Positions 1 to 64,000 of a DNA stretch of 64,000 nt are shown here, one piece after another. The notes beneath the pieces were generated by a model. It saw nothing but the letters and a program-made list of their open reading frames with translations. It had not been told where the DNA came from and did not search any database. Numbering within the stretch: the first letter of the stretch is position 1; the number at the start of each line of letters is the position of its first letter. The DNA is from a virus. Where the stretch lies: the IMG/VR virus record IMGVR_UViG_3300000228_000003, positions 1-64,000 of that record; one strand, written 5' to 3'. Made by a program: the position numbers and the translations under genes.

Positions 1-54
1 TAGGAGTGAAAACTACTACACTACATGACGAACTACAACACACTACAACTACTA

Positions 55-138
55 ACATAGCATGCTAACCTAGAACATGACGAAGTACAACACAGAGAGA
101 GCTAGACACTACTACAACACACTACAACGACTACTAAC
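55..138 (+). repeat. 84-bp direct repeat, copy 1
   Basis: Begins ACATAGCATGCTAACC and ends CGACTACTAAC. It matches 221-304 base for base at an offset of 166 bp. It contains the palindrome GCATGC, the block CATGACGAAGTACAACA and an AGAGAGA tract. Its last seven bases are the first unit of the TACTAAC array. Confidence 0.9.
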
Positions 139-222
139 TACTAACTACTAACTACTAACTACTAACTACTAACTACTAACTACTAACTACTAACTACTAA
201 CTACTAACTACTAACTACTAAC
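132..222 (+). repeat. TACTAAC heptamer tandem array, 13 copies
   Basis: Thirteen uninterrupted perfect copies of TACTAAC (complement GTTAGTA). The array joins the two 84-bp repeats: its first unit is the end of copy 1 and its last unit runs into copy 2. Perfect identity suggests recent slippage expansion or selection for iterated protein-binding sites. Confidence 0.95.
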
Positions 223-304
223 ATAGCATGCTAACCTAGAACATGACGAAGTACAACACAGAGAGAGCTAGACACTACTACAACACACTACAACGACTAC
301 TAAC
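221..304 (+). repeat. 84-bp direct repeat, copy 2
   Basis: Same sequence as 55-138. It is followed at about 304-360 by a third, diverged copy with the recognisable blocks CATGACGAAGTACAACA and AGAGAGAACT. The gradient from perfect to diverged copies suggests successive duplication. Confidence 0.9.
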
Positions 305-595
305 CTAAAACATGACGAAGTACAACATAGAGAGAACTGAACATTATTACGAAGTAAACTACTAACTATTAAACATGAAAATTACAACATACACTGACTT
401 AGTTAACTTTAAAACTTAATACAGAGAGAACTAACTACTACTATGAATGTAATAACACGACTACTAATACTAAATAACAACTTATAAACTATACTAAACA
501 TAAAGACTAACACACTTTATTACCATACAGCAATACACTAACTAAATAAAATTACTAATAACAAATACTATGAAAACTAATACTAGGAGTATCGT

Positions 596-877
596 ATGTT
601 TATATTTTGTAATAAGACACCTGTGAACTTTGATTTAACTATTAAAGAATTTATACTTGGTTGTATGTATGTTGTATCTATACTATCAGTAGCTTACATC
701 TTAGCTAACATGATATATTTATCGAAAACTAGAATATGGCTTTATACACACAATCCGGATGCTAGTTCAGTTGGGTTGTGTTATGCTAAAGAAGCAGAAC
801 AAGATGATTGGTTATCACCTTGGGAGAAATTAACAATAAATTGGTATATAACAAAAGATGAATTTTTACGTAAGTAA
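596..877 (+). CDS. Small single-pass membrane protein, unknown function
   Basis: A 93-residue protein with one clear hydrophobic segment at about residues 21-42, followed by a charged C-terminal half containing the Trp-rich stretch DDWLSPWEK. The ATG follows AGGAG with suitable spacing. It is the first gene after the repeat region and is followed by a leader-type element before the next gene. Small membrane proteins at such positions are often early host-modifying products, but no family is recognised. Confidence 0.75.
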   Translation: MFIFCNKTPVNFDLTIKEFILGCMYVVSILSVAYILANMIYLSKTRIWLYTHNPDASSVGLCYAKEAEQDDWLSPWEKLTINWYITKDEFLRK

Positions 878-896
878 ATTGCGATATTATCTAATC

Positions 897-951
897 CTAT
901 ATTATTAAAGTAGAACATCTTATGGTGTTACTAAAAACAAAAGGATTTAAA
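897..951 (+). promoter_or_regulatory. TATGGTGTTACTA leader/promoter element
   Basis: AGAACATCTTATGGTGTTACTAAAAACAAAAGGATTT-type leader. The same block recurs upstream of the genes starting at 23070, 30456 and 57058, and its core is also upstream of 7885 and 8668. In phiKZ, promoters of the non-virion RNA polymerase contain TATG with initiation at the G; by analogy the transcript here would begin GGTGTTAC. The role is inferred from conservation. Confidence 0.6.
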
Positions 952-1527
952 ATGGCTATATTAAAAACAAACGAACTTATTCTGGATATGAAAGAGTTAA
1001 TGAGTATGTATCCTGATAAAAGAATCGTGCCGTTGTTGTCAAGTAGTATAATAGAAGATACTGAGCTTATATCTTATCTGTCAAGATTTAGAGTTACTTT
1101 GGAATTAGAACACGGTGTGATACTAAATGACTTTCCGATAGTTACAAAGGCAATGTGGTGGCGGGTTATATTAATGGATCATCTTGCTAGTCGTATGATA
1201 ATTAATTATGATATGTACGAACTTTTTCCAGAGATACGTAAAATACCAGATAACATAAATGTTAGTGTTGGGTATAAACTACTGTACCAGTACGGTTCTA
1301 TTAGTATCATAGACTCAGACACAGGCGTAGAAGTACAGCCTTACTTGGTGAGTGAACATACTAAAGTAAAACTATTACTAGCATTGCTTATAAGTAACGG
1401 TGCGTTAGATAATAATAGTTTATTGTACATTACAGAGGAATACGCTGCGATGTTAACAGAGTATTTAGCTTCATTAGAGGCTTGGGGAGTTACGTTAGTG
1501 GTTGTGGGTAATATAAATAAAGGATAG
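952..1527 (+). CDS. Hypothetical protein
   Basis: 191 residues from the ATG at 952. An in-frame ATG lies 30 bases upstream but falls inside the conserved TATGGTG leader, while AAGGA at 941-945 is spaced six bases from 952, so 952 is chosen. The protein is mixed alpha/beta with no recognised motif. It is followed after a few bases by two further small genes (1532 and 2013), probably one transcription unit. Confidence 0.75.
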   Translation: MAILKTNELILDMKELMSMYPDKRIVPLLSSSIIEDTELISYLSRFRVTLELEHGVILNDFPIVTKAMWWRVILMDHLASRMIINYDMYELFPEIRKIPDNINVSVGYKLLYQYGSISIIDSDTGVEVQPYLVSEHTKVKLLLALLISNGALDNNSLLYITEEYAAMLTEYLASLEAWGVTLVVVGNINKG

Positions 1528-1531
1528 TGTT

Positions 1532-2011
1532 ATGTGTTATGTTTTAGATAAACCTTGTGCACAGCATGTGTTTACTTTAGAAGAAATTATACTATACACA
1601 GAACTACGAAGTAAGTGTTTAGTTATGGACAAGAACGGACGGTTATATAACTTTAATGGTTTTTTTATGGATAACACTGTTAATATAAAAACTAAATTTA
1701 ATAGTACATTACATTTAACACCAGCTAGCTTTAATAGTTATATTGTTATTTATAAACTAGCTAGTGTAGTTAGATACGATGATGTATTTCTTATTAAAAA
1801 TAAAGATAATACTACGTGCGTATTATGGTGGGTTAATAATATTCCACAGTATTTTAGGTTGTCTAATGTTGGTCGTATAGTGTCAATATTATACTATAAT
1901 AGTACATTGCGTATAAGAACAGATACTGTGGTGTACTACTATAATATACGTGCTATAGTAGTATCTGGTGTTGTATCGTATGTTGCTAATTTAAAAAAGA
2001 GAGTAATGTAG
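1532..2011 (+). CDS. Hypothetical protein
   Basis: A 159-residue beta-rich protein with many Tyr, Val and Ile residues and no transmembrane segment. The ATG sits seven bases after AAGGA at 1520-1524, four bases beyond the preceding stop. The next gene starts directly after its stop, so translation is probably coupled. No family recognised. Confidence 0.7.
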   Translation: MCYVLDKPCAQHVFTLEEIILYTELRSKCLVMDKNGRLYNFNGFFMDNTVNIKTKFNSTLHLTPASFNSYIVIYKLASVVRYDDVFLIKNKDNTTCVLWWVNNIPQYFRLSNVGRIVSILYYNSTLRIRTDTVVYYYNIRAIVVSGVVSYVANLKKRVM

Positions 2012-2012
2012 T

Positions 2013-2351
2013 ATGTGCAAAATGTGTGCTTTAGTTTATGTTGTAGATACTATACATACGTCTGATTTACATTTTACTAACACTACTAATGATGATAAAC
2101 TTGACTTAGGTGCTGTCAGTATGTTAGTTGGTCATAACATGGATAAATATAATAACTGGGTAGATAAGCATGGTGTTTATACTACACGGTTTATAGAGCA
2201 GATAACACTTGCTGAATTTAAATTAAAGGAGCAGTTTTACGATAGTGACATAAGCGTTATGCAGTATCGTTTTAAACAAATGGTACTTGGGTATAGTGAT
2301 ACATATGGTATGTTTTTAAAAGATATTTTAAAAGCTTATAAAAGTCATTAG
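2013..2351 (+). CDS. Hypothetical protein
   Basis: 112 residues beginning MCKMCALVYVV. A Cys pair lies at the extreme N-terminus without a second pair, so a zinc site is unproven. The start is one base after the preceding stop and lacks a strong Shine-Dalgarno, which fits translational coupling. A 20-bp piece of this gene (2118-2137) is repeated just after its stop (2350-2369). Confidence 0.65.
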   Translation: MCKMCALVYVVDTIHTSDLHFTNTTNDDKLDLGAVSMLVGHNMDKYNNWVDKHGVYTTRFIEQITLAEFKLKEQFYDSDISVMQYRFKQMVLGYSDTYGMFLKDILKAYKSH

Positions 2352-2369
2352 TATGTTAGTTGGTCATAA
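2350..2369 (+). repeat. 20-bp direct repeat of 2118-2137
   Basis: The 20 bases AGTATGTTAGTTGGTCATAA occur inside the gene at 2013-2351 and again immediately at its stop codon. This is a short local duplication, perhaps the scar of a recombination or slippage event. Confidence 0.85.
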
Positions 2370-2441
2370 TAAACTAGTTATATCGTGGATGTTTTTCTCT
2401 TAACTTTGTAGTTATTATGATTTAAATCTTAAGGAGTTATC

Positions 2442-2873
2442 ATGGGTTTTATATTACCTTGGTTAGCAGATGTGAAGGGTGGTATTATAATCATAATGAC
2501 TATGATTATAATGTCTTGTGTCTTTATTATATATAGTAAAAACGCATCAATAGACGAGCAAAAAGAAATCATTCGTCTTAATGAAAAGGAAATACATAAC
2601 TTAAGACTAGCTAATGCGTTAGAAAAAGCTAATGTTAATACGTTGCAAAGTGCGTTAGATAGACAAAATAGTGCTGTGGCTGATTTAAATATTACTAACC
2701 ATAATAACAAGTTAGCGCTAGAACTATGGCGTAAGAAAGCTATAGACCGAAAGTTTTCTAAAGAAATTAGTGCCGTGCTAACTAACACGAATAGTGATTG
2801 CGATACAATAATGGACACATTAAAACTACTTAATGGTTCAACACCAAGTAACTTTATAAGAGGTGAACAATGA
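2442..2873 (+). CDS. Inner-membrane spanin (Rz-like)
   Basis: 143 residues with an N-terminal transmembrane anchor at about residues 14-31 and then a long charged coiled-coil region (residues 35-110, repeated E/K/L/N heptads). This is the architecture of Rz i-spanins, which span the periplasm with the lipoprotein partner and fuse inner and outer membranes at lysis. The stop overlaps the start of the lipoprotein gene (ATGA), as is common for Rz/Rz1 pairs. Start follows AAGGAG. The call rests on topology and pairing, since spanins diverge quickly. Confidence 0.8.
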   Translation: MGFILPWLADVKGGIIIIMTMIIMSCVFIIYSKNASIDEQKEIIRLNEKEIHNLRLANALEKANVNTLQSALDRQNSAVADLNITNHNNKLALELWRKKAIDRKFSKEISAVLTNTNSDCDTIMDTLKLLNGSTPSNFIRGEQ

Positions 2874-3106
2874 AAACGATAATATTATTAGCTACATTGC
2901 TTATCGCATTAACTGGTTGTTCTACTAAGCAACCATGCGAACCAATAGTGGTGTATAACACAAAAGATGTTTATATACCAGTGCCTTGCAAAATAGAACA
3001 TCCGGAGTGTAGTTTATCTGGTACTACTAATAAAGCAGTATTAGATAATATGATTAAGTGTATAGCTGACCAACACATGGCTATAGAGTCTTGTAAAAGT
3101 AAGTAA
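2870..3106 (+). CDS. Outer-membrane lipoprotein spanin (Rz1-like)
   Basis: 78 residues with a lipoprotein signal peptide: Lys2, a hydrophobic core, and lipobox Leu-Thr-Gly-Cys with the lipidated Cys at residue 17. The mature part is short, with several Pro and Cys residues. It would be anchored in the outer membrane and bind the i-spanin encoded immediately upstream (4-base overlap). A lipobox spanin implies a Gram-negative host. Confidence 0.8.
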   Translation: MKTIILLATLLIALTGCSTKQPCEPIVVYNTKDVYIPVPCKIEHPECSLSGTTNKAVLDNMIKCIADQHMAIESCKSK

Positions 3107-3137
3107 CACAATAACATTTAAATTTAAAGGATATAAA

Positions 3138-3992
3138 ATGGCATCAAAAGTAAACTCAGAATTTGCGTATATTACAGTAGTAAATGGACTTACACCTTGG
3201 GAGAGAATAAGAACCATTAGAAACTTTATAGAAGATAGAACTATAGCGCTAACTATAAAAGATACTATCAGTGTAAAAGTAGACGCGGCAAAAGCTGAGT
3301 TAGAGGCTTGGGAGTATGAAATGTCTAGAGATGATATTGGTACTAAAGATAAACTTTTAGCCAAAGCTAAATATTTAGAGGCTTTAGCTAAACGTATGGA
3401 AAATGAGGCTTTTGCAGCACAGCAAAAAGACGGTTATGATAAACTAGACGAGGAGCTAGCCTTTTTGATTAAATATGAAAAAGAACTAGCAAATATATGT
3501 GAAAACACCAGACTACCTGGTAAGACGGATTCCGAGATGTATGAACTTAATAAACCACTAGAAGACTTAATGCGCCATACCAAAGCCGTAGAGGTGGACA
3601 TACTGTCTAAAGTGTTGCAGCTTAGTAGAGATGTTGTTGAGAACGGAATTAAAAACCCGTTATTTTATAACAAAATGAAAAATACGCACGAAGCGATGCA
3701 GCTGCCTGTGCCACAGAAAATACAACTAGGTGACAGTATGGATACTATTGACAGTAAGTTATCTGTATATCATATGTACATTGATAGCAGTGCAGGAGCC
3801 TCTGGTGATAAGTTGTATAACGCCGCACTATCGGCATTCTCGCTTAAGCAAAAAACGCTGATGGCTAATGGTATACAATTAGATAAAATACCAGACACGA
3901 TAGGTGACCATACGTTTAAAAATACTAATATTAACGCTCTAGAGTATGATGCGTCGACTATGAAAAATTTGTTATGTTTAAATGTTGACTAA
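3138..3992 (+). CDS. Helical/coiled-coil protein, probably structural
   Basis: 284 residues. The first half (about 45-150) is strongly helical and charged, with Ala/Glu/Lys-rich coiled-coil character; the rest is mixed. No membrane segment or catalytic motif is visible. The start follows AAAGGA. It lies alone between the spanin pair and the Kelch genes, and no family is recognised. Confidence 0.7.
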   Translation: MASKVNSEFAYITVVNGLTPWERIRTIRNFIEDRTIALTIKDTISVKVDAAKAELEAWEYEMSRDDIGTKDKLLAKAKYLEALAKRMENEAFAAQQKDGYDKLDEELAFLIKYEKELANICENTRLPGKTDSEMYELNKPLEDLMRHTKAVEVDILSKVLQLSRDVVENGIKNPLFYNKMKNTHEAMQLPVPQKIQLGDSMDTIDSKLSVYHMYIDSSAGASGDKLYNAALSAFSLKQKTLMANGIQLDKIPDTIGDHTFKNTNINALEYDASTMKNLLCLNVD

Positions 3993-4048
3993 TAAATTTT
4001 AAACGTTAGTTAATAATATCGAGAGTATTTAATAAAAGGAAATAAAAG

Positions 4049-4945
4049 ATGGATAAGCACACACAACTAGAGAACACGACACACAATGCACACAACATAG
4101 GTATATACTATGGCGGAAATGATAATATCGACATATATAACATAGTAACTAGACTAGACGCTAGTGGTGTTAAAGTGGGAGAAGAGACCAGTGCAGGTAC
4201 GGCTAGGTATTTTTTAGCTGGTGCTGGTGTAGGTAACATAGGTATATATCATGGCGGGTATGATGGTAATAATATACATAACTTAGTAACTAGAATAGAT
4301 GCTAGTGGTATTAAAGTGGGAGATGAGACTACTGTTGGTACTACAGCTAGATATCTTTTAGCCGGGGCAGGTGTGGACAACATAGGATTATTTTATGGTG
4401 GAAGTGATACTGACGACACATTTAACTTAGTAACTATACTAGACGCTAATGGTATTAAAGTGGGAGATGAAACTAATGTTGGTACTGAAAGATTATATTT
4501 AGCTGGTGCAGGCATAGGTAACATAGGTATATACTATGGCGGGTTCGATGGTGATACACATAATTTAGTAACTAGAATAGACGCTAGTGGTGTTAAAGTG
4601 GGAGACGAAACTAATGTTGGTACTGCTAGAAACTATTTAGCAGGAGCAGGCATAGGTTGCATGGGCGTGTTTTATAGTGGAAACTATGGTAATGACCGAA
4701 TATTCAACACAGTAACTAGAATAGACGCTAGTGGTGTTAGAGTAGGAGACGAAACTAATGTTGGTACGGCTAGGTATCTTTTAGCTGGGACAAGTGTAGA
4801 TAACATAGGACTATTTTATGGTGGATACGACGGTAATGATAATACACTTGATGTAGTAACTATCATAGACGCTAATGGTACTACAGTAGGGTATGAGACT
4901 AATGTTAGTACTGCTAGAGATAGTTTAGCAGGAGCAGGTATATAA
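4049..4945 (+). CDS. Kelch-repeat protein, six repeats
   Basis: 298 residues made almost entirely of six tandem units of about 47 residues. Each unit has a (I/V/L)(Y/F)YGG doublet, then a variable loop, N-x-VT-R-I-D-A-S-G, V-G-D-E-T-N-V-G-T-A-R and LAGAGV. The GG doublet and the arrangement are those of Kelch motifs, one beta-propeller blade each; six would close a propeller. The most variable positions follow the GG, the loop expected to be exposed. No signal peptide, so a virion surface or fibre part or an intracellular binder is possible. It is the first of three related genes, and each ends LAGAGI. Confidence 0.85.
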   Translation: MDKHTQLENTTHNAHNIGIYYGGNDNIDIYNIVTRLDASGVKVGEETSAGTARYFLAGAGVGNIGIYHGGYDGNNIHNLVTRIDASGIKVGDETTVGTTARYLLAGAGVDNIGLFYGGSDTDDTFNLVTILDANGIKVGDETNVGTERLYLAGAGIGNIGIYYGGFDGDTHNLVTRIDASGVKVGDETNVGTARNYLAGAGIGCMGVFYSGNYGNDRIFNTVTRIDASGVRVGDETNVGTARYLLAGTSVDNIGLFYGGYDGNDNTLDVVTIIDANGTTVGYETNVSTARDSLAGAGI

Positions 4946-4954
4946 CAATATAAG

Positions 4955-4984
4955 TAGTAGTAGAGGTTATAACCTCTACTACTA
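4955..4984. terminator. 30-bp palindrome after Kelch gene
   Basis: A perfect 30-bp palindrome centred on GGTTATAACC, just after the stop of the first Kelch gene. No T-tract follows. It is one of a family of such elements at transcription-unit ends in this window. Confidence 0.6.
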
Positions 4985-5024
4985 TTACTTATTTTTATTT
5001 ATAAACGATAATAAGGAGATAAGA

Positions 5025-5477
5025 ATGGCGCGCAATAAGCATAACATATGTATGTTCTATGGCGGATATAATATTAGTATAGGAGCATTCAACACAGTAA
5101 CTAGAATGGACAGTAATGGTGTTAATGTGGAAGATGAAACTAATGTTGGTACTGCTAGATATATTTTAGCAGGAGCAGGTGTAGGTAACATAGGTGTGTA
5201 TTACGGTGGATACGAAACTAATATTGTCATGCACAACAGAGTAACTAGAATAGACAGTGATGGCGCTATGGTGGGAAACGAGACTAATGTTGGTAATACG
5301 GCTAGATATAATTTAGCTGGAGCAAGCGTTAATAACATAGGTATATACTATGGTGGATTTAATAATAGTAATACATTTAACACAGTAACTAGAATAGACG
5401 TTAGTGGTGCTATGGTGGGAAGTGAGACTAATGTTGGTAATACGGCTAGGTATTATTTAGCTGGAGCAGGTATATAA
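5025..5477 (+). CDS. Kelch-repeat protein, three repeats
   Basis: 150 residues with three of the same units found in the neighbouring Kelch genes, again ending LAGAGI. Three blades cannot close a standard six- or seven-bladed propeller alone, so it may dimerise or be a shortened copy. It begins MARNKHNI after AAGGAGATAAGA, the same leader as the gene at 6906. The short form looks like loss of repeats from a six-repeat ancestor. Confidence 0.82.
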   Translation: MARNKHNICMFYGGYNISIGAFNTVTRMDSNGVNVEDETNVGTARYILAGAGVGNIGVYYGGYETNIVMHNRVTRIDSDGAMVGNETNVGNTARYNLAGASVNNIGIYYGGFNNSNTFNTVTRIDVSGAMVGSETNVGNTARYYLAGAGI

Positions 5478-5484
5478 TATAAAT

Positions 5485-5508
5485 AGTAGTAGAGATATCT
5501 CTACTACT
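5485..5508. terminator. 24-bp palindrome
   Basis: A perfect 24-bp palindrome centred on GAGATATCTC, directly after the stop of the three-repeat Kelch gene. Its arms share AGTAGTAGAG with the palindrome at 4955-4984, so the two are probably duplicated along with the genes. Confidence 0.6.
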
Positions 5509-5550
5509 TATTACTAAAACATAATAAACACATAATCATATTATAAAATA

Positions 5551-5590
5551 ACATATAGGTAATGGAGGATATCCTCCATTACCTATATGT
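5551..5590. terminator. 40-bp palindrome between convergent genes
   Basis: A perfect 40-bp palindrome centred on GGATATCC, ending four bases before the 3' end of the minus-strand gene at 5594-6688. It probably acts for the minus-strand unit or for both. It is the longest perfect palindrome I found here. Confidence 0.7.
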
Positions 5591-5593
5591 CGT

Positions 5594-6688
5594 TTATTTG
5601 CCTACTATGCTTTTTATATTACTCACACTAGTTACGTATCTATCGTAAATTATAGGTGGTATTCTATTTTTTATTTTAGTATTTTTACTCTCTATTTTCT
5701 TTATTACCATCCTAGTTGCATACACTATACCAGTATTTTTACTTATACCTTTACTACCCATAGTGTTTAACAGTTTGTCTATGTAAAACACACGACTTAA
5801 CCATAATGCCCATTCAGACTGTGTAGTGTAATACTCTTTATCTATACGTAAAGCATCTAGTGCACTAGTATTTAAAAACATAGGTATATTCATAAGTAAC
5901 GCTTCTAACGTTATACTAGTATTATTAAGTTCATCATACTTATCAGTTATACACGTTGTTAACATATGGTCTTGGCTAGATAACGCAAAGATATAATCAT
6001 GTTCTGTTAACAGCTTAACAGGGTTATAATAGTTACCTAAAAATAGATTTATAGTAGCTATATTAAAAATACTAGGTATCAAATTAGGTAGTACTACCTG
6101 TGTTATAAAAACAGCTACATCAACACTACTAGTATCAGATATTATATGCTTATCATACCATAATTTATATTGTAACACTAGATGTACTAAATCTATTTGA
6201 TAAACAGACAGTACTCTATTATCAAGTTCTTTATTACCATCTGGTAACCACATATTGCAATCACCATCTTCAGAATATATACATTTTATAGCAGATGTTG
6301 ATAAACAAGTGTCTATACTATAATAATAATCTATAAAAGTATTTTCTACATGTAAAAATATCTCTGTAGAGTTATAACCATATAAAATATTAGAAGTACT
6401 ATTACCATAGTTAATATCACTGACTATATTAAATGTTTTACTATAGTACGATACAGTGTTCATAGCTGTATTGATAAATTTATCCACACTTATATTAACA
6501 TCTGGCGCAATGTGTTTTATAAGCCTAACTAGATAATGCTGGTTATCAACACGAAACTCTCTATTTTTATAATACTTTTTTATAGTATGTAAATTATCTA
6601 AAGCTATTTTTCTTACATAATCATTATTATGATGTGTGCTTATTATAACGTTATTATTAAGTTGCGTATTTAAAAAGAAACTAAACAT
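5594..6688 (-). CDS. Hypothetical protein in Kelch locus
   Basis: 364 residues, Asn/Tyr/Ile-rich, with no clear signal peptide, membrane segment or catalytic motif. It is the only minus-strand gene in the Kelch locus. Directly upstream of its start lies the truncated 3' end of a Kelch gene, so it appears to have entered the locus and removed most of that copy. It carries its own terminator palindrome (5551-5590). Composition resembles its neighbours. Function unknown. Confidence 0.75.
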   Translation of the reverse strand: MFSFFLNTQLNNNVIISTHHNNDYVRKIALDNLHTIKKYYKNREFRVDNQHYLVRLIKHIAPDVNISVDKFINTAMNTVSYYSKTFNIVSDINYGNSTSNILYGYNSTEIFLHVENTFIDYYYSIDTCLSTSAIKCIYSEDGDCNMWLPDGNKELDNRVLSVYQIDLVHLVLQYKLWYDKHIISDTSSVDVAVFITQVVLPNLIPSIFNIATINLFLGNYYNPVKLLTEHDYIFALSSQDHMLTTCITDKYDELNNTSITLEALLMNIPMFLNTSALDALRIDKEYYTTQSEWALWLSRVFYIDKLLNTMGSKGISKNTGIVYATRMVIKKIESKNTKIKNRIPPIIYDRYVTSVSNIKSIVGK

Positions 6689-6784
6689 AACTTATATCCT
6701 TAGTGAGTTATTACTTCAGATAATTTTCAACACTATATTATTAAATAGTAAGATAAATTATTTTACTATTAACTTGGAAAGGTT

Positions 6785-6883
6785 GACAACGTAGTAACTA
6801 GAATAGACGCTAGTGGTGTTAAAGTGGGAGATGAAACTAATGTTGGTACAACTAGACATGCATTAGCAGGTGCAGGTATATAA
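6785..6883 (+). pseudogene. Truncated 3' remnant of a Kelch-repeat gene
   Basis: The sequence reads in frame as the last part of a Kelch unit, from DNVVTRIDASG through VGDETNVGTT to LAGAGI and a stop, exactly as the three complete Kelch genes end. There is no start codon, and everything upstream is the unrelated promoter region of the minus-strand gene. It is a leftover of a fourth Kelch gene. Confidence 0.85.
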
Positions 6884-6905
6884 CATAAATAATAAGGAGA
6901 TAAAA

Positions 6906-7769
6906 ATGGCACACAATGTACACAACATAGGTATGTACTATGGTGGAAGCAGCGGTAATAATAAACACAACTTAGTAACTAGAATAGACGCTAGCGGTGT
7001 TAAAGTAGGAGATGAAACCAATGCTGGTACTGCTAGAGCATATTTAGCAGGGACAGGTATAGGTAACGTAGGTGTCTATTATGGTGGAAGCGATAATAAT
7101 GAACTTAACTTAGTAACTATAATAGATAGCGATGGCAGTACGGTTGGAAGTGAGACTGCTACTGGTACAGCTAGGTATTTTTTAGCTGGGGCAGGTGTAG
7201 GTAACATAGGTGTCTATTATGGTGGGTTCGATGGTGATATACTTGATATAGTAACTAGAATAAACGCTAGTGGTACTAAAATAGGAGATGAAATTACTGT
7301 TGGTGCTTATTATAGAGATAGTTTAGCTGGGGCAGGTGTAGGTAACATAGGTATCTATTATGGTGGGTTCGATGGCGATATACTTAATATAGTAACTATA
7401 CTAGATGCTAGTGGGGTTATAGTTGGAAGTGAGGTTACTGTAGGTACCGCTAGGCAATTTTTAGCTGGGGCAGGTATAGGTAACATAGGTATATTTTACG
7501 GCGGTAACGATGATAATGAACACAACAGAGTAACTAGAATAGATGCTAATGGTGTTATGGTTGGAAACGAGACTATTGTTGACACGGCTAGGCAACTTTT
7601 AGCTGGCGCAAGTGTTAATAACATAGGCATATTTTACGGTGGATATGATGGTAGCGGTGGTAGTAATGTACTTAACACAGTAACTAGAATAGACGATAGT
7701 GGTGTTAGAGTAGGAGATGAGACTAGTGTTGGTACTGCTAGAGATGGTTTAGCTGGCGCAGGTATATAA
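6906..7769 (+). CDS. Kelch-repeat protein, six repeats
   Basis: 287 residues from the ATG at 6906, which follows AAGGAG and gives MAHNVHNIG, parallel to MARNKHNI at 5025. A start further upstream at 6870 lies inside the Kelch remnant and is rejected. Six units with YYGG or FYGG doublets at the start of each are followed by VTRIDASG and (V/I)GDE motifs. Several units differ from one another mainly in the few residues after GG. Probably one closed six-bladed propeller used for binding, perhaps on the virion surface. Confidence 0.85.
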   Translation: MAHNVHNIGMYYGGSSGNNKHNLVTRIDASGVKVGDETNAGTARAYLAGTGIGNVGVYYGGSDNNELNLVTIIDSDGSTVGSETATGTARYFLAGAGVGNIGVYYGGFDGDILDIVTRINASGTKIGDEITVGAYYRDSLAGAGVGNIGIYYGGFDGDILNIVTILDASGVIVGSEVTVGTARQFLAGAGIGNIGIFYGGNDDNEHNRVTRIDANGVMVGNETIVDTARQLLAGASVNNIGIFYGGYDGSGGSNVLNTVTRIDDSGVRVGDETSVGTARDGLAGAGI

Positions 7770-7796
7770 TAACTTAAATACACGAAATATGTAGTA

Positions 7797-7884
7797 ACTA
7801 GGTTATGGTGTTACAAAAAAGTTAACACTATACTATTAATTAGTATAGCGTTAGCTCTTACTAAATTTCTTAAAAAGGATGACT
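7797..7884 (+). promoter_or_regulatory. Leader with TATGGTGTTAC element and hairpin, copy 1
   Basis: Contains GGTTATGGTGTTACAAAAAA, then a hairpin at 7828-7848 with 8-bp arms CTATACTA/TAGTATAG and loop TTAAT, then a shared block ending in AAGGA. Almost the whole leader is repeated upstream of the gene at 8668. It probably combines a promoter with a structured 5' untranslated region. Confidence 0.65.
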
Positions 7885-8502
7885 ATGAGTAAAGTACTTA
7901 ATGTACTTATCACAGGTGATGTAGATTCTAAAATCAGTGCTATGTTGGCTAAATACATTTTCCTAAGAAAACCAAATAACGATAATGGTTTTAACCAGAC
8001 TGAAAACGAGCTTATAGTCAGTGTAACAGACTATAATTTTAGTATAGTAGAAGCTATAGAGTTCGCTATGACTAAAGGTACAGTCGATAATATTACAATA
8101 GCAGGTCTTGGTTTACATACTCAAAACTTAAGCGCTTTTAAAGAGCACATGAACCATAGAACAGGTGTAGTGTTTCAGGATTATAATGGTGACACGTTTA
8201 AAGGGTTAGCTAAGTACTGGCAAGATAAATTTCCAGATGAACACATGCCACCTGTATTTGGATTTTTTATCACCGATATTTATAACCCCATGTATGTGCC
8301 AACCGGTATACCTCTAGACACTATGACTACTCATGTTATTGGTAAAATGTATCACCATAACCGGAATGTTAATTATGCTGAGTTTTTATCAAAAGCTATA
8401 ATTACTTTAGGTAGTGATATAAGACACCTCTCACCAGAACATACTAACTTTACATTAGGCGTAATGTATGGTCTTTGGAATAGCGCGACTTTTAGTAGTT
8501 AA
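7885..8502 (+). CDS. Hypothetical protein, probably abundant structural
   Basis: 205 residues. The ATG at 7885 is preferred over one six bases earlier because AAGGA (7875-7879) overlaps the earlier codon. Mixed alpha/beta globular sequence with no membrane segment and no recognised motif. The structured leader it shares with the gene at 8668 suggests co-regulation and possibly high expression. A tail tube-sized protein is conceivable but unsupported. Confidence 0.7.
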   Translation: MSKVLNVLITGDVDSKISAMLAKYIFLRKPNNDNGFNQTENELIVSVTDYNFSIVEAIEFAMTKGTVDNITIAGLGLHTQNLSAFKEHMNHRTGVVFQDYNGDTFKGLAKYWQDKFPDEHMPPVFGFFITDIYNPMYVPTGIPLDTMTTHVIGKMYHHNRNVNYAEFLSKAIITLGSDIRHLSPEHTNFTLGVMYGLWNSATFSS

Positions 8503-8570
8503 AATAAGCTGTATATAATTTATTATATGAATATATATTAGTGCATTAGCATTAGTATATGCGACCACGG

Positions 8571-8667
8571 TACATTAGGTTATGGTGTTACAAAAAAAGT
8601 TAACACTATATTATTAATTAGTATAGAGTCAGCTCTTACTAAATTTCTTAAAAAAAGGAAAAACTAA
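8571..8667 (+). promoter_or_regulatory. Leader with TATGGTGTTAC element and hairpin, copy 2
   Basis: Near-copy of 7797-7884. The hairpin at 8606-8626 differs from copy 1 by one stem base (C to T), which turns a G-C pair into a G-U pair in RNA and keeps the stem intact. Preservation of the fold argues for function at the RNA level. Confidence 0.65.
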
Positions 8668-10491
8668 ATGTCACAGAACGCGGCAACAAATAATGCGTCA
8701 ACAGCAGGTGTTTTGTCTATTGGACAAGGTAATTATGAGAATAATAATGACACAACTAACACAATGGGTAGCACGAAAGTAAATATGGTATCTAATACGC
8801 TGACTAATAGTTGGTTAAGAGCTTCGTCAGAAACGGCTACTAAGTATTACGAACAGTTTAAAAAAATAGAAAGTAAAAACACCAATAACAAAATAACGTT
8901 ATTGCTTATGGATAGTCTAACGCACGGATTAGGTTACAGTCTAATACTAGCGGTACAAGTACTACCTAATAGTTTAGTGGTTGTACCACTAATCATAGCA
9001 GATGCTGGAAAAACAGTGTTAACAGTAGGTGATATAAGCCAAAAGATAGTTAACCAACGAGATAAAAGCGTGATATACACACCTGTAGATGTATTAAATA
9101 CAGTGGGTATAAACAAAATAAATATGTTCTTGTCAACTACCTATGGCAATATAGGTATTACTATGCTAGACACGATTGTAGTGCCAGCTAAAACAGATGA
9201 AGATATAAATATGTTAACGATTTTATTAAAAGCTTCTACAGCTTTAATAGAAGAACATATTGCGGCAATGTCAGGTACAATCTCTCCAAATCTAAAAGAG
9301 ACTATGTCAAACGCTATTATGCGATTTAATTTAACGTCACTACCAGGTACTGTTAAAACAGATATCTTTGGCAAAAAGATATCTGTTGATACAGAAATCT
9401 CACTATCTAAGACCAGTATATTAAGCGCTGGAAAAATAGATATAAATGCTGGTGAACAAGATGATGTGGAACTGTGTCGTGTCACGACAGTACTAGATGC
9501 TATGCCGTATGAGCTACAAGAACGTAATAATATGGGCGGTGTTAATAATGTTATAAAAATGATACCTATAGTGGTGGTAAGTTCTGCTATAACCGCTGGA
9601 TTTACGCCATTTAACTTCTTATTAACAATACTAACGGCAGCTACAGCTAGTACACCAACAGGTATATTTAATGCCATATATAGGCAAGGTGCTAACAATA
9701 AACATGGTGCGTTAAACATTATTACGCAATCTACAAGAACACCTACAGGTGTCACGTATGGAGATAACTGGGAGAATAAAATAGGTGAGCACTCTGACCT
9801 AGGTGAGTTCATGACACTAGTTAAACACTTATATAACGTATCGTCTCCTATCATGGCGTTCGATATATCGTCTGGTACACTAACCAGTTGCCTAGCTGGT
9901 ATACTGGTCGCTGGTGCTAAGAATAATGTACTTGGGTACGATAGCGCACTACGTGCTATCGTCAAATCGGCACATACTCTTACTGCTGGTAAGTTCCCAG
10001 TTGACTATGATATTGCTAATATTATAACAGCAGCACAAAAGTTACCAGACGGTACATATATGTCACCAAGTGGAATACGTCCACTAAGTGAAATTGACTA
10101 TAAAACACTATTAGCGGAGAATAGACTTGACCTAGCTAATAGATATCTACAAGTTATGAATGACAACAGTGGTACTGATATGCCGTATGCGGAAATGATT
10201 AGAATTTACAGCGAATTAAAATTGTCGCAAGCAGAAATAACAAATGAAAAGTACAGAGTGTACTTGAACGCAACATTTGTTAATACCTTATTAAAGAGTA
10301 TAGCACAGCTAGGAGTAGCTGGAGATGTATATACAACGTATATGGTGCCAATGGATACAGAGTATTATTTATCTAATAGTAATACGTTAGGCGGAAGTAT
10401 GATAACAGGTGGTATTCCTAACTATTCCACACAACACGGACCAGTGGCATCATTAGCATTTGGCGGAGGGCAATGGGGTAGAGCATACTAA
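8668..10491 (+). CDS. Large virion structural protein (putative)
   Basis: 607 residues with a polar, Asn/Thr-rich N-terminus, a mixed globular body, a hydrophobic Ala/Thr/Ile-rich stretch around residues 305-335, and a Gly-rich C-terminus (FGGGQWGRAY). Such length and composition are typical of jumbo-phage virion proteins. A structured duplicated leader precedes it and a strong terminator hairpin follows, so it is probably a one-gene, highly expressed unit. No specific family assigned; sheath motifs were looked for and not seen. Confidence 0.65.
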   Translation: MSQNAATNNASTAGVLSIGQGNYENNNDTTNTMGSTKVNMVSNTLTNSWLRASSETATKYYEQFKKIESKNTNNKITLLLMDSLTHGLGYSLILAVQVLPNSLVVVPLIIADAGKTVLTVGDISQKIVNQRDKSVIYTPVDVLNTVGINKINMFLSTTYGNIGITMLDTIVVPAKTDEDINMLTILLKASTALIEEHIAAMSGTISPNLKETMSNAIMRFNLTSLPGTVKTDIFGKKISVDTEISLSKTSILSAGKIDINAGEQDDVELCRVTTVLDAMPYELQERNNMGGVNNVIKMIPIVVVSSAITAGFTPFNFLLTILTAATASTPTGIFNAIYRQGANNKHGALNIITQSTRTPTGVTYGDNWENKIGEHSDLGEFMTLVKHLYNVSSPIMAFDISSGTLTSCLAGILVAGAKNNVLGYDSALRAIVKSAHTLTAGKFPVDYDIANIITAAQKLPDGTYMSPSGIRPLSEIDYKTLLAENRLDLANRYLQVMNDNSGTDMPYAEMIRIYSELKLSQAEITNEKYRVYLNATFVNTLLKSIAQLGVAGDVYTTYMVPMDTEYYLSNSNTLGGSMITGGIPNYSTQHGPVASLAFGGGQWGRAY

Positions 10492-10493
10492 AA

Positions 10494-10532
10494 TAGTTAG
10501 AGTTAATGTTGATACAACATTAACTCTAACTA
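10494..10532 (+). terminator. Strong hairpin terminator
   Basis: An 18-bp perfect stem with loop ATA after the structural gene, followed a few bases later by CTTATTTTTC. It is a convincing intrinsic-type terminator. Confidence 0.75.
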
Positions 10533-10563
10533 CAGTATCTTATTTTTCTAGTAAGGAGGGGTA

Positions 10564-12069
10564 ATGGCACTATATTTTGAGTTAGAGGATTTCGAACAGC
10601 AATATAGTCTTTTAACAGGAGCTAAAATTGTGGTTAACGATATAAGTACTTATGAAGCATCTAAGGTAGCTAGCACTATAGATAGACTTAGTACTACTAT
10701 CAATGACCCAGTATTAAGCACAGTACCGCAGTGCGAGTGTGGCGCTTTAAAATACGGATACAACATAGGCACAACGTGCACTCTATGTGGTACTACAGTA
10801 GATGACCCATTCGATAGAGTAAATGCGTTAGTATGGCTTAAGATACCTGACCAAGATTTAAAATTTATTAATCCAACGTATTATACGTTAGTTAATAAAT
10901 TATTTAGTAACAAAATCGATTGTATCAATTGGCTATGCGATACCAAGTCTAGAGTTAAGTTACCCAACACACTGAATATACTATATACTATAGTAGAAAC
11001 AGTTATGGGTGGTGTAAGAAGCTATGCTTCGTTCGTAAATAACTTAGAAAATATATTACAATACTTACTAACACTACAAGGTCAAAAAGATAAAAGACAT
11101 AAAGTAGAAGTGTGTTTAAAATTATTACAAAATAATAATAATTTATGTTTTACTAAGTATCTACCTATGTTCAATAGTCGTATTTTTACTAAAGAGTTAG
11201 CTAGTAAAAATACATTTTTATCACTACTCTTAGGCGATATAGTAAGTGTTGTTAGAAACTGGATTGAGAAGTGTAATGCTATAAAAAATTATGCTACTAC
11301 CGATGTTAAATTTAGTAGAACTGTTAACAACATGATGGTGTACACACTATTTAAGTTAGCACAATTATACCAGCAATATATAAAAGACTATCTTGGTAAA
11401 AAGCCAGGTCTGTTTAAAAAACACATATTTGGTGCAAGGTCACATTTCACGTTTAGAATGACTATGTTACCAATAGTAGTACCACATAGGTATGATGAAA
11501 TACACGTGCCTATGTTAGTAGGTTTAGTTGTTTATAGACCACATATTATAAATATGTTGGTAAATAAACATGGATACACGCTTAGTGAAGCTAATAACAA
11601 AATAGCTGTTGCTATAAAAAAGTTTGATATAGAACTGTATCAATTACTTAATGTTCTATTAGAAGAAGCTCCGCTTATAACAGGTACTAGTATACACGGT
11701 TTACCTGTTATTAAACAGAGGAACCCGTCGATGTACCAGTCATCGATGCTAAAAGTATATATAACTAAATTTAAAGAAGACTTATCAGATTTAACTGTGT
11801 CATCTTCTAGTATGTTAGTTGTTTACTTAGGTGGTGACTTCGATGGTGACCAATTTCAGTTTACACCATTACAAGACGAGTTAATGGCTAATGAGTTCGA
11901 TACACTATCACCGTGGTATAACGTTCCAGCACATAGTACACCTTACGGTATATCCTCAGGATTAACTATTGGTAGTCCAGCTGTGTCTGTTATAAGTAGT
12001 GCATTAGCTTCTAAAACAGAAATTAAGTTAGATACGATATACGATAGCTTAAAAAAGGTTAACTTATGA
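10564..12069 (+). CDS. RNA polymerase beta-prime subunit, N-terminal part
   Basis: 501 residues. Near the C-terminus GGDFDGDQFQF (Asp425, Asp427, Asp429) matches the NADFDGD active-site loop of multisubunit RNA polymerases, where the three Asp residues bind the catalytic magnesium. Near the N-terminus C57-x-C59 and C72-x2-C75 resemble the beta-prime zinc ribbon. The protein stops soon after the active site; the bridge-helix and trigger-loop part is encoded at 18144-19424. Beta-prime split into two genes is a hallmark of phiKZ-like jumbo phages. Start follows AAGGAGGGGTA. Overlaps the next gene by four bases. Confidence 0.9.
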   Translation: MALYFELEDFEQQYSLLTGAKIVVNDISTYEASKVASTIDRLSTTINDPVLSTVPQCECGALKYGYNIGTTCTLCGTTVDDPFDRVNALVWLKIPDQDLKFINPTYYTLVNKLFSNKIDCINWLCDTKSRVKLPNTLNILYTIVETVMGGVRSYASFVNNLENILQYLLTLQGQKDKRHKVEVCLKLLQNNNNLCFTKYLPMFNSRIFTKELASKNTFLSLLLGDIVSVVRNWIEKCNAIKNYATTDVKFSRTVNNMMVYTLFKLAQLYQQYIKDYLGKKPGLFKKHIFGARSHFTFRMTMLPIVVPHRYDEIHVPMLVGLVVYRPHIINMLVNKHGYTLSEANNKIAVAIKKFDIELYQLLNVLLEEAPLITGTSIHGLPVIKQRNPSMYQSSMLKVYITKFKEDLSDLTVSSSSMLVVYLGGDFDGDQFQFTPLQDELMANEFDTLSPWYNVPAHSTPYGISSGLTIGSPAVSVISSALASKTEIKLDTIYDSLKKVNL

Positions 12070-12650
12070 TAGTAAGGGAGGTAACAGACCCACGGTCTAT
12101 AAGTGCATCATTGTATTCTGTTACACCACCTGCTATGGTCAGTTATTTTAGAGATAATCTAGGCGCAGCATATGCGTCGTTAAAAGATATAGGTGGTTCT
12201 ACGCTATCAGCTATCTCGTCAGCTTTTAACACATATAATTCCGATAGCGCCATAGCTGCTACTAAAAGAGCTATGCACCAAATCTATAATAACATTACAG
12301 CAGCTGACACTATACACGAGATATCTTGGGCGGACATATATGTTCCAAACGCAGTAATGAGGCATTATATCTTGACAGACCCGCTGTTACATAAACTAGC
12401 TAAGGCTGATAAGATATTCGGATATAAAAATGTATACATTGACCCAGAGGAGAATGTACCGCATAAATTTAAACAGGCATATGGTGAAGTTTATAATGGG
12501 CTATACCAGAATAATGGTTTGGTAGAAACTATATATTTCATACCAGGCGCAGTAGCAGTGCTAGACATAACAGACGCACTAGCCATACTAAGAACGCAAA
12601 GTAAAATAAAACAGTTAATAGCAGAAGGCGAAGACCCTACAGAAATGTAG
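12066..12650 (+). CDS. Hypothetical protein translated with RNAP beta-prime N
   Basis: 194 residues. The ATG overlaps the stop of the beta-prime N-terminal gene (ATGA), so the two are translationally coupled. Mostly alpha/beta without a recognised motif. It could be an RNA polymerase accessory or a continuation of the polymerase, but I see no beta-prime signature in it. Its stop lies inside the terminator hairpin. Confidence 0.65.
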   Translation: MIVREVTDPRSISASLYSVTPPAMVSYFRDNLGAAYASLKDIGGSTLSAISSAFNTYNSDSAIAATKRAMHQIYNNITAADTIHEISWADIYVPNAVMRHYILTDPLLHKLAKADKIFGYKNVYIDPEENVPHKFKQAYGEVYNGLYQNNGLVETIYFIPGAVAVLDITDALAILRTQSKIKQLIAEGEDPTEM

Positions 12651-12657
12651 GGTCTTC
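12630..12657 (+). terminator. Hairpin with GAAA loop overlapping stop codon
   Basis: An 11-bp stem (GAAGACCCTAC with its complement), extended by an A-T pair and closed by a GAAA tetraloop of the GNRA type. It spans the last codons of the gene at 12066-12650 and closes the beta-prime N unit. Confidence 0.65.
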
Positions 12658-12693
12658 TCCAGATTAGCAATATTAATTTAAATAAGGATAGAT

Positions 12694-13230
12694 ATGCGTG
12701 CAATTTTTTTAATATTACTAACACTACAAATAATGTTTGCGGGTAGTTTTAACAAAAGTAATAAAGTAATGTTAGCTAACTACACTATCGCGTTAAGTAA
12801 AAATAAAGACAATATAAATTGGATTATTAATAATGGGTATGTAGGTAAAGATAAATACTTATTAGCAGCTATAGCTTGGGTAGAAAGTGATTTTAATAAT
12901 AGTTGTGTTTATTATAATTGCTATGGATTATTGCAACTACATATGAGTAGTTTATATAATTATAATAAAGATAAGAAGTTAGGATTGACTAATAAACAAT
13001 TAATAAAAAGAGCTACTAGTAGCCTTAATTTTAATCGCGACGTAGCAATGCATGAGTTATCAAACTGGAAAAAAATTAAAAGTATTAAGGAGAAGCTTAG
13101 TAATAAAGATTTATTACGTTATTACAATGGAGGAAATAGAGCTTTTAAATTACCACGTACGAATGGATATGCTAACGAGGTTCTTCATAGAGAGAAGTTT
13201 TTAATTAATTATTATAAGGACGCATTATGA
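12694..13230 (+). CDS. Secreted lytic transglycosylase (SLT/lysozyme-like)
   Basis: 178 residues. An N-terminal hydrophobic signal sequence spans residues 2-17. AIAWVESDFN carries the presumed catalytic Glu64, followed by GLLQLH and later YYNGG, the order of motifs in Slt-type transglycosylases and goose-lysozyme relatives. Two Cys (residues 71 and 76) beside the active site may form a disulfide in the periplasm. It likely cleaves host peptidoglycan at lysis or entry. The signal sequence suggests export by the host Sec system. The 3' end overlaps the next frame. Confidence 0.82.
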   Translation: MRAIFLILLTLQIMFAGSFNKSNKVMLANYTIALSKNKDNINWIINNGYVGKDKYLLAAIAWVESDFNNSCVYYNCYGLLQLHMSSLYNYNKDKKLGLTNKQLIKRATSSLNFNRDVAMHELSNWKKIKSIKEKLSNKDLLRYYNGGNRAFKLPRTNGYANEVLHREKFLINYYKDAL

Positions 13231-13565
13231 CAGAAAATACACTGATATACAATAGAAGTCTAAACTCTTTACAGGTTGTCTTTATAGGCAGTAGCGATAT
13301 TAAGATTGTTGATACTAAAGACTTTATTGTTAATATCATCACTATTAGAATGCCTTGATGCATTTTATAGATTAGATTTTGTAGCTAATCATTATCCAGA
13401 GTTTCTTAAGATACATAAAAGTATAATGTTAAAACAGCTTTGTGAAAAAGATATTTTAACATTAACTCTTTGGCAATTTGTAGTATTACTAATTGTGTAA
13501 ATAATAGAATACTATTAACCGCAGCAGGACTTGCGTTGAATATAGTAGCTGAAGATGAATATTAG
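13227..13565 (+). pseudogene. Possible small gene split by two frame changes
   Basis: An ATG overlapping the transglycosylase stop opens a 43-codon frame ending at 13358. The +1 frame then looks coding (CLDAFYRLDFVANHYPEFLK and on to about 13497), and the original frame looks coding again (NNRILLTAAGLALNIVAEDEY) until the TAG at 13563. Together they would give about 110 residues if two compensating shifts are corrected. It may be a decayed gene, a sequencing artefact or programmed frameshifting; I favour decay or artefact. Confidence 0.4.
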
Positions 13566-13576
13566 TAAGTACATTA

Positions 13577-13614
13577 ACTATAAGATAAGACGGTTAACCG
13601 TCTTATCTTATAGT
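13577..13614. terminator. 38-bp palindrome between convergent units
   Basis: A perfect 38-bp palindrome centred on CGGTTAACCG, between the plus-strand lysis-type genes and the end of the minus-strand operon 13629-17552. It can serve as a terminator in both directions. Confidence 0.7.
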
Positions 13615-13628
13615 GTACAACACTGTAT

Positions 13629-14621
13629 TTAGTTATTAAAATATTCTTCTGGTATTTTTTTTATTTGCATAGACAGATTTTTACCATCTAAAGTATCACA
13701 CGCTACAAAGAGGATGTTATTTTTTATACATACCATATCATAAATAGCTGGTGTCTTTGTTAGTTTTAAATCTATTGATAACTCTAATAGCTGACCGTGT
13801 TCTCCTACGTACATTAATTTCTTAAAGTAATCTACGCCAGTAGCTTCGCTATTATAGGATATAATGTTACTAAGTATAGGCATTTCTAACTTATTTCCAC
13901 AAAACAACACTGTTAATTCTTTATAACCTAATGTAGCTTTACTAACGTGTATATACGTTGGACTTGTTACAGGTGTTATACTTATTTCAACATTGGAGTC
14001 TGTAGTGTCAGAAGGTAAATTTATATCTCTAGCTAATAACCTACCAGCTATTACATTGTTAGTAATATTAGTAGGAAGTAAAACATTCTCGTAAGAGGTC
14101 ATATTTTTTATTATAACTGTAGAGGTTATACTATCACTATTAATATTACATTTAAGCATATTTACATTCTTGTGATTTACTACATAATTACGATTATTTA
14201 AAATACCTGATGCAGTAAAGCCACCTTGTAGTGTAAATCCATCCTCATTACTAATTACACTAGGCATAGCTATAGTAAAGTCTGTATCTATTTTTTCTAA
14301 AAGTATGTCTAGTTCACCATCATTTTCTGTTATGTTTATAACAGTAGCGTTAGTTACAAACACATTGTTTGTCATACCACCTACGACATATACTTTATTA
14401 AATTCATTACTAATCATTACATAGCCAGTATCTGGTAGCTCGTCTTTTAATACAGTAATGGTCTTTAAGGAAAAGAAATGCATATTATCGTCTACACGAA
14501 TTACACTTATTTTCTTTTTTAGACCATGTGGTCTTATTAATAATAAATAGTTATTATTAAGTTTAGTAACCATCTGTGTAATAAATTTGTTATTAATAAT
14601 ATTAGGCGGTTTCTTCATCAC
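13629..14621 (-). CDS. Kelch-like beta-propeller protein (putative)
   Basis: 330 residues, beta-rich. At least two segments resemble diverged Kelch blades: KVYVVGGMTNNVFVTNATV and FTLQGGFTASGILNNRNYV, each with a hydrophobic strand, GG and a following strand. It is related in style to the protein at 26316-27587 rather than to the near-identical repeats at 4049-7769. Last gene of a five-gene minus-strand operon, overlapping the upstream gene by 20 bases. Possibly a tail or baseplate appendage. Confidence 0.6.
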   Translation of the reverse strand: MMKKPPNIINNKFITQMVTKLNNNYLLLIRPHGLKKKISVIRVDDNMHFFSLKTITVLKDELPDTGYVMISNEFNKVYVVGGMTNNVFVTNATVINITENDGELDILLEKIDTDFTIAMPSVISNEDGFTLQGGFTASGILNNRNYVVNHKNVNMLKCNINSDSITSTVIIKNMTSYENVLLPTNITNNVIAGRLLARDINLPSDTTDSNVEISITPVTSPTYIHVSKATLGYKELTVLFCGNKLEMPILSNIISYNSEATGVDYFKKLMYVGEHGQLLELSIDLKLTKTPAIYDMVCIKNNILFVACDTLDGKNLSMQIKKIPEEYFNN

Positions 14622-15315
14622 TATTCTCCTCTGGTGTTGGTGCGGTAGAAAAAAATCCCACTGATATAGGGACGCAGCTTATTAATGGACTAAGGGTCTT
14701 TATTAAAATCTCAAATATATTAGCATCAATATCTTCTACCAGTATTGATTTGCTGGCTATAGTTGGTATCACCAAACTTGTACCGAGTATAGGTGCACTA
14801 GTAGTATAACCAAGCACGTGCTGTGACTCTAGCCATTCTAATCCGTCAAACATAACTACTGTGGTTATGTCATTCTCTTTTATCCATTTAGTGGTTACTT
14901 CTATATATGGATTAAGGTGTATTACTTCAATGTTAATGTTAGGATAATAACTACTAACCATATATAATAAATTAGTAATTTCATCATTAGTTAACACATA
15001 TGGATATGTGTTAACATACATATTAGTACTAATAAAACTATCTCTCTCTGCGTGGTTAGTAATGGTTTTATTTATCACATCGTTTAAATAAACATATATA
15101 CCAGTAACTGTACTGTACTTTAATATTTCTTTATTTCTATAAGCGTAAAATATATTAAATATGTCTTCTGATATCCATCCTAATACATTTTTTTTACGTA
15201 GTTGATAATCTTTATGTAAATCTATTTTATCTAATATATCATTATCTATACCCATAAATATAGGCAACCTTGTGTCTAGTATACTATCTAAACTAATGTA
15301 TATAGCTTTAGACAT
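14602..15315 (-). CDS. Hypothetical protein in minus-strand operon
   Basis: 237 residues, mixed alpha/beta, with an acidic C-terminal tail (TPEENSDEETA). No recognised motif. Overlaps both neighbours by a few bases, so it is translated as part of the 17552-13629 operon. An acidic tail can keep tail or baseplate parts apart before assembly, but that is speculation. Confidence 0.7.
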   Translation of the reverse strand: MSKAIYISLDSILDTRLPIFMGIDNDILDKIDLHKDYQLRKKNVLGWISEDIFNIFYAYRNKEILKYSTVTGIYVYLNDVINKTITNHAERDSFISTNMYVNTYPYVLTNDEITNLLYMVSSYYPNINIEVIHLNPYIEVTTKWIKENDITTVVMFDGLEWLESQHVLGYTTSAPILGTSLVIPTIASKSILVEDIDANIFEILIKTLSPLISCVPISVGFFSTAPTPEENSDEETA

Positions 15316-15757
15316 TATTTTCCTTTTCTATTTCGTTTTTAACAGTATCAGAAAGTGTTTTTAATTTAGCTAACTCTACTGCAGCTACTTCGTTTAATAG
15401 CTCTTTTTCAGTTAGTGTTAATTCAAAATACTCATATAGATTTAAACCAAAAAACTTATTAATATTATTAATTACAAACTCATGTACCCAATCTTTAGCT
15501 GGTGTATATGGTACGCAATCTGTGATGTCAGTATAGTATTGCGTGTTAAATACACTTAGCGTAGTTGGTTTTTCAAAAGCTGTAAAAGGCGTTATAAACA
15601 CATCTTTATAGTACTGTTTCATGTAGCAGGCGCGGGCAGTTGCATCTGGTATAGCACTAACACCATTAAATAATTCGAGTAAATGATTACCATCTGATAA
15701 TTTAGTTATGTCTGAAATAGCAGCATTGACGGCATCATTATCTCGAAAATCTTGCAT
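15308..15757 (-). CDS. Hypothetical protein in minus-strand operon
   Basis: 149 residues, helical at the C-terminus (Leu/Glu/Lys heptads at about 110-149). It overlaps the next gene by eight bases, and its start shares one base with the stop of the preceding gene. No family recognised. Confidence 0.7.
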   Translation of the reverse strand: MQDFRDNDAVNAAISDITKLSDGNHLLELFNGVSAIPDATARACYMKQYYKDVFITPFTAFEKPTTLSVFNTQYYTDITDCVPYTPAKDWVHEFVINNINKFFGLNLYEYFELTLTEKELLNEVAAVELAKLKTLSDTVKNEIEKENNV

Positions 15758-17124
15758 TATATCTCGGAAACCTCTTTTATTATCGAGGTACGTGACTCCA
15801 CGCCTAGGACTAAAAAATATCTAAATACATTAATAGGAATATAATTACTTCCAAAATCTCCTAATTGTTTTTCTTGTTGCTTCTTTTTACACTCAGGGCA
15901 TACAAAATCTTCAACAGCTACGATAGCTACAGTGGTATTATCCATGTGTTCTTTAACACCATTAAAAAATGGTTGTATAACACTTTTCATATTGCTTAGA
16001 TTACTTAATAATATTCTGATATCACCTGGTTCGTCTATGACATCTGTGTCTGTATAAATACATTTAACATAGGACGCATATGTTGTTAGCGATAACGTAC
16101 TAACTAATCTATTTAGTATATCATCCTTATTTAGTGTATCATTAACCGCTAAAATATCATCTGCTTGTTCTATTAGTTCATTACACCAAACTTTACCGTC
16201 GGCTATGTACTCAGCAACCGTAGGTGTTTTATACTCTATGGTGATTTTTAGCCCGTTAGTATGTGTTATTTCTATTTTATGCGGCGGTGATATTTTATCT
16301 AATGTGTCTTTATATGTTTTAACGTCTTCTAGTGTCATAGCATTAGGCGAGTTCTTTAACATATGGGCAGTCATTTCTGGTGTTAGTTTACTATTTAACA
16401 CTATTTCTAGTTCTTTTAGGTCTATTTTATAATCCTCAGTATATGAGCAGACAGGCGTACTATTATCTTCATTAAGCTCATAATTATACTTACAACTTTT
16501 AGTTATATTAAATCCATTAGGATACATAGATTTACATAAACCTAATGTTATTAAATATAAATCTCTATTGTCTATATACTCGCTAATAGATTTATTGCTA
16601 GGTAATACTAAACTAGTACTAATTATTCTTGATTCTATAAAATTAAGTACTTTTTCTACAAACACAACTGTATGATTAGAGAAAACTAGATTTTGTGTGG
16701 CTAAACCTAGTTTTACTTCAGACTCCATAAGTGTGTATAATAATGTTACTATGTCGTTCATTTTAGGAGGAGTAATAGTAATATGAAAACCACTGTGCCA
16801 CAGTGCTATGCTCGTAGGCGCACCTAGTCCTAGTTTAGACGTTATAGCGGCTATAGCTAGCGCACCAGCTGTGTTTTCTTGTTTAGAACTAAGACATTTT
16901 AATCCTATAGTTTTACCACTTACAGCAACACCGTTAGTAGGATTATTACCAGGTATTAAAATGTTAGAAAAGGTACCTTTTGGAGTAATAAACTCTATAG
17001 ACCTTTCGGCACATTCTAACCAGCTAGCATTCTTTATTAAATTTTTAATAGTTGTTTCTGATAGACTCTTAATTGTTTCCATAGTTTGATAACTGAAGCA
17101 CGGTAGAGTGTGTGCTGATGTCAT
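15757..17124 (-). CDS. Protein with C-terminal CPEC motif, possible baseplate hub factor
   Basis: 455 residues. Near the C-terminus FVCPECKKKQQ provides one Cys pair, followed by a hydrophobic end (VFRYFLVLGVESR). Position in an operon of structural-looking genes and the late CPxC motif recall T4 gp26/gp51-type baseplate hub assembly proteins, but the similarity is weak and this protein is about twice as long. It may equally be an unrelated structural or zinc-binding protein. Overlaps the upstream gene by four bases. Confidence 0.5.
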   Translation of the reverse strand: MTSAHTLPCFSYQTMETIKSLSETTIKNLIKNASWLECAERSIEFITPKGTFSNILIPGNNPTNGVAVSGKTIGLKCLSSKQENTAGALAIAAITSKLGLGAPTSIALWHSGFHITITPPKMNDIVTLLYTLMESEVKLGLATQNLVFSNHTVVFVEKVLNFIESRIISTSLVLPSNKSISEYIDNRDLYLITLGLCKSMYPNGFNITKSCKYNYELNEDNSTPVCSYTEDYKIDLKELEIVLNSKLTPEMTAHMLKNSPNAMTLEDVKTYKDTLDKISPPHKIEITHTNGLKITIEYKTPTVAEYIADGKVWCNELIEQADDILAVNDTLNKDDILNRLVSTLSLTTYASYVKCIYTDTDVIDEPGDIRILLSNLSNMKSVIQPFFNGVKEHMDNTTVAIVAVEDFVCPECKKKQQEKQLGDFGSNYIPINVFRYFLVLGVESRTSIIKEVSEI

Positions 17125-17552
17125 ATTGTTGCTCCTAATTTCATTTTTGCATTTAACACGGCGGTAGTACCGTCTATGTACGTGTTAACTAGTGTTTTTA
17201 ATTGTTCATCATCCGACGAACAAATTAATGTACTAAACACAGTCATTAACTCTGTTATTTTTTCCATATAAGTAACACTATTTAAACTTATCTCAATTAG
17301 TTTATTTAGGTCAGTACCTTTAACATAGCCATTACTTATAACTAAACTACTTTCTAATGTTACTACTTCTACTGTTAGCTCTTCTAGTTCTTTACAAACA
17401 TCTACTAATTTACTAGATACTTCTTTTTTTTTAAGTTTTGTATACTCTTTTATAATATTAGCTAAATAGTGTATATTAGCTTTTGTGTTTTCTATGGAAC
17501 TTACTATTTCATTAGTTAGTTCACGCTTGTGTGCCTTAATGTTATTAGCCAT
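17121..17552 (-). CDS. Small coiled-coil protein, first gene of minus operon
   Basis: 143 residues, helical throughout with Lys/Glu/Leu heptads in the first half. It starts after AAAGGACACAA and overlaps the following gene. Divergent from the plus-strand gene at 17618, so the 65-bp gap should hold promoters for both directions. No family recognised. Confidence 0.65.
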   Translation of the reverse strand: MANNIKAHKRELTNEIVSSIENTKANIHYLANIIKEYTKLKKKEVSSKLVDVCKELEELTVEVVTLESSLVISNGYVKGTDLNKLIEISLNSVTYMEKITELMTVFSTLICSSDDEQLKTLVNTYIDGTTAVLNAKMKLGATI

Positions 17553-17617
17553 TTGTGTCCTTTTAATATTAATATCAAGTATATGTTAATAGGTGAATAT
17601 TATTATGAGGGATTTAT

Positions 17618-18172
17618 ATGGAATACATATTATCTGTGTTACAAACATATAGTGATGCTTTTAAATATAATCTAGTAAAGAGGGCTTTAACTGTTATAGG
17701 TTATTTACATAGTATTGATTATCGCACCAGTCAATTATCGAAAATCTATGCTATAGATATTCTAATAGATTACTTAGATACTAAAGAGGAAATAGACCAA
17801 AGTGCACTAGATGAGTTCTTTATTGTTTTATCTAAATGTGTAGATAACTATTTATTGTGTTTAGGTATTATAATACACAGCAACACTGTGTTGTCTAAAA
17901 AAATAGAATTATTAGAATTTATATATGCTATGTTTACACTAGACCAAAATCTAGCTACACACGTATTACAGGTATTAGAGACAGATAGTAATAGATTACA
18001 GCAGTTTTCTAGTATGATGATGGAATATACTGAATGGACAGAAATAGATGTTATAGAAACGATACAGGAACTAGATAGTGAAATTATGTACGCATTAGAA
18101 GAGGTATATAAAAATACTGAAGCAAAAATAAGTAGACAACAGGATGAATATGACACTAATAGAATATTTTAA
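17618..18172 (+). CDS. Helical protein upstream of RNAP beta-prime C
   Basis: 184 residues, almost all alpha-helical and acidic (many Glu and Asp in the C-terminal third). It overlaps the beta-prime C-terminal gene by 29 bases in another frame, so the two are probably co-expressed. No motif recognised; a polymerase partner is a contextual guess. Confidence 0.65.
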   Translation: MEYILSVLQTYSDAFKYNLVKRALTVIGYLHSIDYRTSQLSKIYAIDILIDYLDTKEEIDQSALDEFFIVLSKCVDNYLLCLGIIIHSNTVLSKKIELLEFIYAMFTLDQNLATHVLQVLETDSNRLQQFSSMMMEYTEWTEIDVIETIQELDSEIMYALEEVYKNTEAKISRQQDEYDTNRIF

Positions 18173-19424
18173 TTATGGTTTAAAAAGTAGGTATTTTATA
18201 GATTTAGTGTGGTTACACGGTATACTATCTATACATTTAGACACCACTGTTAATAAGTATATAAAAAAAGATATTACTTCTTATAAAGTACTAGTTGATG
18301 GTGAGTTTATAAGTATAGAGGCGGATACAACTAAACCACTATTTAGTATAGGTGCACGAATACTAGTAAAAAAAGGTAGTTTAGATAATGTAGAAGAAGA
18401 CACATTAACTACAATTGGTTTAGCTATAGCTAACGCCGTAGTTTTAGTTTTTCCTTTTGGTAATCTTATACCATACATTAATAAAACATTTTCTATAAAA
18501 GAAATAGAAAGTAAATATGTATCACCTCTTTTATTAGAGCAAAATATAACAGTAGAGAAATATGACAATTTTACAATAGCAGTAAAAGCACTAGAGGGAT
18601 TAAGCGCACTTATTTCTATAGCTGGTACTAAGAAATCAATGATACCACCAGTTGGGATAAACGAGTACAAAAATAAATTAATTAAAGAACTAGATGAGAA
18701 GTATACTAGAGAAGTATGGACTACTGACAGAGGACACATAGCGTACTACGAGTCTAAACTAGTTGAATATCATAAAGAGTTTCTTGCGGATGACCCGTCT
18801 TATAATAAATTTATTACCAATAAGATTTTTAGTAACTCTATGGGTAAACAATTTAGAACCTTTGGTGCCGATGTGGAGTTTGACAAAAAAGATTTAAATA
18901 CATTATTAGTAATAAATCCGTTGTCAACTGGATATCCTAAAGATAGTAAAGCATTAGCTAAGATGTTAAATACATCTAGAGCAGGCTCTTACGATAGAGG
19001 ATTTAGTACTAGAGACGGAGGTGTAATTTCTAAAGAGTTATTTCGTTCTGTAAGTAATATTGAGTTTATTAATGGTGATTGTGGGTCTATACAAACATCT
19101 CCGGAATTAATAACACAACAAAACTATTTAAAATATCTTTTTAGATATAAAATGGAAAACGGTATACCTATACTGTTAACTAAAGAACTTCTTGAGACAA
19201 GTATAGGACAAGTAGTAAACTTAAGAACACCTAAATGGTGTAAGCAAAAACCTATAGGTAATTATTGTTCTACTTGCGTTGGTAAATTAGCTAGCAAGAG
19301 TAAAAAAGAGATTATAAATATAGTATCGGCTGTTGGGTCTACTGTTACTAAATCAGCATTAAAAGTTATGCATAATTCGCAGGTGTCTACTATTAAGATA
19401 GATTATTTTAAAACATTAAGCTAA
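18144..19424 (+). CDS. RNA polymerase beta-prime subunit, C-terminal part
   Basis: 426 residues. Residues 228-255 fit the bridge helix position and 279-312 (RAGSYDRGFSTRDGG onward) the trigger-loop region, ending in GDCGS, equivalent to the DCGT of bacterial beta-prime. Cys313, Cys366, Cys375 and Cys378 match the order and near-spacing of the second zinc site (E. coli Cys814, 888, 895, 898). It ends shortly after the equivalent of the conserved AVGIIAAQS helix. With the product of 10564-12069 it would form a complete beta-prime core. The two halves are about 6 kb apart. Confidence 0.88.
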   Translation: MNMTLIEYFNYGLKSRYFIDLVWLHGILSIHLDTTVNKYIKKDITSYKVLVDGEFISIEADTTKPLFSIGARILVKKGSLDNVEEDTLTTIGLAIANAVVLVFPFGNLIPYINKTFSIKEIESKYVSPLLLEQNITVEKYDNFTIAVKALEGLSALISIAGTKKSMIPPVGINEYKNKLIKELDEKYTREVWTTDRGHIAYYESKLVEYHKEFLADDPSYNKFITNKIFSNSMGKQFRTFGADVEFDKKDLNTLLVINPLSTGYPKDSKALAKMLNTSRAGSYDRGFSTRDGGVISKELFRSVSNIEFINGDCGSIQTSPELITQQNYLKYLFRYKMENGIPILLTKELLETSIGQVVNLRTPKWCKQKPIGNYCSTCVGKLASKSKKEIINIVSAVGSTVTKSALKVMHNSQVSTIKIDYFKTLS

Positions 19425-19435
19425 AGGATAAAAAA

Positions 19436-20113
19436 GTGACAGACATATTAGAAACATATAATAACACACCAAGTGATAAAAGTAACATACCTAAATATAA
19501 TCTGTGGGAAGATAACAAGATTCTACCGCAGGATATAAGTATAACGGAGTTAAAGATAACTAACACATTCGCGTTTTATTATAACCAAAGAGTTGACGCT
19601 GGTAAGACAACGTTTGAAGATGATGTTAATAAAGTGGTAGATAGATTATTATCTACTGGTAAATTAAGAATAAGAAATACTGGTGATAGAACAGATATAC
19701 TGGTACCAACTTTAAAAGAGTTTGTAGCTATAGAGTATGTAATACCAATAAAGAAGTTTAGCGATATTGAAAAACCAACTATTACTAGGTATAATAAACT
19801 AGCTTATAATATAGCTTGTCAGTATAGTAAAAATTTTAACGATAAACCAAACGCAGTAAGAGCTTTTCTAGCAAGAGACGTGCATGTTATTTTAGGAGAA
19901 GACTGCAAGTCGCCGATAAAGTTTATGTTAATATGGTCTAGTACTGGTATAACTAAATTAGATAAAAAAGTAGATTACATAACACTAGGTAATTTACCTT
20001 ATATTTTAAAGATATGTGAAACAGCAGGTATACCAGTATTTAATCTATATTTAGAAAGTAGTCAAAAAGACTTATTTACGTTCTTAGGTATAACAGATAA
20101 AATACAAAATTGA
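19436..20113 (+). CDS. Hypothetical protein downstream of RNAP beta-prime C
   Basis: 225 residues starting with GTG after AAAGGATAAAAAA. Mixed alpha/beta and basic in the middle, without a recognised motif. Eleven bases after the beta-prime C stop, hence one operon. It could be a polymerase-associated or DNA-binding protein; the sequence does not show which. Confidence 0.7.
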   Translation: MTDILETYNNTPSDKSNIPKYNLWEDNKILPQDISITELKITNTFAFYYNQRVDAGKTTFEDDVNKVVDRLLSTGKLRIRNTGDRTDILVPTLKEFVAIEYVIPIKKFSDIEKPTITRYNKLAYNIACQYSKNFNDKPNAVRAFLARDVHVILGEDCKSPIKFMLIWSSTGITKLDKKVDYITLGNLPYILKICETAGIPVFNLYLESSQKDLFTFLGITDKIQN

Positions 20114-20143
20114 TTTTTTGAACTTAAAACAAAAGGAAATAAC

Positions 20144-20650
20144 ATGGCACCAGAAGTAAGAACTAATAAGAAAGAAGCTGGCGATCTAACTGAAAAGCAA
20201 AGCACTGTAACAATTAAAGATAAAAATGATATTATAGAGACAAGTAACAGTGTAGAAAATACTGTTACTACTACTGATGTAACTATGGATGCTACTATTA
20301 TTGACACTACTACTAATACTAAGCAAGATGAACAACCGGTTGCGGCTAGTGAGGAAAAAATAATACACGCGCATAAAGACGAAGCAGTGATTAAAGTAGC
20401 TAATAGAACAACTGCTGCTGCTATGCTAATAGCTAGACTACCAAAAAATAAGATAGAATATATACTAGCACTAACAAGCGATATAAACGTTATTTTAAAA
20501 GAACTATGTGTACTACATAATAGTAATAATATAGTACTAGAGGATATAACTAGTACTTGCGGTGTACATATGTTCGAATATATTATAAGTAACTCTAATA
20601 GCGCACAAGTAAAAGTATTAATGAATATTATAAATAAAGAGGTTAAATAA
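20144..20650 (+). CDS. Hypothetical protein with disordered N-terminus
   Basis: 168 residues. Residues 1-75 are low-complexity Thr/Asn/Asp/Lys-rich and probably disordered; the rest looks helical. Starts after AAAAGGAAATAAC and runs directly into the gene at 20651. A long reverse-strand frame across this and the next gene is a shadow. Confidence 0.65.
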   Translation: MAPEVRTNKKEAGDLTEKQSTVTIKDKNDIIETSNSVENTVTTTDVTMDATIIDTTTNTKQDEQPVAASEEKIIHAHKDEAVIKVANRTTAAAMLIARLPKNKIEYILALTSDINVILKELCVLHNSNNIVLEDITSTCGVHMFEYIISNSNSAQVKVLMNIINKEVK

Positions 20651-21202
20651 ATGGCAAATGTAGACACAAGTGTAGTAGACCAAACTGTAAGACCAGTGTC
20701 AGTAGTAGACGCTGTGGCTAGTGTACTAAAGCAATCTAAAGACACAGCTACGAAATTACAAGATATAGCTAAAAGCAATAAAACAGGCGAATACGGCGAA
20801 CAGATTGGCGTGCTATTAAGAGACATAGCAACAATAAACAATATAAAAGATACTATATATTCTAGTAATTTGTCAGCAGTACAGCTTTCTACATTTACTA
20901 ACACTATGTCTTCTTTTCTTAATACACTAAAAGACATGATAGCTAAGAATGATAAATTAAACATAGATTTAATATGTCTTGTATTTATGGCATTAATAAA
21001 CGATAAAATAGATGTTAACATACTTTACGCACATGAGAATAGTTATAATAATGAAAAAGAAGCACAACTATTACATATGTTAGTACACACATTTAGATAC
21101 TTAGCAGATGCTGGTAGCAGAACAGTTAAACTTAAGGCAATAAATTTTGCTGTTATACCAGAACCGTATGGTAATATATTGAAAGAATACTTTACAAGAT
21201 AA
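20651..21202 (+). CDS. Hypothetical helical protein
   Basis: 183 residues, predominantly helical, starting immediately after the stop of the preceding gene (TAA then ATG). No motif recognised. Last gene of the 17618-21202 unit, with a palindromic terminator starting at its stop codon. Confidence 0.65.
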   Translation: MANVDTSVVDQTVRPVSVVDAVASVLKQSKDTATKLQDIAKSNKTGEYGEQIGVLLRDIATINNIKDTIYSSNLSAVQLSTFTNTMSSFLNTLKDMIAKNDKLNIDLICLVFMALINDKIDVNILYAHENSYNNEKEAQLLHMLVHTFRYLADAGSRTVKLKAINFAVIPEPYGNILKEYFTR

Positions 21203-21233
21203 CTATAGATGGGACATATGTCCCATCTATAGT
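21202..21233. terminator. 32-bp palindrome between convergent units
   Basis: A perfect 32-bp palindrome centred on GACATATGTC, between the plus-strand unit ending at 21202 and the minus-strand DNA polymerase gene ending at 21258. Probably bidirectional. Confidence 0.7.
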
Positions 21234-21257
21234 ATATTTTAAGTGTTTAGTAAAGAA

Positions 21258-22931
21258 CTAGAGCTGTTTTATGGTAGTAGCAATATTTTTTTTCAGTGTA
21301 AGTAAATTAGGAAAGTTGTACATAGTAGTACAATATTCTAAACTATTAACGGTACCAAATAAAGAATTTATATTCTGTAATTTAAATATGTCTTTATCAA
21401 TACCAGCGATGTCTATTACTTCTCTTTCAGTAGTAGCTTTACTAACATTACCAGCTTCTTCATTCGACGGGTAACCAGCTTCCTGGTCTGCGTCTCTATT
21501 ATGTCCTCTGATATTAGTAGCTAGTGTAGGAGCTCCTTTTATGTTTTTTACACCATTATCCTTAACATTATAAGATGGTAGTATAGCTATCCATTTATCT
21601 AAACCTAATATCTTATCATTAACTATAATAGGAGCCTTAGTACTTATTATACCACCATTTTCTTTATAGAAATAATATAAAGAGTTAACACTTCTTTTAG
21701 GATTAGAGTTAAACACATTAAATGGGCTAAGACCGCTTTGCATAGGTAAGTCGAACTTTAAGTCTCTTGTTACATCATCAGCGTGCAACATAGAAATGGT
21801 ATCCCATATATTGTATATAATAAAATGTAAAGGATACTTTTCAGCCATAATCTTAAACCAAGCATACTTAGCCAACCCTTCTGTTCCTGGTAAGGGTATT
21901 TTAAGTTTTTTATACTTATTACCTAGTACTATAGACAATATGCTGTCTAGACCATAACCACCTACTATTTTTTTACTGCCAGGTCTTAAAAAGTAATAAG
22001 CACACATACCGTCTATCCAGTAAAAACTAGCTGGTGCATAAACAGTATGCCACTGTTCAAAATATTTTAGTGGTTTAAACACACCGGCTTCGGTTGTTCT
22101 ATGTTTCTGTCCCTCTTGATAATCAAACACTTTATAATTATCTGGTAATGATGGGTCGCAAAACACATTCTTTGGGTCTATATTGTTTTTCTTAAGAACA
22201 TTTAAAACATATGGTACATCGAAGTCTATATTCCACACCTCTACAAAATCAGGTTGCCATAGGTGCAGTCTTTTAAATGTTTCTAAAATTAAATCAACTT
22301 CTGTATCACATATTAAATACTCTTTTTTTATATTATTAGTTATATCTGTTTTAGGCATATGCTCATTATATAAACTATTGAGTTTATCTTCTAAATCAGT
22401 ATGCTCTAAAACTATACATCTGTTAATAGCTACGAATAATTTATCGTGTGTAGCTATAGATATAATAATAATCTCCCCAGTAGTAACTAGCGTTTCGATA
22501 TCAAATCCACATACATCGTAAATAGCTTTATCTCCATGCAAGTCTGGGTATTTATCAACATAAGCTTTTTTTATGTGTACCCAACTAGACGTATCGGCAC
22601 CGTACAGGTAAGGTGACATAGCTACGTCTCTCATAGTTGGTTTATACTTATTTATTCCTAACCGGATAGCCGCATTAGCTGGTAAGTCTGATACTGTAGA
22701 AACATACTTTACTAAATTTTCAATATCTTCATACTCTTTTTTATCTTTATGATTTCTTTTATGCTGCTGTGTAATATAAAATGGTATTTTATAATCTTTT
22801 ACTATTTTTAAATTAGGCACAGTTTTACCATTATCATAATGAAGTTTTTCTTTTATAATATGTATATCATTACGTACACCATCTATTGCTGGTATGTGAA
22901 ATAGAAACTTAAATTCTTTTCCTAGTAGCAT
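21258..22931 (-). CDS. Family B DNA polymerase, exonuclease part
   Basis: 557 residues from the ATG at 22931, preferred over an upstream GTG (22961) because GGAGATAAG precedes it. All three proofreading motifs are visible: Exo I FDIE (Asp144, Glu146), Exo II NIDFD (234-238) and Exo III YNIWD (373-377). No palm motifs (SLYPS, YxDTDS) follow, so the polymerase catalytic half must be encoded elsewhere. Residues 480-510 are a charged, apparently flexible region rich in Glu, Asp, Asn and Ala. Likely the phage replicative polymerase, split into two genes. Divergent from the cassette gene at 23070. Confidence 0.82.
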   Translation of the reverse strand: MLLGKEFKFLFHIPAIDGVRNDIHIIKEKLHYDNGKTVPNLKIVKDYKIPFYITQQHKRNHKDKKEYEDIENLVKYVSTVSDLPANAAIRLGINKYKPTMRDVAMSPYLYGADTSSWVHIKKAYVDKYPDLHGDKAIYDVCGFDIETLVTTGEIIIISIATHDKLFVAINRCIVLEHTDLEDKLNSLYNEHMPKTDITNNIKKEYLICDTEVDLILETFKRLHLWQPDFVEVWNIDFDVPYVLNVLKKNNIDPKNVFCDPSLPDNYKVFDYQEGQKHRTTEAGVFKPLKYFEQWHTVYAPASFYWIDGMCAYYFLRPGSKKIVGGYGLDSILSIVLGNKYKKLKIPLPGTEGLAKYAWFKIMAEKYPLHFIIYNIWDTISMLHADDVTRDLKFDLPMQSGLSPFNVFNSNPKRSVNSLYYFYKENGGIISTKAPIIVNDKILGLDKWIAILPSYNVKDNGVKNIKGAPTLATNIRGHNRDADQEAGYPSNEEAGNVSKATTEREVIDIAGIDKDIFKLQNINSLFGTVNSLEYCTTMYNFPNLLTLKKNIATTIKQL

Positions 22932-23020
22932 TTTTCTTATCTCCAATGTAAGGCTATTCACAATAATTCTAACTATAGAAAATAATAAAACTACTTTCCA
23001 ATTTATTTTTATACTATATT

Positions 23021-23069
23021 ATTAATATAGAACATCTATATGGTGATACTAAAACAAAAAGGATTTACA
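23021..23069 (+). promoter_or_regulatory. TATGGTGATACTA leader/promoter element
   Basis: ATAGAACATCTATATGGTGATACTAAAACAAAAAGG-type leader with the start codon six bases after AAGGA. It is nearly the same as the leader at 30405-30455. Upstream AT-rich sequence is also shared, so the entire promoter region was duplicated with the gene. Confidence 0.6.
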
Positions 23070-23402
23070 ATGACAACGTTGGAAGAAACAGCTATTGCAG
23101 AAATGCGAAAAGACAGTATGCTAAATCAAGAAGTATCAGATGAGGATATACTGATAGGACTTAAATGGTTATCAAAAGTCTATGAAGCGTATAGTGCAAT
23201 AGAACTTGAAGATGGTAGTTTTGAAGATACCTCTTTCAAAAGTATCGAGGAGGTAGCTGATGCCATTACTATGGTAATAAAAAATTTATATGGCACGAAC
23301 GCAGCTGACAACATTACAGAGTTCCTTAATGAGAACGTTGTAAATGACCAGATGCGCTGCATTTTCTTAGCGGAGATATTAGATAAGTTATCGCCTGTTT
23401 AG
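23070..23402 (+). CDS. Small acidic protein, duplicated cassette copy 1
   Basis: 110 residues from ATG 23070; the ATG at 23040 lies in the conserved leader and is rejected. Acidic and helical. Clear paralog of the product of 30456-30788: both share EE-T-x-I-A-E-M-R-K-D-S-M-L near the start, SIE in the middle and ITEFLNEN near the end, with similar length. Leader and terminator are also shared. Function unknown; it may be an early anti-host or regulatory factor. Confidence 0.75.
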   Translation: MTTLEETAIAEMRKDSMLNQEVSDEDILIGLKWLSKVYEAYSAIELEDGSFEDTSFKSIEEVADAITMVIKNLYGTNAADNITEFLNENVVNDQMRCIFLAEILDKLSPV

Positions 23403-23405
23403 TAA

Positions 23406-23431
23406 GTATAAGCGAGATTACTCTCTTATAC
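23406..23431 (+). terminator. Hairpin terminator of cassette copy 1
   Basis: A stem with one mismatch (GTATAAG arms) followed by CCTCTATTATATTTTTTTT. It resembles the hairpin at 30792-30819 in sequence and position. The T-tract makes it a convincing intrinsic terminator. Confidence 0.75.
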
Positions 23432-23487
23432 CTCTATTATATTTTTTTTAATTTTGAATGATAAATCTTAATACATAAGGATAACAC

Positions 23488-24957
23488 GTGGTTGGCAACA
23501 AAACTTATCTAGATGATAAACAAAATGAAAACATAGAAAAAGTAATAGCACTAGAGAATATCGCACCACAACTAGAAGACCCAATTGTTGATGTGTTAGT
23601 AAAATATATAGCTGATATAAGAGCATTATTAATTAAACACGAGATTAATACTTCTGATGCGGCTTTTAATAATAAAGACATAGCAGTACTGTTTGGAAAA
23701 ATAGATACCGCATTAACCAATAGGTTCGGTGTATCGTTTAAACATTTTTATAACACGTTCGAAATAGCATATGCAATAATGCCTATAGCGCCGTACAATA
23801 ACCATGTCTTTAACGATAGACTTTATTATGCATATAATGATTTAATAAAACAAGCTAAGCATATTAAAGCAGCGGATGATTATATGCCAGATAATAGTGA
23901 CTTCAGAAAGTTTATAAAAGTAGCTAGTGAGTCTGTTACTGAAATGAAAGAAGCAGAAGTAATAATAGATTTTAAAAAGGCTAAGATACATTGTGATAAA
24001 CCTATTAATCTACCATTAACTTTAGACATAGCTGTTGTGTTTTTTCCGTCACAATTAAATACTAATGGGCTAACAGATAGGGAAATAGTTACTTGTATGT
24101 TACACGAGGTAGGACACGCTTTTACATACTTAGAACACTCTAGTAGACAAGTAAAAAATATATTATCCATTACAGATAAGATAAATACTAGTTTAAATGT
24201 AAAAAATGAATCACCAAGAAAAACTATGGAAATAGTATATTCTGATAGTGTTAATAAAGGTAAAACAGATAGTCAATATAAACTAGCTATAGTTATTAGA
24301 ACTATAAAAGAAATAATAGATACAAGCATAACACATTACGGAAGTAGCGATGCAGAAAGATTAGCTGATGATTTTGCTATCAACTTTGGACTAGGTAAAG
24401 AACTTGCTAATATTAGAGATATGTTTCACCGCACACAACTGAGGGTGAAGTATTTTAAGTTAGCTAGTAATTTATATGTACCTAAAACATTAATCTATTT
24501 ATTATTAGTAGAACTATTTTTGGGCCTGTTAGCCAGTGCGTCTATATTATTAATACCATTACTAATATTATCAGATGCTGTTATCATAGGTTTCATTGTA
24601 GGACTTATAGCACATGGTTTAACCAGAGGTAATGAAGTAAAAAGAGAATATGCTGTAACTAAAAAAGAGTTAATAAATATTAAATTAGAATTAATTAATA
24701 TTATTAAACAAACAGATAAACACAATGTAGCCACAGAACATGTTATAAGTGCTTATAACGAAGTTAAAGAACTTATAGATAGACAAGATGAAGAAAATAC
24801 TATGTTGACAGTTAACTTTGCGTATAAAACAATATGTGATTACATATTTGGTGCACCGAACACTAAAGCTATGGACGTAAATAGAATACTGTCATTAACG
24901 GATGAGTTAATTAATAATGATGTGTATATGGCATCTGCTAAAGTAAAAGGAATATAA
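23488..24957 (+). CDS. Membrane zinc metalloprotease (HEVGH, M48-like)
   Basis: 489 residues, GTG start six bases after AAGGA. LHEVGHAF gives the HExxH zinc motif (His206, Glu207, His210). About 80 residues later SDAERLADDFA offers a third ligand Glu near residue 291, as in M48-type gluzincins. Two hydrophobic segments follow at about 330-380, then a helical, charged C-terminal domain. It may process phage or host membrane proteins. A phage-encoded M48-like membrane protease is unusual. Runs into two further genes as an operon. Confidence 0.75.
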   Translation: MVGNKTYLDDKQNENIEKVIALENIAPQLEDPIVDVLVKYIADIRALLIKHEINTSDAAFNNKDIAVLFGKIDTALTNRFGVSFKHFYNTFEIAYAIMPIAPYNNHVFNDRLYYAYNDLIKQAKHIKAADDYMPDNSDFRKFIKVASESVTEMKEAEVIIDFKKAKIHCDKPINLPLTLDIAVVFFPSQLNTNGLTDREIVTCMLHEVGHAFTYLEHSSRQVKNILSITDKINTSLNVKNESPRKTMEIVYSDSVNKGKTDSQYKLAIVIRTIKEIIDTSITHYGSSDAERLADDFAINFGLGKELANIRDMFHRTQLRVKYFKLASNLYVPKTLIYLLLVELFLGLLASASILLIPLLILSDAVIIGFIVGLIAHGLTRGNEVKREYAVTKKELINIKLELINIIKQTDKHNVATEHVISAYNEVKELIDRQDEENTMLTVNFAYKTICDYIFGAPNTKAMDVNRILSLTDELINNDVYMASAKVKGI

Positions 24958-24958
24958 A

Positions 24959-25393
24959 ATGAACATTTCAGGCTTTTTAAAAAATACATTAGATAAAAAT
25001 CAACGTACTAGTGATGAGTTGTTTGTAGGGTATTACGCCTTTTCATTATTTGTAGTAAAACAGCTATTTAAAAAATACCCAGATATAGTATCAAAAGGTA
25101 TTACAGCTGACACTAAGGTAATCATTAAGAAATTTCTTAATGCTATTAACGAGCAAGTACCAGTTGATATAGGTAATATAAATTCTATTTTAGAAAAGAT
25201 TATAAATACTTTAAATAATAAAAGTAATAATAACATTATGGCAGAATCAACATTACAAGGTATGTTTGGCTATTATGATTTTATTTCGGCTAGCGAGTTT
25301 GATAAAATAAATGTTAATATTAAATACTTTAAAAACTCTTATAGCGTAGTGGCTGGTGATATAGACGCTATATCAGGATTACTAGATGTCTAA
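24959..25393 (+). CDS. Hypothetical protein in protease operon
   Basis: 144 residues, helical, starting one base after the protease stop with AAAGGAATATAAA upstream. Overlaps the next gene by eight bases. No motif recognised; co-transcription suggests a linked role with the protease. Confidence 0.65.
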   Translation: MNISGFLKNTLDKNQRTSDELFVGYYAFSLFVVKQLFKKYPDIVSKGITADTKVIIKKFLNAINEQVPVDIGNINSILEKIINTLNNKSNNNIMAESTLQGMFGYYDFISASEFDKINVNIKYFKNSYSVVAGDIDAISGLLDV

Positions 25394-26264
25394 TTTACCC
25401 AGAATTATATTAAAAAGAAAAATACGTACGTTTAAAGAACAACTAATAGATAATAACGGTATAAATAAAAAAGATTTTATGGAAGTAGTAAATTTATTTA
25501 GTGGACATGGTCTAGTAGAAGAAACATTTACTACAGTTAGAACTAAAACTAACTACAAAGTCGTTTTAAATATTATAGATAGAAAACTAGCTGAGTTAGA
25601 TAACACACCAGTAACACTTGTTGATATGTCGGAAGCTATTAGTACTCTAAAACATACAATAAGTAGTTATATACATATTTTAATAAAAGATTTTAATAAT
25701 TGTAATTTAGAATATTTTATGGAGAATATTAAAAATAGTGAGTACATATACTCTTATAATGGTAAAGATAAAGAAATACTTGATGAGCCTATTAGTATTA
25801 TAGAAGAATTACCACTGCTAGATGTTTTAACTAGTAGAAAACAATTTATATCTGATATATTAATAACAAATAATTATTTAAATGTTATAGATACAGAAAT
25901 AAAAAACATTTTAGAAACATTACCTACTGTAGATGCGTTTACACTAGGGTATTTGCCTGTGCTACATTATTTAACTTATAAAGAAATAACATTTGATAAT
26001 GTAGATTACGACGACCCAGTGTTGAAAAGAACATATACATTTAGAGATATGATGATTCTATTAAATAATAAAGAACATATACATCAAAAATTAAGTAATA
26101 TGCTTGTTGCATTAGATACTTTATGGACTAATTGTTTAACAGACAGTAGTCTAGATTTAGAAAATATTTATGAACAGTTAATAGAATACACTGAGTTTAT
26201 TAGTTGTAATAAAACAACTAATGTTCTACATCTTATGTCGATTTTAACTAAAAGTAGTGACTAA
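25386..26264 (+). CDS. Hypothetical protein in protease operon
   Basis: 292 residues, mostly helical, with a basic N-terminus (ILKRKIRTFKEQ) and a Leu/Asn-rich body. No membrane segment or catalytic motif. Its stop codon lies inside the terminator hairpin. Confidence 0.65.
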   Translation: MSNLPRIILKRKIRTFKEQLIDNNGINKKDFMEVVNLFSGHGLVEETFTTVRTKTNYKVVLNIIDRKLAELDNTPVTLVDMSEAISTLKHTISSYIHILIKDFNNCNLEYFMENIKNSEYIYSYNGKDKEILDEPISIIEELPLLDVLTSRKQFISDILITNNYLNVIDTEIKNILETLPTVDAFTLGYLPVLHYLTYKEITFDNVDYDDPVLKRTYTFRDMMILLNNKEHIHQKLSNMLVALDTLWTNCLTDSSLDLENIYEQLIEYTEFISCNKTTNVLHLMSILTKSSD

Positions 26265-26287
26265 GGGGATAACCCTTAGTCACTACT
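26253..26287. terminator. Hairpin between convergent units
   Basis: A 15-bp stem (AGTAGTGACTAAGGG and its complement) with a short GATAA-type loop. It spans the stop of the gene at 25386 and faces the end of the minus-strand gene at 26316. Confidence 0.7.
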
Positions 26288-26315
26288 GTGTTGTTTAGGA
26301 TATGGTCTAACGTCT

Positions 26316-27587
26316 TTATTTAGCATAACCCTCATACGCAGATATTCTACCACAAGTATCATAAACAGGGTTAGCTAGTGTAACTAAATCAAATCTAGAC
26401 AAAGATAACCCTGCATAATAAACCTCTATATTAACTACTATATAAGTGTTAGTAGCTATTTCTGGTAGAGATATAAGTTCTGTAGTGTAATTAAAAATTG
26501 GTAATCCTTGTGTATTTAAAATATTATTTTGTGTTCGTTTTACACTAGCTGTAGCGATAGAATGGTGTATTAAATTATCACCCCTAATCCTAAAACTCTT
26601 ACCAGTATAGTTCAACATATGAGGCATTGCTTGTTCTGGTAAAATATTATATATAGTAGAATATATAGGATTAATATTATTATCGCTTGTACTACCTGGT
26701 ATTAACACTAGTTCGTTACCTATATACTCTAGAATATAATTACTAGTATCAAAGTACATAGTTCTATTATCCATACTATACGTAACTAAACCATTATCTA
26801 TTCTTACCTCTGTAATAATAAATAGGTTATTAGTGTCTATGCAGTTACCGCCTAATATAAGTATATTATCATTAACCTTAGCTATTACGGGATTAGTATA
26901 TCTAGGCGTAGGTACGTTAATAACAGTGTGTGTGAATGTACTATTTACTATATTAGTAAACCAGGTAAGTGACGTGTTATTACCAGTGTTATTAGTAGTA
27001 GCTGTAGTTATACAGAATAAACTATTTTCAATAGCAGCATAGTCGCCTAAGAAATAAGGCATAGGTAATATCTCTTGCTCTGTATATATAGGTACAGTAT
27101 TATTAATAACTGGATTAATATTTATAGTATAAGCATTACGTATTTGACCTAAGCCATTATCACCACCGGCTATATAGAGTGCGTCTAAATTAGGTGCGTA
27201 ACACATATGTCCATATAGAGGTTCCTGTAAATCTGGTAGCAGTTCTATGGCTAAGTTCATGCCACTAATGTCTATAATATAGTTTTTATTAGTTGGTACG
27301 TTATTAGAGAGACCACCTGATATAACAATCTTATCTTCCAGTACACATATACCAGGATACGCTATGTCAAATGGTAATGTAAATTCCTTAGTTATTCTAT
27401 ATTTCTCATCTGGTATGTTTGTGTCCATTACAGTTATTACAAATACATTATTAGTATATCCTCCTACCACAATAATAGTATTGTTTATTTTAACACTAGT
27501 AAATCCAGATGTTAAATGCATACATTCGGATGTTTCATCACAATACACCACATCATGATGTAACTGTGCAACTGCTATAAATTCCAT
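26316..27587 (-). CDS. Kelch-like beta-propeller protein
   Basis: 423 residues. Four clear Kelch-type strands with GG doublets are visible: IIVVGGYTNNVFVI, KIVISGGLSNNV, ALYIAGGDNG and ILILGGN. Each follows a short hydrophobic strand, spaced roughly 50-60 residues apart except for a wider gap between the third and fourth. A C-terminal part (about 310-423) may be a separate beta domain. It is a one-gene minus-strand unit. It belongs with the protein of 13629-14621 in style; likely a tail- or fibre-associated binding protein. Confidence 0.7.
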   Translation of the reverse strand: MEFIAVAQLHHDVVYCDETSECMHLTSGFTSVKINNTIIVVGGYTNNVFVITVMDTNIPDEKYRITKEFTLPFDIAYPGICVLEDKIVISGGLSNNVPTNKNYIIDISGMNLAIELLPDLQEPLYGHMCYAPNLDALYIAGGDNGLGQIRNAYTININPVINNTVPIYTEQEILPMPYFLGDYAAIENSLFCITTATTNNTGNNTSLTWFTNIVNSTFTHTVINVPTPRYTNPVIAKVNDNILILGGNCIDTNNLFIITEVRIDNGLVTYSMDNRTMYFDTSNYILEYIGNELVLIPGSTSDNNINPIYSTIYNILPEQAMPHMLNYTGKSFRIRGDNLIHHSIATASVKRTQNNILNTQGLPIFNYTTELISLPEIATNTYIVVNIEVYYAGLSLSRFDLVTLANPVYDTCGRISAYEGYAK

Positions 27588-27656
27588 AGATATCCTTATT
27601 TATTTTATTCACTAATCAATATTTTATAGAATAGAATAAATAAAGGTACAATAAAG

Positions 27657-29144
27657 ATGGCAAAAGACGATAATACTATTAGACCAACTTATGGCGATAA
27701 CGTGGCACCAAGCTTACCTATAAATGTAGGTTGTTTACAAGATATACCTAATAGCACTATAGTAACTGGTGCTAAAGGGGAAAAGATAATACTAGGCGGA
27801 TATAACAAAATAGATTGTGAAGTAGGCCCTGCTAATTGCTTTAAATCTACACTTATGAATTACATAGCAGGTGCAGCTCTTAATGTTGTGTGTGCTGATT
27901 ATCCAGAACTAACATCATTAACTACCTACGATACAGAGGTAAACGGTATAGTAGATAGACTAGAAAAGTTATTATCAATATTTCCTTATATACCAAAATA
28001 TCCAATTACGGAAAATGGTATATGGATATATCGTACTAAAGCATCAGACGACGGTGATAAATGGGCTGCTAGTACACTAGAATTTTTAGAACAACGTATA
28101 AAAGATAAAAAGGTAGTATCGTATACTGCTTTTAAAGACCAGTATAATAAAGCAGAGGTTTATAAAGCTAAAGTACCTATATTTTTTCAGATAGATAGCT
28201 GGTCAGAGTTCGAGTCTGGTGATACATTTAATAAGCTTATGCATATGGGAGAAAATAATACTAATACGATATTCGCTACACAGGGGCTATTTAAAACTAA
28301 ATTATTCCAATTACTACCAGCACTAACAACAAGAGCTAATGTTAAGTTCCAGTTAACTGCGCAGATAGGCGAAAATATAGATATGGCAACAGGACCAGCT
28401 GCTTATATTAAACCAACTAAAAAATTACAATATCTTAATAGTGGAGATGTAATAAAAGGTGTTAGTAATAAGTTTAATTACTTACCATCTATAGTATACT
28501 TTATGAGTCCGTCAAGAGTTTTAAAAAACGCATCCACTGGTGAGCAAGAGTATCCTGATACAGCACTTGGTGTTTTTGTGCAAGATTTAAATATTATAAC
28601 TATAACACCATTACGTAATAAAGCTGGTAATAGTGGTATAGGAACACAATTAATAATTTCACAAACAGAGGGCGTGCTAGCGTCATTATCAGAATTTCAT
28701 TTTATAAAGGAACACGATAGGTTTGGTATTAGTGGTACACTACAACACTATGCTTTAGATTTATATCCAGAATGTAAATTAAGTAGAACAACTATTAGAG
28801 ATAAGATAAATAAAGATTGGAAGCTAAGAAGATGTTTACAAATAACTGCGGATTTACTGCAGTTACAAATGTATAAACCGACATACGCAACTACTATGTC
28901 AGTAGGTGATTTATATAAAAAGATTATAGACTTAGGATATGATTGGGATATTCTTTTAAGAACTAGACCATATTGGTGTATCGACCAATATAATGGAAAT
29001 AAACCCCCATTTTTATCAGTAATAGACTTAATAGAAATGGTTGAAATTGATAAAAAACCTTATTTTTTAGATGAAAATAAGAAACCACTTAAGGAATATA
29101 AAGAGGCAATGAATAATGTAGAAGCGCATATGCGTAAAAATTAA
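27657..29144 (+). CDS. RecA/UvsX-like recombinase ATPase
   Basis: 495 residues. GPANCFKST (57-65) is a Walker A loop of the type seen in phage RecA-like proteins, and IFFQIDS (Asp180) fits Walker B. A stretch around 210-235 (ATQGLFKTK, then TTRANVKFQLTAQIG) fits the sensor and L1/L2 region of RecA-fold recombinases. It probably promotes strand exchange in phage recombination-dependent replication. The family call rests on motif order, and a packaging or replication ATPase cannot be wholly excluded. Two small structural-looking genes follow. Confidence 0.72.
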   Translation: MAKDDNTIRPTYGDNVAPSLPINVGCLQDIPNSTIVTGAKGEKIILGGYNKIDCEVGPANCFKSTLMNYIAGAALNVVCADYPELTSLTTYDTEVNGIVDRLEKLLSIFPYIPKYPITENGIWIYRTKASDDGDKWAASTLEFLEQRIKDKKVVSYTAFKDQYNKAEVYKAKVPIFFQIDSWSEFESGDTFNKLMHMGENNTNTIFATQGLFKTKLFQLLPALTTRANVKFQLTAQIGENIDMATGPAAYIKPTKKLQYLNSGDVIKGVSNKFNYLPSIVYFMSPSRVLKNASTGEQEYPDTALGVFVQDLNIITITPLRNKAGNSGIGTQLIISQTEGVLASLSEFHFIKEHDRFGISGTLQHYALDLYPECKLSRTTIRDKINKDWKLRRCLQITADLLQLQMYKPTYATTMSVGDLYKKIIDLGYDWDILLRTRPYWCIDQYNGNKPPFLSVIDLIEMVEIDKKPYFLDENKKPLKEYKEAMNNVEAHMRKN

Positions 29145-29155
29145 GGACTAATTAA

Positions 29156-29494
29156 ATGGAACCAGTAGAAATAGGCATAGTTATTAAGGAATTAAAAATT
29201 ACACAACCACCACCTATACAAGATATTATATCTGATATAGGAAATAAGATTAAAGAACGGTCAACTAGCGATTATTTTAATTTTACTACACATGTAAAAA
29301 CAGAAGCTATAGATAAACAACCAGCTATTGACCAAATTAAGAGTATAAGAGTATTTATAAAATTATTAGCAGAGCTACATAAGAAGAATGTTAATTTATT
29401 TCTAGTGTCTGATGTGTCAAATGAAAACTTAGCTGGCGCCGTGCTCGATATGAAAACGGCTATAAAGAACATATATAATAATAAGGCTAATTAA
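29156..29494 (+). CDS. Hypothetical protein
   Basis: 112 residues, mixed, with no motif recognised. Start is 12 bases after the RecA-like gene stop with AAGGA upstream; ends two bases before the next ATG. Probably co-expressed with both. Confidence 0.65.
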   Translation: MEPVEIGIVIKELKITQPPPIQDIISDIGNKIKERSTSDYFNFTTHVKTEAIDKQPAIDQIKSIRVFIKLLAELHKKNVNLFLVSDVSNENLAGAVLDMKTAIKNIYNNKAN

Positions 29495-29496
29495 AG

Positions 29497-30330
29497 ATGA
29501 ATGATAATAGAATAACCAGAGTAGTTGAACTATATGATAATAATACTAATAAAAACCTTTTACAAAATATAACTGTTAATATATTATTAGAAAGTGGATT
29601 ACCAGTATTTGTTAATATTAATAAAACAGTAGAGCGCTGTAACATTGCATTACATAGTGACTTAGCTGGCTTTATAAATATAAATGACATAGTAGGTATT
29701 ATTACAGACCAAGAGTATTTAGCACTACATGGAGTAGAAAGATTTAATTTCGTAACTGCTATTTATGGAGGATTTGGCAACAGTAGAGTAGTTATGTATT
29801 ATGATAAGAAATATAGTGATATAATTTTAATACCAGACCAAACTGATTTAATTATAAACGATAGTATCTTATCAGGATGCGCGTATGCTGTACTAGGTAA
29901 ATGTATAACTAACCTAGTAGATGTTAGACAACACACACAGAGACTAGATGACCCAGTGTTACCATTAATTAAAGATACAAGTATTACTAATAATATCAGC
30001 AGTACTAAGACTACGTTTACACCCGTAAGCATTAGTGTTGCTGATATATATGGTGTAAATCCTGGTGTTAGTACTAGGATATTTACCTATCTTGAGCAGT
30101 CTATTACAAACAGTACAACAGGTGTGTCTAGTAATTATGGTATCCAAAATCTTAACGGAGATGTAGTTGTGTGTATAAATCTTGGTAAAGAGAGCGATAT
30201 ATTTGATGTACCTAATAACACACTGCCACTAGCAGGCTTTTATAGAAGAGGTTTCGGAACTACAGACATAATGTATTTTGGCAGTAAAAAACCAGCAGAC
30301 TTTGATTTATGGATTATACTAAAACTTTAA
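29497..30330 (+). CDS. Hypothetical beta-rich protein
   Basis: 277 residues, beta-rich, with no coiled coil or membrane segment and a Gly/Phe-rich C-terminus. Composition (Asn, Thr, Ile, Val) is like that of virion parts. Last gene of the 27657-30330 unit, followed by a strong hairpin. Confidence 0.65.
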   Translation: MNDNRITRVVELYDNNTNKNLLQNITVNILLESGLPVFVNINKTVERCNIALHSDLAGFININDIVGIITDQEYLALHGVERFNFVTAIYGGFGNSRVVMYYDKKYSDIILIPDQTDLIINDSILSGCAYAVLGKCITNLVDVRQHTQRLDDPVLPLIKDTSITNNISSTKTTFTPVSISVADIYGVNPGVSTRIFTYLEQSITNSTTGVSSNYGIQNLNGDVVVCINLGKESDIFDVPNNTLPLAGFYRRGFGTTDIMYFGSKKPADFDLWIILKL

Positions 30331-30335
30331 CTACC

Positions 30336-30367
30336 AGTATACTTGGTGAGTAATCACCAAGTATACT
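30336..30367 (+). terminator. Hairpin with GTAA tetraloop
   Basis: A 14-bp perfect stem closed by a GTAA tetraloop (GNRA type), six bases after the preceding stop. It separates the RecA-like unit from the second cassette. Confidence 0.7.
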
Positions 30368-30404
30368 ATGCTGCGCTTTTTCCAATTTATTTTAATTTTA
30401 TATT

Positions 30405-30455
30405 ATTAATATAGAACAGCTATACGATGTTACTAAAACAAAAAGGATTTATAAT
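30405..30455 (+). promoter_or_regulatory. TACGATGTTACTA leader/promoter element
   Basis: ATAGAACAGCTATACGATGTTACTAAAACAAAAAGG-type leader. Here the TATG of the other copies reads TACG, the one deviation in an otherwise conserved block. If TATG is the promoter core, this copy may be weakened. Confidence 0.55.
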
Positions 30456-30788
30456 ATGTCAATATTAGAAGAAACAGTTATCGCAGAAATGCGAAAAGAC
30501 AGTATGTTAATTCAAGAGACATCGGACGAGACTATACTGATAGCTCTTAAAGGGCTAAAGAGAGTATATGGTTTGTTCTGTAACATGCAGTTTGATAGGG
30601 GTAGCTTTGACCCTATCTTCTTCGACAGTATCGAGGCGTTATCTGCCGCCACAGTAACAGTGGTAGTAAGTTTATATGGTATGAACGCTTCTGTCGGTAT
30701 TACAGAGTTCCTTAATGAGAACTCTGTAAATGACCAGCCTCGCGGTGTTTTCTTAGCGAGGATACTGGATAAACTACCAGTTGCTTAG
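30456..30788 (+). CDS. Small protein, duplicated cassette copy 2
   Basis: 110 residues, paralog of the product of 23070-23402, with shared motifs at N- and C-terminal ends and the same length. The middle has diverged (FCNMQFDRGSFDP in place of an acidic stretch). Leader and terminator are also copies. Duplicate maintenance with a diverged core suggests adaptation to different targets. Confidence 0.75.
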   Translation: MSILEETVIAEMRKDSMLIQETSDETILIALKGLKRVYGLFCNMQFDRGSFDPIFFDSIEALSAATVTVVVSLYGMNASVGITEFLNENSVNDQPRGVFLARILDKLPVA

Positions 30789-30791
30789 TAA

Positions 30792-30819
30792 GTATAAGAG
30801 AGATTACTCTCTCTTATAC
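30792..30819 (+). terminator. Hairpin terminator of cassette copy 2
   Basis: A 12-bp perfect stem with loop TTAC followed by CCTCTGTTGTATTTTTTTT. Same design as the hairpin at 23406-23431 but without the mismatch. Confidence 0.8.
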
Positions 30820-30835
30820 CTCTGTTGTATTTTTT

Positions 30836-33658
30836 TTATATTTGGTTAATGATAAGATTATAAGCATAGCTTACTATGTACTCACCAGACTTATTTATAC
30901 TTAATCTTTTTTTTAAGCATAGTCTATCTTCTTTATTAGTAAATATCAAAAACTTAGCCTCGTCGTTAATATCTATACTAGATATCTTAACACCAAGTAT
31001 TTTTTCACCAATGAACTGTTTTATTTTATCTTCTAAAACAGATATATCTAAATAACTATTATCTAAAAATAAATGTATAATTTTACCTAGAGTATGACTA
31101 TATTGCCCTATCTCTTCTATAGATAGTGTGCTACCTTTAGTATATAATATTACATCAGGTACTACATAATACGGGAGATAATGCGTGCTTTTATTAACAG
31201 TCACACTAACAGGGTTAACCGTATTAAGCGGTTTATATTGCACTATAGTGTTTTCTAGTACTATCTTATTCATAACAGCTAAGTCATCAGTTAGCCAGCT
31301 ATTGATATTATTATAAAATACTTTTCTGTATGTGTTATAAACATCTGAATTAGCATATAGAAAATCTAGTTCTAATAGTGTTATGTCCAATGCTCTCTCT
31401 ACCCCAGCATCGACATCTATTACAGGTACTCCGTTAGTATCAAGAACTAGGTCGTCTTTGTAATGTTTAATAATAGGAGTATCATCAGTGTTTAACATAG
31501 TAGTACCTGCTCTATGCAATATATTTCTAACAATTGAACCATCTACTATTTTTATAGTAGTACCATTACTAAAAACTTCATAAACGTCGTTTTCATAAGT
31601 CATAGGTACATCGGCTGCGTACGTTAAAAACTTTCTGCCTATATATGATGTTCTAACTCTATTCCATAGATACTTAAGATTAGTACCAAGTGTGTACTTT
31701 AATAAGTCTTTACTAACAACAATAAAGTTAGAACTAGTGTTAGTGACGATTTCACTTCTTAAGAAGGTACTTGTATTTATAGTGTTATCTATAAACAAAT
31801 GTATGTATACACTACCTACTAACGGCAGTAGTTTATTATATACATTACTAGTACCATTATTAATAATGATGTAATCGTTGTCTATAAAAAAGTCAGTACT
31901 TATATTAAACTCGTAAAAACCAGTATCAATATTACGCATACCTAAAAAACTAGCTTTAGCATCAGTACCATATAACATAAAAGTTGCTTGTAGTTTAATA
32001 TCGTTTATGTTGTGTGCACTAACATATGTATTAGCTAATAAATCTATAACTAATTTATAGCCAGTGTCTGTTTTATAAATACCATACCTGTTTATATTAG
32101 CATTTTCAGGAACACTAGTATTTCTATCTACAATACTATATGTCGTTATAGCCGGACTATCTAAATCATATACTACAGATGTGACAACAGTATCATCTTT
32201 CTTTATGACATAGTAATACGGCGTATAGAAGTATCTGTTGTCATCTAGTAAAGTTATAAAATCAACACCTGTGCTACTATTAATAATATCGAGTTCCTCT
32301 TGATTAACTATAGATATAACGCTGTTGTTCTCTTTAAAGACAGCGCCTGATTTTACTACTATATATTTATCATTATGTATTATGTGTGGATTATTATAGG
32401 CATCTTTAGATATATTAACAGTACAACAAAATATATCCGGAGAAGCGTGTATTAATGGGTCTGAACTCTCTGGTAAGTTTTTACTAGCAACATACACCCT
32501 AGAAGTTATTACATCTAAAGCTTTTGTAATTTCAAAACCATTATAACTACCGTATTTCATTAAGTTATGGAACGTAACTGGTACATCTACAGGACCAGTA
32601 CTATTATACACTATAGACTCTCTAAGTTCTTTTAAGGGCATACCATTTTTACCACCCTCGCTAGAACCACGAGACATAACGTGCATAAGCACACTTCTAC
32701 TAATAGCACTAGCTGCGTCTTGTGTGGTTTTTCCAAGTATTATACTAAAATCAGTTACTTTAAAAGTATTCAGTGGTAAATTAATATAGCCGGATGTCTC
32801 ATACGTATCTATTTGTATATTACCAGTTAATCTTAAATTTATAGAATACAAGTCTGGTATTCTATAATACAACGACTTATCTACACTGTTGATATATATA
32901 GTTGGTGTATTAATGTCTATGTAATCTTCTACTAAAGATTTTTTAAGCTTTATATTACCAGATAATGTATTATACATAGCGTCTGTAAAGTAATACCAAC
33001 TAGATAGTAATAATGTTTTTTTATACCCGTTGTTATCTAAGATAACATCGTTAATAGTACTGCGGTATACTTGCTTTATTCTGGTCTCTAAGACTATCCA
33101 AGTTTTACCATCTGCGTCGTTAAATTTTTCACATGGTAATATACTTAAATCTGATATAGAAATATCTAAATCATTATTATGTTGTACAGCGTACACACTA
33201 CCATTATTGTAAAGACGCACCTCTATATCATTAAGTAATGTAAAAGTATAACCACCAACAACTATTTCTGTAAATATAGGTATTTTAAACATTGTGTAAT
33301 TACCATCTATATTTTCTATACCATTATCTCTAACATCTATTAAATTAATATAGAACACAAAAGGGGCTTCTGATGGCATAGCAAACATACCTTCTAATTC
33401 TTTATCTGTTATATGTCTAAATATTTCTTCAGGTGAAGATGCTAAGTTTGGGTATATTGACCTAGTAGTGACATGGTTTTCCATTTTTAAACTAGCACCT
33501 ATAGCAGACGTTGCTTCTAGTAACATAGTAAATGGGTTAGTTGCATCTTTTACATATAAAGTTCCGTCACTAGCTGTGTCTATCATACCCAGTATAGTGC
33601 GTTGCACCTGTGTTGGGTCGTCTAATATACTTCGTATATCTATAATAACGTTTTCCAT
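30836..33658 (-). CDS. Large structural protein (putative baseplate or tail)
   Basis: 940 residues, beta-rich, Asn/Thr/Tyr/Ile-rich, without transmembrane segments. Long multi-domain beta proteins of this type are common baseplate or virion components in jumbo phages. It is downstream of the gene at 33664 with a 5-base gap, so the two form one minus-strand unit. No domain could be assigned by eye. Confidence 0.65.
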   Translation of the reverse strand: MENVIIDIRSILDDPTQVQRTILGMIDTASDGTLYVKDATNPFTMLLEATSAIGASLKMENHVTTRSIYPNLASSPEEIFRHITDKELEGMFAMPSEAPFVFYINLIDVRDNGIENIDGNYTMFKIPIFTEIVVGGYTFTLLNDIEVRLYNNGSVYAVQHNNDLDISISDLSILPCEKFNDADGKTWIVLETRIKQVYRSTINDVILDNNGYKKTLLLSSWYYFTDAMYNTLSGNIKLKKSLVEDYIDINTPTIYINSVDKSLYYRIPDLYSINLRLTGNIQIDTYETSGYINLPLNTFKVTDFSIILGKTTQDAASAISRSVLMHVMSRGSSEGGKNGMPLKELRESIVYNSTGPVDVPVTFHNLMKYGSYNGFEITKALDVITSRVYVASKNLPESSDPLIHASPDIFCCTVNISKDAYNNPHIIHNDKYIVVKSGAVFKENNSVISIVNQEELDIINSSTGVDFITLLDDNRYFYTPYYYVIKKDDTVVTSVVYDLDSPAITTYSIVDRNTSVPENANINRYGIYKTDTGYKLVIDLLANTYVSAHNINDIKLQATFMLYGTDAKASFLGMRNIDTGFYEFNISTDFFIDNDYIIINNGTSNVYNKLLPLVGSVYIHLFIDNTINTSTFLRSEIVTNTSSNFIVVSKDLLKYTLGTNLKYLWNRVRTSYIGRKFLTYAADVPMTYENDVYEVFSNGTTIKIVDGSIVRNILHRAGTTMLNTDDTPIIKHYKDDLVLDTNGVPVIDVDAGVERALDITLLELDFLYANSDVYNTYRKVFYNNINSWLTDDLAVMNKIVLENTIVQYKPLNTVNPVSVTVNKSTHYLPYYVVPDVILYTKGSTLSIEEIGQYSHTLGKIIHLFLDNSYLDISVLEDKIKQFIGEKILGVKISSIDINDEAKFLIFTNKEDRLCLKKRLSINKSGEYIVSYAYNLIINQI

Positions 33659-33663
33659 ATTAT

Positions 33664-34740
33664 TTATCCTTTACTATAAATTTTTACCAATTCTTTATAG
33701 GTGTGACTATCTTTCTTTATCCACCATTCTAATTCGCCATTTGACGTATTTATCCTAGGATACGCTCTATTACTAACTGCCTGTAATAGTGATTTAGGTA
33801 CTTTTTCCATCATATTAGTATCTTCATTAGTTTCTAATTTTAACATATCCTTATTAAATATACCTACAGCTTGGTTAAACTCATACATCAGTATATCCTC
33901 ATTGTACATAGCACCAAATGATTTAAACCTAATAGGTATTGTTCTTATTGTGTCGTTATAAACAGTACTATTAGCAGTAATGTCAAACACACCACCTAGT
34001 GGTATATTGATAGGAAAACTAGCCCCAGTAGTAGCTATGTATTTTACATGCGTGAGTGTTTCATCTAGTATTAGAACATAAATTCTTGTTTGGTAATCTA
34101 TTTCATTCTCTGCTATAAAGTCCATGTATTTAGACATTTTACCTTCGTATATAAGTGTCATATATTTCGTCCAAGTACTAAGCAACAACATTAGTGTGTC
34201 GTCTTGTACATTATTAAATGTAGCATTAATATCATAACTGCCATACAACTCCATACTACCATCGGCTATACCCCATCTTTGCCCACGCATACCCTCTTTA
34301 CTCTCATACGTCGGAACGATAGGGTCTGGCCATCCAGATAATGATAGTAGTGAGTTAGATAGTAAAGGTATAAAGCAATTCTCTTCATCCACTAATGCTG
34401 ATTTACCTAATGGTCCAGTACTAAGTCTTGGGTCTAATATTCTACGAACATAACCATGTGCTGAATTGCTATTTGTACTTAACATATTATAAAAACTTCT
34501 TACATTAGCTAAGTTAACATTTGTTAAGTTTAGTTGCGGTCTAGTAAAAAATACTTTACCATACACCGTTTTAGAAATAGACGCGCTATTTTTACCGCCT
34601 GTGTTTAGACCATAAAGCGTGTTACTTATAGCTCTGTCTTTAGAATTTATAGGTTGCGTATAAGTAAAAAAATTATCTAATGTAGAAACTCTACTTAGAT
34701 TAAAATTAACAAAAGGATTTAATTTTTCTAAAACAGCCAA
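33664..34740 (-). CDS. Conserved-looking virion structural protein
   Basis: 358 residues. TTG start directly after GGAGGATATAAAC. The region LDPRLSTGPLGKSALVDEEN through LSLSGWPDP and QRWGIADGS is less AT-biased and looks highly constrained, as in core virion components. Contains motifs rich in Trp, Tyr and Gly and no membrane segment. Probably a tail or baseplate part; I could not name the family. Divergent from the plus-strand gene at 34802. Confidence 0.65.
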   Translation of the reverse strand: MAVLEKLNPFVNFNLSRVSTLDNFFTYTQPINSKDRAISNTLYGLNTGGKNSASISKTVYGKVFFTRPQLNLTNVNLANVRSFYNMLSTNSNSAHGYVRRILDPRLSTGPLGKSALVDEENCFIPLLSNSLLSLSGWPDPIVPTYESKEGMRGQRWGIADGSMELYGSYDINATFNNVQDDTLMLLLSTWTKYMTLIYEGKMSKYMDFIAENEIDYQTRIYVLILDETLTHVKYIATTGASFPINIPLGGVFDITANSTVYNDTIRTIPIRFKSFGAMYNEDILMYEFNQAVGIFNKDMLKLETNEDTNMMEKVPKSLLQAVSNRAYPRINTSNGELEWWIKKDSHTYKELVKIYSKG

Positions 34741-34801
34741 GTTTATATCCTCCTTCTAGGCGGTATTTCAATGAAAATTCAGATTAATATGGAGAAAACA
34801 T

Positions 34802-36088
34802 ATGATAGAACAGGTTATTGGGTTAGGTACAGGGCTAGTAAATCTATTAAAAATAAATGATGTTTTACAAAATAGCAGCGACATTACTGACATAGATACT
34901 AAGTTAAGAGAGTTACGAGACAATAATAATAAATATGCATTATTAAAAACTAAAGGCTCTATAGTAAGACTTACAAAAACTTTACAAATAACACCTACGG
35001 TGATTATTTCTAAAACTTTACAAAGAGAAGAAATAATACAAAGAATAATATCTGCTAATTTAGATTTATTTACAGCTTTTTTTACACAAGCATTCAATAT
35101 GATAACTGGTATATATGGAGAAAAGCCATCGTATGCTCTGTCTATACTAAGTACTGAGTCAACTACAGAAGTAGTAGCTAGAGACGCTATAAAAAATATC
35201 TTTAGTGGTGGGCATCTAGGTGTTACTTTTGAAGATGATGACACGTCTTTAACAGATATGTTACTAGATGACAGTGTAGTAGGTAGACCAACTAAGAGAC
35301 CTATTAATGGTGATGTAGCGGGTAACACTTCGGTATCTACTAGAGGCAATGATTTTAAAGACACATTACTCAGCAGTATATATATGCGAGAAATTATGAT
35401 AAAAGTAGACTTACCATACGGTGTAATAACTAATAAAAATGAGTTCGAAGAAGCAAAAAAATCAAATAAGAATGTTGAACCTATCTTTAAAGAGATGGGT
35501 AAAAAGACTATAGAGCTACCATTACTAATAAGAGCTAATATAAAATATATTGAACCATCTAGTTTTTACGACGCTATATCTACTAACAACACTAGAAGAA
35601 AAATAGGTTTTAGATTTAACGAATGGCGTTCTGGTTTATTGTCTTTAAAAGATTTATTATTAGCAGATGATTTAATAACAGAGTATGGTAAAGCTGCTTT
35701 TAGAGATAGAGATGATTTATTAAATTTTATTAATAACAAAAACGCAGCGGCTAATAGTAAGTTATTGATGGATAGAACTATTGGATTTCAGAAATACTAT
35801 AATATGCTGATTATTGATAAAACAGAAGCAATTTACGCGTCAAGAGAAATGATGGGTGATATAACAACTGAAAAGAATAAAGACAATTTCTTAAATGCTA
35901 TAGGTGGATTAATGTTTAGTGTAGTAGATACATCTTGGGAAGTAGTTGATATACATATAAGAGATTTAAAAGGTGTTTCTAGCGTTAGTTTTAAAAATCT
36001 TAAAAAAGGTGGTAAGAACGATAGTGTCGTTAATGAGCTAACAGACGTGTTCAAAAGTATGATGATGAACAGAGCGCCGTCTTTTTAA
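34802..36088 (+). CDS. Hypothetical structural protein
   Basis: 428 residues with an alpha/beta body and a polar linker around residues 150-190. Start follows ATGGAGAAAACAT. First gene of a plus-strand run to 42388 that ends in three inner-head-like proteins, so it is probably part of the virion. No family recognised. Confidence 0.65.
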   Translation: MIEQVIGLGTGLVNLLKINDVLQNSSDITDIDTKLRELRDNNNKYALLKTKGSIVRLTKTLQITPTVIISKTLQREEIIQRIISANLDLFTAFFTQAFNMITGIYGEKPSYALSILSTESTTEVVARDAIKNIFSGGHLGVTFEDDDTSLTDMLLDDSVVGRPTKRPINGDVAGNTSVSTRGNDFKDTLLSSIYMREIMIKVDLPYGVITNKNEFEEAKKSNKNVEPIFKEMGKKTIELPLLIRANIKYIEPSSFYDAISTNNTRRKIGFRFNEWRSGLLSLKDLLLADDLITEYGKAAFRDRDDLLNFINNKNAAANSKLLMDRTIGFQKYYNMLIIDKTEAIYASREMMGDITTEKNKDNFLNAIGGLMFSVVDTSWEVVDIHIRDLKGVSSVSFKNLKKGGKNDSVVNELTDVFKSMMMNRAPSF

Positions 36089-36108
36089 ATAAATAAATAA
36101 GGATAAAC

Positions 36109-37005
36109 ATGCTAAGTGATGTAATAGAGTATTTTAAAGATATTTATACGTCTTTTACAAAAGATAATACACTAAGAGCCGTATCGCAACTAGCCACAGC
36201 TCTTAGTAGTGATGTGATACCAGCTTTAACTATGTTAGATAGTAATTCTAATTTAGAGGTAATAAAAAGAAGCGTACTGCTAACTAATATTAATAAATTA
36301 GCTAAACTAGGTGCCAAGGATAATGTGGAGTTAATTTCAATCTTGTTAGAGCGATTTAAAATATACGAAAAAAAGTGTCAAGATTTAGAAGAACTAGTAG
36401 AAAGTAATCTAGCTAATTACACAGCTAACACTGGTACTAGTCTAAAAGATATAACCATACTAAAAGTTATAGAAGATATATCAGATTTAACACTTTATAC
36501 ACTAGATATTATAGACTATATTTTATTAAATGGTGGCGATAGTAATAACTATCCAGCTGCTAAAATAAAATATATTAAAGAAGGTGTGTATCCATATGTT
36601 AAACTTTTAGATTATTATACTAGAGAAAAGTTGACATCCATTATAAAAATTATACCAAAATTATCTGATAAAACAGTGGATGTTGTCAATAATAAAAAAA
36701 GTATGGTTATGACATTATTTGGTAAAACAAGTAGTGATGTAGAAAATTTACCTATCAACGGATTTATAGGTAATCCTATCTACCATATAAGAATATATAT
36801 GGTAGATAAAGAAATAGCTAAATATAAAATACTAAAAGATAAAAAGAAACTTATAGAACTTAGGATATTGGAACTTAAAGCAAAAGAACAATCTGCACCA
36901 ATAGAAGAAAAGAGTAGATTAGAAACAGCTATAGAGTATCACACTAAGATGTTATTAGAGCAAGAACGCTCTTTAGAAAAAGTAGAAAAGAAATATGGAG
37001 GATAA
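36109..37005 (+). CDS. Helical coiled-coil protein
   Basis: 298 residues. Almost wholly helical, with a strongly charged coiled coil at about 235-298 (Lys/Glu/Leu heptads) ending KKYGG. Start after AAGGATAAAC. Followed after three bases by the first inner-head-like gene. Possibly a scaffold or inner-head component. Confidence 0.65.
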   Translation: MLSDVIEYFKDIYTSFTKDNTLRAVSQLATALSSDVIPALTMLDSNSNLEVIKRSVLLTNINKLAKLGAKDNVELISILLERFKIYEKKCQDLEELVESNLANYTANTGTSLKDITILKVIEDISDLTLYTLDIIDYILLNGGDSNNYPAAKIKYIKEGVYPYVKLLDYYTREKLTSIIKIIPKLSDKTVDVVNNKKSMVMTLFGKTSSDVENLPINGFIGNPIYHIRIYMVDKEIAKYKILKDKKKLIELRILELKAKEQSAPIEEKSRLETAIEYHTKMLLEQERSLEKVEKKYGG

Positions 37006-37008
37006 GAT

Positions 37009-38406
37009 ATGTTGGATAATAGTTATTTAAAAAAAGATATTGAACCGGCAACACCCGTAATACCAATCGGTAATACTGATATAGTATTATCATTAGAATC
37101 TGTAGAACGAGCTACTTTTGTAGTAGATAACGATTTTGATACTAATATTACTACACTTGAAGCAGCGTATAGTGTATTATCAGGTACATTTTATAAAGTT
37201 TCTAGTAAACTAAATATGTTAAAAAACAACGAGTGTACTGTTGAAGAACTTGGGTTAATACAACTTAATATGTTTTTAGCACATGAAACACTATGTACTC
37301 TTGGTGTAAAAAGTGAAGAACTAAATTTACCAACATTTGAACATAATTATGATAGTAAATTATTAGCCAGTAACATCACGTATGAGGGTGTAGTTGATTT
37401 TATAACAAGAATGTTCGAAATGCTAGGAAGACTATTAGAAAGTATCTTTGGTAAAAGACGAGCTATCTCAGCTGGTATATCTAATATAATAAAAAAAGAA
37501 TTAGTACTTAAGAAAATAGATTTATCTAAAGTGCCAGATATAACATTAGTTATAAAAAAAGAAGAACTAGAAACATTATACACAATATACTGCGGTGTTA
37601 TACATACTGCTAATAAATCTCTATTAGAATCAATATTTTTAAGTGCTACTAGTGCTGCTGCCGGTGGAGCTAAGTACATAAAAGCACTACCTAGTTACTA
37701 TAAAGAATTAGAAGTAGCATTCAAAAAGGCGGTAGACGAAGAAGATAGTAACGCTGTGATTGATCTTACTATTGTCAAGTTACCAGAAACAGGCATACTA
37801 GAACCAGGTTACCAAGCAGCTCTTGCTAGTGAAACAACTAGGCATAACACAACAGATACTCCTATTAAAAAATATATACAAGATAATAACTATGGCGCAT
37901 TACAAAGAATATTATTAATAAATAACAATATTTTTATGCTTTGCGCTAAAACTTTTAAAAATTTAACTTTACCAGCATATGTTGCTAGTAAAACTCTTGA
38001 TAGTTTAGAAAAGTTACCAAAAGATGTACTTGCTGGTGAACCTGACACGTCTGAAATACCAGCTAGAGTACTAGCTGAAAGTTTAAATAAACTAATAGAC
38101 GCAATAGCAATTATAAATAGTACATATGAAACAACAAATTATGAAAAAACTATGTTAGAGACAGTTAACACACTACATGAGTACATAAAAAATAAAGTAA
38201 CTAACCAAGATATGGCTAGTGACATAATAATGTTGGCCAACGGATTGTTTAAGGATACAAACGGTAATCCAGGTGGTTTATTTACTTTAAATATGCTTAC
38301 TAAAGAGTCAGGATTAATATCATTAGCTAATGCTACATTTACTATGTATAATAAAAAAATAGAAGAACATAGTAAAAATAACACTCCGCAACCACCAGCT
38401 GCATAA
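37009..38406 (+). CDS. Inner-head-like protein family member 1
   Basis: 465 residues. VLSLES (Ser28-Leu29-Glu30) is a candidate prohead protease site of the S/A-x-E type. An amphipathic helix (EGVVDFITRMFEMLGRLLE) lies near residues 126-150, followed by basic and helical regions. This layout recurs in six other proteins in the window and resembles the paralogous processed inner-body proteins of phiKZ-like virions. Role inferred: packed or structural protein in the capsid interior. The C-terminus is Pro/Asn/Ala-rich. Confidence 0.6.
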   Translation: MLDNSYLKKDIEPATPVIPIGNTDIVLSLESVERATFVVDNDFDTNITTLEAAYSVLSGTFYKVSSKLNMLKNNECTVEELGLIQLNMFLAHETLCTLGVKSEELNLPTFEHNYDSKLLASNITYEGVVDFITRMFEMLGRLLESIFGKRRAISAGISNIIKKELVLKKIDLSKVPDITLVIKKEELETLYTIYCGVIHTANKSLLESIFLSATSAAAGGAKYIKALPSYYKELEVAFKKAVDEEDSNAVIDLTIVKLPETGILEPGYQAALASETTRHNTTDTPIKKYIQDNNYGALQRILLINNNIFMLCAKTFKNLTLPAYVASKTLDSLEKLPKDVLAGEPDTSEIPARVLAESLNKLIDAIAIINSTYETTNYEKTMLETVNTLHEYIKNKVTNQDMASDIIMLANGLFKDTNGNPGGLFTLNMLTKESGLISLANATFTMYNKKIEEHSKNNTPQPPAA

Positions 38407-38417
38407 GGAAAGAAAAT

Positions 38418-40019
38418 ATGATAAGCAATAAACGTGTATACACTATGGAAAATAACGCATTTGATAGCAGCGATGACCATATATTAAGTGTTGATGGTGA
38501 CGAAAGTACTGCTATATCTTTTAGTAGTAATAATGAAGATGATACAGATATTAGTTTAGAAGAACTAGATACATATACAAGAAACTATCTTAATGGGTAT
38601 TTAGCGTTATCTAATGCTAAAGCTTATGCTGTAGAACATAGTAGTACACCGCTTGGTTTAAAGGTATTAACTACAACATTAGAAATGGTTAATAGTACAT
38701 TAAAACTAAAATCTAAAGATACATATGTTATTACTGTAGAAAGCAATACTTATTTAAGCTATACTATTACGATTGAAGCAGCTGATGGTATGATGTCTAA
38801 AATATGGGAAGGTATAAAAACATTCTTTAAAAAGATATGGGATGGCATAACTTCATTATTTAGTAAAACTAAAAGTAAAAATGCAGAAGAAGTTAAAAAA
38901 ATAGAAACTTCTTCTGCAGAGATTGTTAATTTACAAAAACAAGTAGAAGCCACTAAAACTATAGAGGTGGAAGATGTTTTATCAGTAGAAGTTTCTATGG
39001 GGTTAGTTAAACCATTATCAGGCTTTATATATAAAAACCCTACTATAACTATACAGCAATTACAAACTAACATAGCGGCGTATTTTTCGTATACAGCTAG
39101 TAATGGACACCCAATACTTGCTTTCATCGACACATTGACTAGTTCGATAAATAGTATAATATCAATTATGCAAGCTATACCATCTGGTCCTGCAACAGAT
39201 ACAAATAGCGTTATTAAAATGACCAGTTCAGAAGCGGAAGTTAAGATAAACGAAGTATTATTAAAAAATGGCTTTGCAAAGTATTCTGGATTAGTTACTA
39301 AGTTAAATATAGATGTTAGTAAATTAAATGGAGATACTTCGTTTATTAGTAATAAATACTATATACCACTAGGTATTCATAATGATGAATTCTATATATA
39401 TATTATAGGCACTAAAGATTTTCCTGGCGAGGATAAAGATAGATATAAATCTAGTATTGAAAAACTCACTATAAAACCAGAGGTGTATAGTAAGATAAGA
39501 TTACCTGTTATGAAAAACGAGAATGATATTAGTGTATATTCCAAGACGGCTGAGACATGGAGCAATGCAGTAACAAGTACTAGTAATAGTGTAGACACTG
39601 TTAAAAATAAAACCAATGAGCTTTTAAATAAAGTAGATGCAGAAGTAAAAAGACAAAATGATAATATACCTAGAAATTTCATAGACTTTGCAAACACTAT
39701 AATAACAGGTTATTTGTCAGCACTAAATATCTACGCACATCGATTATATGGTACAGACCTTATTACTTTAAGTAACTATTTCGATGCAGTAAAAGACCAT
39801 TATAATGCAGCATTAGCTGTTAAAAATGAAAAAGCAGCAACTAATCAAGCAGAAGCGGATAAAACAGCAACTAACCAAGCAGCAGCTAACCAAGCAGAAG
39901 TTGATAAAGCAGCAGCTGACCAAGCAGCGGCTAACCAAGCAGCAGCGGATAAAGCGGAAGCTGATAAACCCAAGGGCTTTATTAACAGGGCTAAAAACTT
40001 TTTAGGTAGTAAAAAATGA
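38418..40019 (+). CDS. Inner-head-like protein family member 2 with Ala-rich repeats
   Basis: 533 residues. An acidic N-terminus is followed by ITVES and TITIEA sites and an aromatic amphipathic helix (MMSKIWEGIKTFFKKIWDG) at about 130-150. The C-terminus (475-516) is a repeat of AANQA and ADKA units forming a likely long helix, ending in a basic GFINRAKNFLGSKK tail. The start at 38418 follows AAGGAAAG. It overlaps the next gene by four bases. Inner-head role inferred from the family layout. Confidence 0.6.
   Translation: MISNKRVYTMENNAFDSSDDHILSVDGDESTAISFSSNNEDDTDISLEELDTYTRNYLNGYLALSNAKAYAVEHSSTPLGLKVLTTTLEMVNSTLKLKSKDTYVITVESNTYLSYTITIEAADGMMSKIWEGIKTFFKKIWDGITSLFSKTKSKNAEEVKKIETSSAEIVNLQKQVEATKTIEVEDVLSVEVSMGLVKPLSGFIYKNPTITIQQLQTNIAAYFSYTASNGHPILAFIDTLTSSINSIISIMQAIPSGPATDTNSVIKMTSSEAEVKINEVLLKNGFAKYSGLVTKLNIDVSKLNGDTSFISNKYYIPLGIHNDEFYIYIIGTKDFPGEDKDRYKSSIEKLTIKPEVYSKIRLPVMKNENDISVYSKTAETWSNAVTSTSNSVDTVKNKTNELLNKVDAEVKRQNDNIPRNFIDFANTIITGYLSALNIYAHRLYGTDLITLSNYFDAVKDHYNAALAVKNEKAATNQAEADKTATNQAAANQAEVDKAAADQAAANQAAADKAEADKPKGFINRAKNFLGSKK
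39838..39968 (+). repeat. In-gene Ala/Asn/Gln/Asp/Lys repeat
   Basis: About 130 bp of imperfect repeats built on GCAGCTAACCAAGCAG and GCAGCGGATAAAGC. It encodes alternating ANQA and ADKA units at the end of the gene 38418-40019. Likely prone to length change by slippage. Confidence 0.8.
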
Positions 40020-42388
40020 TAACTAGTAACATATTAAAAAAAGGTGTAATTAAAACACCAGGCAGAGTAGATGTTTTAAACATTCCACAGTTTATGGATT
40101 ATAATATTGAATTACAAAATATAGAAGCAACGCTAGAACAAGCTTCTGTAATGATTAATACTTTAGATATCTATGTGAATACTATTAATAAATTTAAAGA
40201 CGCTAGTTCCTTACAGGAGTATAATAAAGCTTTTTGTAGAATAACTAATTTAAATTATGTACCAACAGTCGCATTAGAAAGCATAACTCGCGTTAATACG
40301 GCGGTGGCGTATATTATTACTATGGAAGAGAGTAAATCTCTTATAGGAAGAATGTACGAAAGTATTAAGAACTTCATAATGAATATCTTTAGATGGATTA
40401 AAGGTCTATTTGTTAGTACTAAAAAAGATGTTGAAAATAATGAAGATAAATTAGACAAAATAGATGGTCAGACATCTAGTACTAAAGCAAGAACAGGTAT
40501 AGACGAAATGCCAGCTGACATTAATGAAAAATATAGTAAAATGTTTGCTAGTTTAATCTACACTACACCTAATCTAACAGCACTAGAGCTTGAAACACTA
40601 ATAATCAAATATGGAAACCATATAGGAAGTGGTAGCATAAGTGACGTAATATTTTCATCAGCTACTACGGTAATAGATAATATAGTGAAAGAACAGACTA
40701 TTAAGGGTAGTTGGTTCAGTAAGGACACAAAACAACTAAAGTTTTTAAATAAGTATGATACTGTGCAAGAGTACATAGTTGAAAATATTAATAATAACGC
40801 GGCAATAAAACAAGCTAAAGCTAATATGCCGGTTATAATAGATAAAAGTAAATTAGAAGATGCAGAGGATGTAGATAGTCTAAATATAGTTCCATTAGGA
40901 TATAAAAATAGTACTATATTTGCTCTGTCACTAGGCACTAATGGACAAAGCGACGACCTTAATGACTATAAACCAGGTATAAAAAAATTTACTGTAAAAC
41001 AAAATGTTATAGATGCTATAAAGATACCGTTATTTACAGAAATAAACATAGCGCATACTAGTAGTAGACTTAGACAGTTAAATAGTAAAATTTTAAGTAA
41101 ACAAACAGAACTACTAGAAGTAACTGCACGTATAGAAGGATATATGACTAAGCTGAATATGGATATGAGCGAAGAGATTAGTGACTCACCTCGTTATACA
41201 TTAGCCGTTTCTACACTAAGTTATAGTTTAACATTATTAGGTACACTAGCTAATAGCGCACGCGTTGTTGTAGATACTGTTATTAATAATAGTATAAGTC
41301 ATTTTATATCTTATCTAGAAGATTGTATTAGTGTTTATAATAAACAAGCTGAAGAAGAAAAACAAAACACTGATAAAGAAGCAGCAGATAAAAAAGATGT
41401 AACTACAGAAAGCGTTCGCGATGCTGCTTTGGATTATTATACTATGAGTACTGATATTGCCCAAGGTTATTATGTAGGTAATCGTAAAAAAGAAGAAACA
41501 GAGAGTGTTATAAGTAAAAATAAAAATATAATATTAAAGGTAAATAAAAATAAAATACCTACATTACATTTTAATAAGAGTGACATTAATGAAATATCAA
41601 AATACACCCACGGTTTAAATGTTAATATTAATAATGGTATAATAAATAGTATGATAGAATATTTTGAGTTACTAGATAAGGTTATTGCTAACTCGCTAAT
41701 TATTATGTCAGATGTTAATAAAGGGATTTCTATATTTAGAAATATCATACTAGACACCATAAAGAAAGGCGAGTTACTAGACGCGGTAACTAATAATGAT
41801 ACATATAGCACATTATTTCCTATGACATTGGTACAACCGTTTATAAAAAGTGTTGATAATTACAATAAAAGTATAATACCATTACAGCACGGAGATAGCT
41901 TCGCTAAAACATCGAGTACTGTAGTACGGGTGCTGAACTATTATGCCTTTGGTGGTATAATGCGTAATTTATTAGAATATAAAAAAGTACTACCTATACC
42001 AGAACTATATACTGTAAAAGACACAGTTTTTGAAGAAAGTACTGTGCTAGAAGACAGGTATGTTAGTAAAATAACTACTGCATTACCTACTAATACTATA
42101 ATAAGTATAGTAGCTAAGTTAAATAGAGGTTTAGAAGTAGTACTTAATAATAGTTTTGATAACGAGAAACTTATGGAGTCCGTGTTAAAGGATATAACTG
42201 ATGCCGTTATTAAAAATAATAAAGACATAAGCTCTAGTAAAATAAAAAGTACACTAGCACATTTAACCAGAACAGGTGGTGAGTTAACTGGTATTAAATA
42301 TTATAACTATAATACACTAATTTATAGAAATAATATAGAAAACGCTATACAGAAAATATTTGAAGTTATAGAAAATAAAATAGATTGA
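40016..42388 (+). CDS. Inner-head-like protein family member 3
   Basis: 790 residues, the longest of the group. VALES (Ala-Leu-Glu) near residue 85 is a candidate processing site, followed by an amphipathic helix with aromatic and basic faces (LIGRMYESIKNFIMNIFRWI) at about 107-130, then a charged linker. The C-terminal two thirds are helical, with a second conserved-looking part from residue 460. Last gene of the run, followed by a perfect palindrome. Inner-head role inferred. Confidence 0.6.
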   Translation: MITSNILKKGVIKTPGRVDVLNIPQFMDYNIELQNIEATLEQASVMINTLDIYVNTINKFKDASSLQEYNKAFCRITNLNYVPTVALESITRVNTAVAYIITMEESKSLIGRMYESIKNFIMNIFRWIKGLFVSTKKDVENNEDKLDKIDGQTSSTKARTGIDEMPADINEKYSKMFASLIYTTPNLTALELETLIIKYGNHIGSGSISDVIFSSATTVIDNIVKEQTIKGSWFSKDTKQLKFLNKYDTVQEYIVENINNNAAIKQAKANMPVIIDKSKLEDAEDVDSLNIVPLGYKNSTIFALSLGTNGQSDDLNDYKPGIKKFTVKQNVIDAIKIPLFTEINIAHTSSRLRQLNSKILSKQTELLEVTARIEGYMTKLNMDMSEEISDSPRYTLAVSTLSYSLTLLGTLANSARVVVDTVINNSISHFISYLEDCISVYNKQAEEEKQNTDKEAADKKDVTTESVRDAALDYYTMSTDIAQGYYVGNRKKEETESVISKNKNIILKVNKNKIPTLHFNKSDINEISKYTHGLNVNINNGIINSMIEYFELLDKVIANSLIIMSDVNKGISIFRNIILDTIKKGELLDAVTNNDTYSTLFPMTLVQPFIKSVDNYNKSIIPLQHGDSFAKTSSTVVRVLNYYAFGGIMRNLLEYKKVLPIPELYTVKDTVFEESTVLEDRYVSKITTALPTNTIISIVAKLNRGLEVVLNNSFDNEKLMESVLKDITDAVIKNNKDISSSKIKSTLAHLTRTGGELTGIKYYNYNTLIYRNNIENAIQKIFEVIENKID

Positions 42389-42421
42389 CTAAGATAAGAG
42401 GGATATCCCTCTTATCTTAGT
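42388..42421. terminator. 34-bp palindrome between convergent units
   Basis: A perfect 34-bp palindrome centred on GGGATATCCC, between the inner-head gene and the end of the RNAP beta gene on the minus strand. Probably bidirectional. Confidence 0.7.
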
Positions 42422-42423
42422 AT

Positions 42424-45400
42424 TTAGTTAAAATATAAATTTATAGCACCTTTTTCTATTTGTTTAATAACAGCTATAGTTGTACTCATTAAGTCAGGCG
42501 AACCAACTATACGAGCAAATACGCTAGTGCCACTAAACTTTGCTTCTATAGGTATACCACTGTCTGTAGTTATATCTTCTGTAAAAACATGCCCAGCAGT
42601 AAATTTTAATTGGTTACAAAATATAAACTTATCGCCAGTACCTACGCTATCTAGTCTATCTATATATATCTTAATTTCTACAGCTTGTGGTTTTAACGGA
42701 ATACCTTTTATGCTATACGACCCATTTACTTTACCAGTGTATCCAGTGTTTGCTAATAAAAACTTATCAGATACATTAGCTATTTCTTGTAATGATTTAC
42801 TCAGTTCTAAAAACTCGCAGTTGTAGTATAATACTATTTTACTTATAGTTCCATTATATTTAGCTTTAGGGGAACTTTTAGCTATGTCTTGTAATATACT
42901 TAACGTTCGTTCGTCTATGTTGTGTCCACCGAGTATATTACTATTGTTTATAGTTAATAAAGGTTGTGTTGCTTTTATAACATCATTAACATTTACTATA
43001 TTATTTATATTCTGATTAGCTTCTACAACTATAGACCTAGTGTGCGTAACTTTAGTAGTTAACTTATTATTAAGCTTAGTAGACAACACACCTGAATCTT
43101 CTAGAGTAGCGGACTCTTCTGATATAGCAACTGTTACAACTGTACCTTGTTTATATATAACTTGGTTCTTTATAAAAACACTAGGTGTAAAAAAAGCAGC
43201 ATCATATGTAACTATGTCGTCTTCTTCTACAGTATCGCCAACTTTAAGAGAAGTTATTAGTTCGTGTGTATAACAGATATTAGCTTCTTCTTTAGATGTC
43301 CATTTGTACAATTTAAACTTATCTTCTTTTGTATTATTATATAGAATAGTTACAGTGTCTTTAGTAATACTTGTAACCTTGCCTTTACCTTTAGCCTTAC
43401 CTATAAATTTTATTCCAGCTTTATGCGATATCATATGTTCATATCCGGTGATAACATATGGTGTTTCGCTTCCTAGTATAGGTATAACATGAGACCCCAT
43501 TATGGCACTAAAATTAGAACGCTTAGGGTCATCGTATCTTGAAAACGGCATCAGTACACCAGTAGTAGATAGTATATTACTCCAAGTATCGTTATCTTGT
43601 AACAGTTTAGTTTTCCCTCTTATAGAAGTAACATTAGGTGTAGCAGATAGACCAGCAGTTATACCAACATCACCACTGTCTTTACTATGCTCACTAAGTA
43701 TACCTATGTCTTCTGGGAATATAGACCTTGTGTTTACAGACATCCCTTCTCTACTTCTACCACCAGCACCTAGGTATGTGATTTCTTCATTTTGCTTAAC
43801 ATTAGCCAGTGGATTTAAATCTTCTTCTAACATAACAGTACTATCTTCGTTTATAGCTTTTATAATACTATAAGGGTCAACATTCACGCGACTTTTAGTA
43901 TAGTTACTATTATTGTTATGTTCTTTTATAGCTTTTATAAGTTGTTTATACATTAACCCGGCTATACGTTCGTGTCCTTTAATAAGCATTCCGCTCGTGT
44001 CATTAGGATTTTCATACTTATCATTTTTTAATAATTCAGACGAACGTATCAATAACCCTATAAAGGTAGCTGGCTCTTCCATAGAGACCAATATCTCTTT
44101 AGTTATAGGGTCTACGTAAGAATTTTCTAATATGTTAATCTCGTTGATATAAGTAACAGCTAGCTGCATATCTGAGAAAATCTTCAAATAGGATATCTTA
44201 TTATTAAAACTATCAAAAGTGTTATTTTTCAAAACACTGTCTATGCTTAATAAACCAAATACTAAGTTGTCTTTATAATTATAACTTCTACTTAGTATTA
44301 AGTATTTATCTTTAAACTTTATAACTGTATTGTCTACAGCTAATGAACCTCTATCTACTTTATCAACAACTTTAAAAGTATACTTTAGTATATTTAATAT
44401 ATTAGTTAATCCTAAATAATACATTAATAAAAAGATTACCGGTATCTTGGTATTATAAATAGCAATACTAATAAACTCTACAGGTACTTTAGTTTTATCT
44501 ATCTCTAGTAAGTGATATATACTTTCATAAGTAATAGCATTATTTTTAGTTACTATTTTTATTAAATTATTTCTATCCATAGTTACATAGCTAACATTGT
44601 TACATCCTATTAATATTAAACCGTCTTTCTCAATACTAGCTAGTGGTATGTTTAATCCACCATTACTTAGTAATGCGGCTCTTTTAAAATAGTCGAATGT
44701 GTAATTTATGTTATTATATTCAAAAGCTTTAATGTATCTAGCGATAACACTGTAGTCATTAGGTAAATCTGCATTTTTGTTATCTACACCTAATTTTACT
44801 AGTTTTTTAAGATTAGGATTAGTGACGGCGATACTAACTAGTTGCTTATACACCCAAAAGCCAGCGTCATTAGTTTTATTAAAAGCTCTTGTTATAAAAA
44901 GTTTACCGTAGTAACTAGATAAAGCAACTTTATTCTTATCTATTTTACGTATAGGTATGTCTGATAACTGTTTACGCATAACATATGTGTTACCGCTTAA
45001 AATGAATCTACCATCTTCTCGTATTTCTGGCAATACTATTTTAATATTATTAGATACACCATTTAGCATAGTTAGTTTTACATCGTGTGTTATAGTACTA
45101 CCTAATATACTAGCTGTTTTATATGTACTATAACCAGAGATTAACGCGTTAGCAGCATTAACACTGAAGATGGTTTTTACTATATCATCGTTATAAAATT
45201 CTGATATATATTTTTTATTATAGTTATTGATTATAGCTTTAGTATCATTAGTTTTAAGCACAGGACTTTTTATATTAATAACTGTTTCATTTAGACTAAC
45301 ATCTTTTTTATTTTGTAAGATGTCTTTAACAGTCTGTGGACTATCTGGATATGGTTTAATATTAAGAGACTCTTTTAAAACGTTTTTATATACAGAACTA

Positions 45401-46722
45401 GCCTTCTTATTTATAATACCATTTTTTTCTAGAAGATCAATGTTATTATTAGATATATCTTCTAAAGTAGAAGTATCTTTATATATACTATCTATATCCG
45501 TATAGGTAGTGTCTTTATTAAGCTCAGTAATATTAATACCCTGTAGTGCTTGATTAAGTGTATTTAGTACATCAGTTTTTTCAATTTTATCAACATTAAT
45601 AGCAGCTTCGTCTTCTTTAGCTCTAATGTCTATGTTATTAAGTATAGTATCTAAATCAGATATATCACTACTGTTTTTATTATTTGTGGTACCAATAGTA
45701 GTAGAACCGTTAGTGATACCTAACATGATTTTATTATCAGTTTCTACATTATCTACTTCCGTATTAGGTGTATCTACTGTGTCTTCCATAAGTGTTTTTA
45801 TTTGCATATTGTATAGTAACACATATAAAAGTTTCTGTGCATCAGGTTTATTAACAGATATTAAATTTATTTTATTTTTAGTATCTTTATCTTTAATTAT
45901 TAGTGTTCTTAATGTATATAAGTTAATAGGCACTACACTGCTTTCTAACGTTAATAATAATACTGTGCTTTTACTTTTAATCTCGGTGATACCATTCAGT
46001 GTGCATAGCTTATCACTATTAACATCAAACATTCTATATAGATTTAGAAAATTAAGTTTATCAGCAGTATCAAAAGTGGACATAAAATCGCTAGTAGGTG
46101 TAGTTAGTTTTATATATTTAACTAATACTTGTCTTGTTATAGGTATACTAGGTAACTCTATTCTTATATAATTTACTCTATCTGTCTCTGTGTTATTTAT
46201 AGTATCAGCTAGTGTTACTTGTGTGTTATACCAATGGTAATAAGTGTTAAACCTGTGATTAGCATATTTATGTAGAAATGTAAGCGCAGTGTAATCTACT
46301 AATATAGTATCATTCTTATATATACTAACAGTACGCTGCTCGTATTTTAAATATTTAATATTAACACTCAATGTTTTATAGTCTGTTAGTAATTTATCAT
46401 AACTAATACTTTTTTTAGTATATGCTCCTAACGTAGTTCCTCTATAGTCATAAAGGTATTTATAATAAATATTACTTTTAGGGCTAGCAAGTATGTCGTT
46501 ATGTTTAATTCGTAATGGTACATCTGTTTCTGTTATGTAATGGTATATACTATTAAAAGGTAATATTAATGTACTACTATTAATTATTCTAGGTTGTAAG
46601 AAGTTACGTATGCCAATTAACCCATAACTACGATACCATAAGTCAGTAGGCATAATAGTATTTTCCATGGTTATAACATTGTCACGTGATTCAAATGTGT
46701 GGTGCAGTAATGTTGTAGACAT
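42424..46722 (-). CDS. RNA polymerase beta subunit with long N-terminal extension
   Basis: 1432 residues from ATG 46722, chosen because AAGGA is five bases upstream; an in-frame ATG nine codons earlier lacks this. Near the C-terminus GDKFIFCNQLK has Lys1365 and Lys1373 eight apart, as the two active-site lysines in E. coli (GDKMAGRHGNK). Then TTDSGIPIE matches the ENGTPVD region. GRFILSGNTYVMRKQL near residue 570 corresponds to the FIINGTERVIVSQL region, which lies near residue 130 in E. coli. So about 440 extra residues precede it, including an Asn/Asp/Thr-rich linker (about 325-400). It ends about 70 residues after the first active-site Lys and lacks the bacterial C-terminal clamp. One uninterrupted gene, where phiKZ-like beta subunits are usually split. 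Confidence 0.88.
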   Translation of the reverse strand: MSTTLLHHTFESRDNVITMENTIMPTDLWYRSYGLIGIRNFLQPRIINSSTLILPFNSIYHYITETDVPLRIKHNDILASPKSNIYYKYLYDYRGTTLGAYTKKSISYDKLLTDYKTLSVNIKYLKYEQRTVSIYKNDTILVDYTALTFLHKYANHRFNTYYHWYNTQVTLADTINNTETDRVNYIRIELPSIPITRQVLVKYIKLTTPTSDFMSTFDTADKLNFLNLYRMFDVNSDKLCTLNGITEIKSKSTVLLLTLESSVVPINLYTLRTLIIKDKDTKNKINLISVNKPDAQKLLYVLLYNMQIKTLMEDTVDTPNTEVDNVETDNKIMLGITNGSTTIGTTNNKNSSDISDLDTILNNIDIRAKEDEAAINVDKIEKTDVLNTLNQALQGINITELNKDTTYTDIDSIYKDTSTLEDISNNNIDLLEKNGIINKKASSVYKNVLKESLNIKPYPDSPQTVKDILQNKKDVSLNETVINIKSPVLKTNDTKAIINNYNKKYISEFYNDDIVKTIFSVNAANALISGYSTYKTASILGSTITHDVKLTMLNGVSNNIKIVLPEIREDGRFILSGNTYVMRKQLSDIPIRKIDKNKVALSSYYGKLFITRAFNKTNDAGFWVYKQLVSIAVTNPNLKKLVKLGVDNKNADLPNDYSVIARYIKAFEYNNINYTFDYFKRAALLSNGGLNIPLASIEKDGLILIGCNNVSYVTMDRNNLIKIVTKNNAITYESIYHLLEIDKTKVPVEFISIAIYNTKIPVIFLLMYYLGLTNILNILKYTFKVVDKVDRGSLAVDNTVIKFKDKYLILSRSYNYKDNLVFGLLSIDSVLKNNTFDSFNNKISYLKIFSDMQLAVTYINEINILENSYVDPITKEILVSMEEPATFIGLLIRSSELLKNDKYENPNDTSGMLIKGHERIAGLMYKQLIKAIKEHNNNSNYTKSRVNVDPYSIIKAINEDSTVMLEEDLNPLANVKQNEEITYLGAGGRSREGMSVNTRSIFPEDIGILSEHSKDSGDVGITAGLSATPNVTSIRGKTKLLQDNDTWSNILSTTGVLMPFSRYDDPKRSNFSAIMGSHVIPILGSETPYVITGYEHMISHKAGIKFIGKAKGKGKVTSITKDTVTILYNNTKEDKFKLYKWTSKEEANICYTHELITSLKVGDTVEEDDIVTYDAAFFTPSVFIKNQVIYKQGTVVTVAISEESATLEDSGVLSTKLNNKLTTKVTHTRSIVVEANQNINNIVNVNDVIKATQPLLTINNSNILGGHNIDERTLSILQDIAKSSPKAKYNGTISKIVLYYNCEFLELSKSLQEIANVSDKFLLANTGYTGKVNGSYSIKGIPLKPQAVEIKIYIDRLDSVGTGDKFIFCNQLKFTAGHVFTEDITTDSGIPIEAKFSGTSVFARIVGSPDLMSTTIAVIKQIEKGAINLYFN

Positions 46723-46823
46723 ATAAATCCTTATGAGTTGATTAATCATTTATCTATTTTTTTTATTTTAATAGTATAAAGAGTGCTGCTTTGTTGAATA
46801 TTTGGTATAAAGGAAAATAGAAC

Positions 46824-47360
46824 ATGAAAAAAGACAGTAAATATACGAAATGTATTAGCGATATAAAAGAGTTACAAGCTCATACAGAACAGGATAAATT
46901 AGTATTTGATGTTAATATATCAAGAGTTTTTATTAATATACTAGAATTAGGATATCATAGTAATAATATACAGATGTTTAGTAACATTAAAAATATAGAA
47001 CCTGACAGTAATAGACATAGTGGTATAAATAGTTATCATACACTAACAAGTCTAATAGTTGCTTTAAAAGATAAAAATAAGTTAATACCTTGGTATGGTA
47101 ATGACATAATATCTTTACTAATGAAATACTTATTAAATCCTAATAGTAATAATAAACCGGCGTTTCCTTGTGTACAAGACTTTGTAGAAACAGCTAAGTG
47201 TACTAATAAGTTAGAATATCTATTTCCTAAAGACGCTAAGTTACCTAGAACTAATATAGAAGAGATTGTTATTCTTTTAAGTAATATGCACACTAAGCAG
47301 TTAATAGATACGTTATATCCATTATTAACATGCGTGGTAACAAATGAACCAAATACATAG
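46824..47360 (+). CDS. Hypothetical protein, first gene of long plus unit
   Basis: 178 residues, helical, no recognised motif. Start follows AAAGGAAAATAGAAC. It is divergent from the RNAP beta gene; the roughly 100-bp gap should hold both promoters. It overlaps the next gene by 17 bases. Confidence 0.65.
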   Translation: MKKDSKYTKCISDIKELQAHTEQDKLVFDVNISRVFINILELGYHSNNIQMFSNIKNIEPDSNRHSGINSYHTLTSLIVALKDKNKLIPWYGNDIISLLMKYLLNPNSNNKPAFPCVQDFVETAKCTNKLEYLFPKDAKLPRTNIEEIVILLSNMHTKQLIDTLYPLLTCVVTNEPNT

Positions 47361-48867
47361 AACACTATATGGTTTAGAAACCACAATAGATAGACCAAAT
47401 GCTATAATAGTAACTAATGGTATAAAAAGATTACTAGGTATTAGTAATAAGGAAATATACACAACATATACTATTGACGATACTACCTATAGAAGAAAAA
47501 CTAATACAGCTAAAGTTCAAGGTCAAAGTAATACCTATAATGAGTATATGAGTGTTACGTATAAAGAAGTAAGTCAAGATAGACAAGATGTATCATTACT
47601 AATATATAATCCATTTTTTACTCCTGTTTATAGGGACAAGAGTATAGAAACTATAATTAAACCACTTTATCACAAGAGAATGGTTACTATGGCAGTAAGG
47701 TATGGTAATAAATCTAAATCTTACATAACAGGACTTATCAATAGACTTAGACTAACTACTGCTAGAGAGTTATTTTATACATATCACGATTTAGAATACT
47801 CGTATGTAATAGAAGGAGATGCCCTTCTATTACTTATGGAGATATTAGAAAGAAAAAATAAGTATGAAAATACTAAACTAACATTAGAAGAGTACTTTAA
47901 TATATATTTTGATAAAAGACTTATAGTTAATTACTCACACACGGGTGATTTACACAAAGCCGAATATCTAGTTCGTGAAACACAGTTAGGTATAGCTGGA
48001 TTTATTAACGAAGATATGCACACTATAGAAGAAGAGTACGATGAAAATTTAAATTTACACTATGTAGAATTTACATATTCATTTAGATATGATAAACCAG
48101 TGTCTTTAGAGATAAAATACCCATCGATAGTATATAATCAACCACTACCATTAAAATACACTAGAACCATAGCTCCATCAGGTTGGGCTGAAATAGGTGA
48201 CGGTGTAAATCCTATACGTATAGAAGATATTTTATACAATGTAAGATTAGATGGTAAAACATATGTAACTATACCTAGGAACGATGTCGCTATACGTACA
48301 CCTGTACCAGACTATTATGTTAGGGTATTTACAACTATGATTATAGTGGAACCTCAAGACAGGTATACTCTTTTTAATCTAAATGAGATACCTTGTATAA
48401 GAATTAAACAATGTGTATATGATTGTTTAATTAAAAGTACTAGTACTGATATAAGTAAAAGAAGAAAACATCTTGTGTATATACAATTAATCGAAAATGA
48501 TAATAAAATAGAAGATGGTAAAATTTATGTAGATGAACTAGGTAATCTTAAAACGACGTTTGAGTTAGACATCACTAAGTTATATAGATTATCTTTTAAT
48601 GTTATGTATAATTTATCATACTTAGATATGGATGGTGAAAGTAATTTGAAGAACTGCGGTGACCAAGAGGACCCACTTAGCATGGTCAAGTGTGTGTTGT
48701 ACATGCTTGGTAAGACAGAAGACGAAATAGCACTTATACTAGCGAAGTGCCCTAATCAAGACGTAACGTGCTTGTGCACATTTTTACAATGTGCTGAGTA
48801 TAGATGGTTTTTAGTTCAAGTTGCTAGTACTATTATATTAAATATGCTGGAAGGAAAAGTAAACTAA
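47344..48867 (+). CDS. Structural-type protein with Cys-rich C-terminus
   Basis: 507 residues, mixed alpha/beta, Tyr-rich. The last 75 residues carry several Cys (NCGDQEDP, VKCVLYML, KCPNQDVTCLCTFLQC), possibly metal- or disulfide-linked. Start overlaps the upstream gene and lacks a clear Shine-Dalgarno, so it is probably translationally coupled. Stop overlaps the next start by one base. No family recognised. Confidence 0.65.
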   Translation: MNQIHRTLYGLETTIDRPNAIIVTNGIKRLLGISNKEIYTTYTIDDTTYRRKTNTAKVQGQSNTYNEYMSVTYKEVSQDRQDVSLLIYNPFFTPVYRDKSIETIIKPLYHKRMVTMAVRYGNKSKSYITGLINRLRLTTARELFYTYHDLEYSYVIEGDALLLLMEILERKNKYENTKLTLEEYFNIYFDKRLIVNYSHTGDLHKAEYLVRETQLGIAGFINEDMHTIEEEYDENLNLHYVEFTYSFRYDKPVSLEIKYPSIVYNQPLPLKYTRTIAPSGWAEIGDGVNPIRIEDILYNVRLDGKTYVTIPRNDVAIRTPVPDYYVRVFTTMIIVEPQDRYTLFNLNEIPCIRIKQCVYDCLIKSTSTDISKRRKHLVYIQLIENDNKIEDGKIYVDELGNLKTTFELDITKLYRLSFNVMYNLSYLDMDGESNLKNCGDQEDPLSMVKCVLYMLGKTEDEIALILAKCPNQDVTCLCTFLQCAEYRWFLVQVASTIILNMLEGKVN

Positions 48868-50111
48868 TGGACATACTAGAAGCAGTAGAAGAATTGGAGT
48901 ACAACGAGGTAGTAGAAGAAGCAATAGTGTCTATGGAAAGTATTAATAGTAGATTTAACTATGCCATGGAAGATTATATTAGGATACTAGATAAGATTAC
49001 AAAGAATGGTTATACACCTACTAACTATAGCATTATACAATCTACACTTGAGAATTATAAAATAGATACTACGTTTAACGCTATAACACTAGAAGAAGCT
49101 AATTACTATTATAAGAATAGTATCTCTTTAGAGTTTAATATACTAGACTTAATATCTAGATTTATTACATTTATTAAGAATTTAATACACGTAGCTAGCA
49201 CTAATATTAGGTCATTCTTTAGTAAGCTAGGTAATATATTTGTTAATATAAATAAGCGTGTTGAGAACATAAGATATAATATTACACAGATGAACACTGT
49301 TGACAGTTTTAAGTTAGATGGCAAGTATGTGGATAAAGCTAGTAGTGTTAGCGCGGTTATATCACGTAGTACTACTACTATGTACGATATGTCTGGTAAT
49401 AACTTTTCTATTATTATTAAAACATATCTAGATATAATAACAGATGAAAATATATTTACATACATAGCTGACATAGTAAATAAAATGGTACAGGTTTTTA
49501 CTAAAAAGGTAACTAGTCTCACGCCACAGGAAGTAGATGCCGCTAATGATATTTTAAAAGAAGCTATCAATGTGGTTAATACATATGGTAATAAACAAGC
49601 TACACTTATTACTGCTTTTAAAGAAAAACTATCTAAAGAAGAGGGATACATATTAGGTAATGTATTTAAACCTGTTATAGTTAGAGCAGACTCATCTGTT
49701 ATAAAAGCTTTTTTCTTTAAGAAAGAAGACGAGGGTGAGTATCCTAAGCCTGTAGTTGCTAGTATAAACTCTAGTAAGATCGAGAAAGCCAATATGCCAC
49801 TAGCTGTTAGTAAAAAAGAGATGCTATCTACACTAGATGGTATTTTATTATTTAATGCTAAGCATCAAGCTAGTATCAATGCTGGTGATAGAATGTTAGT
49901 TATTTTAGATAAAACTATAAATACATTAACTAATTTAAAAACAACAGCTTTAGATTTAAAAGGTTTAGATAAAGATTTAAGACTACTACAAGGTTCTTGC
50001 AAAGTAGCACTAAATGATGTTATAGTAGACAGAATGATAGGTTTTAAAAATGGTATATTGGATAGTGTAAATTTAGTTAATATGTACTATAGTAGCACAG
50101 CTAAAAATTGA
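48867..50111 (+). CDS. Inner-head-like protein family member 4
   Basis: 414 residues. Several S/A-x-E sites are present (VSMES and YAMED near the N-terminus, ISLEF near 90), followed by an amphipathic helix (ISRFITFIKNLIHVASTNIR) and helical body, the same layout as the genes at 37009-42388. Its start overlaps the stop of the previous gene. Inner-head role inferred. Confidence 0.6.
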   Translation: MDILEAVEELEYNEVVEEAIVSMESINSRFNYAMEDYIRILDKITKNGYTPTNYSIIQSTLENYKIDTTFNAITLEEANYYYKNSISLEFNILDLISRFITFIKNLIHVASTNIRSFFSKLGNIFVNINKRVENIRYNITQMNTVDSFKLDGKYVDKASSVSAVISRSTTTMYDMSGNNFSIIIKTYLDIITDENIFTYIADIVNKMVQVFTKKVTSLTPQEVDAANDILKEAINVVNTYGNKQATLITAFKEKLSKEEGYILGNVFKPVIVRADSSVIKAFFFKKEDEGEYPKPVVASINSSKIEKANMPLAVSKKEMLSTLDGILLFNAKHQASINAGDRMLVILDKTINTLTNLKTTALDLKGLDKDLRLLQGSCKVALNDVIVDRMIGFKNGILDSVNLVNMYYSSTAKN

Positions 50112-50151
50112 TTGATTAGCAAAAGCTAAATATTGATAAAAGGAAACAAAT

Positions 50152-51825
50152 ATGGGTTTATTTAGTAAATACAACTACCAGACAACGGAGCAAGACGACA
50201 CCGGATCAACTACTGTAACTGTAGCTGGACAAGATATTCTTAAAGATACAAGTAGTGATATTCATGATTTAGATATTGATATTGAAGGCGATACAACTAA
50301 TTTAAATAATGGATTAGCAGCAGCAAAAGTTATGGATACTACTATTAAAAGTACGCAAATAGCTACTGATAATGGTGCTAATGTAACACAAGAACATATT
50401 AATGCACTAAATAATTGCTTAACACTAACTCTTAATTTAATAGGTGGAAAAGAAGTAGCTGCTAATACATTAATAGCTTGTGAGAGTAAAACATCGTTAA
50501 CAGAAATGTACACTGTTTCACTAGAGGGGTTTACCGATATTGTATCTGGTATTTATGATAGAATTATAAAAATACTAGAGAGTGTTTATTCTAAGATTAA
50601 ACTTATTATACCTAAAGCTATGGGGTATATGCAAAAGATAATAGGCAAAGCAGAAAGTCTTAAGAAAAAAACTAATGCATTAAAGAGTAATAGCACAGTA
50701 AACGCTATAGTAAGTGCTACAAGCCAAGAACTACTTAAGAAACTAGGTCTTTTTATACTATTACATAATAGTAACACAATTCCTGCTAACTCAACTGGAT
50801 TAGGTTCTTTCTTAGTAAGTAAACTTAAAGAATTAAACACCGCTAATGAGTTAACAAATATAAATACTGCTATAAGTGCTATCATCACACAGGTAGCGTC
50901 TGCTAGCGTTGCTGAATTAAAAGCTCTTACGCCACAGAGAATGTATAACACTATTAATGGTAGTATCGTTAAAATAAAAACAGATACTGACATTATAGAA
51001 AAAGCTACTGCGGCTGGTATTTTTAAAGAGTTGGACGATGGTGTTAGCAGTGCTAATCTTATAATATCACGTGTGAATAATACAAATGTGGATGTTATAG
51101 CACTAACACCAAAAACAGTTGGTGCTGCTATGGAAAATATAAATTGGTTCCAAAGTATATTTACCACTGAAAACACTAAAGAAGAACTAGAGAAAAAGAT
51201 TGACGTACTTAAAGAAAGTATTGCTAGTCATAAAGAGGAACTAACTAAAAACCCTAATGATGAAGACGCTAAAAAAAAATTAGCCTCTGATGAAGATAAT
51301 CTTAAATTGACAGAGGAGGCTTTAGCAAAACTAACAGGTACACCAACTCCGGTTGTTGACGAAAATCCACCAGGTAATGTTGAAGACGGAACTTCAGGTG
51401 CGGATATGTACGATGCTAAAAAATACACATTAGCATTCGCGTCTGAAAAAGCATCTGGATATACTATACCAGGACTTGTAAAATCAGATATACTAATAGT
51501 ACTTAATGCAGTAATTGCTAATCAGAATAATCTTTCTAAATATTTTGAAACGGCTAATGAAACTATAAATAATATTATTAAGAAACTAGGTGATATTAAG
51601 AAAATGGCTACTACGGATATAGATGGTAATACTATAGATGGACTAACTGATAAAGTACAGTTTGTTACTAAGTTAGCAGGTCTATTAGGTACTAACTATA
51701 TTTACTCTATTATGATGCAAAAGTTTAACTTTCAATCTTTAGCTGTAGACGTTTGTAGCGCTTCATACGAAGGGTTAGCTAGTGCACCTAAGGAAACTAA
51801 ACCTGCTACACCAGCGAGCGTATAA
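50152..51825 (+). CDS. Inner-head-like protein family member 5
   Basis: 557 residues. N-terminus MGLFSKYNY resembles the starts of the proteins at 53751 (MGFFSKNYA) and 55177 (MGLFNKVRA). Candidate sites IACES and TVSLEG lie near residues 108-124 and are followed by an amphipathic helix (IVSGIYDRIIKILESVYSKI). A charged Lys/Glu/Asp linker with a Pro/Gly tail region occupies about 345-420. Probably a processed capsid-interior protein. Confidence 0.65.
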   Translation: MGLFSKYNYQTTEQDDTGSTTVTVAGQDILKDTSSDIHDLDIDIEGDTTNLNNGLAAAKVMDTTIKSTQIATDNGANVTQEHINALNNCLTLTLNLIGGKEVAANTLIACESKTSLTEMYTVSLEGFTDIVSGIYDRIIKILESVYSKIKLIIPKAMGYMQKIIGKAESLKKKTNALKSNSTVNAIVSATSQELLKKLGLFILLHNSNTIPANSTGLGSFLVSKLKELNTANELTNINTAISAIITQVASASVAELKALTPQRMYNTINGSIVKIKTDTDIIEKATAAGIFKELDDGVSSANLIISRVNNTNVDVIALTPKTVGAAMENINWFQSIFTTENTKEELEKKIDVLKESIASHKEELTKNPNDEDAKKKLASDEDNLKLTEEALAKLTGTPTPVVDENPPGNVEDGTSGADMYDAKKYTLAFASEKASGYTIPGLVKSDILIVLNAVIANQNNLSKYFETANETINNIIKKLGDIKKMATTDIDGNTIDGLTDKVQFVTKLAGLLGTNYIYSIMMQKFNFQSLAVDVCSASYEGLASAPKETKPATPASV

Positions 51826-51841
51826 ATTAAATAGCTATACA

Positions 51842-51873
51842 TAACTCAAGATGTGATATCACATCTTGAGTTA
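51842..51873 (+). terminator. 32-bp palindrome inside the long plus unit
   Basis: A perfect 32-bp palindrome centred on GTGATATCAC, between plus-strand genes ending at 51825 and starting at 51892. Because both flanking genes read the same way, it may attenuate or process the transcript. Confidence 0.65.
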
Positions 51874-51891
51874 ACTTAAAAGGATAAAAAT

Positions 51892-53169
51892 ATGTCACTA
51901 TTCACTGGAGATTGCACCAACGCTGATAATGCTTCGCAAATAGATAACCAAGTTTATATAAAACAAGAAGAACTACAAACATCATTACTACTATCCAACG
52001 AGCACGCTCTAGATGCGATTATTAACAATATAACTGGAGCTAAATGGGAAGTTACTTATTTTGGTCAAGCTAGAGACCTTAATGATACTATAAATAATCC
52101 AGATATTAATGTGACAGCTACACTACAAAAATATAGAAGAATAGATAATTTAATTATTTATGTACAGTCACCGTTGCCTAATGATAAAGTAGAAAATATG
52201 ACTGGCGACGCTATAATTAATGCTGGTTTCGTACCTTATAAAGGTGATATTATATTAGCACAGTTATTAAATGGTAGAGATGTATTATTAACCATAGAGA
52301 CTGTGGAAGTTAAACACTATAATTTACATAATGTTTATAATATTACATATAAATATTTTGCATTTGTAGATACTAATGTAAATATCTATAACGACATAGT
52401 AAATAAGGTAATAGAATATTATGTTTATGATAAAGACTTTATAGTAACACAGTCGTCTCCTATAGTGTTAAAAAAACAGTTTTATATTAGGTTAGAACTC
52501 AATGCTGAAATAGAAAAATTAGTAGACTACTATATGACTACTTTTAAAGATGCTAAAAGTAAATTAATAGCATTACCAACTGATGATAGAAATATTTATG
52601 TAGATACATATTTACAAAACTTTGTAATAGAGGTATTATCTTCTTCTAACCGTACAGATTTTTTAGATATAGCAATAATACCGCATACACATATTAAAAT
52701 ATACACTATTTGGGATAGTCTATTAAAAAGAGATTTAAATATACTCAAGATAGCAAAAAGGAATCTACAGTTTTTACCATATAAACAAGATAATAACATA
52801 TATACTACTATGCTTACATATTTAAAAGTATCACATATAGTAAGCCATACGTTATTACCTTATGACGCTATTTTATCACCATTATATAAAACTAATGAGT
52901 TATATAGTGATGACATAGTTACTACGCCTATTATGGAAAGAGATGCTTATGTGTTTTCTAATAATTTTTATAATAACCAAGGTGCGTCGCTAGGTATATT
53001 AGAATTAGCTACTTTTAATTATATTAATAAAAAAGAAGTTAATATTCTGTTAATAGAAATTATGTTAAAAGAGTATATGTACTGGGACACATATGACCAG
53101 TACTATGGTGTGCCTATTTTAATATTCTTAATAAAGAATAGTGTACTTAATACATTTTCACCACTATAA
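51892..53169 (+). CDS. Hypothetical structural protein
   Basis: 425 residues, mixed alpha/beta, Tyr/Ile/Asn-rich, with no membrane segment or motif recognised. Start follows AAAAGGATAAAAAT. Located between inner-head-like genes, so a virion role is likely but unproven. Confidence 0.65.
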   Translation: MSLFTGDCTNADNASQIDNQVYIKQEELQTSLLLSNEHALDAIINNITGAKWEVTYFGQARDLNDTINNPDINVTATLQKYRRIDNLIIYVQSPLPNDKVENMTGDAIINAGFVPYKGDIILAQLLNGRDVLLTIETVEVKHYNLHNVYNITYKYFAFVDTNVNIYNDIVNKVIEYYVYDKDFIVTQSSPIVLKKQFYIRLELNAEIEKLVDYYMTTFKDAKSKLIALPTDDRNIYVDTYLQNFVIEVLSSSNRTDFLDIAIIPHTHIKIYTIWDSLLKRDLNILKIAKRNLQFLPYKQDNNIYTTMLTYLKVSHIVSHTLLPYDAILSPLYKTNELYSDDIVTTPIMERDAYVFSNNFYNNQGASLGILELATFNYINKKEVNILLIEIMLKEYMYWDTYDQYYGVPILIFLIKNSVLNTFSPL

Positions 53170-53177
53170 GGTTTAAT

Positions 53178-53693
53178 ATGTTGTCAAGATTAAAAAAGAG
53201 ATATAAAGTTATAGTACCTACTATAGCGACTATATCAGAACAAGAACTGTTCGACGCAGGTTTACCTATGGGGCAAGATAATGGCATAACAACTGACCTG
53301 GATATTAAAGAACTAGATGCGTTCGTAACTACAGTTACGGCGTACTTTACAGTGGATAAGATAATAAATACATATATAGCAGGTTTTAACATATCATTAG
53401 CTGCTTTTTCAGATGTTAAAAGTTTATATAACGAATTATTAAATTATTATATTGAAACTAACCAGGAGGTAGCTAGAAGTATCAACACACCAATTAACGT
53501 AGAGAACAGAATGTCTGACATATTAGAGCTGTTAACTAGTTTAAAAGATAAAGCAGATAACTACATACCGCCTAGAACGTTAGCTAAAGACATTTTAGTT
53601 AGTGATAGACATGGTCTTTTAAAAGCATCTAGTATGCCTAAGGATAGTAATGGTGATTTAACTAGTATTGCTAATAGATATAAATACTGGTAA
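53178..53693 (+). CDS. Hypothetical protein
   Basis: 171 residues, mostly helical, with a basic N-terminus (MLSRLKKRYK). Starts eight bases after the previous stop. No motif recognised. Small size and position suggest a tail or head accessory. Confidence 0.6.
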   Translation: MLSRLKKRYKVIVPTIATISEQELFDAGLPMGQDNGITTDLDIKELDAFVTTVTAYFTVDKIINTYIAGFNISLAAFSDVKSLYNELLNYYIETNQEVARSINTPINVENRMSDILELLTSLKDKADNYIPPRTLAKDILVSDRHGLLKASSMPKDSNGDLTSIANRYKYW

Positions 53694-53750
53694 AAATTAA
53701 ATGAATAGCGTTTTTGCTATATAAACTATATAAGGAGAGTTAATAAGCTA

Positions 53751-55163
53751 ATGGGTTTTTTTAGTAAAAATTATGCGTACGAAGACGAAGCTAATGCAGC
53801 AAGCGGACCAGTTGCAACAACTATGTCGGATGATGAAGTATCACAGCATGTGGATACTGTAAACGATATTAATGCTGATGAAGCTAAAATAAATAGCGCT
53901 ATCAGTGATGTTGCTATGCAAGAAAAAGCACTTGATACCAACATACCAGTGGTACAAGAGTTTAATAAAAAAATAGAGACTGAGCCAGCTACTGTGACAT
54001 CAGCAACAGTTGAAGCTATAGCTCTTTCATTAGAGAACTTGTGTTTAATTCTAGGTACAGCACCTAGGGCACTAGGTGTTCATATTACATCAGAAAATGT
54101 AGGTGCCACGCCTATGTTCAGAGCAATAGAAGCAGTTGAGGGACTTAAAGAAATAATCTCTAGAATCATAACAGCTACATATAATATTATTAAGGATGTT
54201 ATGGACTGGATAGTTAGAATGTATGCTAAAATAACTAATACATTTCAGTATTACTTTAATGCTTGTGATGCGTTAAAAAATAAACTTAATAGTATAAATT
54301 CTAAAAACGATGATAAAGTATCTATACCTAGTGAGGAACAGCGAAATATTATTAATAAAATTGGTAACTTTATGGTATTAAATAATATCGATGCTTTTAG
54401 TAATACTAATGTAAGCACACTTGTGGATAGACTGAACGGTTTAAAGACAACAGCAGAACTTGATGCTATGGCTACTGGTTTTACGAGTTTAACAAAGTAT
54501 ATCTCTAGTGCTACTAAAGAGACATTAATAAGTGAAAATAATCAAGAGTTATTTACTAAAATAACAAACGCGACTAGTGGTATAAATAAATACGCTACTG
54601 GTAGAGTAGTGGATGTTTTATCCTTGTTATCTAGTAATTACGAAGATGGTGATGACAAAGAATTACAAAAAAGTATAGTTGTTATAACCGCGTTTAATGG
54701 TTTTAAACTACAATTAGTTACTGTTGCACCTAATGCTAAACACATAACTGAAGAAGGTGTATTTACACCAGAAATTATGACACTTAAAATGAAAGAAAGT
54801 GTAGCACATAAACTAAAAGTAGAAATACTATCAAGAGATAGTATTAAAACACTATTAACTACTTCAAAAGGAGTAATAGAGGCTAAAAGTAAATATATAA
54901 AAGATTTTAACGATGTTGTTACAAAAGTTAGTGGTGCGGTTACTAATCTTAGAAAAATAGATACTTTGGATATAGACGATACTGATATATCAGAAGCAGT
55001 AGAAAAAGTAAGGTATGTAACTAAAATAGCGAGCATAGCAGCTAGTAGTATAGTAGCTAAAGCACTATTGGGTAGAGTACGTTTTATAGACAACGTTATA
55101 AATCTGTGTAGAATACAAATAAGAATGTATGACGAAGCAGGCAAACTTAAAAAACAAAAATAA
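53751..55163 (+). CDS. Inner-head-like protein family member 6
   Basis: 470 residues. N-terminus MGFFSKNYAYEDEA matches MGLFNKVRAYEDEA of the next gene. ALSLEN and RAIEAVEG are candidate processing sites near residues 95 and 130, followed by an amphipathic helix (IISRIITATYNIIKDVMDWI). AAGG lies 15-18 bases before the ATG, further than usual. Probably a processed capsid-interior protein paralogous to its neighbours. Confidence 0.65.
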   Translation: MGFFSKNYAYEDEANAASGPVATTMSDDEVSQHVDTVNDINADEAKINSAISDVAMQEKALDTNIPVVQEFNKKIETEPATVTSATVEAIALSLENLCLILGTAPRALGVHITSENVGATPMFRAIEAVEGLKEIISRIITATYNIIKDVMDWIVRMYAKITNTFQYYFNACDALKNKLNSINSKNDDKVSIPSEEQRNIINKIGNFMVLNNIDAFSNTNVSTLVDRLNGLKTTAELDAMATGFTSLTKYISSATKETLISENNQELFTKITNATSGINKYATGRVVDVLSLLSSNYEDGDDKELQKSIVVITAFNGFKLQLVTVAPNAKHITEEGVFTPEIMTLKMKESVAHKLKVEILSRDSIKTLLTTSKGVIEAKSKYIKDFNDVVTKVSGAVTNLRKIDTLDIDDTDISEAVEKVRYVTKIASIAASSIVAKALLGRVRFIDNVINLCRIQIRMYDEAGKLKKQK

Positions 55164-55176
55164 AAAGGAAATAACA

Positions 55177-56556
55177 ATGGGATTATTTAATAAAGTTAGA
55201 GCATATGAAGACGAAGCAGCAGAAATTAACATTAACATTGAACCAGGTACTGGTGATTCAGATGTACTAGAAGAGACAAAAACGGATACACTTATAAACG
55301 ATGTAGTAGATACTGTAGAAGAATTAGAAGCAGATGGTGTGGACGTATCTAATGCAGCTGACGCAATGGATCAACTAGAAGATAAAAATGAGCAAATAAC
55401 TGAAATATTAGCAGACGACCCTAGCGTGGTAACAGACGCTGTTGCTAATATGGCTATCGAATCTGTAGCTATGATACTTACTAGACTTGATGCTGGTAAA
55501 ACGCCTGAGGCTATCACAAGAAATACAGGACTAGCTATTAGCCAAGAGTCTTATCAATCAGCATATGATAGACTAGTTATAACTAATGAATCTATCAGTG
55601 GCACTATTAGAAATATTATACAAAAGATAAAAGTTATATTCGAAAAGATTAAATCTTACATTTCTAAACTTATATCTAAAGTTAAAATAGGTTTTGTAAG
55701 ACTAACTGGTAGACTAGACAGACTTAAATCAAGATTATCTAAAGCTAAAGATACTTCATCAGCAGCAATAGCTTCATCAGACGCTAGAAGAATAGCCAAA
55801 AAACTATTATTTACTATGATGGCAAATGAAGAAGCGCGTACTGTGTCAACAATAGTAGAGGGTGATATAGACGCATTAATAACTACATTTAAGGGTTTTA
55901 AAACAGATAATACACTTAAAACAGTATCAGACGCACTAATCGCCGTTACTGGTACTATGACTAGTAAGAGCATAGCAGAATTAAAAGCTGACGTATTTGC
56001 AAATAAGGTTGTTGTGACTCCGGCTCTCCAGGAGAAGATTGTTGCTAAGATTGACGACTTTGATGCTAGCTTAGGCGATATAGCGTGCGCAGTAGCAAAC
56101 GGTCTTAGATTTGTAGTAGTTCATGCTGGTAGTATTGCCGATGATGGTACTGTGTCGGAAATGCCTGTTGCGGTAAGTTACAAATCCACAGAAGATGTGT
56201 TTAATGCTATTAGTGTTAGTTGTCCAGGAAATAAGGCAAAACTAGCAGCAATGATATCTGGTATGCAGACTGCTACTAAAAATTTTGATAAATATATTAA
56301 GGACATAGAAGAGAAGGTAGTTACACCGATGCTAAATAGTCTAAATAAACTAAGTAAGATTAATGTTGACGATATAGACGGTAAACAAGAATCGGACGCT
56401 CTAGAAAAAATAAGATATGTAACTAAGTTTATTAATCTCGTTGGAACAACTCTTTCAACCGCTGCTATTTCTGGTAGAACAACAGCAATACTTGGTGTAA
56501 TAGATTATATAGGCACTTGCGTATCTGCATTCGAAGATAATGGTAAGAAAAAATAA
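55177..56556 (+). CDS. Inner-head-like protein family member 7
   Basis: 459 residues from ATG 55177 after AAAAAGGAAATAACA; an earlier in-frame ATG at 55129 lies inside the previous gene and is rejected. N-terminus MGLFNKVRAYEDEA. MAIES near residue 92 is a candidate protease site; a long basic amphipathic helix (IIQKIKVIFEKIKSYISKLI) follows at about 135-165. Less AT-rich in places than its neighbours. Last of the family in this run. Confidence 0.65.
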   Translation: MGLFNKVRAYEDEAAEININIEPGTGDSDVLEETKTDTLINDVVDTVEELEADGVDVSNAADAMDQLEDKNEQITEILADDPSVVTDAVANMAIESVAMILTRLDAGKTPEAITRNTGLAISQESYQSAYDRLVITNESISGTIRNIIQKIKVIFEKIKSYISKLISKVKIGFVRLTGRLDRLKSRLSKAKDTSSAAIASSDARRIAKKLLFTMMANEEARTVSTIVEGDIDALITTFKGFKTDNTLKTVSDALIAVTGTMTSKSIAELKADVFANKVVVTPALQEKIVAKIDDFDASLGDIACAVANGLRFVVVHAGSIADDGTVSEMPVAVSYKSTEDVFNAISVSCPGNKAKLAAMISGMQTATKNFDKYIKDIEEKVVTPMLNSLNKLSKINVDDIDGKQESDALEKIRYVTKFINLVGTTLSTAAISGRTTAILGVIDYIGTCVSAFEDNGKKK

Positions 56557-56561
56557 TACGT

Positions 56562-56593
56562 AACTATAGGATAGCATATGCTATCCTATAGTT
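56562..56593 (+). terminator. 32-bp palindrome after inner-head genes
   Basis: A perfect 32-bp palindrome centred on AGCATATGCT, six bases after the stop of the last inner-head gene. Its left arm GGATAGCATATG recurs as the ribosome-binding site and start of the next gene (56607-56618), a notable small duplication. Confidence 0.65.
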
Positions 56594-56615
56594 GATTTAA
56601 ATTAAAGGATAGCAT

Positions 56616-56993
56616 ATGGGAAATGAAAAAATAATAATACAAACTATAATGTTTATTTTAACTTTTACTATAATAGCAATAACGATATTAACTGGTTTTG
56701 CTATGTACAGGGATACGGTAGATATTAAAGTAGTATATGACCATTTTAGAGATATAATAATGGCTATTATTACATTACTAACCGGAGTGATTACAGGTAA
56801 ATTCGCATTGACTACACCTGGTAGTAAAATAAACGACGTAGGTCCATTACCGCCACCAGATTTAGTATTACCACCTGAAACATTTAATGGTGAAGTAAAC
56901 AACCAGTCTACTAACACGGAAGATAGTGTAATTAACATACAACATGCAACTATAAATGTGTATGACGCAGTAGATATATCTAAAAAAAGCTAA
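56616..56993 (+). CDS. Holin-like two-segment membrane protein (putative)
   Basis: 125 residues with two hydrophobic segments (about 7-30 and 45-64), a short charged loop, then a hydrophilic Pro/Asn/Asp-rich tail. Size and topology fit a class II-type holin, though the long soluble tail is less typical. It would permit release of the transglycosylase or trigger lysis. Not adjacent to the spanins or transglycosylase, so another membrane role is possible. Confidence 0.5.
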   Translation: MGNEKIIIQTIMFILTFTIIAITILTGFAMYRDTVDIKVVYDHFRDIIMAIITLLTGVITGKFALTTPGSKINDVGPLPPPDLVLPPETFNGEVNNQSTNTEDSVINIQHATINVYDAVDISKKS

Positions 56994-57004
56994 GCCTATA
57001 TTAC

Positions 57005-57057
57005 TATAATAGAACATCTTTATGATGTTACTAAACTTTAATATATAAGGGTATATT
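57005..57057 (+). promoter_or_regulatory. TATGATGTTACTA leader/promoter element
   Basis: ATAGAACATCTTTATGATGTTACTAAAC, a further copy of the conserved leader block, ahead of the gene at 57058. Beyond ACTAAA the leader diverges from the others, so the conserved part is the AGAACATCT-TATGATGTTACTA core. Confidence 0.6.
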
Positions 57058-57747
57058 ATGCGCACATTTACGCTAACACCTGTCGCGGTACTTACATTAG
57101 ACTTGTACAACTACTTAGTAGATAGCGATAATGAAAGTTTTATTATGCAGTCATATTGTGTACTTTTTAAGACAGCTGGTGTGGAACATAAATTCTATTA
57201 TACAAATTTAGAACTGTATCAACTACGCGGCTTATTTAGCCTTTACGATGTGAAGGATTACACCTCGAACATAGATACACTAATCAATATCTATCATACT
57301 GAGGAAAAAAGAATACCAGAGTTCTTCTACACTGTTGATAAAGATATTAATTTATGGAAATACGCATTTGACTTACTAGTATACAGCGCATTTAGAAGGT
57401 ATGTGTATAAAAAACTAGAATCCAGTATAAAAAATAATACTATAGAGGATTTTAAAAAGACTCTAATCAGTAATTCTTTCATATTGCCATACAGTGACAT
57501 ATTACAGTATGACCAATATATGTGTTCTTTTGATAACACACTTAAGACATCCTTAACTTATAGCGATTGTTCCACAATAGCATATTGGTTACTAGAAAGT
57601 AAAGAAGTAAGAATTAAGTATATGAAAAAACCAAAAGTATTACCGCATGGAACATCAGTAGATGGTAACAATATAGTTAATGTTAATGGTGATGGTATAT
57701 TTACTAATCACTACTTAATAAAAAATAACTATATAATATACACATAA
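57058..57747 (+). CDS. Hypothetical protein
   Basis: 229 residues, mostly helical, with an N-terminal beta part. No motif recognised. It has its own leader and terminator, like the small cassette genes at 23070 and 30456, so it probably belongs to the same regulon. Confidence 0.7.
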   Translation: MRTFTLTPVAVLTLDLYNYLVDSDNESFIMQSYCVLFKTAGVEHKFYYTNLELYQLRGLFSLYDVKDYTSNIDTLINIYHTEEKRIPEFFYTVDKDINLWKYAFDLLVYSAFRRYVYKKLESSIKNNTIEDFKKTLISNSFILPYSDILQYDQYMCSFDNTLKTSLTYSDCSTIAYWLLESKEVRIKYMKKPKVLPHGTSVDGNNIVNVNGDGIFTNHYLIKNNYIIYT

Positions 57748-57749
57748 CC

Positions 57750-57783
57750 AGTATAACAAGAGGAATGTTCCTCTTGTTATACT
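57750..57783. terminator. Hairpin between convergent units
   Basis: A 15-bp stem (AGTATAACAAGAGGA and complement) with loop ATGT. It separates the plus-strand gene ending at 57747 from the minus-strand helicase ending at 57782 and overlaps the helicase stop. Confidence 0.7.
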
Positions 57784-59296
57784 AAAATATAAAATCATCT
57801 ACTGTATCTTTTTTATTTTCATTAGAGTTCGTTTTATTAATATCTTCTAAAATAACAGGTATGCCTTTTTCAAAATCTAATGTAAAGAATTTATCTTCTT
57901 CGTCTATTACAGTAGGTAGCTTATGTTTACCTCTACGTACAGTTAACACCCATTTGCCATTTTTAATAGCACGGTGTAAGTATATATCTAAATCTATAAC
58001 TTGGTCTAGTTGTTTACTATAAGCAGTATAACCTTTTTCAGCTACTTCATTTACAAAGTGTAACCCAGACACACCGTTCTTAATAAGTTGTTTAGCAGCA
58101 GTATCTAGTTGATGTGGTGTTAAGAAGGTTATATCTAATCCAGCACAAAAGTTTCTAACTATCTGAAACATCTTCCTATGTGGAGAGTCACCAGGTGCGT
58201 CTATGGAAATACCAGTGACCGGTAATTCTGAAAAATAATCTACGAATAACCCTTCAACATTAAAACCATTAGCATTGTACTTTAATACTAAGTTAGTTAA
58301 ATCTTTATAAGTCCAAAGAGATGGATTTACTCTTAACATTTTTATACTGAAACCATTTTTTTGTAATGAGTTTTTTATGTATTTAGATATATCAGCATCT
58401 TTAGTAGTAGTTATATCTGGCATTACTTTAAACTCATTATAGTAAAGGTATGTATAAGCAAACACTAGAAATGAAGCTGGGTTGTCCTCAAAACTTATAA
58501 ATAGTAATAAAGGTTTCTTACCATCTTCACGTGCATTAGGCGTATTGTATCTAGGTATCTGTAAAAATAAACTTAATAGAAAACTAGACTTATAATTATG
58601 CTGTAATGCATTTATCATACAGAAACCAGGGCGTAATCCGCCTTGGAGGGCTTTATTAAGCGCATCCCAGCCAGTTCGCCATATTTTTTCACCTACAGCT
58701 ATAGCTTTAGCTTTAGTAACTATATTAGACGTAGTTATTTCATTATCAATATCTAGCTCAGTCATAATAGCTGGGTCGTAGTTGTCTTTAGTTACTAGAC
58801 TAGTTAATTGGTTTTCTATTTCCATAATATATTGCTTAGCATAATCTTTTAATGTTAATTTACCTAAATCACCATTTAACAACTTAGCCGCACCACTTAG
58901 TATTAAGTTTCTTAATTTAAAATCTCTATAATAATACACGATAGCTTGTCTAAGACCTAGTATATAATTAATATATTTATCTTTATCGTTAATATAACCT
59001 AGCGAAGAATCTAACATTTTTATTAATGATTTTTTATCATATAGAAGTGCACTAAGTTTAGTTATTAGATATTCCTCTGTATATAACTCTGGTGTTTCTG
59101 TTATTTCTGTAATGATATCTTTAAGCTGGTGTAATAACTCAGTATCTCCGCCCATAACGTTGTCTTTAAATTCTTTTATTAAACCAAAAAAAGAATTTAC
59201 AAGTTCTAAAGAACTACTGTCGTCAGGTACTTTAATCTTATTCTCTGCATATATTAATAATATACATTTTAACATGAGTTCTAGTTTTTTATACAC
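57782..59296 (-). CDS. DnaB-like replicative helicase
   Basis: 504 residues. GTG start six bases after AAAAGG. A RecA-fold core begins near residue 205 (IWRTGWDALNKALQGGLRPG). The P-loop reads NALQHNYKSSF: the Lys236-Ser pair is kept but the usual glycines are replaced. LLLFISFED (264-271) and GLFVDYFSE (Asp353) fit the strand with the catalytic Glu and the Walker B. FLTPHQLD near 395 fits the DnaB motif 3 Gln. The N-terminal 200 residues are helical. Likely unwinds DNA at the phage fork. It is a single-gene minus unit. Confidence 0.78.
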   Translation of the reverse strand: MYKKLELMLKCILLIYAENKIKVPDDSSSLELVNSFFGLIKEFKDNVMGGDTELLHQLKDIITEITETPELYTEEYLITKLSALLYDKKSLIKMLDSSLGYINDKDKYINYILGLRQAIVYYYRDFKLRNLILSGAAKLLNGDLGKLTLKDYAKQYIMEIENQLTSLVTKDNYDPAIMTELDIDNEITTSNIVTKAKAIAVGEKIWRTGWDALNKALQGGLRPGFCMINALQHNYKSSFLLSLFLQIPRYNTPNAREDGKKPLLLFISFEDNPASFLVFAYTYLYYNEFKVMPDITTTKDADISKYIKNSLQKNGFSIKMLRVNPSLWTYKDLTNLVLKYNANGFNVEGLFVDYFSELPVTGISIDAPGDSPHRKMFQIVRNFCAGLDITFLTPHQLDTAAKQLIKNGVSGLHFVNEVAEKGYTAYSKQLDQVIDLDIYLHRAIKNGKWVLTVRRGKHKLPTVIDEEDKFFTLDFEKGIPVILEDINKTNSNENKKDTVDDFIF

Positions 59297-59371
59297 GCTA
59301 TGCCTTTTAATTATTATTTCAAGTATACGATACTTATGATATTTTATTGAAATCCTACACCAAGGGGGCGT

Positions 59372-59893
59372 ATGTTAACTGCTAGTAAAATAAGAGATAT
59401 TAAAATGTTGTTTATACCTTATTACATAATACAATACGCAAATTTAATTAAATTAGAACTATCGCACCTTATTAATGCCTGCGAAACAAAAAATGCAGAT
59501 GTATTATCTAAAGTAGATATAGAGAAAATAATTTATCTAAATAAGCTTGTATATGGTATATTACAATCTGTAGACCCGCCGTTATTTATTGCTGATGATA
59601 GTGCTTTCACTATTAATGATACTAAGAATACAATATCTGAATTATCCAGTAATAGTGTATTAGACGACAGTAGTGCGTACAATATTATTGAAAACAATCA
59701 GTATATTGTGGTGGTGTGTAATCCTGGATTTAGTAATTTTTTAATAAAAAATAAATCTATGGATATTGTATTAAGTTTTACTAAAGATATACTAGATATA
59801 TTGATTAGTAGGTTTAATATTAGCGAAGTGCGAAAATTGCCATTATATATGGTTTATATTAAAGAAAGGTTAAAATATGATACAAGTAACTAA
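59372..59893 (+). CDS. Hypothetical protein upstream of capsid gene
   Basis: 173 residues, helical N-terminal half, with a polar middle. Starts after AAGGGGGCGT and overlaps the capsid gene by 17 bases in another frame, so the two are co-expressed. No motif recognised; a capsid-related role is a contextual guess. Confidence 0.65.
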   Translation: MLTASKIRDIKMLFIPYYIIQYANLIKLELSHLINACETKNADVLSKVDIEKIIYLNKLVYGILQSVDPPLFIADDSAFTINDTKNTISELSSNSVLDDSSAYNIIENNQYIVVVCNPGFSNFLIKNKSMDIVLSFTKDILDILISRFNISEVRKLPLYMVYIKERLKYDTSN

Positions 59894-62069
59894 AGCAGCA
59901 AATACAGCTAGCGACAAATCTAACAAATTTAATACGTTCGGAATAGAGATACAATCTCTTATCCACATTGACTCTGATTATAACTCTGTTGCTTTTGAAG
60001 ACGCCGTGGGTAGTGCAGCTAGAACCGCCACTAGTCTAGTAGTAAAAGCTACAGAAGATAAAATTGACCCAGCATTTGAAAATGTTAGTATAGATTTGAT
60101 TAAAGCACTTAAACCAGGTGGTCTTAAGAAACTTTACAGTAAAAGCGATGTTAAAAATGGCATATTTGGAGCTATTAATCCAAGTAAATTTGACGAGCTA
60201 GCTAATAACATTAGTACAGCTATGGAATCTTTTGACGGACAAAATCCAAATAATCCTATATATATGTCACTAGTTACTACATACGCTGTAATGCAAGGTG
60301 ACCCGTTTATAAACGATTTCTATCCTATTATGCCATTGGATATGGAACAATCACATATTACAATACAAACACCAATAACAGCACTGCATAACCCACTAAG
60401 TGAGAGAGATGTAGACGGGCACGGTAAATCAACTGATAAACTATTTAATAGACTACTTCTATCTAAGAATATTTACTCTGACGTATTTACTAGCTCTACA
60501 AATAAATGTATTCCAGTATATGATGTTGCTAATGCTGCGCACGCTAACTTGTTTTACACAGGCATTGCTCCGGTAGTAGATAACACAAGTGGTAAAAATG
60601 TAATAACACTACCATTAAAAGTAAATACACCTATAGATATTATATCTATAAGTAAAACAAGTACAGAGATTTCTAGAGGCGTATCTGATGCTATTGAAAC
60701 ACTTGTAAATAGTATTAAGCTCACAGACCTATATTTTAGTCTTAGAAGAACAATTGGTGGTACTCCAGTAACAGAAACATTTAAAATAGATATTAGAGGT
60801 ATAGACTCAGCAGTATTCTCGCAAAAAGCTATTGGCGAAGAGAGAGATTACCATTCGCATATTAATACAGATGTAGCTGTATTCTCCCTAGAGCCTATCA
60901 ATAGTGCTGGCGGAGCAAGTGCTATTCTTACAGACATTGGCTTAGCTAATTATAAAGTAAGACTAGGATTAGAAGTAATCGCTGGTGTTAACCTAGAGTC
61001 TAGCAGTATGAAAGTTAGTCCAGCTGGTAAAGGTATAACTTTTGTGTCCCTTTACGATGGTACAAACATACAACTCGCACCTACTGCTACTGCTTCTACA
61101 GATGTTAAAGCGTTATTCGATACAGCTGAAATAGTTGGTTATTATCAAGAGTCTTATAGAACTAACTCAGACCTTAGAACTGCTGGTTTAACATTTACTG
61201 TTATTAACAAACAAGCACAACTATATGCTCCTTACAAAAGTGGGTCAACTGCGTATACACCTATAGTGGAATTTGGTAATAGTAATGATGCTAACAGACT
61301 CAATGGTGGGTCACTACCAAATGTAACGCTTATACAGATGCATAATGCCGCTATTGAGCAATTGTTAAGAACAGAAAGCACCTTGGCTTCTGTAACAAGT
61401 AACGGTTCACTTGTTATATCTGACACTACACAAGCAGTGCTAGGTCTTGGTTCTTACCATGTTACACCTACGTATATTAAAGACACTATAGACCTTTCAG
61501 CATTTATATCTTCTACTAAGTCATCAGAAAGAAAAGAAGACATAAAAGCAGCTATTTCGCAAAAGCTAATAGATGTACTGTTACATTTAGGTAATGTGTC
61601 TAATTACTTTGTATCTAGTATGCTACTCTACGGTAGCCACGAGACGACTGGTGCTATTAGAGCTACATACGTTGTTCTTGTTTGCGACCAGTATATTTAT
61701 AACTATCTTGACCCAGACCAAAATGGTGAAATTAGAATAAAAGACTTTATTATAAGATGTAGTAAAACTCTTAATCCTAAAATGGCTGGCAAAATGTACT
61801 TTACGTTTGGTGGTATGCAAGCAGCTACTGAAGTAAGTAACAATGTTGTAACTATTAATCCTATTAGTGGATTAGGACTTACACTTGTTAGACCTACAAT
61901 CGTTTCACCTGCCATAGCAACTAGGACTAGTAATGGTGGTACACTGCTTAGGTCTGATACATTTCCTTGCTGGGAGTTTCATAACACTAATCCAGTACTT
62001 TGCCGCATAGACATAACTAACATTACAGAAGCCCTTGCTAAAATTACCTTTAACACACATGCTGTTTAA
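59877..62069 (+). CDS. Major capsid protein (putative)
   Basis: 730 residues, close to the length of the phiKZ major capsid protein. The N-terminal 117 residues are polar and end in STAME-SF; Ala115-Met116-Glu117 is a candidate prohead protease site, leaving a 613-residue mature protein beginning SFDGQNPNNP. The body is mixed alpha/beta, richer in GC than its neighbours and without membrane segments, as expected for an abundant HK97-fold capsid protein. A strong terminator with T-tract follows directly. Identification is by length, processing site and context, not by a diagnostic motif. Confidence 0.65.
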   Translation: MIQVTKAANTASDKSNKFNTFGIEIQSLIHIDSDYNSVAFEDAVGSAARTATSLVVKATEDKIDPAFENVSIDLIKALKPGGLKKLYSKSDVKNGIFGAINPSKFDELANNISTAMESFDGQNPNNPIYMSLVTTYAVMQGDPFINDFYPIMPLDMEQSHITIQTPITALHNPLSERDVDGHGKSTDKLFNRLLLSKNIYSDVFTSSTNKCIPVYDVANAAHANLFYTGIAPVVDNTSGKNVITLPLKVNTPIDIISISKTSTEISRGVSDAIETLVNSIKLTDLYFSLRRTIGGTPVTETFKIDIRGIDSAVFSQKAIGEERDYHSHINTDVAVFSLEPINSAGGASAILTDIGLANYKVRLGLEVIAGVNLESSSMKVSPAGKGITFVSLYDGTNIQLAPTATASTDVKALFDTAEIVGYYQESYRTNSDLRTAGLTFTVINKQAQLYAPYKSGSTAYTPIVEFGNSNDANRLNGGSLPNVTLIQMHNAAIEQLLRTESTLASVTSNGSLVISDTTQAVLGLGSYHVTPTYIKDTIDLSAFISSTKSSERKEDIKAAISQKLIDVLLHLGNVSNYFVSSMLLYGSHETTGAIRATYVVLVCDQYIYNYLDPDQNGEIRIKDFIIRCSKTLNPKMAGKMYFTFGGMQAATEVSNNVVTINPISGLGLTLVRPTIVSPAIATRTSNGGTLLRSDTFPCWEFHNTNPVLCRIDITNITEALAKITFNTHAV

Positions 62070-62074
62070 ACAAA

Positions 62075-62110
62075 TCGTAACTACACCAGGTTTCCCTGGT
62101 GTAGTTACGA
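62075..62110 (+). terminator. Strong intrinsic terminator after capsid gene
   Basis: A 16-bp perfect stem with the GC-rich inner half CTACACCAGG, loop TTTC, followed by TATTTTTTAAG. It is the best intrinsic-type terminator in the window, fitting a highly expressed gene. Confidence 0.85.
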
Positions 62111-62158
62111 TATTTTTTAAGTATATATTATTAATAAGATATTTACACAGGAGTTCTA

Positions 62159-63226
62159 ATGACTTGCGACGACATACCACAGCACGTGTCTGTGCATAAA
62201 AATTATACATACGATAATAACATAAACCTTACTAGTATTGTAGTACCTAATAAAATAGGACAGAGCAGATATATTTATAATACTATGCAAGAGGAGTGCA
62301 GCGTTATTAAAAATGGTATCCTGTCTAATATTGTTAAGAGCACAGAATTAACATACAGTCAAGATTTAAAGAAGATATTTCCAACTTTAAATATTAATGG
62401 CGGAGTATTTATTATAGACTTTACAGCTATTAATATAACTAATTGTAAAGATGAGTTGATAAAATACTACAGCAGTGACAATGGTATTAATATAGTGATA
62501 AATAGATTAATACTAGAAGCGATACACACAGCTAGTCCATTAACGGAAATAATATACTTAAGAGTAATATACTATGTGCCGCATAGTATATTAAGTATTA
62601 ATAAGGAGGTGAGTGTTTCTAAGTTAGGATTAATTTTTAATTTAGGTAGTGTTGCGATACCACAGTATAACTATACAACTGAGGATATACTAAGCGGCAT
62701 ATTTAAAATTATTATTATTAATAACGAAGTTCCTGGTAAAAAGTATTATGTAGAATTAGGAGGTGTGGAGGTACCATTATCATCAGTAGTATCTAGTAAA
62801 ATAGCATCTGGTGCCATCGTCGAGATAAGTACTAATAATAGTCCAAAGAAGACTTTATATAAATTAGAGGAGTTAGAAAGTGTAGGTGTATACTCTGATA
62901 TAGAAAAATTAAGAAAGAGTAGATTACTTAATAAAGAGTCTAGGGAAGATAGATTATCTGCATTAGATTATTATTCTAAAGTGGATAATAACCGTACTAA
63001 TATGTTGCTAGCACAATCTAAACTCAACATGCAGTACTCGGCAGAAGCGTCGGCTAATAATTTAGCAGTGTATAATATGATAATAGTTAAATTAAAACTG
63101 CTGCAGACTGTTATTGATATCAATACTCCAAATAAAGTAGCTGCTGGCACTAAAGGTAACTCGAAAGATACGGTTTTACTGGAAATATTTGATTTAGTTA
63201 AAAAAATAGTCATAAAAAAAATATAG
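62159..63226 (+). CDS. Hypothetical structural protein
   Basis: 355 residues, mixed beta and helical. The last 120 residues are helical and charged (repeated Lys/Arg/Glu/Asp). ATG after CAGGAG. Follows the capsid terminator, so it has its own promoter within 62111-62158. No family recognised. Confidence 0.65.
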   Translation: MTCDDIPQHVSVHKNYTYDNNINLTSIVVPNKIGQSRYIYNTMQEECSVIKNGILSNIVKSTELTYSQDLKKIFPTLNINGGVFIIDFTAINITNCKDELIKYYSSDNGINIVINRLILEAIHTASPLTEIIYLRVIYYVPHSILSINKEVSVSKLGLIFNLGSVAIPQYNYTTEDILSGIFKIIIINNEVPGKKYYVELGGVEVPLSSVVSSKIASGAIVEISTNNSPKKTLYKLEELESVGVYSDIEKLRKSRLLNKESREDRLSALDYYSKVDNNRTNMLLAQSKLNMQYSAEASANNLAVYNMIIVKLKLLQTVIDINTPNKVAAGTKGNSKDTVLLEIFDLVKKIVIKKI

Positions 63227-63267
63227 ATGGTATGATTAATGACTTTAATAAAAAAAGGATGTGATAT

Positions 63268-64000
63268 ATGTCTGGTATAAATAATACGTTGGCATCTCTA
63301 TTAGACAGCTCGACGCCTAAGTTTAATTCACAAATAACAAGAGGGTTTGCTAAAGAGGTATTAGAAACTGCTATAGATGCTTTTTTACCAAACATACTGT
63401 ACGGTGGTATGCGTACATTGCGGTCTAATATACCGTTAACATTTAATGGTATAAGAAAAATATCACCTGTTGAAGATTTTAATACTATCTTTAAAAAGAA
63501 CGAAGGGGTTAAATTATCGCTTAATAACTCTGATGTATATCCTGTGTATTTACTATTTGAATATGATGGAGCACCTATACATTTAAAAATATACTTGCCT
63601 TACTGTAGAACTGGTAACATTATGAAAATAGATGGTACTACATATAAAATAGTGCCCGTGTTAACAGATACAGTAATATCACCTAGTGACATAGGTGTGT
63701 TCATAAGACTTCTTATGGGTAAAAATATGGTATATGGCCCAGCTAAGAATATAGTTATTAATGGTATCAAAACTCATTTACAGATATTGCAAACTACAAC
63801 AGTGTCTGTTAAGGCTGGTATAGCAAATAACTTAGGTAAAGTTAATACTCCTTTATCATTATATCTTTTATCCGTATACGGACTAGCTGGAACATTACGT
63901 AGGTATTATAATATAAATATAGACGAGTTTATAGTAACGGATACTTATCCGGATAATAAAGACGATTATAATATTTATGAGTCATTCGGTAGTAAGCCTA
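63268..64000 (+). CDS. Hypothetical protein, 3' truncated by window end
   Basis: The frame is open from ATG 63268 (after AAAAAGGATGTGAT) to the end of the window, at least 244 residues. Beta-rich, with segments such as IPLTFNGIRK, KIDGTTYKIVPVL and ISPSDIGVFIRLL. No recognised motif. Probably a structural or DNA-metabolism protein of considerable size. Confidence 0.75.
   Translation, partial: MSGINNTLASLLDSSTPKFNSQITRGFAKEVLETAIDAFLPNILYGGMRTLRSNIPLTFNGIRKISPVEDFNTIFKKNEGVKLSLNNSDVYPVYLLFEYDGAPIHLKIYLPYCRTGNIMKIDGTTYKIVPVLTDTVISPSDIGVFIRLLMGKNMVYGPAKNIVINGIKTHLQILQTTTVSVKAGIANNLGKVNTPLSLYLLSVYGLAGTLRRYYNINIDEFIVTDTYPDNKDDYNIYESFGSKP

Follow-up and report, generated by a model that had tools for sequence, protein, structure and literature searches.

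Phages must keep changing the proteins with which they contact bacteria, the familiar routes being retroelement hypermutation and the swapping of fibres. Kelch domains bind proteins in eukaryotes and poxviruses. The jumbo phage CBB encodes three Kelch-like proteins, CBB_550, CBB_552 and CBB_554, the second of which has been found in the virion, and reports of Kelch-like proteins in other giant phages are cited in the same study (PMC5259590). Propellers also occur in the receptor-binding protein of phi11 (Gp45) and in phiKZ gp131; these and PRD1 P2 are five- or seven-bladed tail or vertex propellers for which host contact has been proposed or modelled, and neither repeat homogenisation nor a gene family is described for them in PMC4901313. 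The targets of DGR hypermutation, such as the tentaclins, are phage binding proteins in which a constant scaffold carries hypervariable ligand positions (PMC10743442). The locus described here encodes Kelch-type propellers in a giant phage, in several copies lying close together as in CBB, but differs from the CBB genes in its conserved partner cassette, the homogenisation of blades within each gene, a hypervariable face and the absence of a Pfam Kelch match.

The window, the whole stretch of 64,000 nucleotides that was analysed (IMG/VR record IMGVR_UViG_3300000228_000003), is from a phage that, judged from its gene content, is a divergent chimallin-encoding and presumably nucleus-forming jumbo phage. 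A nearly full-length profile match to the nuclear shell protein family phrog_4795 (E 1.2e-12) identifies the chimallin gene, a call that rests on profile and gene order because pairwise BLAST showed no similarity to the protein at the equivalent position in contig L005. In L005, a homologue of the minus-strand core gene of the window immediately adjoins the gene at the chimallin position. Several ORFs code for RNA polymerase beta subunits, consistent with the multisubunit phage RNA polymerases of Chimalliviridae-like phages. When close relatives of this phage were sought, only polymerases of 22-25% identity were recovered, and a DNA-level search of phage records yielded no match. Its Kelch-like genes (Table 1) adjoin the chimallin gene outside the tail module, the tail-fibre genes being located ~95 kb away.

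Table 1. Features of the Kelch-like locus and its immediate surroundings (window coordinates).
Feature	Position	Strand	Remarks
Partner gene	3138..3992	+	284 aa, unnamed family; N-terminal part homologous to Kelch-adjacent gene in other phages
Kelch-like gene 1	4049..4945	+	298 aa, six blades
Gene 1 blade starts	4094, 4235, 4379, 4520, 4658, 4802	+	
Palindromic terminator-like hairpin, 3' of gene 1	4953..4986	+	
Kelch-like gene 2	5025..5477	+	150 aa, three blades, half-size form
Gene 2 blade starts	5043, 5187, 5334	+	
Palindrome AGTAGTAGAGATATCTCTACTACT, 3' of gene 2	5485..5508	.	minus-strand terminator by score
Strong hairpin in the interval from gene 2 to the core gene	5551..5590	.	terminator-like, both strands
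Core phiKZ-like gene	5594..6688	-	364 aa; phrog_3938, E 9e-39
Fourth Kelch-like gene, 3' remnant	6776..6884	+	final ~36 codons + stop
Kelch-like gene 3	6906..7769	+	287 aa, six blades
Gene 3 blade starts	6924, 7065, 7203, 7344, 7482, 7620	+	

Three intact genes and a 3' remnant are present between positions 4049 and 7769, as a sequence-only reading had proposed. That reading also ascribed a shared leader and shared last residues to them. LAGAGI indeed forms the C-terminal end of all four, while the common start and leader, AATAAGGAGATAARAATGGC, is confined to genes 2 and 3 (MARNKH and MAHNVH) and gene 1 begins differently, with MDKHTQLENTTHNAH. For gene 3 the ORF caller selects a GTG at position 6870; the ATG at 6906 is preceded by the ribosome site AATAAGGAGATAAAA. 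The remnant reads NVVTRIDASGVKVGDETNVGTTRHALAGAGI followed by a stop codon and matches gene 1 (E 8.6e-12), and the junction between the remnant and gene 3 aligns with that between genes 1 and 2. Two genes had been overlooked, namely the partner gene upstream of gene 1 and the minus-strand core gene, which sits among the Kelch copies yet lies outside the Kelch family.

The Kelch arrays score 344-873 in Tandem Repeats Finder, which rules out chance. The blades are 46-49 residues long, within the span of roughly 44-56 typical of Kelch repeats, with the GG doublet that follows a hydrophobic strand retained in 14 of the 15, and their mean identity within a gene is 0.60-0.65 at the amino-acid level and 0.73-0.77 at the DNA level, so that "near-identical", as they had been called, overstates their likeness. 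Alignment of all 15 blades revealed non-uniform variation concentrated in two equal hotspots, columns 9-18 after the GG doublet and columns 43-44, the two residues following TAR. The hotspot columns differ in 75% of blade pairs, as against 30% elsewhere, a contrast not equalled in any of 20,000 shuffles. The variable stretch after GG was thus correctly recognised, although it is not the sole site of difference. A GENECONV-like test on the 15 blades gave a global p of 0.03-0.05, which is confounded in that the best runs fall in a conserved segment. Several columns of the DNA around GTAACTAGA are more uniform than expected from codon usage; common descent fits this, and a separate DNA signal is not claimed.

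AlphaFold2, using an alignment of 25 sequences, returned a confident six-bladed propeller for gene 1 (pLDDT 94.4, pTM 0.91), in which a strand formed by residues 291-297 follows the last blade as a C-terminal closing strand. In Foldseek searches this model matched the Kelch domains of Keap1 and KLHL12/17/20 (E 1e-17 to 1e-15, TM ~0.8), and a sequence profile of the phage family recovered KLHL20 (E 5e-7). The proteins of the window are therefore predicted with high confidence to adopt the Kelch-type beta-propeller fold, as had been suspected from the sequence. They share six four-stranded blades with Keap1 and the KLHL proteins, but lack BTB and BACK domains, are only ~20% identical to them, and have strongly repetitive blades without the conserved Trp. 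The classical Kelch motif is absent, with no Trp and with Ile, Leu or Met at the Tyr position (VTRID), and a Pfam search of the window proteins gave no match at all at E 1; the label Kelch-like is used because neither the Pfam models nor the conserved Tyr and Trp are represented. Foldseek matches in BFVD included virion structural proteins of PhiPA3, Noxifer and Phabio, and poxvirus Kelch proteins. The closest known families include PHROG 19111 (E 3.5e-10) and PHROG 27227. It had been remarked that Kelch repeats are more familiar in eukaryotic proteins, which is fair, although Kelch-like proteins had previously been described from giant phages, including one from a virion (PMC5259590).

In each of the 22 six-blade genes compared, variation is confined to one face of the propeller, made up of the b-c loop after the GG doublet and two residues of the d-a turn (variability of 0.81 and 0.88, respectively, against 0.25-0.30 elsewhere), while conservation of the a-b and c-d turns equals that of the strands. 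This is consistent with the earlier placement of the variation on a ligand-binding face, and we take the variable face to correspond to the Nrf2-binding face of Keap1. How fast it may change is indicated by L026 and L027, whose Kelch-partner blocks are nearly identical apart from the b-c loops, with a pN of 0.334 in the loops, 0.017 in the framework and 0.002 in the partner gene (Fisher p 1e-17). In the loops, pN is also higher than pS (0.135), and it amounts to ~18 times the pS of the framework (0.019). This evidence derives mainly from one close pair, of which one contig ends inside the shared block, and in several other near-identical contig pairs the Kelch genes are identical. In L027 (sample 3300042337) a junction lies ~190 bases upstream of the Kelch gene, which may reflect transfer of the cassette or a chimeric contig. 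Rapid change of one face with the remainder kept is expected of a protein that tracks changing bacterial binding partners. The loops might instead be free to vary, with slippage and unequal crossing over keeping the repeats alike and no diversification being selected. The identical contig pairs are in keeping with such relaxed constraint, as are the window blades, where the b-c loop combines a dN/dS of 0.5 with elevated synonymous divergence (pS 0.60 versus 0.36); we nevertheless regard it as improbable, given that only one face varies in the 22 genes and that loop change between L026 and L027 exceeds what neutrality allows.

A DGR would likewise produce a constant scaffold with variable ligand positions, and many of the replaced codons between L026 and L027 retain a third-base T. 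None of 19 records, however, yielded an RVT_1 match (the controls were positive; the records are incomplete), the L026 record holds no additional, template-like Kelch copy, and the changes extend across all loops of the 1-kb gene, affect other bases besides adenines and comprise insertions and deletions of codons as well. Targeted hypermutation of this kind was therefore rejected on the records examined and appears very improbable.

Relatives of the locus were found among uncultured phage contigs by scanning viral contigs with the blade alignment; scans with gene 1 or the three-gene alignment found no matches in these contigs, the patterns being too specific. When isolate phage records were queried with gene 1, with the partner and with two Kelch proteins from relatives, only cyanophage S-SKS1 emerged, where an unannotated repeat region encodes a related protein with repeats (28% identity over 95%). 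A scan of genome contigs gave a single match, 12 residues long and from a Ruminococcus bin (L012). The partner, a helical-looking protein, adjoins the Kelch gene in 23 of 26 assessable contigs, and that of the window is 28-32% identical to those of L011 and L009 (E 4e-15 and 1e-19). No name for the gene pair was found in the family libraries searched. The pair often lies within tail-fibre modules, its neighbours including tail collar and S74 chaperone proteins (L009), GP4 fibre gp80 (L010), a glycine-rich protein (L011) and, judged by eye, tail-fibre-like genes (L032, L033, L035 and L040). Many relatives carry an N-terminal domain ahead of the propeller, which the window proteins lack. The occurrence of the cassette in unrelated phages suggests that it is mobile, and it appears to move between phages.

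The window genes lie beside chimallin and away from the tail module, and they lack an N-terminal virion-type domain, which could also point to a protein-binding platform that operates within the infected cell, for instance at the phage nucleus, and whose face would track proteins of the host or the phage, defence factors being one example. Binding of proteins by eukaryotic and poxvirus Kelch domains, and the poxvirus matches in BFVD, agree with such an adaptor. The same cassette, however, occurs in tail-fibre modules of phages showing no sign of a nucleus, and one Kelch-like jumbo-phage protein is in the virion (PMC5259590), so that we consider the adaptor unlikely.

The explanation we favour, with moderate confidence, is a mobile and fast-diversifying phage binding-protein cassette whose propeller is most likely linked to tail fibres and directed at bacterial surface structures, the Kelch-like protein probably being a tail adhesin. 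The fold, the conservation of the cassette, the one-face variability, the fast loops, the homogenisation of blades, the turnover of genes and the tail context support it, as do the precedents of CBB_552 in the virion, the phi11 and phiKZ gp131 propellers and the virion proteins matched by Foldseek. It is weakened by the location beside chimallin, the missing N-terminal domain, the b-c loop dN/dS of 0.5 in the window, the reliance of the fast-loop evidence on mainly one pair and the contig pairs with identical genes. The cassette would comprise the partner gene and several copies of a six-bladed propeller, in which each of the six blades would contribute its b-c loop and d-a turn to one variable binding surface on a constant scaffold. 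We infer adhesion and presence in the virion, with the propeller either integrated into the tail fibres or fixed to them. Diversity would be renewed by fast loop change, by sequence copied between blades and gene copies, which would also homogenise the scaffold, and by whole-gene gain and loss. More tentatively, and with some doubt, the cassette may be a widespread and unrecognised one that diversifies its binding face without a reverse transcriptase, recombination between blades and copies changing the loops while keeping the scaffold uniform, and that is exchanged between unrelated phages; unlike in DGR targets, no reverse transcriptase or template repeat was found in the records examined, and variability spans all loops along the gene. 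If so, a six-blade repeat protein with six variable loops, its scaffold kept uniform by repeat exchange, would represent another route of diversification, the genes would constitute a natural library of Kelch scaffolds with a fold close to that of the designed SAKe propellers, and a likely role could be given to the unnamed gene pair.

Blades are homogenised within each gene, their identity being 0.63 within a gene, compared with 0.411 for the same position and 0.407 for different positions between phages. Gain and loss of repeats and of gene copies had both been proposed for the locus. Turnover of gene copies between related phages is supported by L039 and L040, which have at least five and three Kelch genes, respectively, with no one-to-one orthologues, while their partner genes are 90% identical. 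Blades, by contrast, are not freely gained and lost, since almost every complete Kelch gene has exactly six of them, the exceptions being a giant form with 18 and the half-size form with three. Half-size genes like gene 2 also occur in L056 and L038, and two such three-blade proteins may pair to close a six-bladed ring.

Window positions 4049-7769 encode three intact Kelch-like genes of six, three and six blades (single Kelch-like repeats of 46-49 residues, with strands a to d) and a 3' remnant of a fourth, all sharing the C-terminal residues LAGAGI, as described in the sequence-only reading. The "near-identical" blades of that reading were an overstatement, however, as mean blade identity within these genes is 0.60-0.65 for amino acids and 0.73-0.77 for DNA, and about equal between genes. 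Variation after the GG doublet was correctly placed (alignment columns 9-18), but a second hotspot at the two residues following TAR (columns 43-44) had been missed. These columns differ in 75% of the window blade pairs and the other columns in 30%, a non-uniform distribution matched by 0 of 20,000 random column choices. A dN/dS above 1 was not found for the b-c loop after GG among the window blades (0.5), and the two-residue d-a turn after TAR gave 3.7 with less than one synonymous site per pair.

Features of the Kelch-like locus and other window features
Feature	Position	Strand	Remarks
Heptamer repeat	130-222		ACTACTA, 13.3 perfect copies
Partner gene	3138-3992	+	directly upstream of gene 1; homologous to ~188-aa genes beside Kelch genes
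Kelch-like gene 1	4049-4945	+	
Kelch-like gene 2	5025-5477	+	
Core phiKZ-like gene	between gene 2 and remnant	-	364 aa; homologue in locus L005 immediately adjacent to the gene in the chimallin position
Kelch-like remnant	6776-6884	+	last ~36 codons
Kelch-like gene 3	6906-7769	+	
Leader, ~85 bases	7786-7878		5' of ORF 7879-8502
Leader, ~85 bases	8573-8667		5' of chimallin gene 8668-10491
Coding tandem repeat	39827-39968		15/45 bases; near end of ORF 38418-40019

Structure prediction, proposed in the same reading, yielded a confident Kelch-type propeller for gene 1 (AlphaFold2 with a 25-sequence alignment; pLDDT 94.4, pTM 0.91), with Foldseek matches to the designed SAKe Kelch propellers, KLHL17, Keap1 and KLHL12 (E 1e-17 to 1e-15), while KLHL20 was matched by sequence in a profile search (E 5e-7). 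In this model the variable columns form the b-c turn (e.g. residues 166-171 in blade 4) and the d-a turn (195-196), which the four-stranded antiparallel topology would place on one face, leaving the opposite face to the a-b and c-d turns.

A blade profile matched three other uncultured phages with blades 60-63% similar, including a protein in locus L010 with 55% identity to gene 1, and in all three the Kelch gene adjoins a homologue of the window partner gene. A search with the partner alone recovered 29 contigs, and a Kelch gene lies within 600 bases in 23 of the 26 with an assessable neighbourhood, although the independent cases number fewer than 23, since three of the 29 contigs belong to the seed loci and some others are the same sequence twice. 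No Pfam family was matched by either gene of this cassette, and the most that PHROG offers for the partner is a weak hit to one family whose function is unknown. Searches of 50,697 isolate phage records with gene 1, two Kelch genes of relatives and the partner gave nothing beyond a repeat region of S-SKS1 (28% identical). A second, different repeat protein of 248 aa with an NHL-like look is encoded near the partner and Kelch genes in L032 (6794-7540).

Neighbouring genes in the relatives code for tail collar and S74-chaperone proteins, GP4 fibre gp80 and a glycine-rich protein, and further tail-fibre-like genes were recognised by eye. The main rival explanation, an intracellular protein-binding role, would fit the window Kelch genes, which stand beside the chimallin gene with the tail-fibre genes ~95 kb away and do not have the N-terminal domains seen in many relatives. 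That role becomes less likely given that tail modules of other phages carry the same cassette. Some phage receptor-binding proteins contain propellers, with phiKZ gp131 named as a candidate (PMC4901313), and Kelch-like proteins, one of them a virion protein, are already known in giant phages (PMC5259590). New are the conserved partner, the occurrence of the cassette across uncultured phages unrelated to one another, the hypervariability of a single face and the homogenised blades with gene-number turnover; descriptions of the cassette, of such hypervariability or of homogenised blades with turnover did not turn up in a limited search of the open-access literature.

In 22 six-blade genes, blades of the same gene differ most from each other in the b-c loop (0.81) and the d-a turn (0.88), compared with 0.25-0.30 for the c-d hairpin, a-b turn and strands, and all 22 vary more on this face than on the opposite one; these column groups were picked after seeing the data, yet coincide with turns of the model. 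In the block common to contigs L026 and L027, the Kelch N-terminal domain shows no difference, a single codon of 169 distinguishes the two partners, and ~2% of sites are changed in the framework outside the variable sites, while in the b-c loops 33% of nonsynonymous sites are changed (Fisher p 1e-17) and codons have been inserted or deleted. Relaxed constraint alone does not explain this pattern, as only one face varies and loop pN exceeds both loop pS and framework pS in this pair. The blade 2 loop of L027 equals its blade 1 loop except for one base, likely a copying event. Upstream of the block, around base 4637 of L057 (~190 bases before the Kelch gene), identity to L050, a phage contig that is otherwise different, drops abruptly from 100% to ~70-73%, reflecting either recent cassette transfer or a chimeric contig; L057 ends inside the partner gene. 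Loops are near saturation between L016 and L017 (pN 0.66; framework pN 0.05). Identical Kelch genes also occur, on several contigs that come from different samples.

Blade identity is 63% within a gene and 41% between phages, at the same position or not, so blades are renewed from one another inside each lineage. Hypermutation by a retroelement is an unlikely source of the loop variation, given that no reverse transcriptase was detected in 19 records (positive controls worked; genomes incomplete) and the L026 record contained no additional copy resembling a template. The simplest account of the pattern combines exchange between repeats, suggested by homogenisation and the one loop copy, with selection on the exposed loops.

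The proposed gain and loss of gene copies is supported in relatives by L039 and L040 (partners 90% identical), which have at least five Kelch genes plus a cut sixth versus three, without one-to-one orthologues and at 61-72% in every combination. In the window, the remnant/gene 3 junction aligns with the gene 1/gene 2 junction, ribosome site AATAAGGAGATAARAATGGC included, so the duplicated unit is the whole gene together with its leader. Genes 1 and 2 are each followed by terminator-like palindromes, and a core gene is now enclosed by Kelch copies. Free gain and loss of blades, also proposed, is not borne out. Complete genes almost always have six, so ring size is constrained, with 18 in giant genes and three in several half-size genes (gene 2, L056, L038), whose products may complete the ring by pairing. 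The giant proteins of L036 (1509-10561; 1104 and >1609 aa), with 18 blades each, are encoded one on each side of the partner gene.

The source record (118,709 bases, probably incomplete) encodes a nuclear shell protein (profile match only), RNA polymerase subunits, DnaB helicase and a phiKZ-type major head protein, gene content that marks it as a divergent jumbo phage of the nucleus-forming type; no close relatives were found in the collections searched. Two adjacent tail-fibre/collar proteins of ~1000 aa, matching the same PHROGs and containing repeated stretches, occur later in this record (L077 1095-7237; record ~103,095-109,237) and possibly represent a second, perhaps duplicated, adhesin locus. 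The ~85-base leaders flanking ORF 7879-8502 are near-identical (GGTTATGGTGTTACAAAAAA-GTTAACACTATAYTATTAATTAGTATAG...CTCTTACTAAATTTCTTAAAA) and probably constitute a shared promoter or 5' leader.
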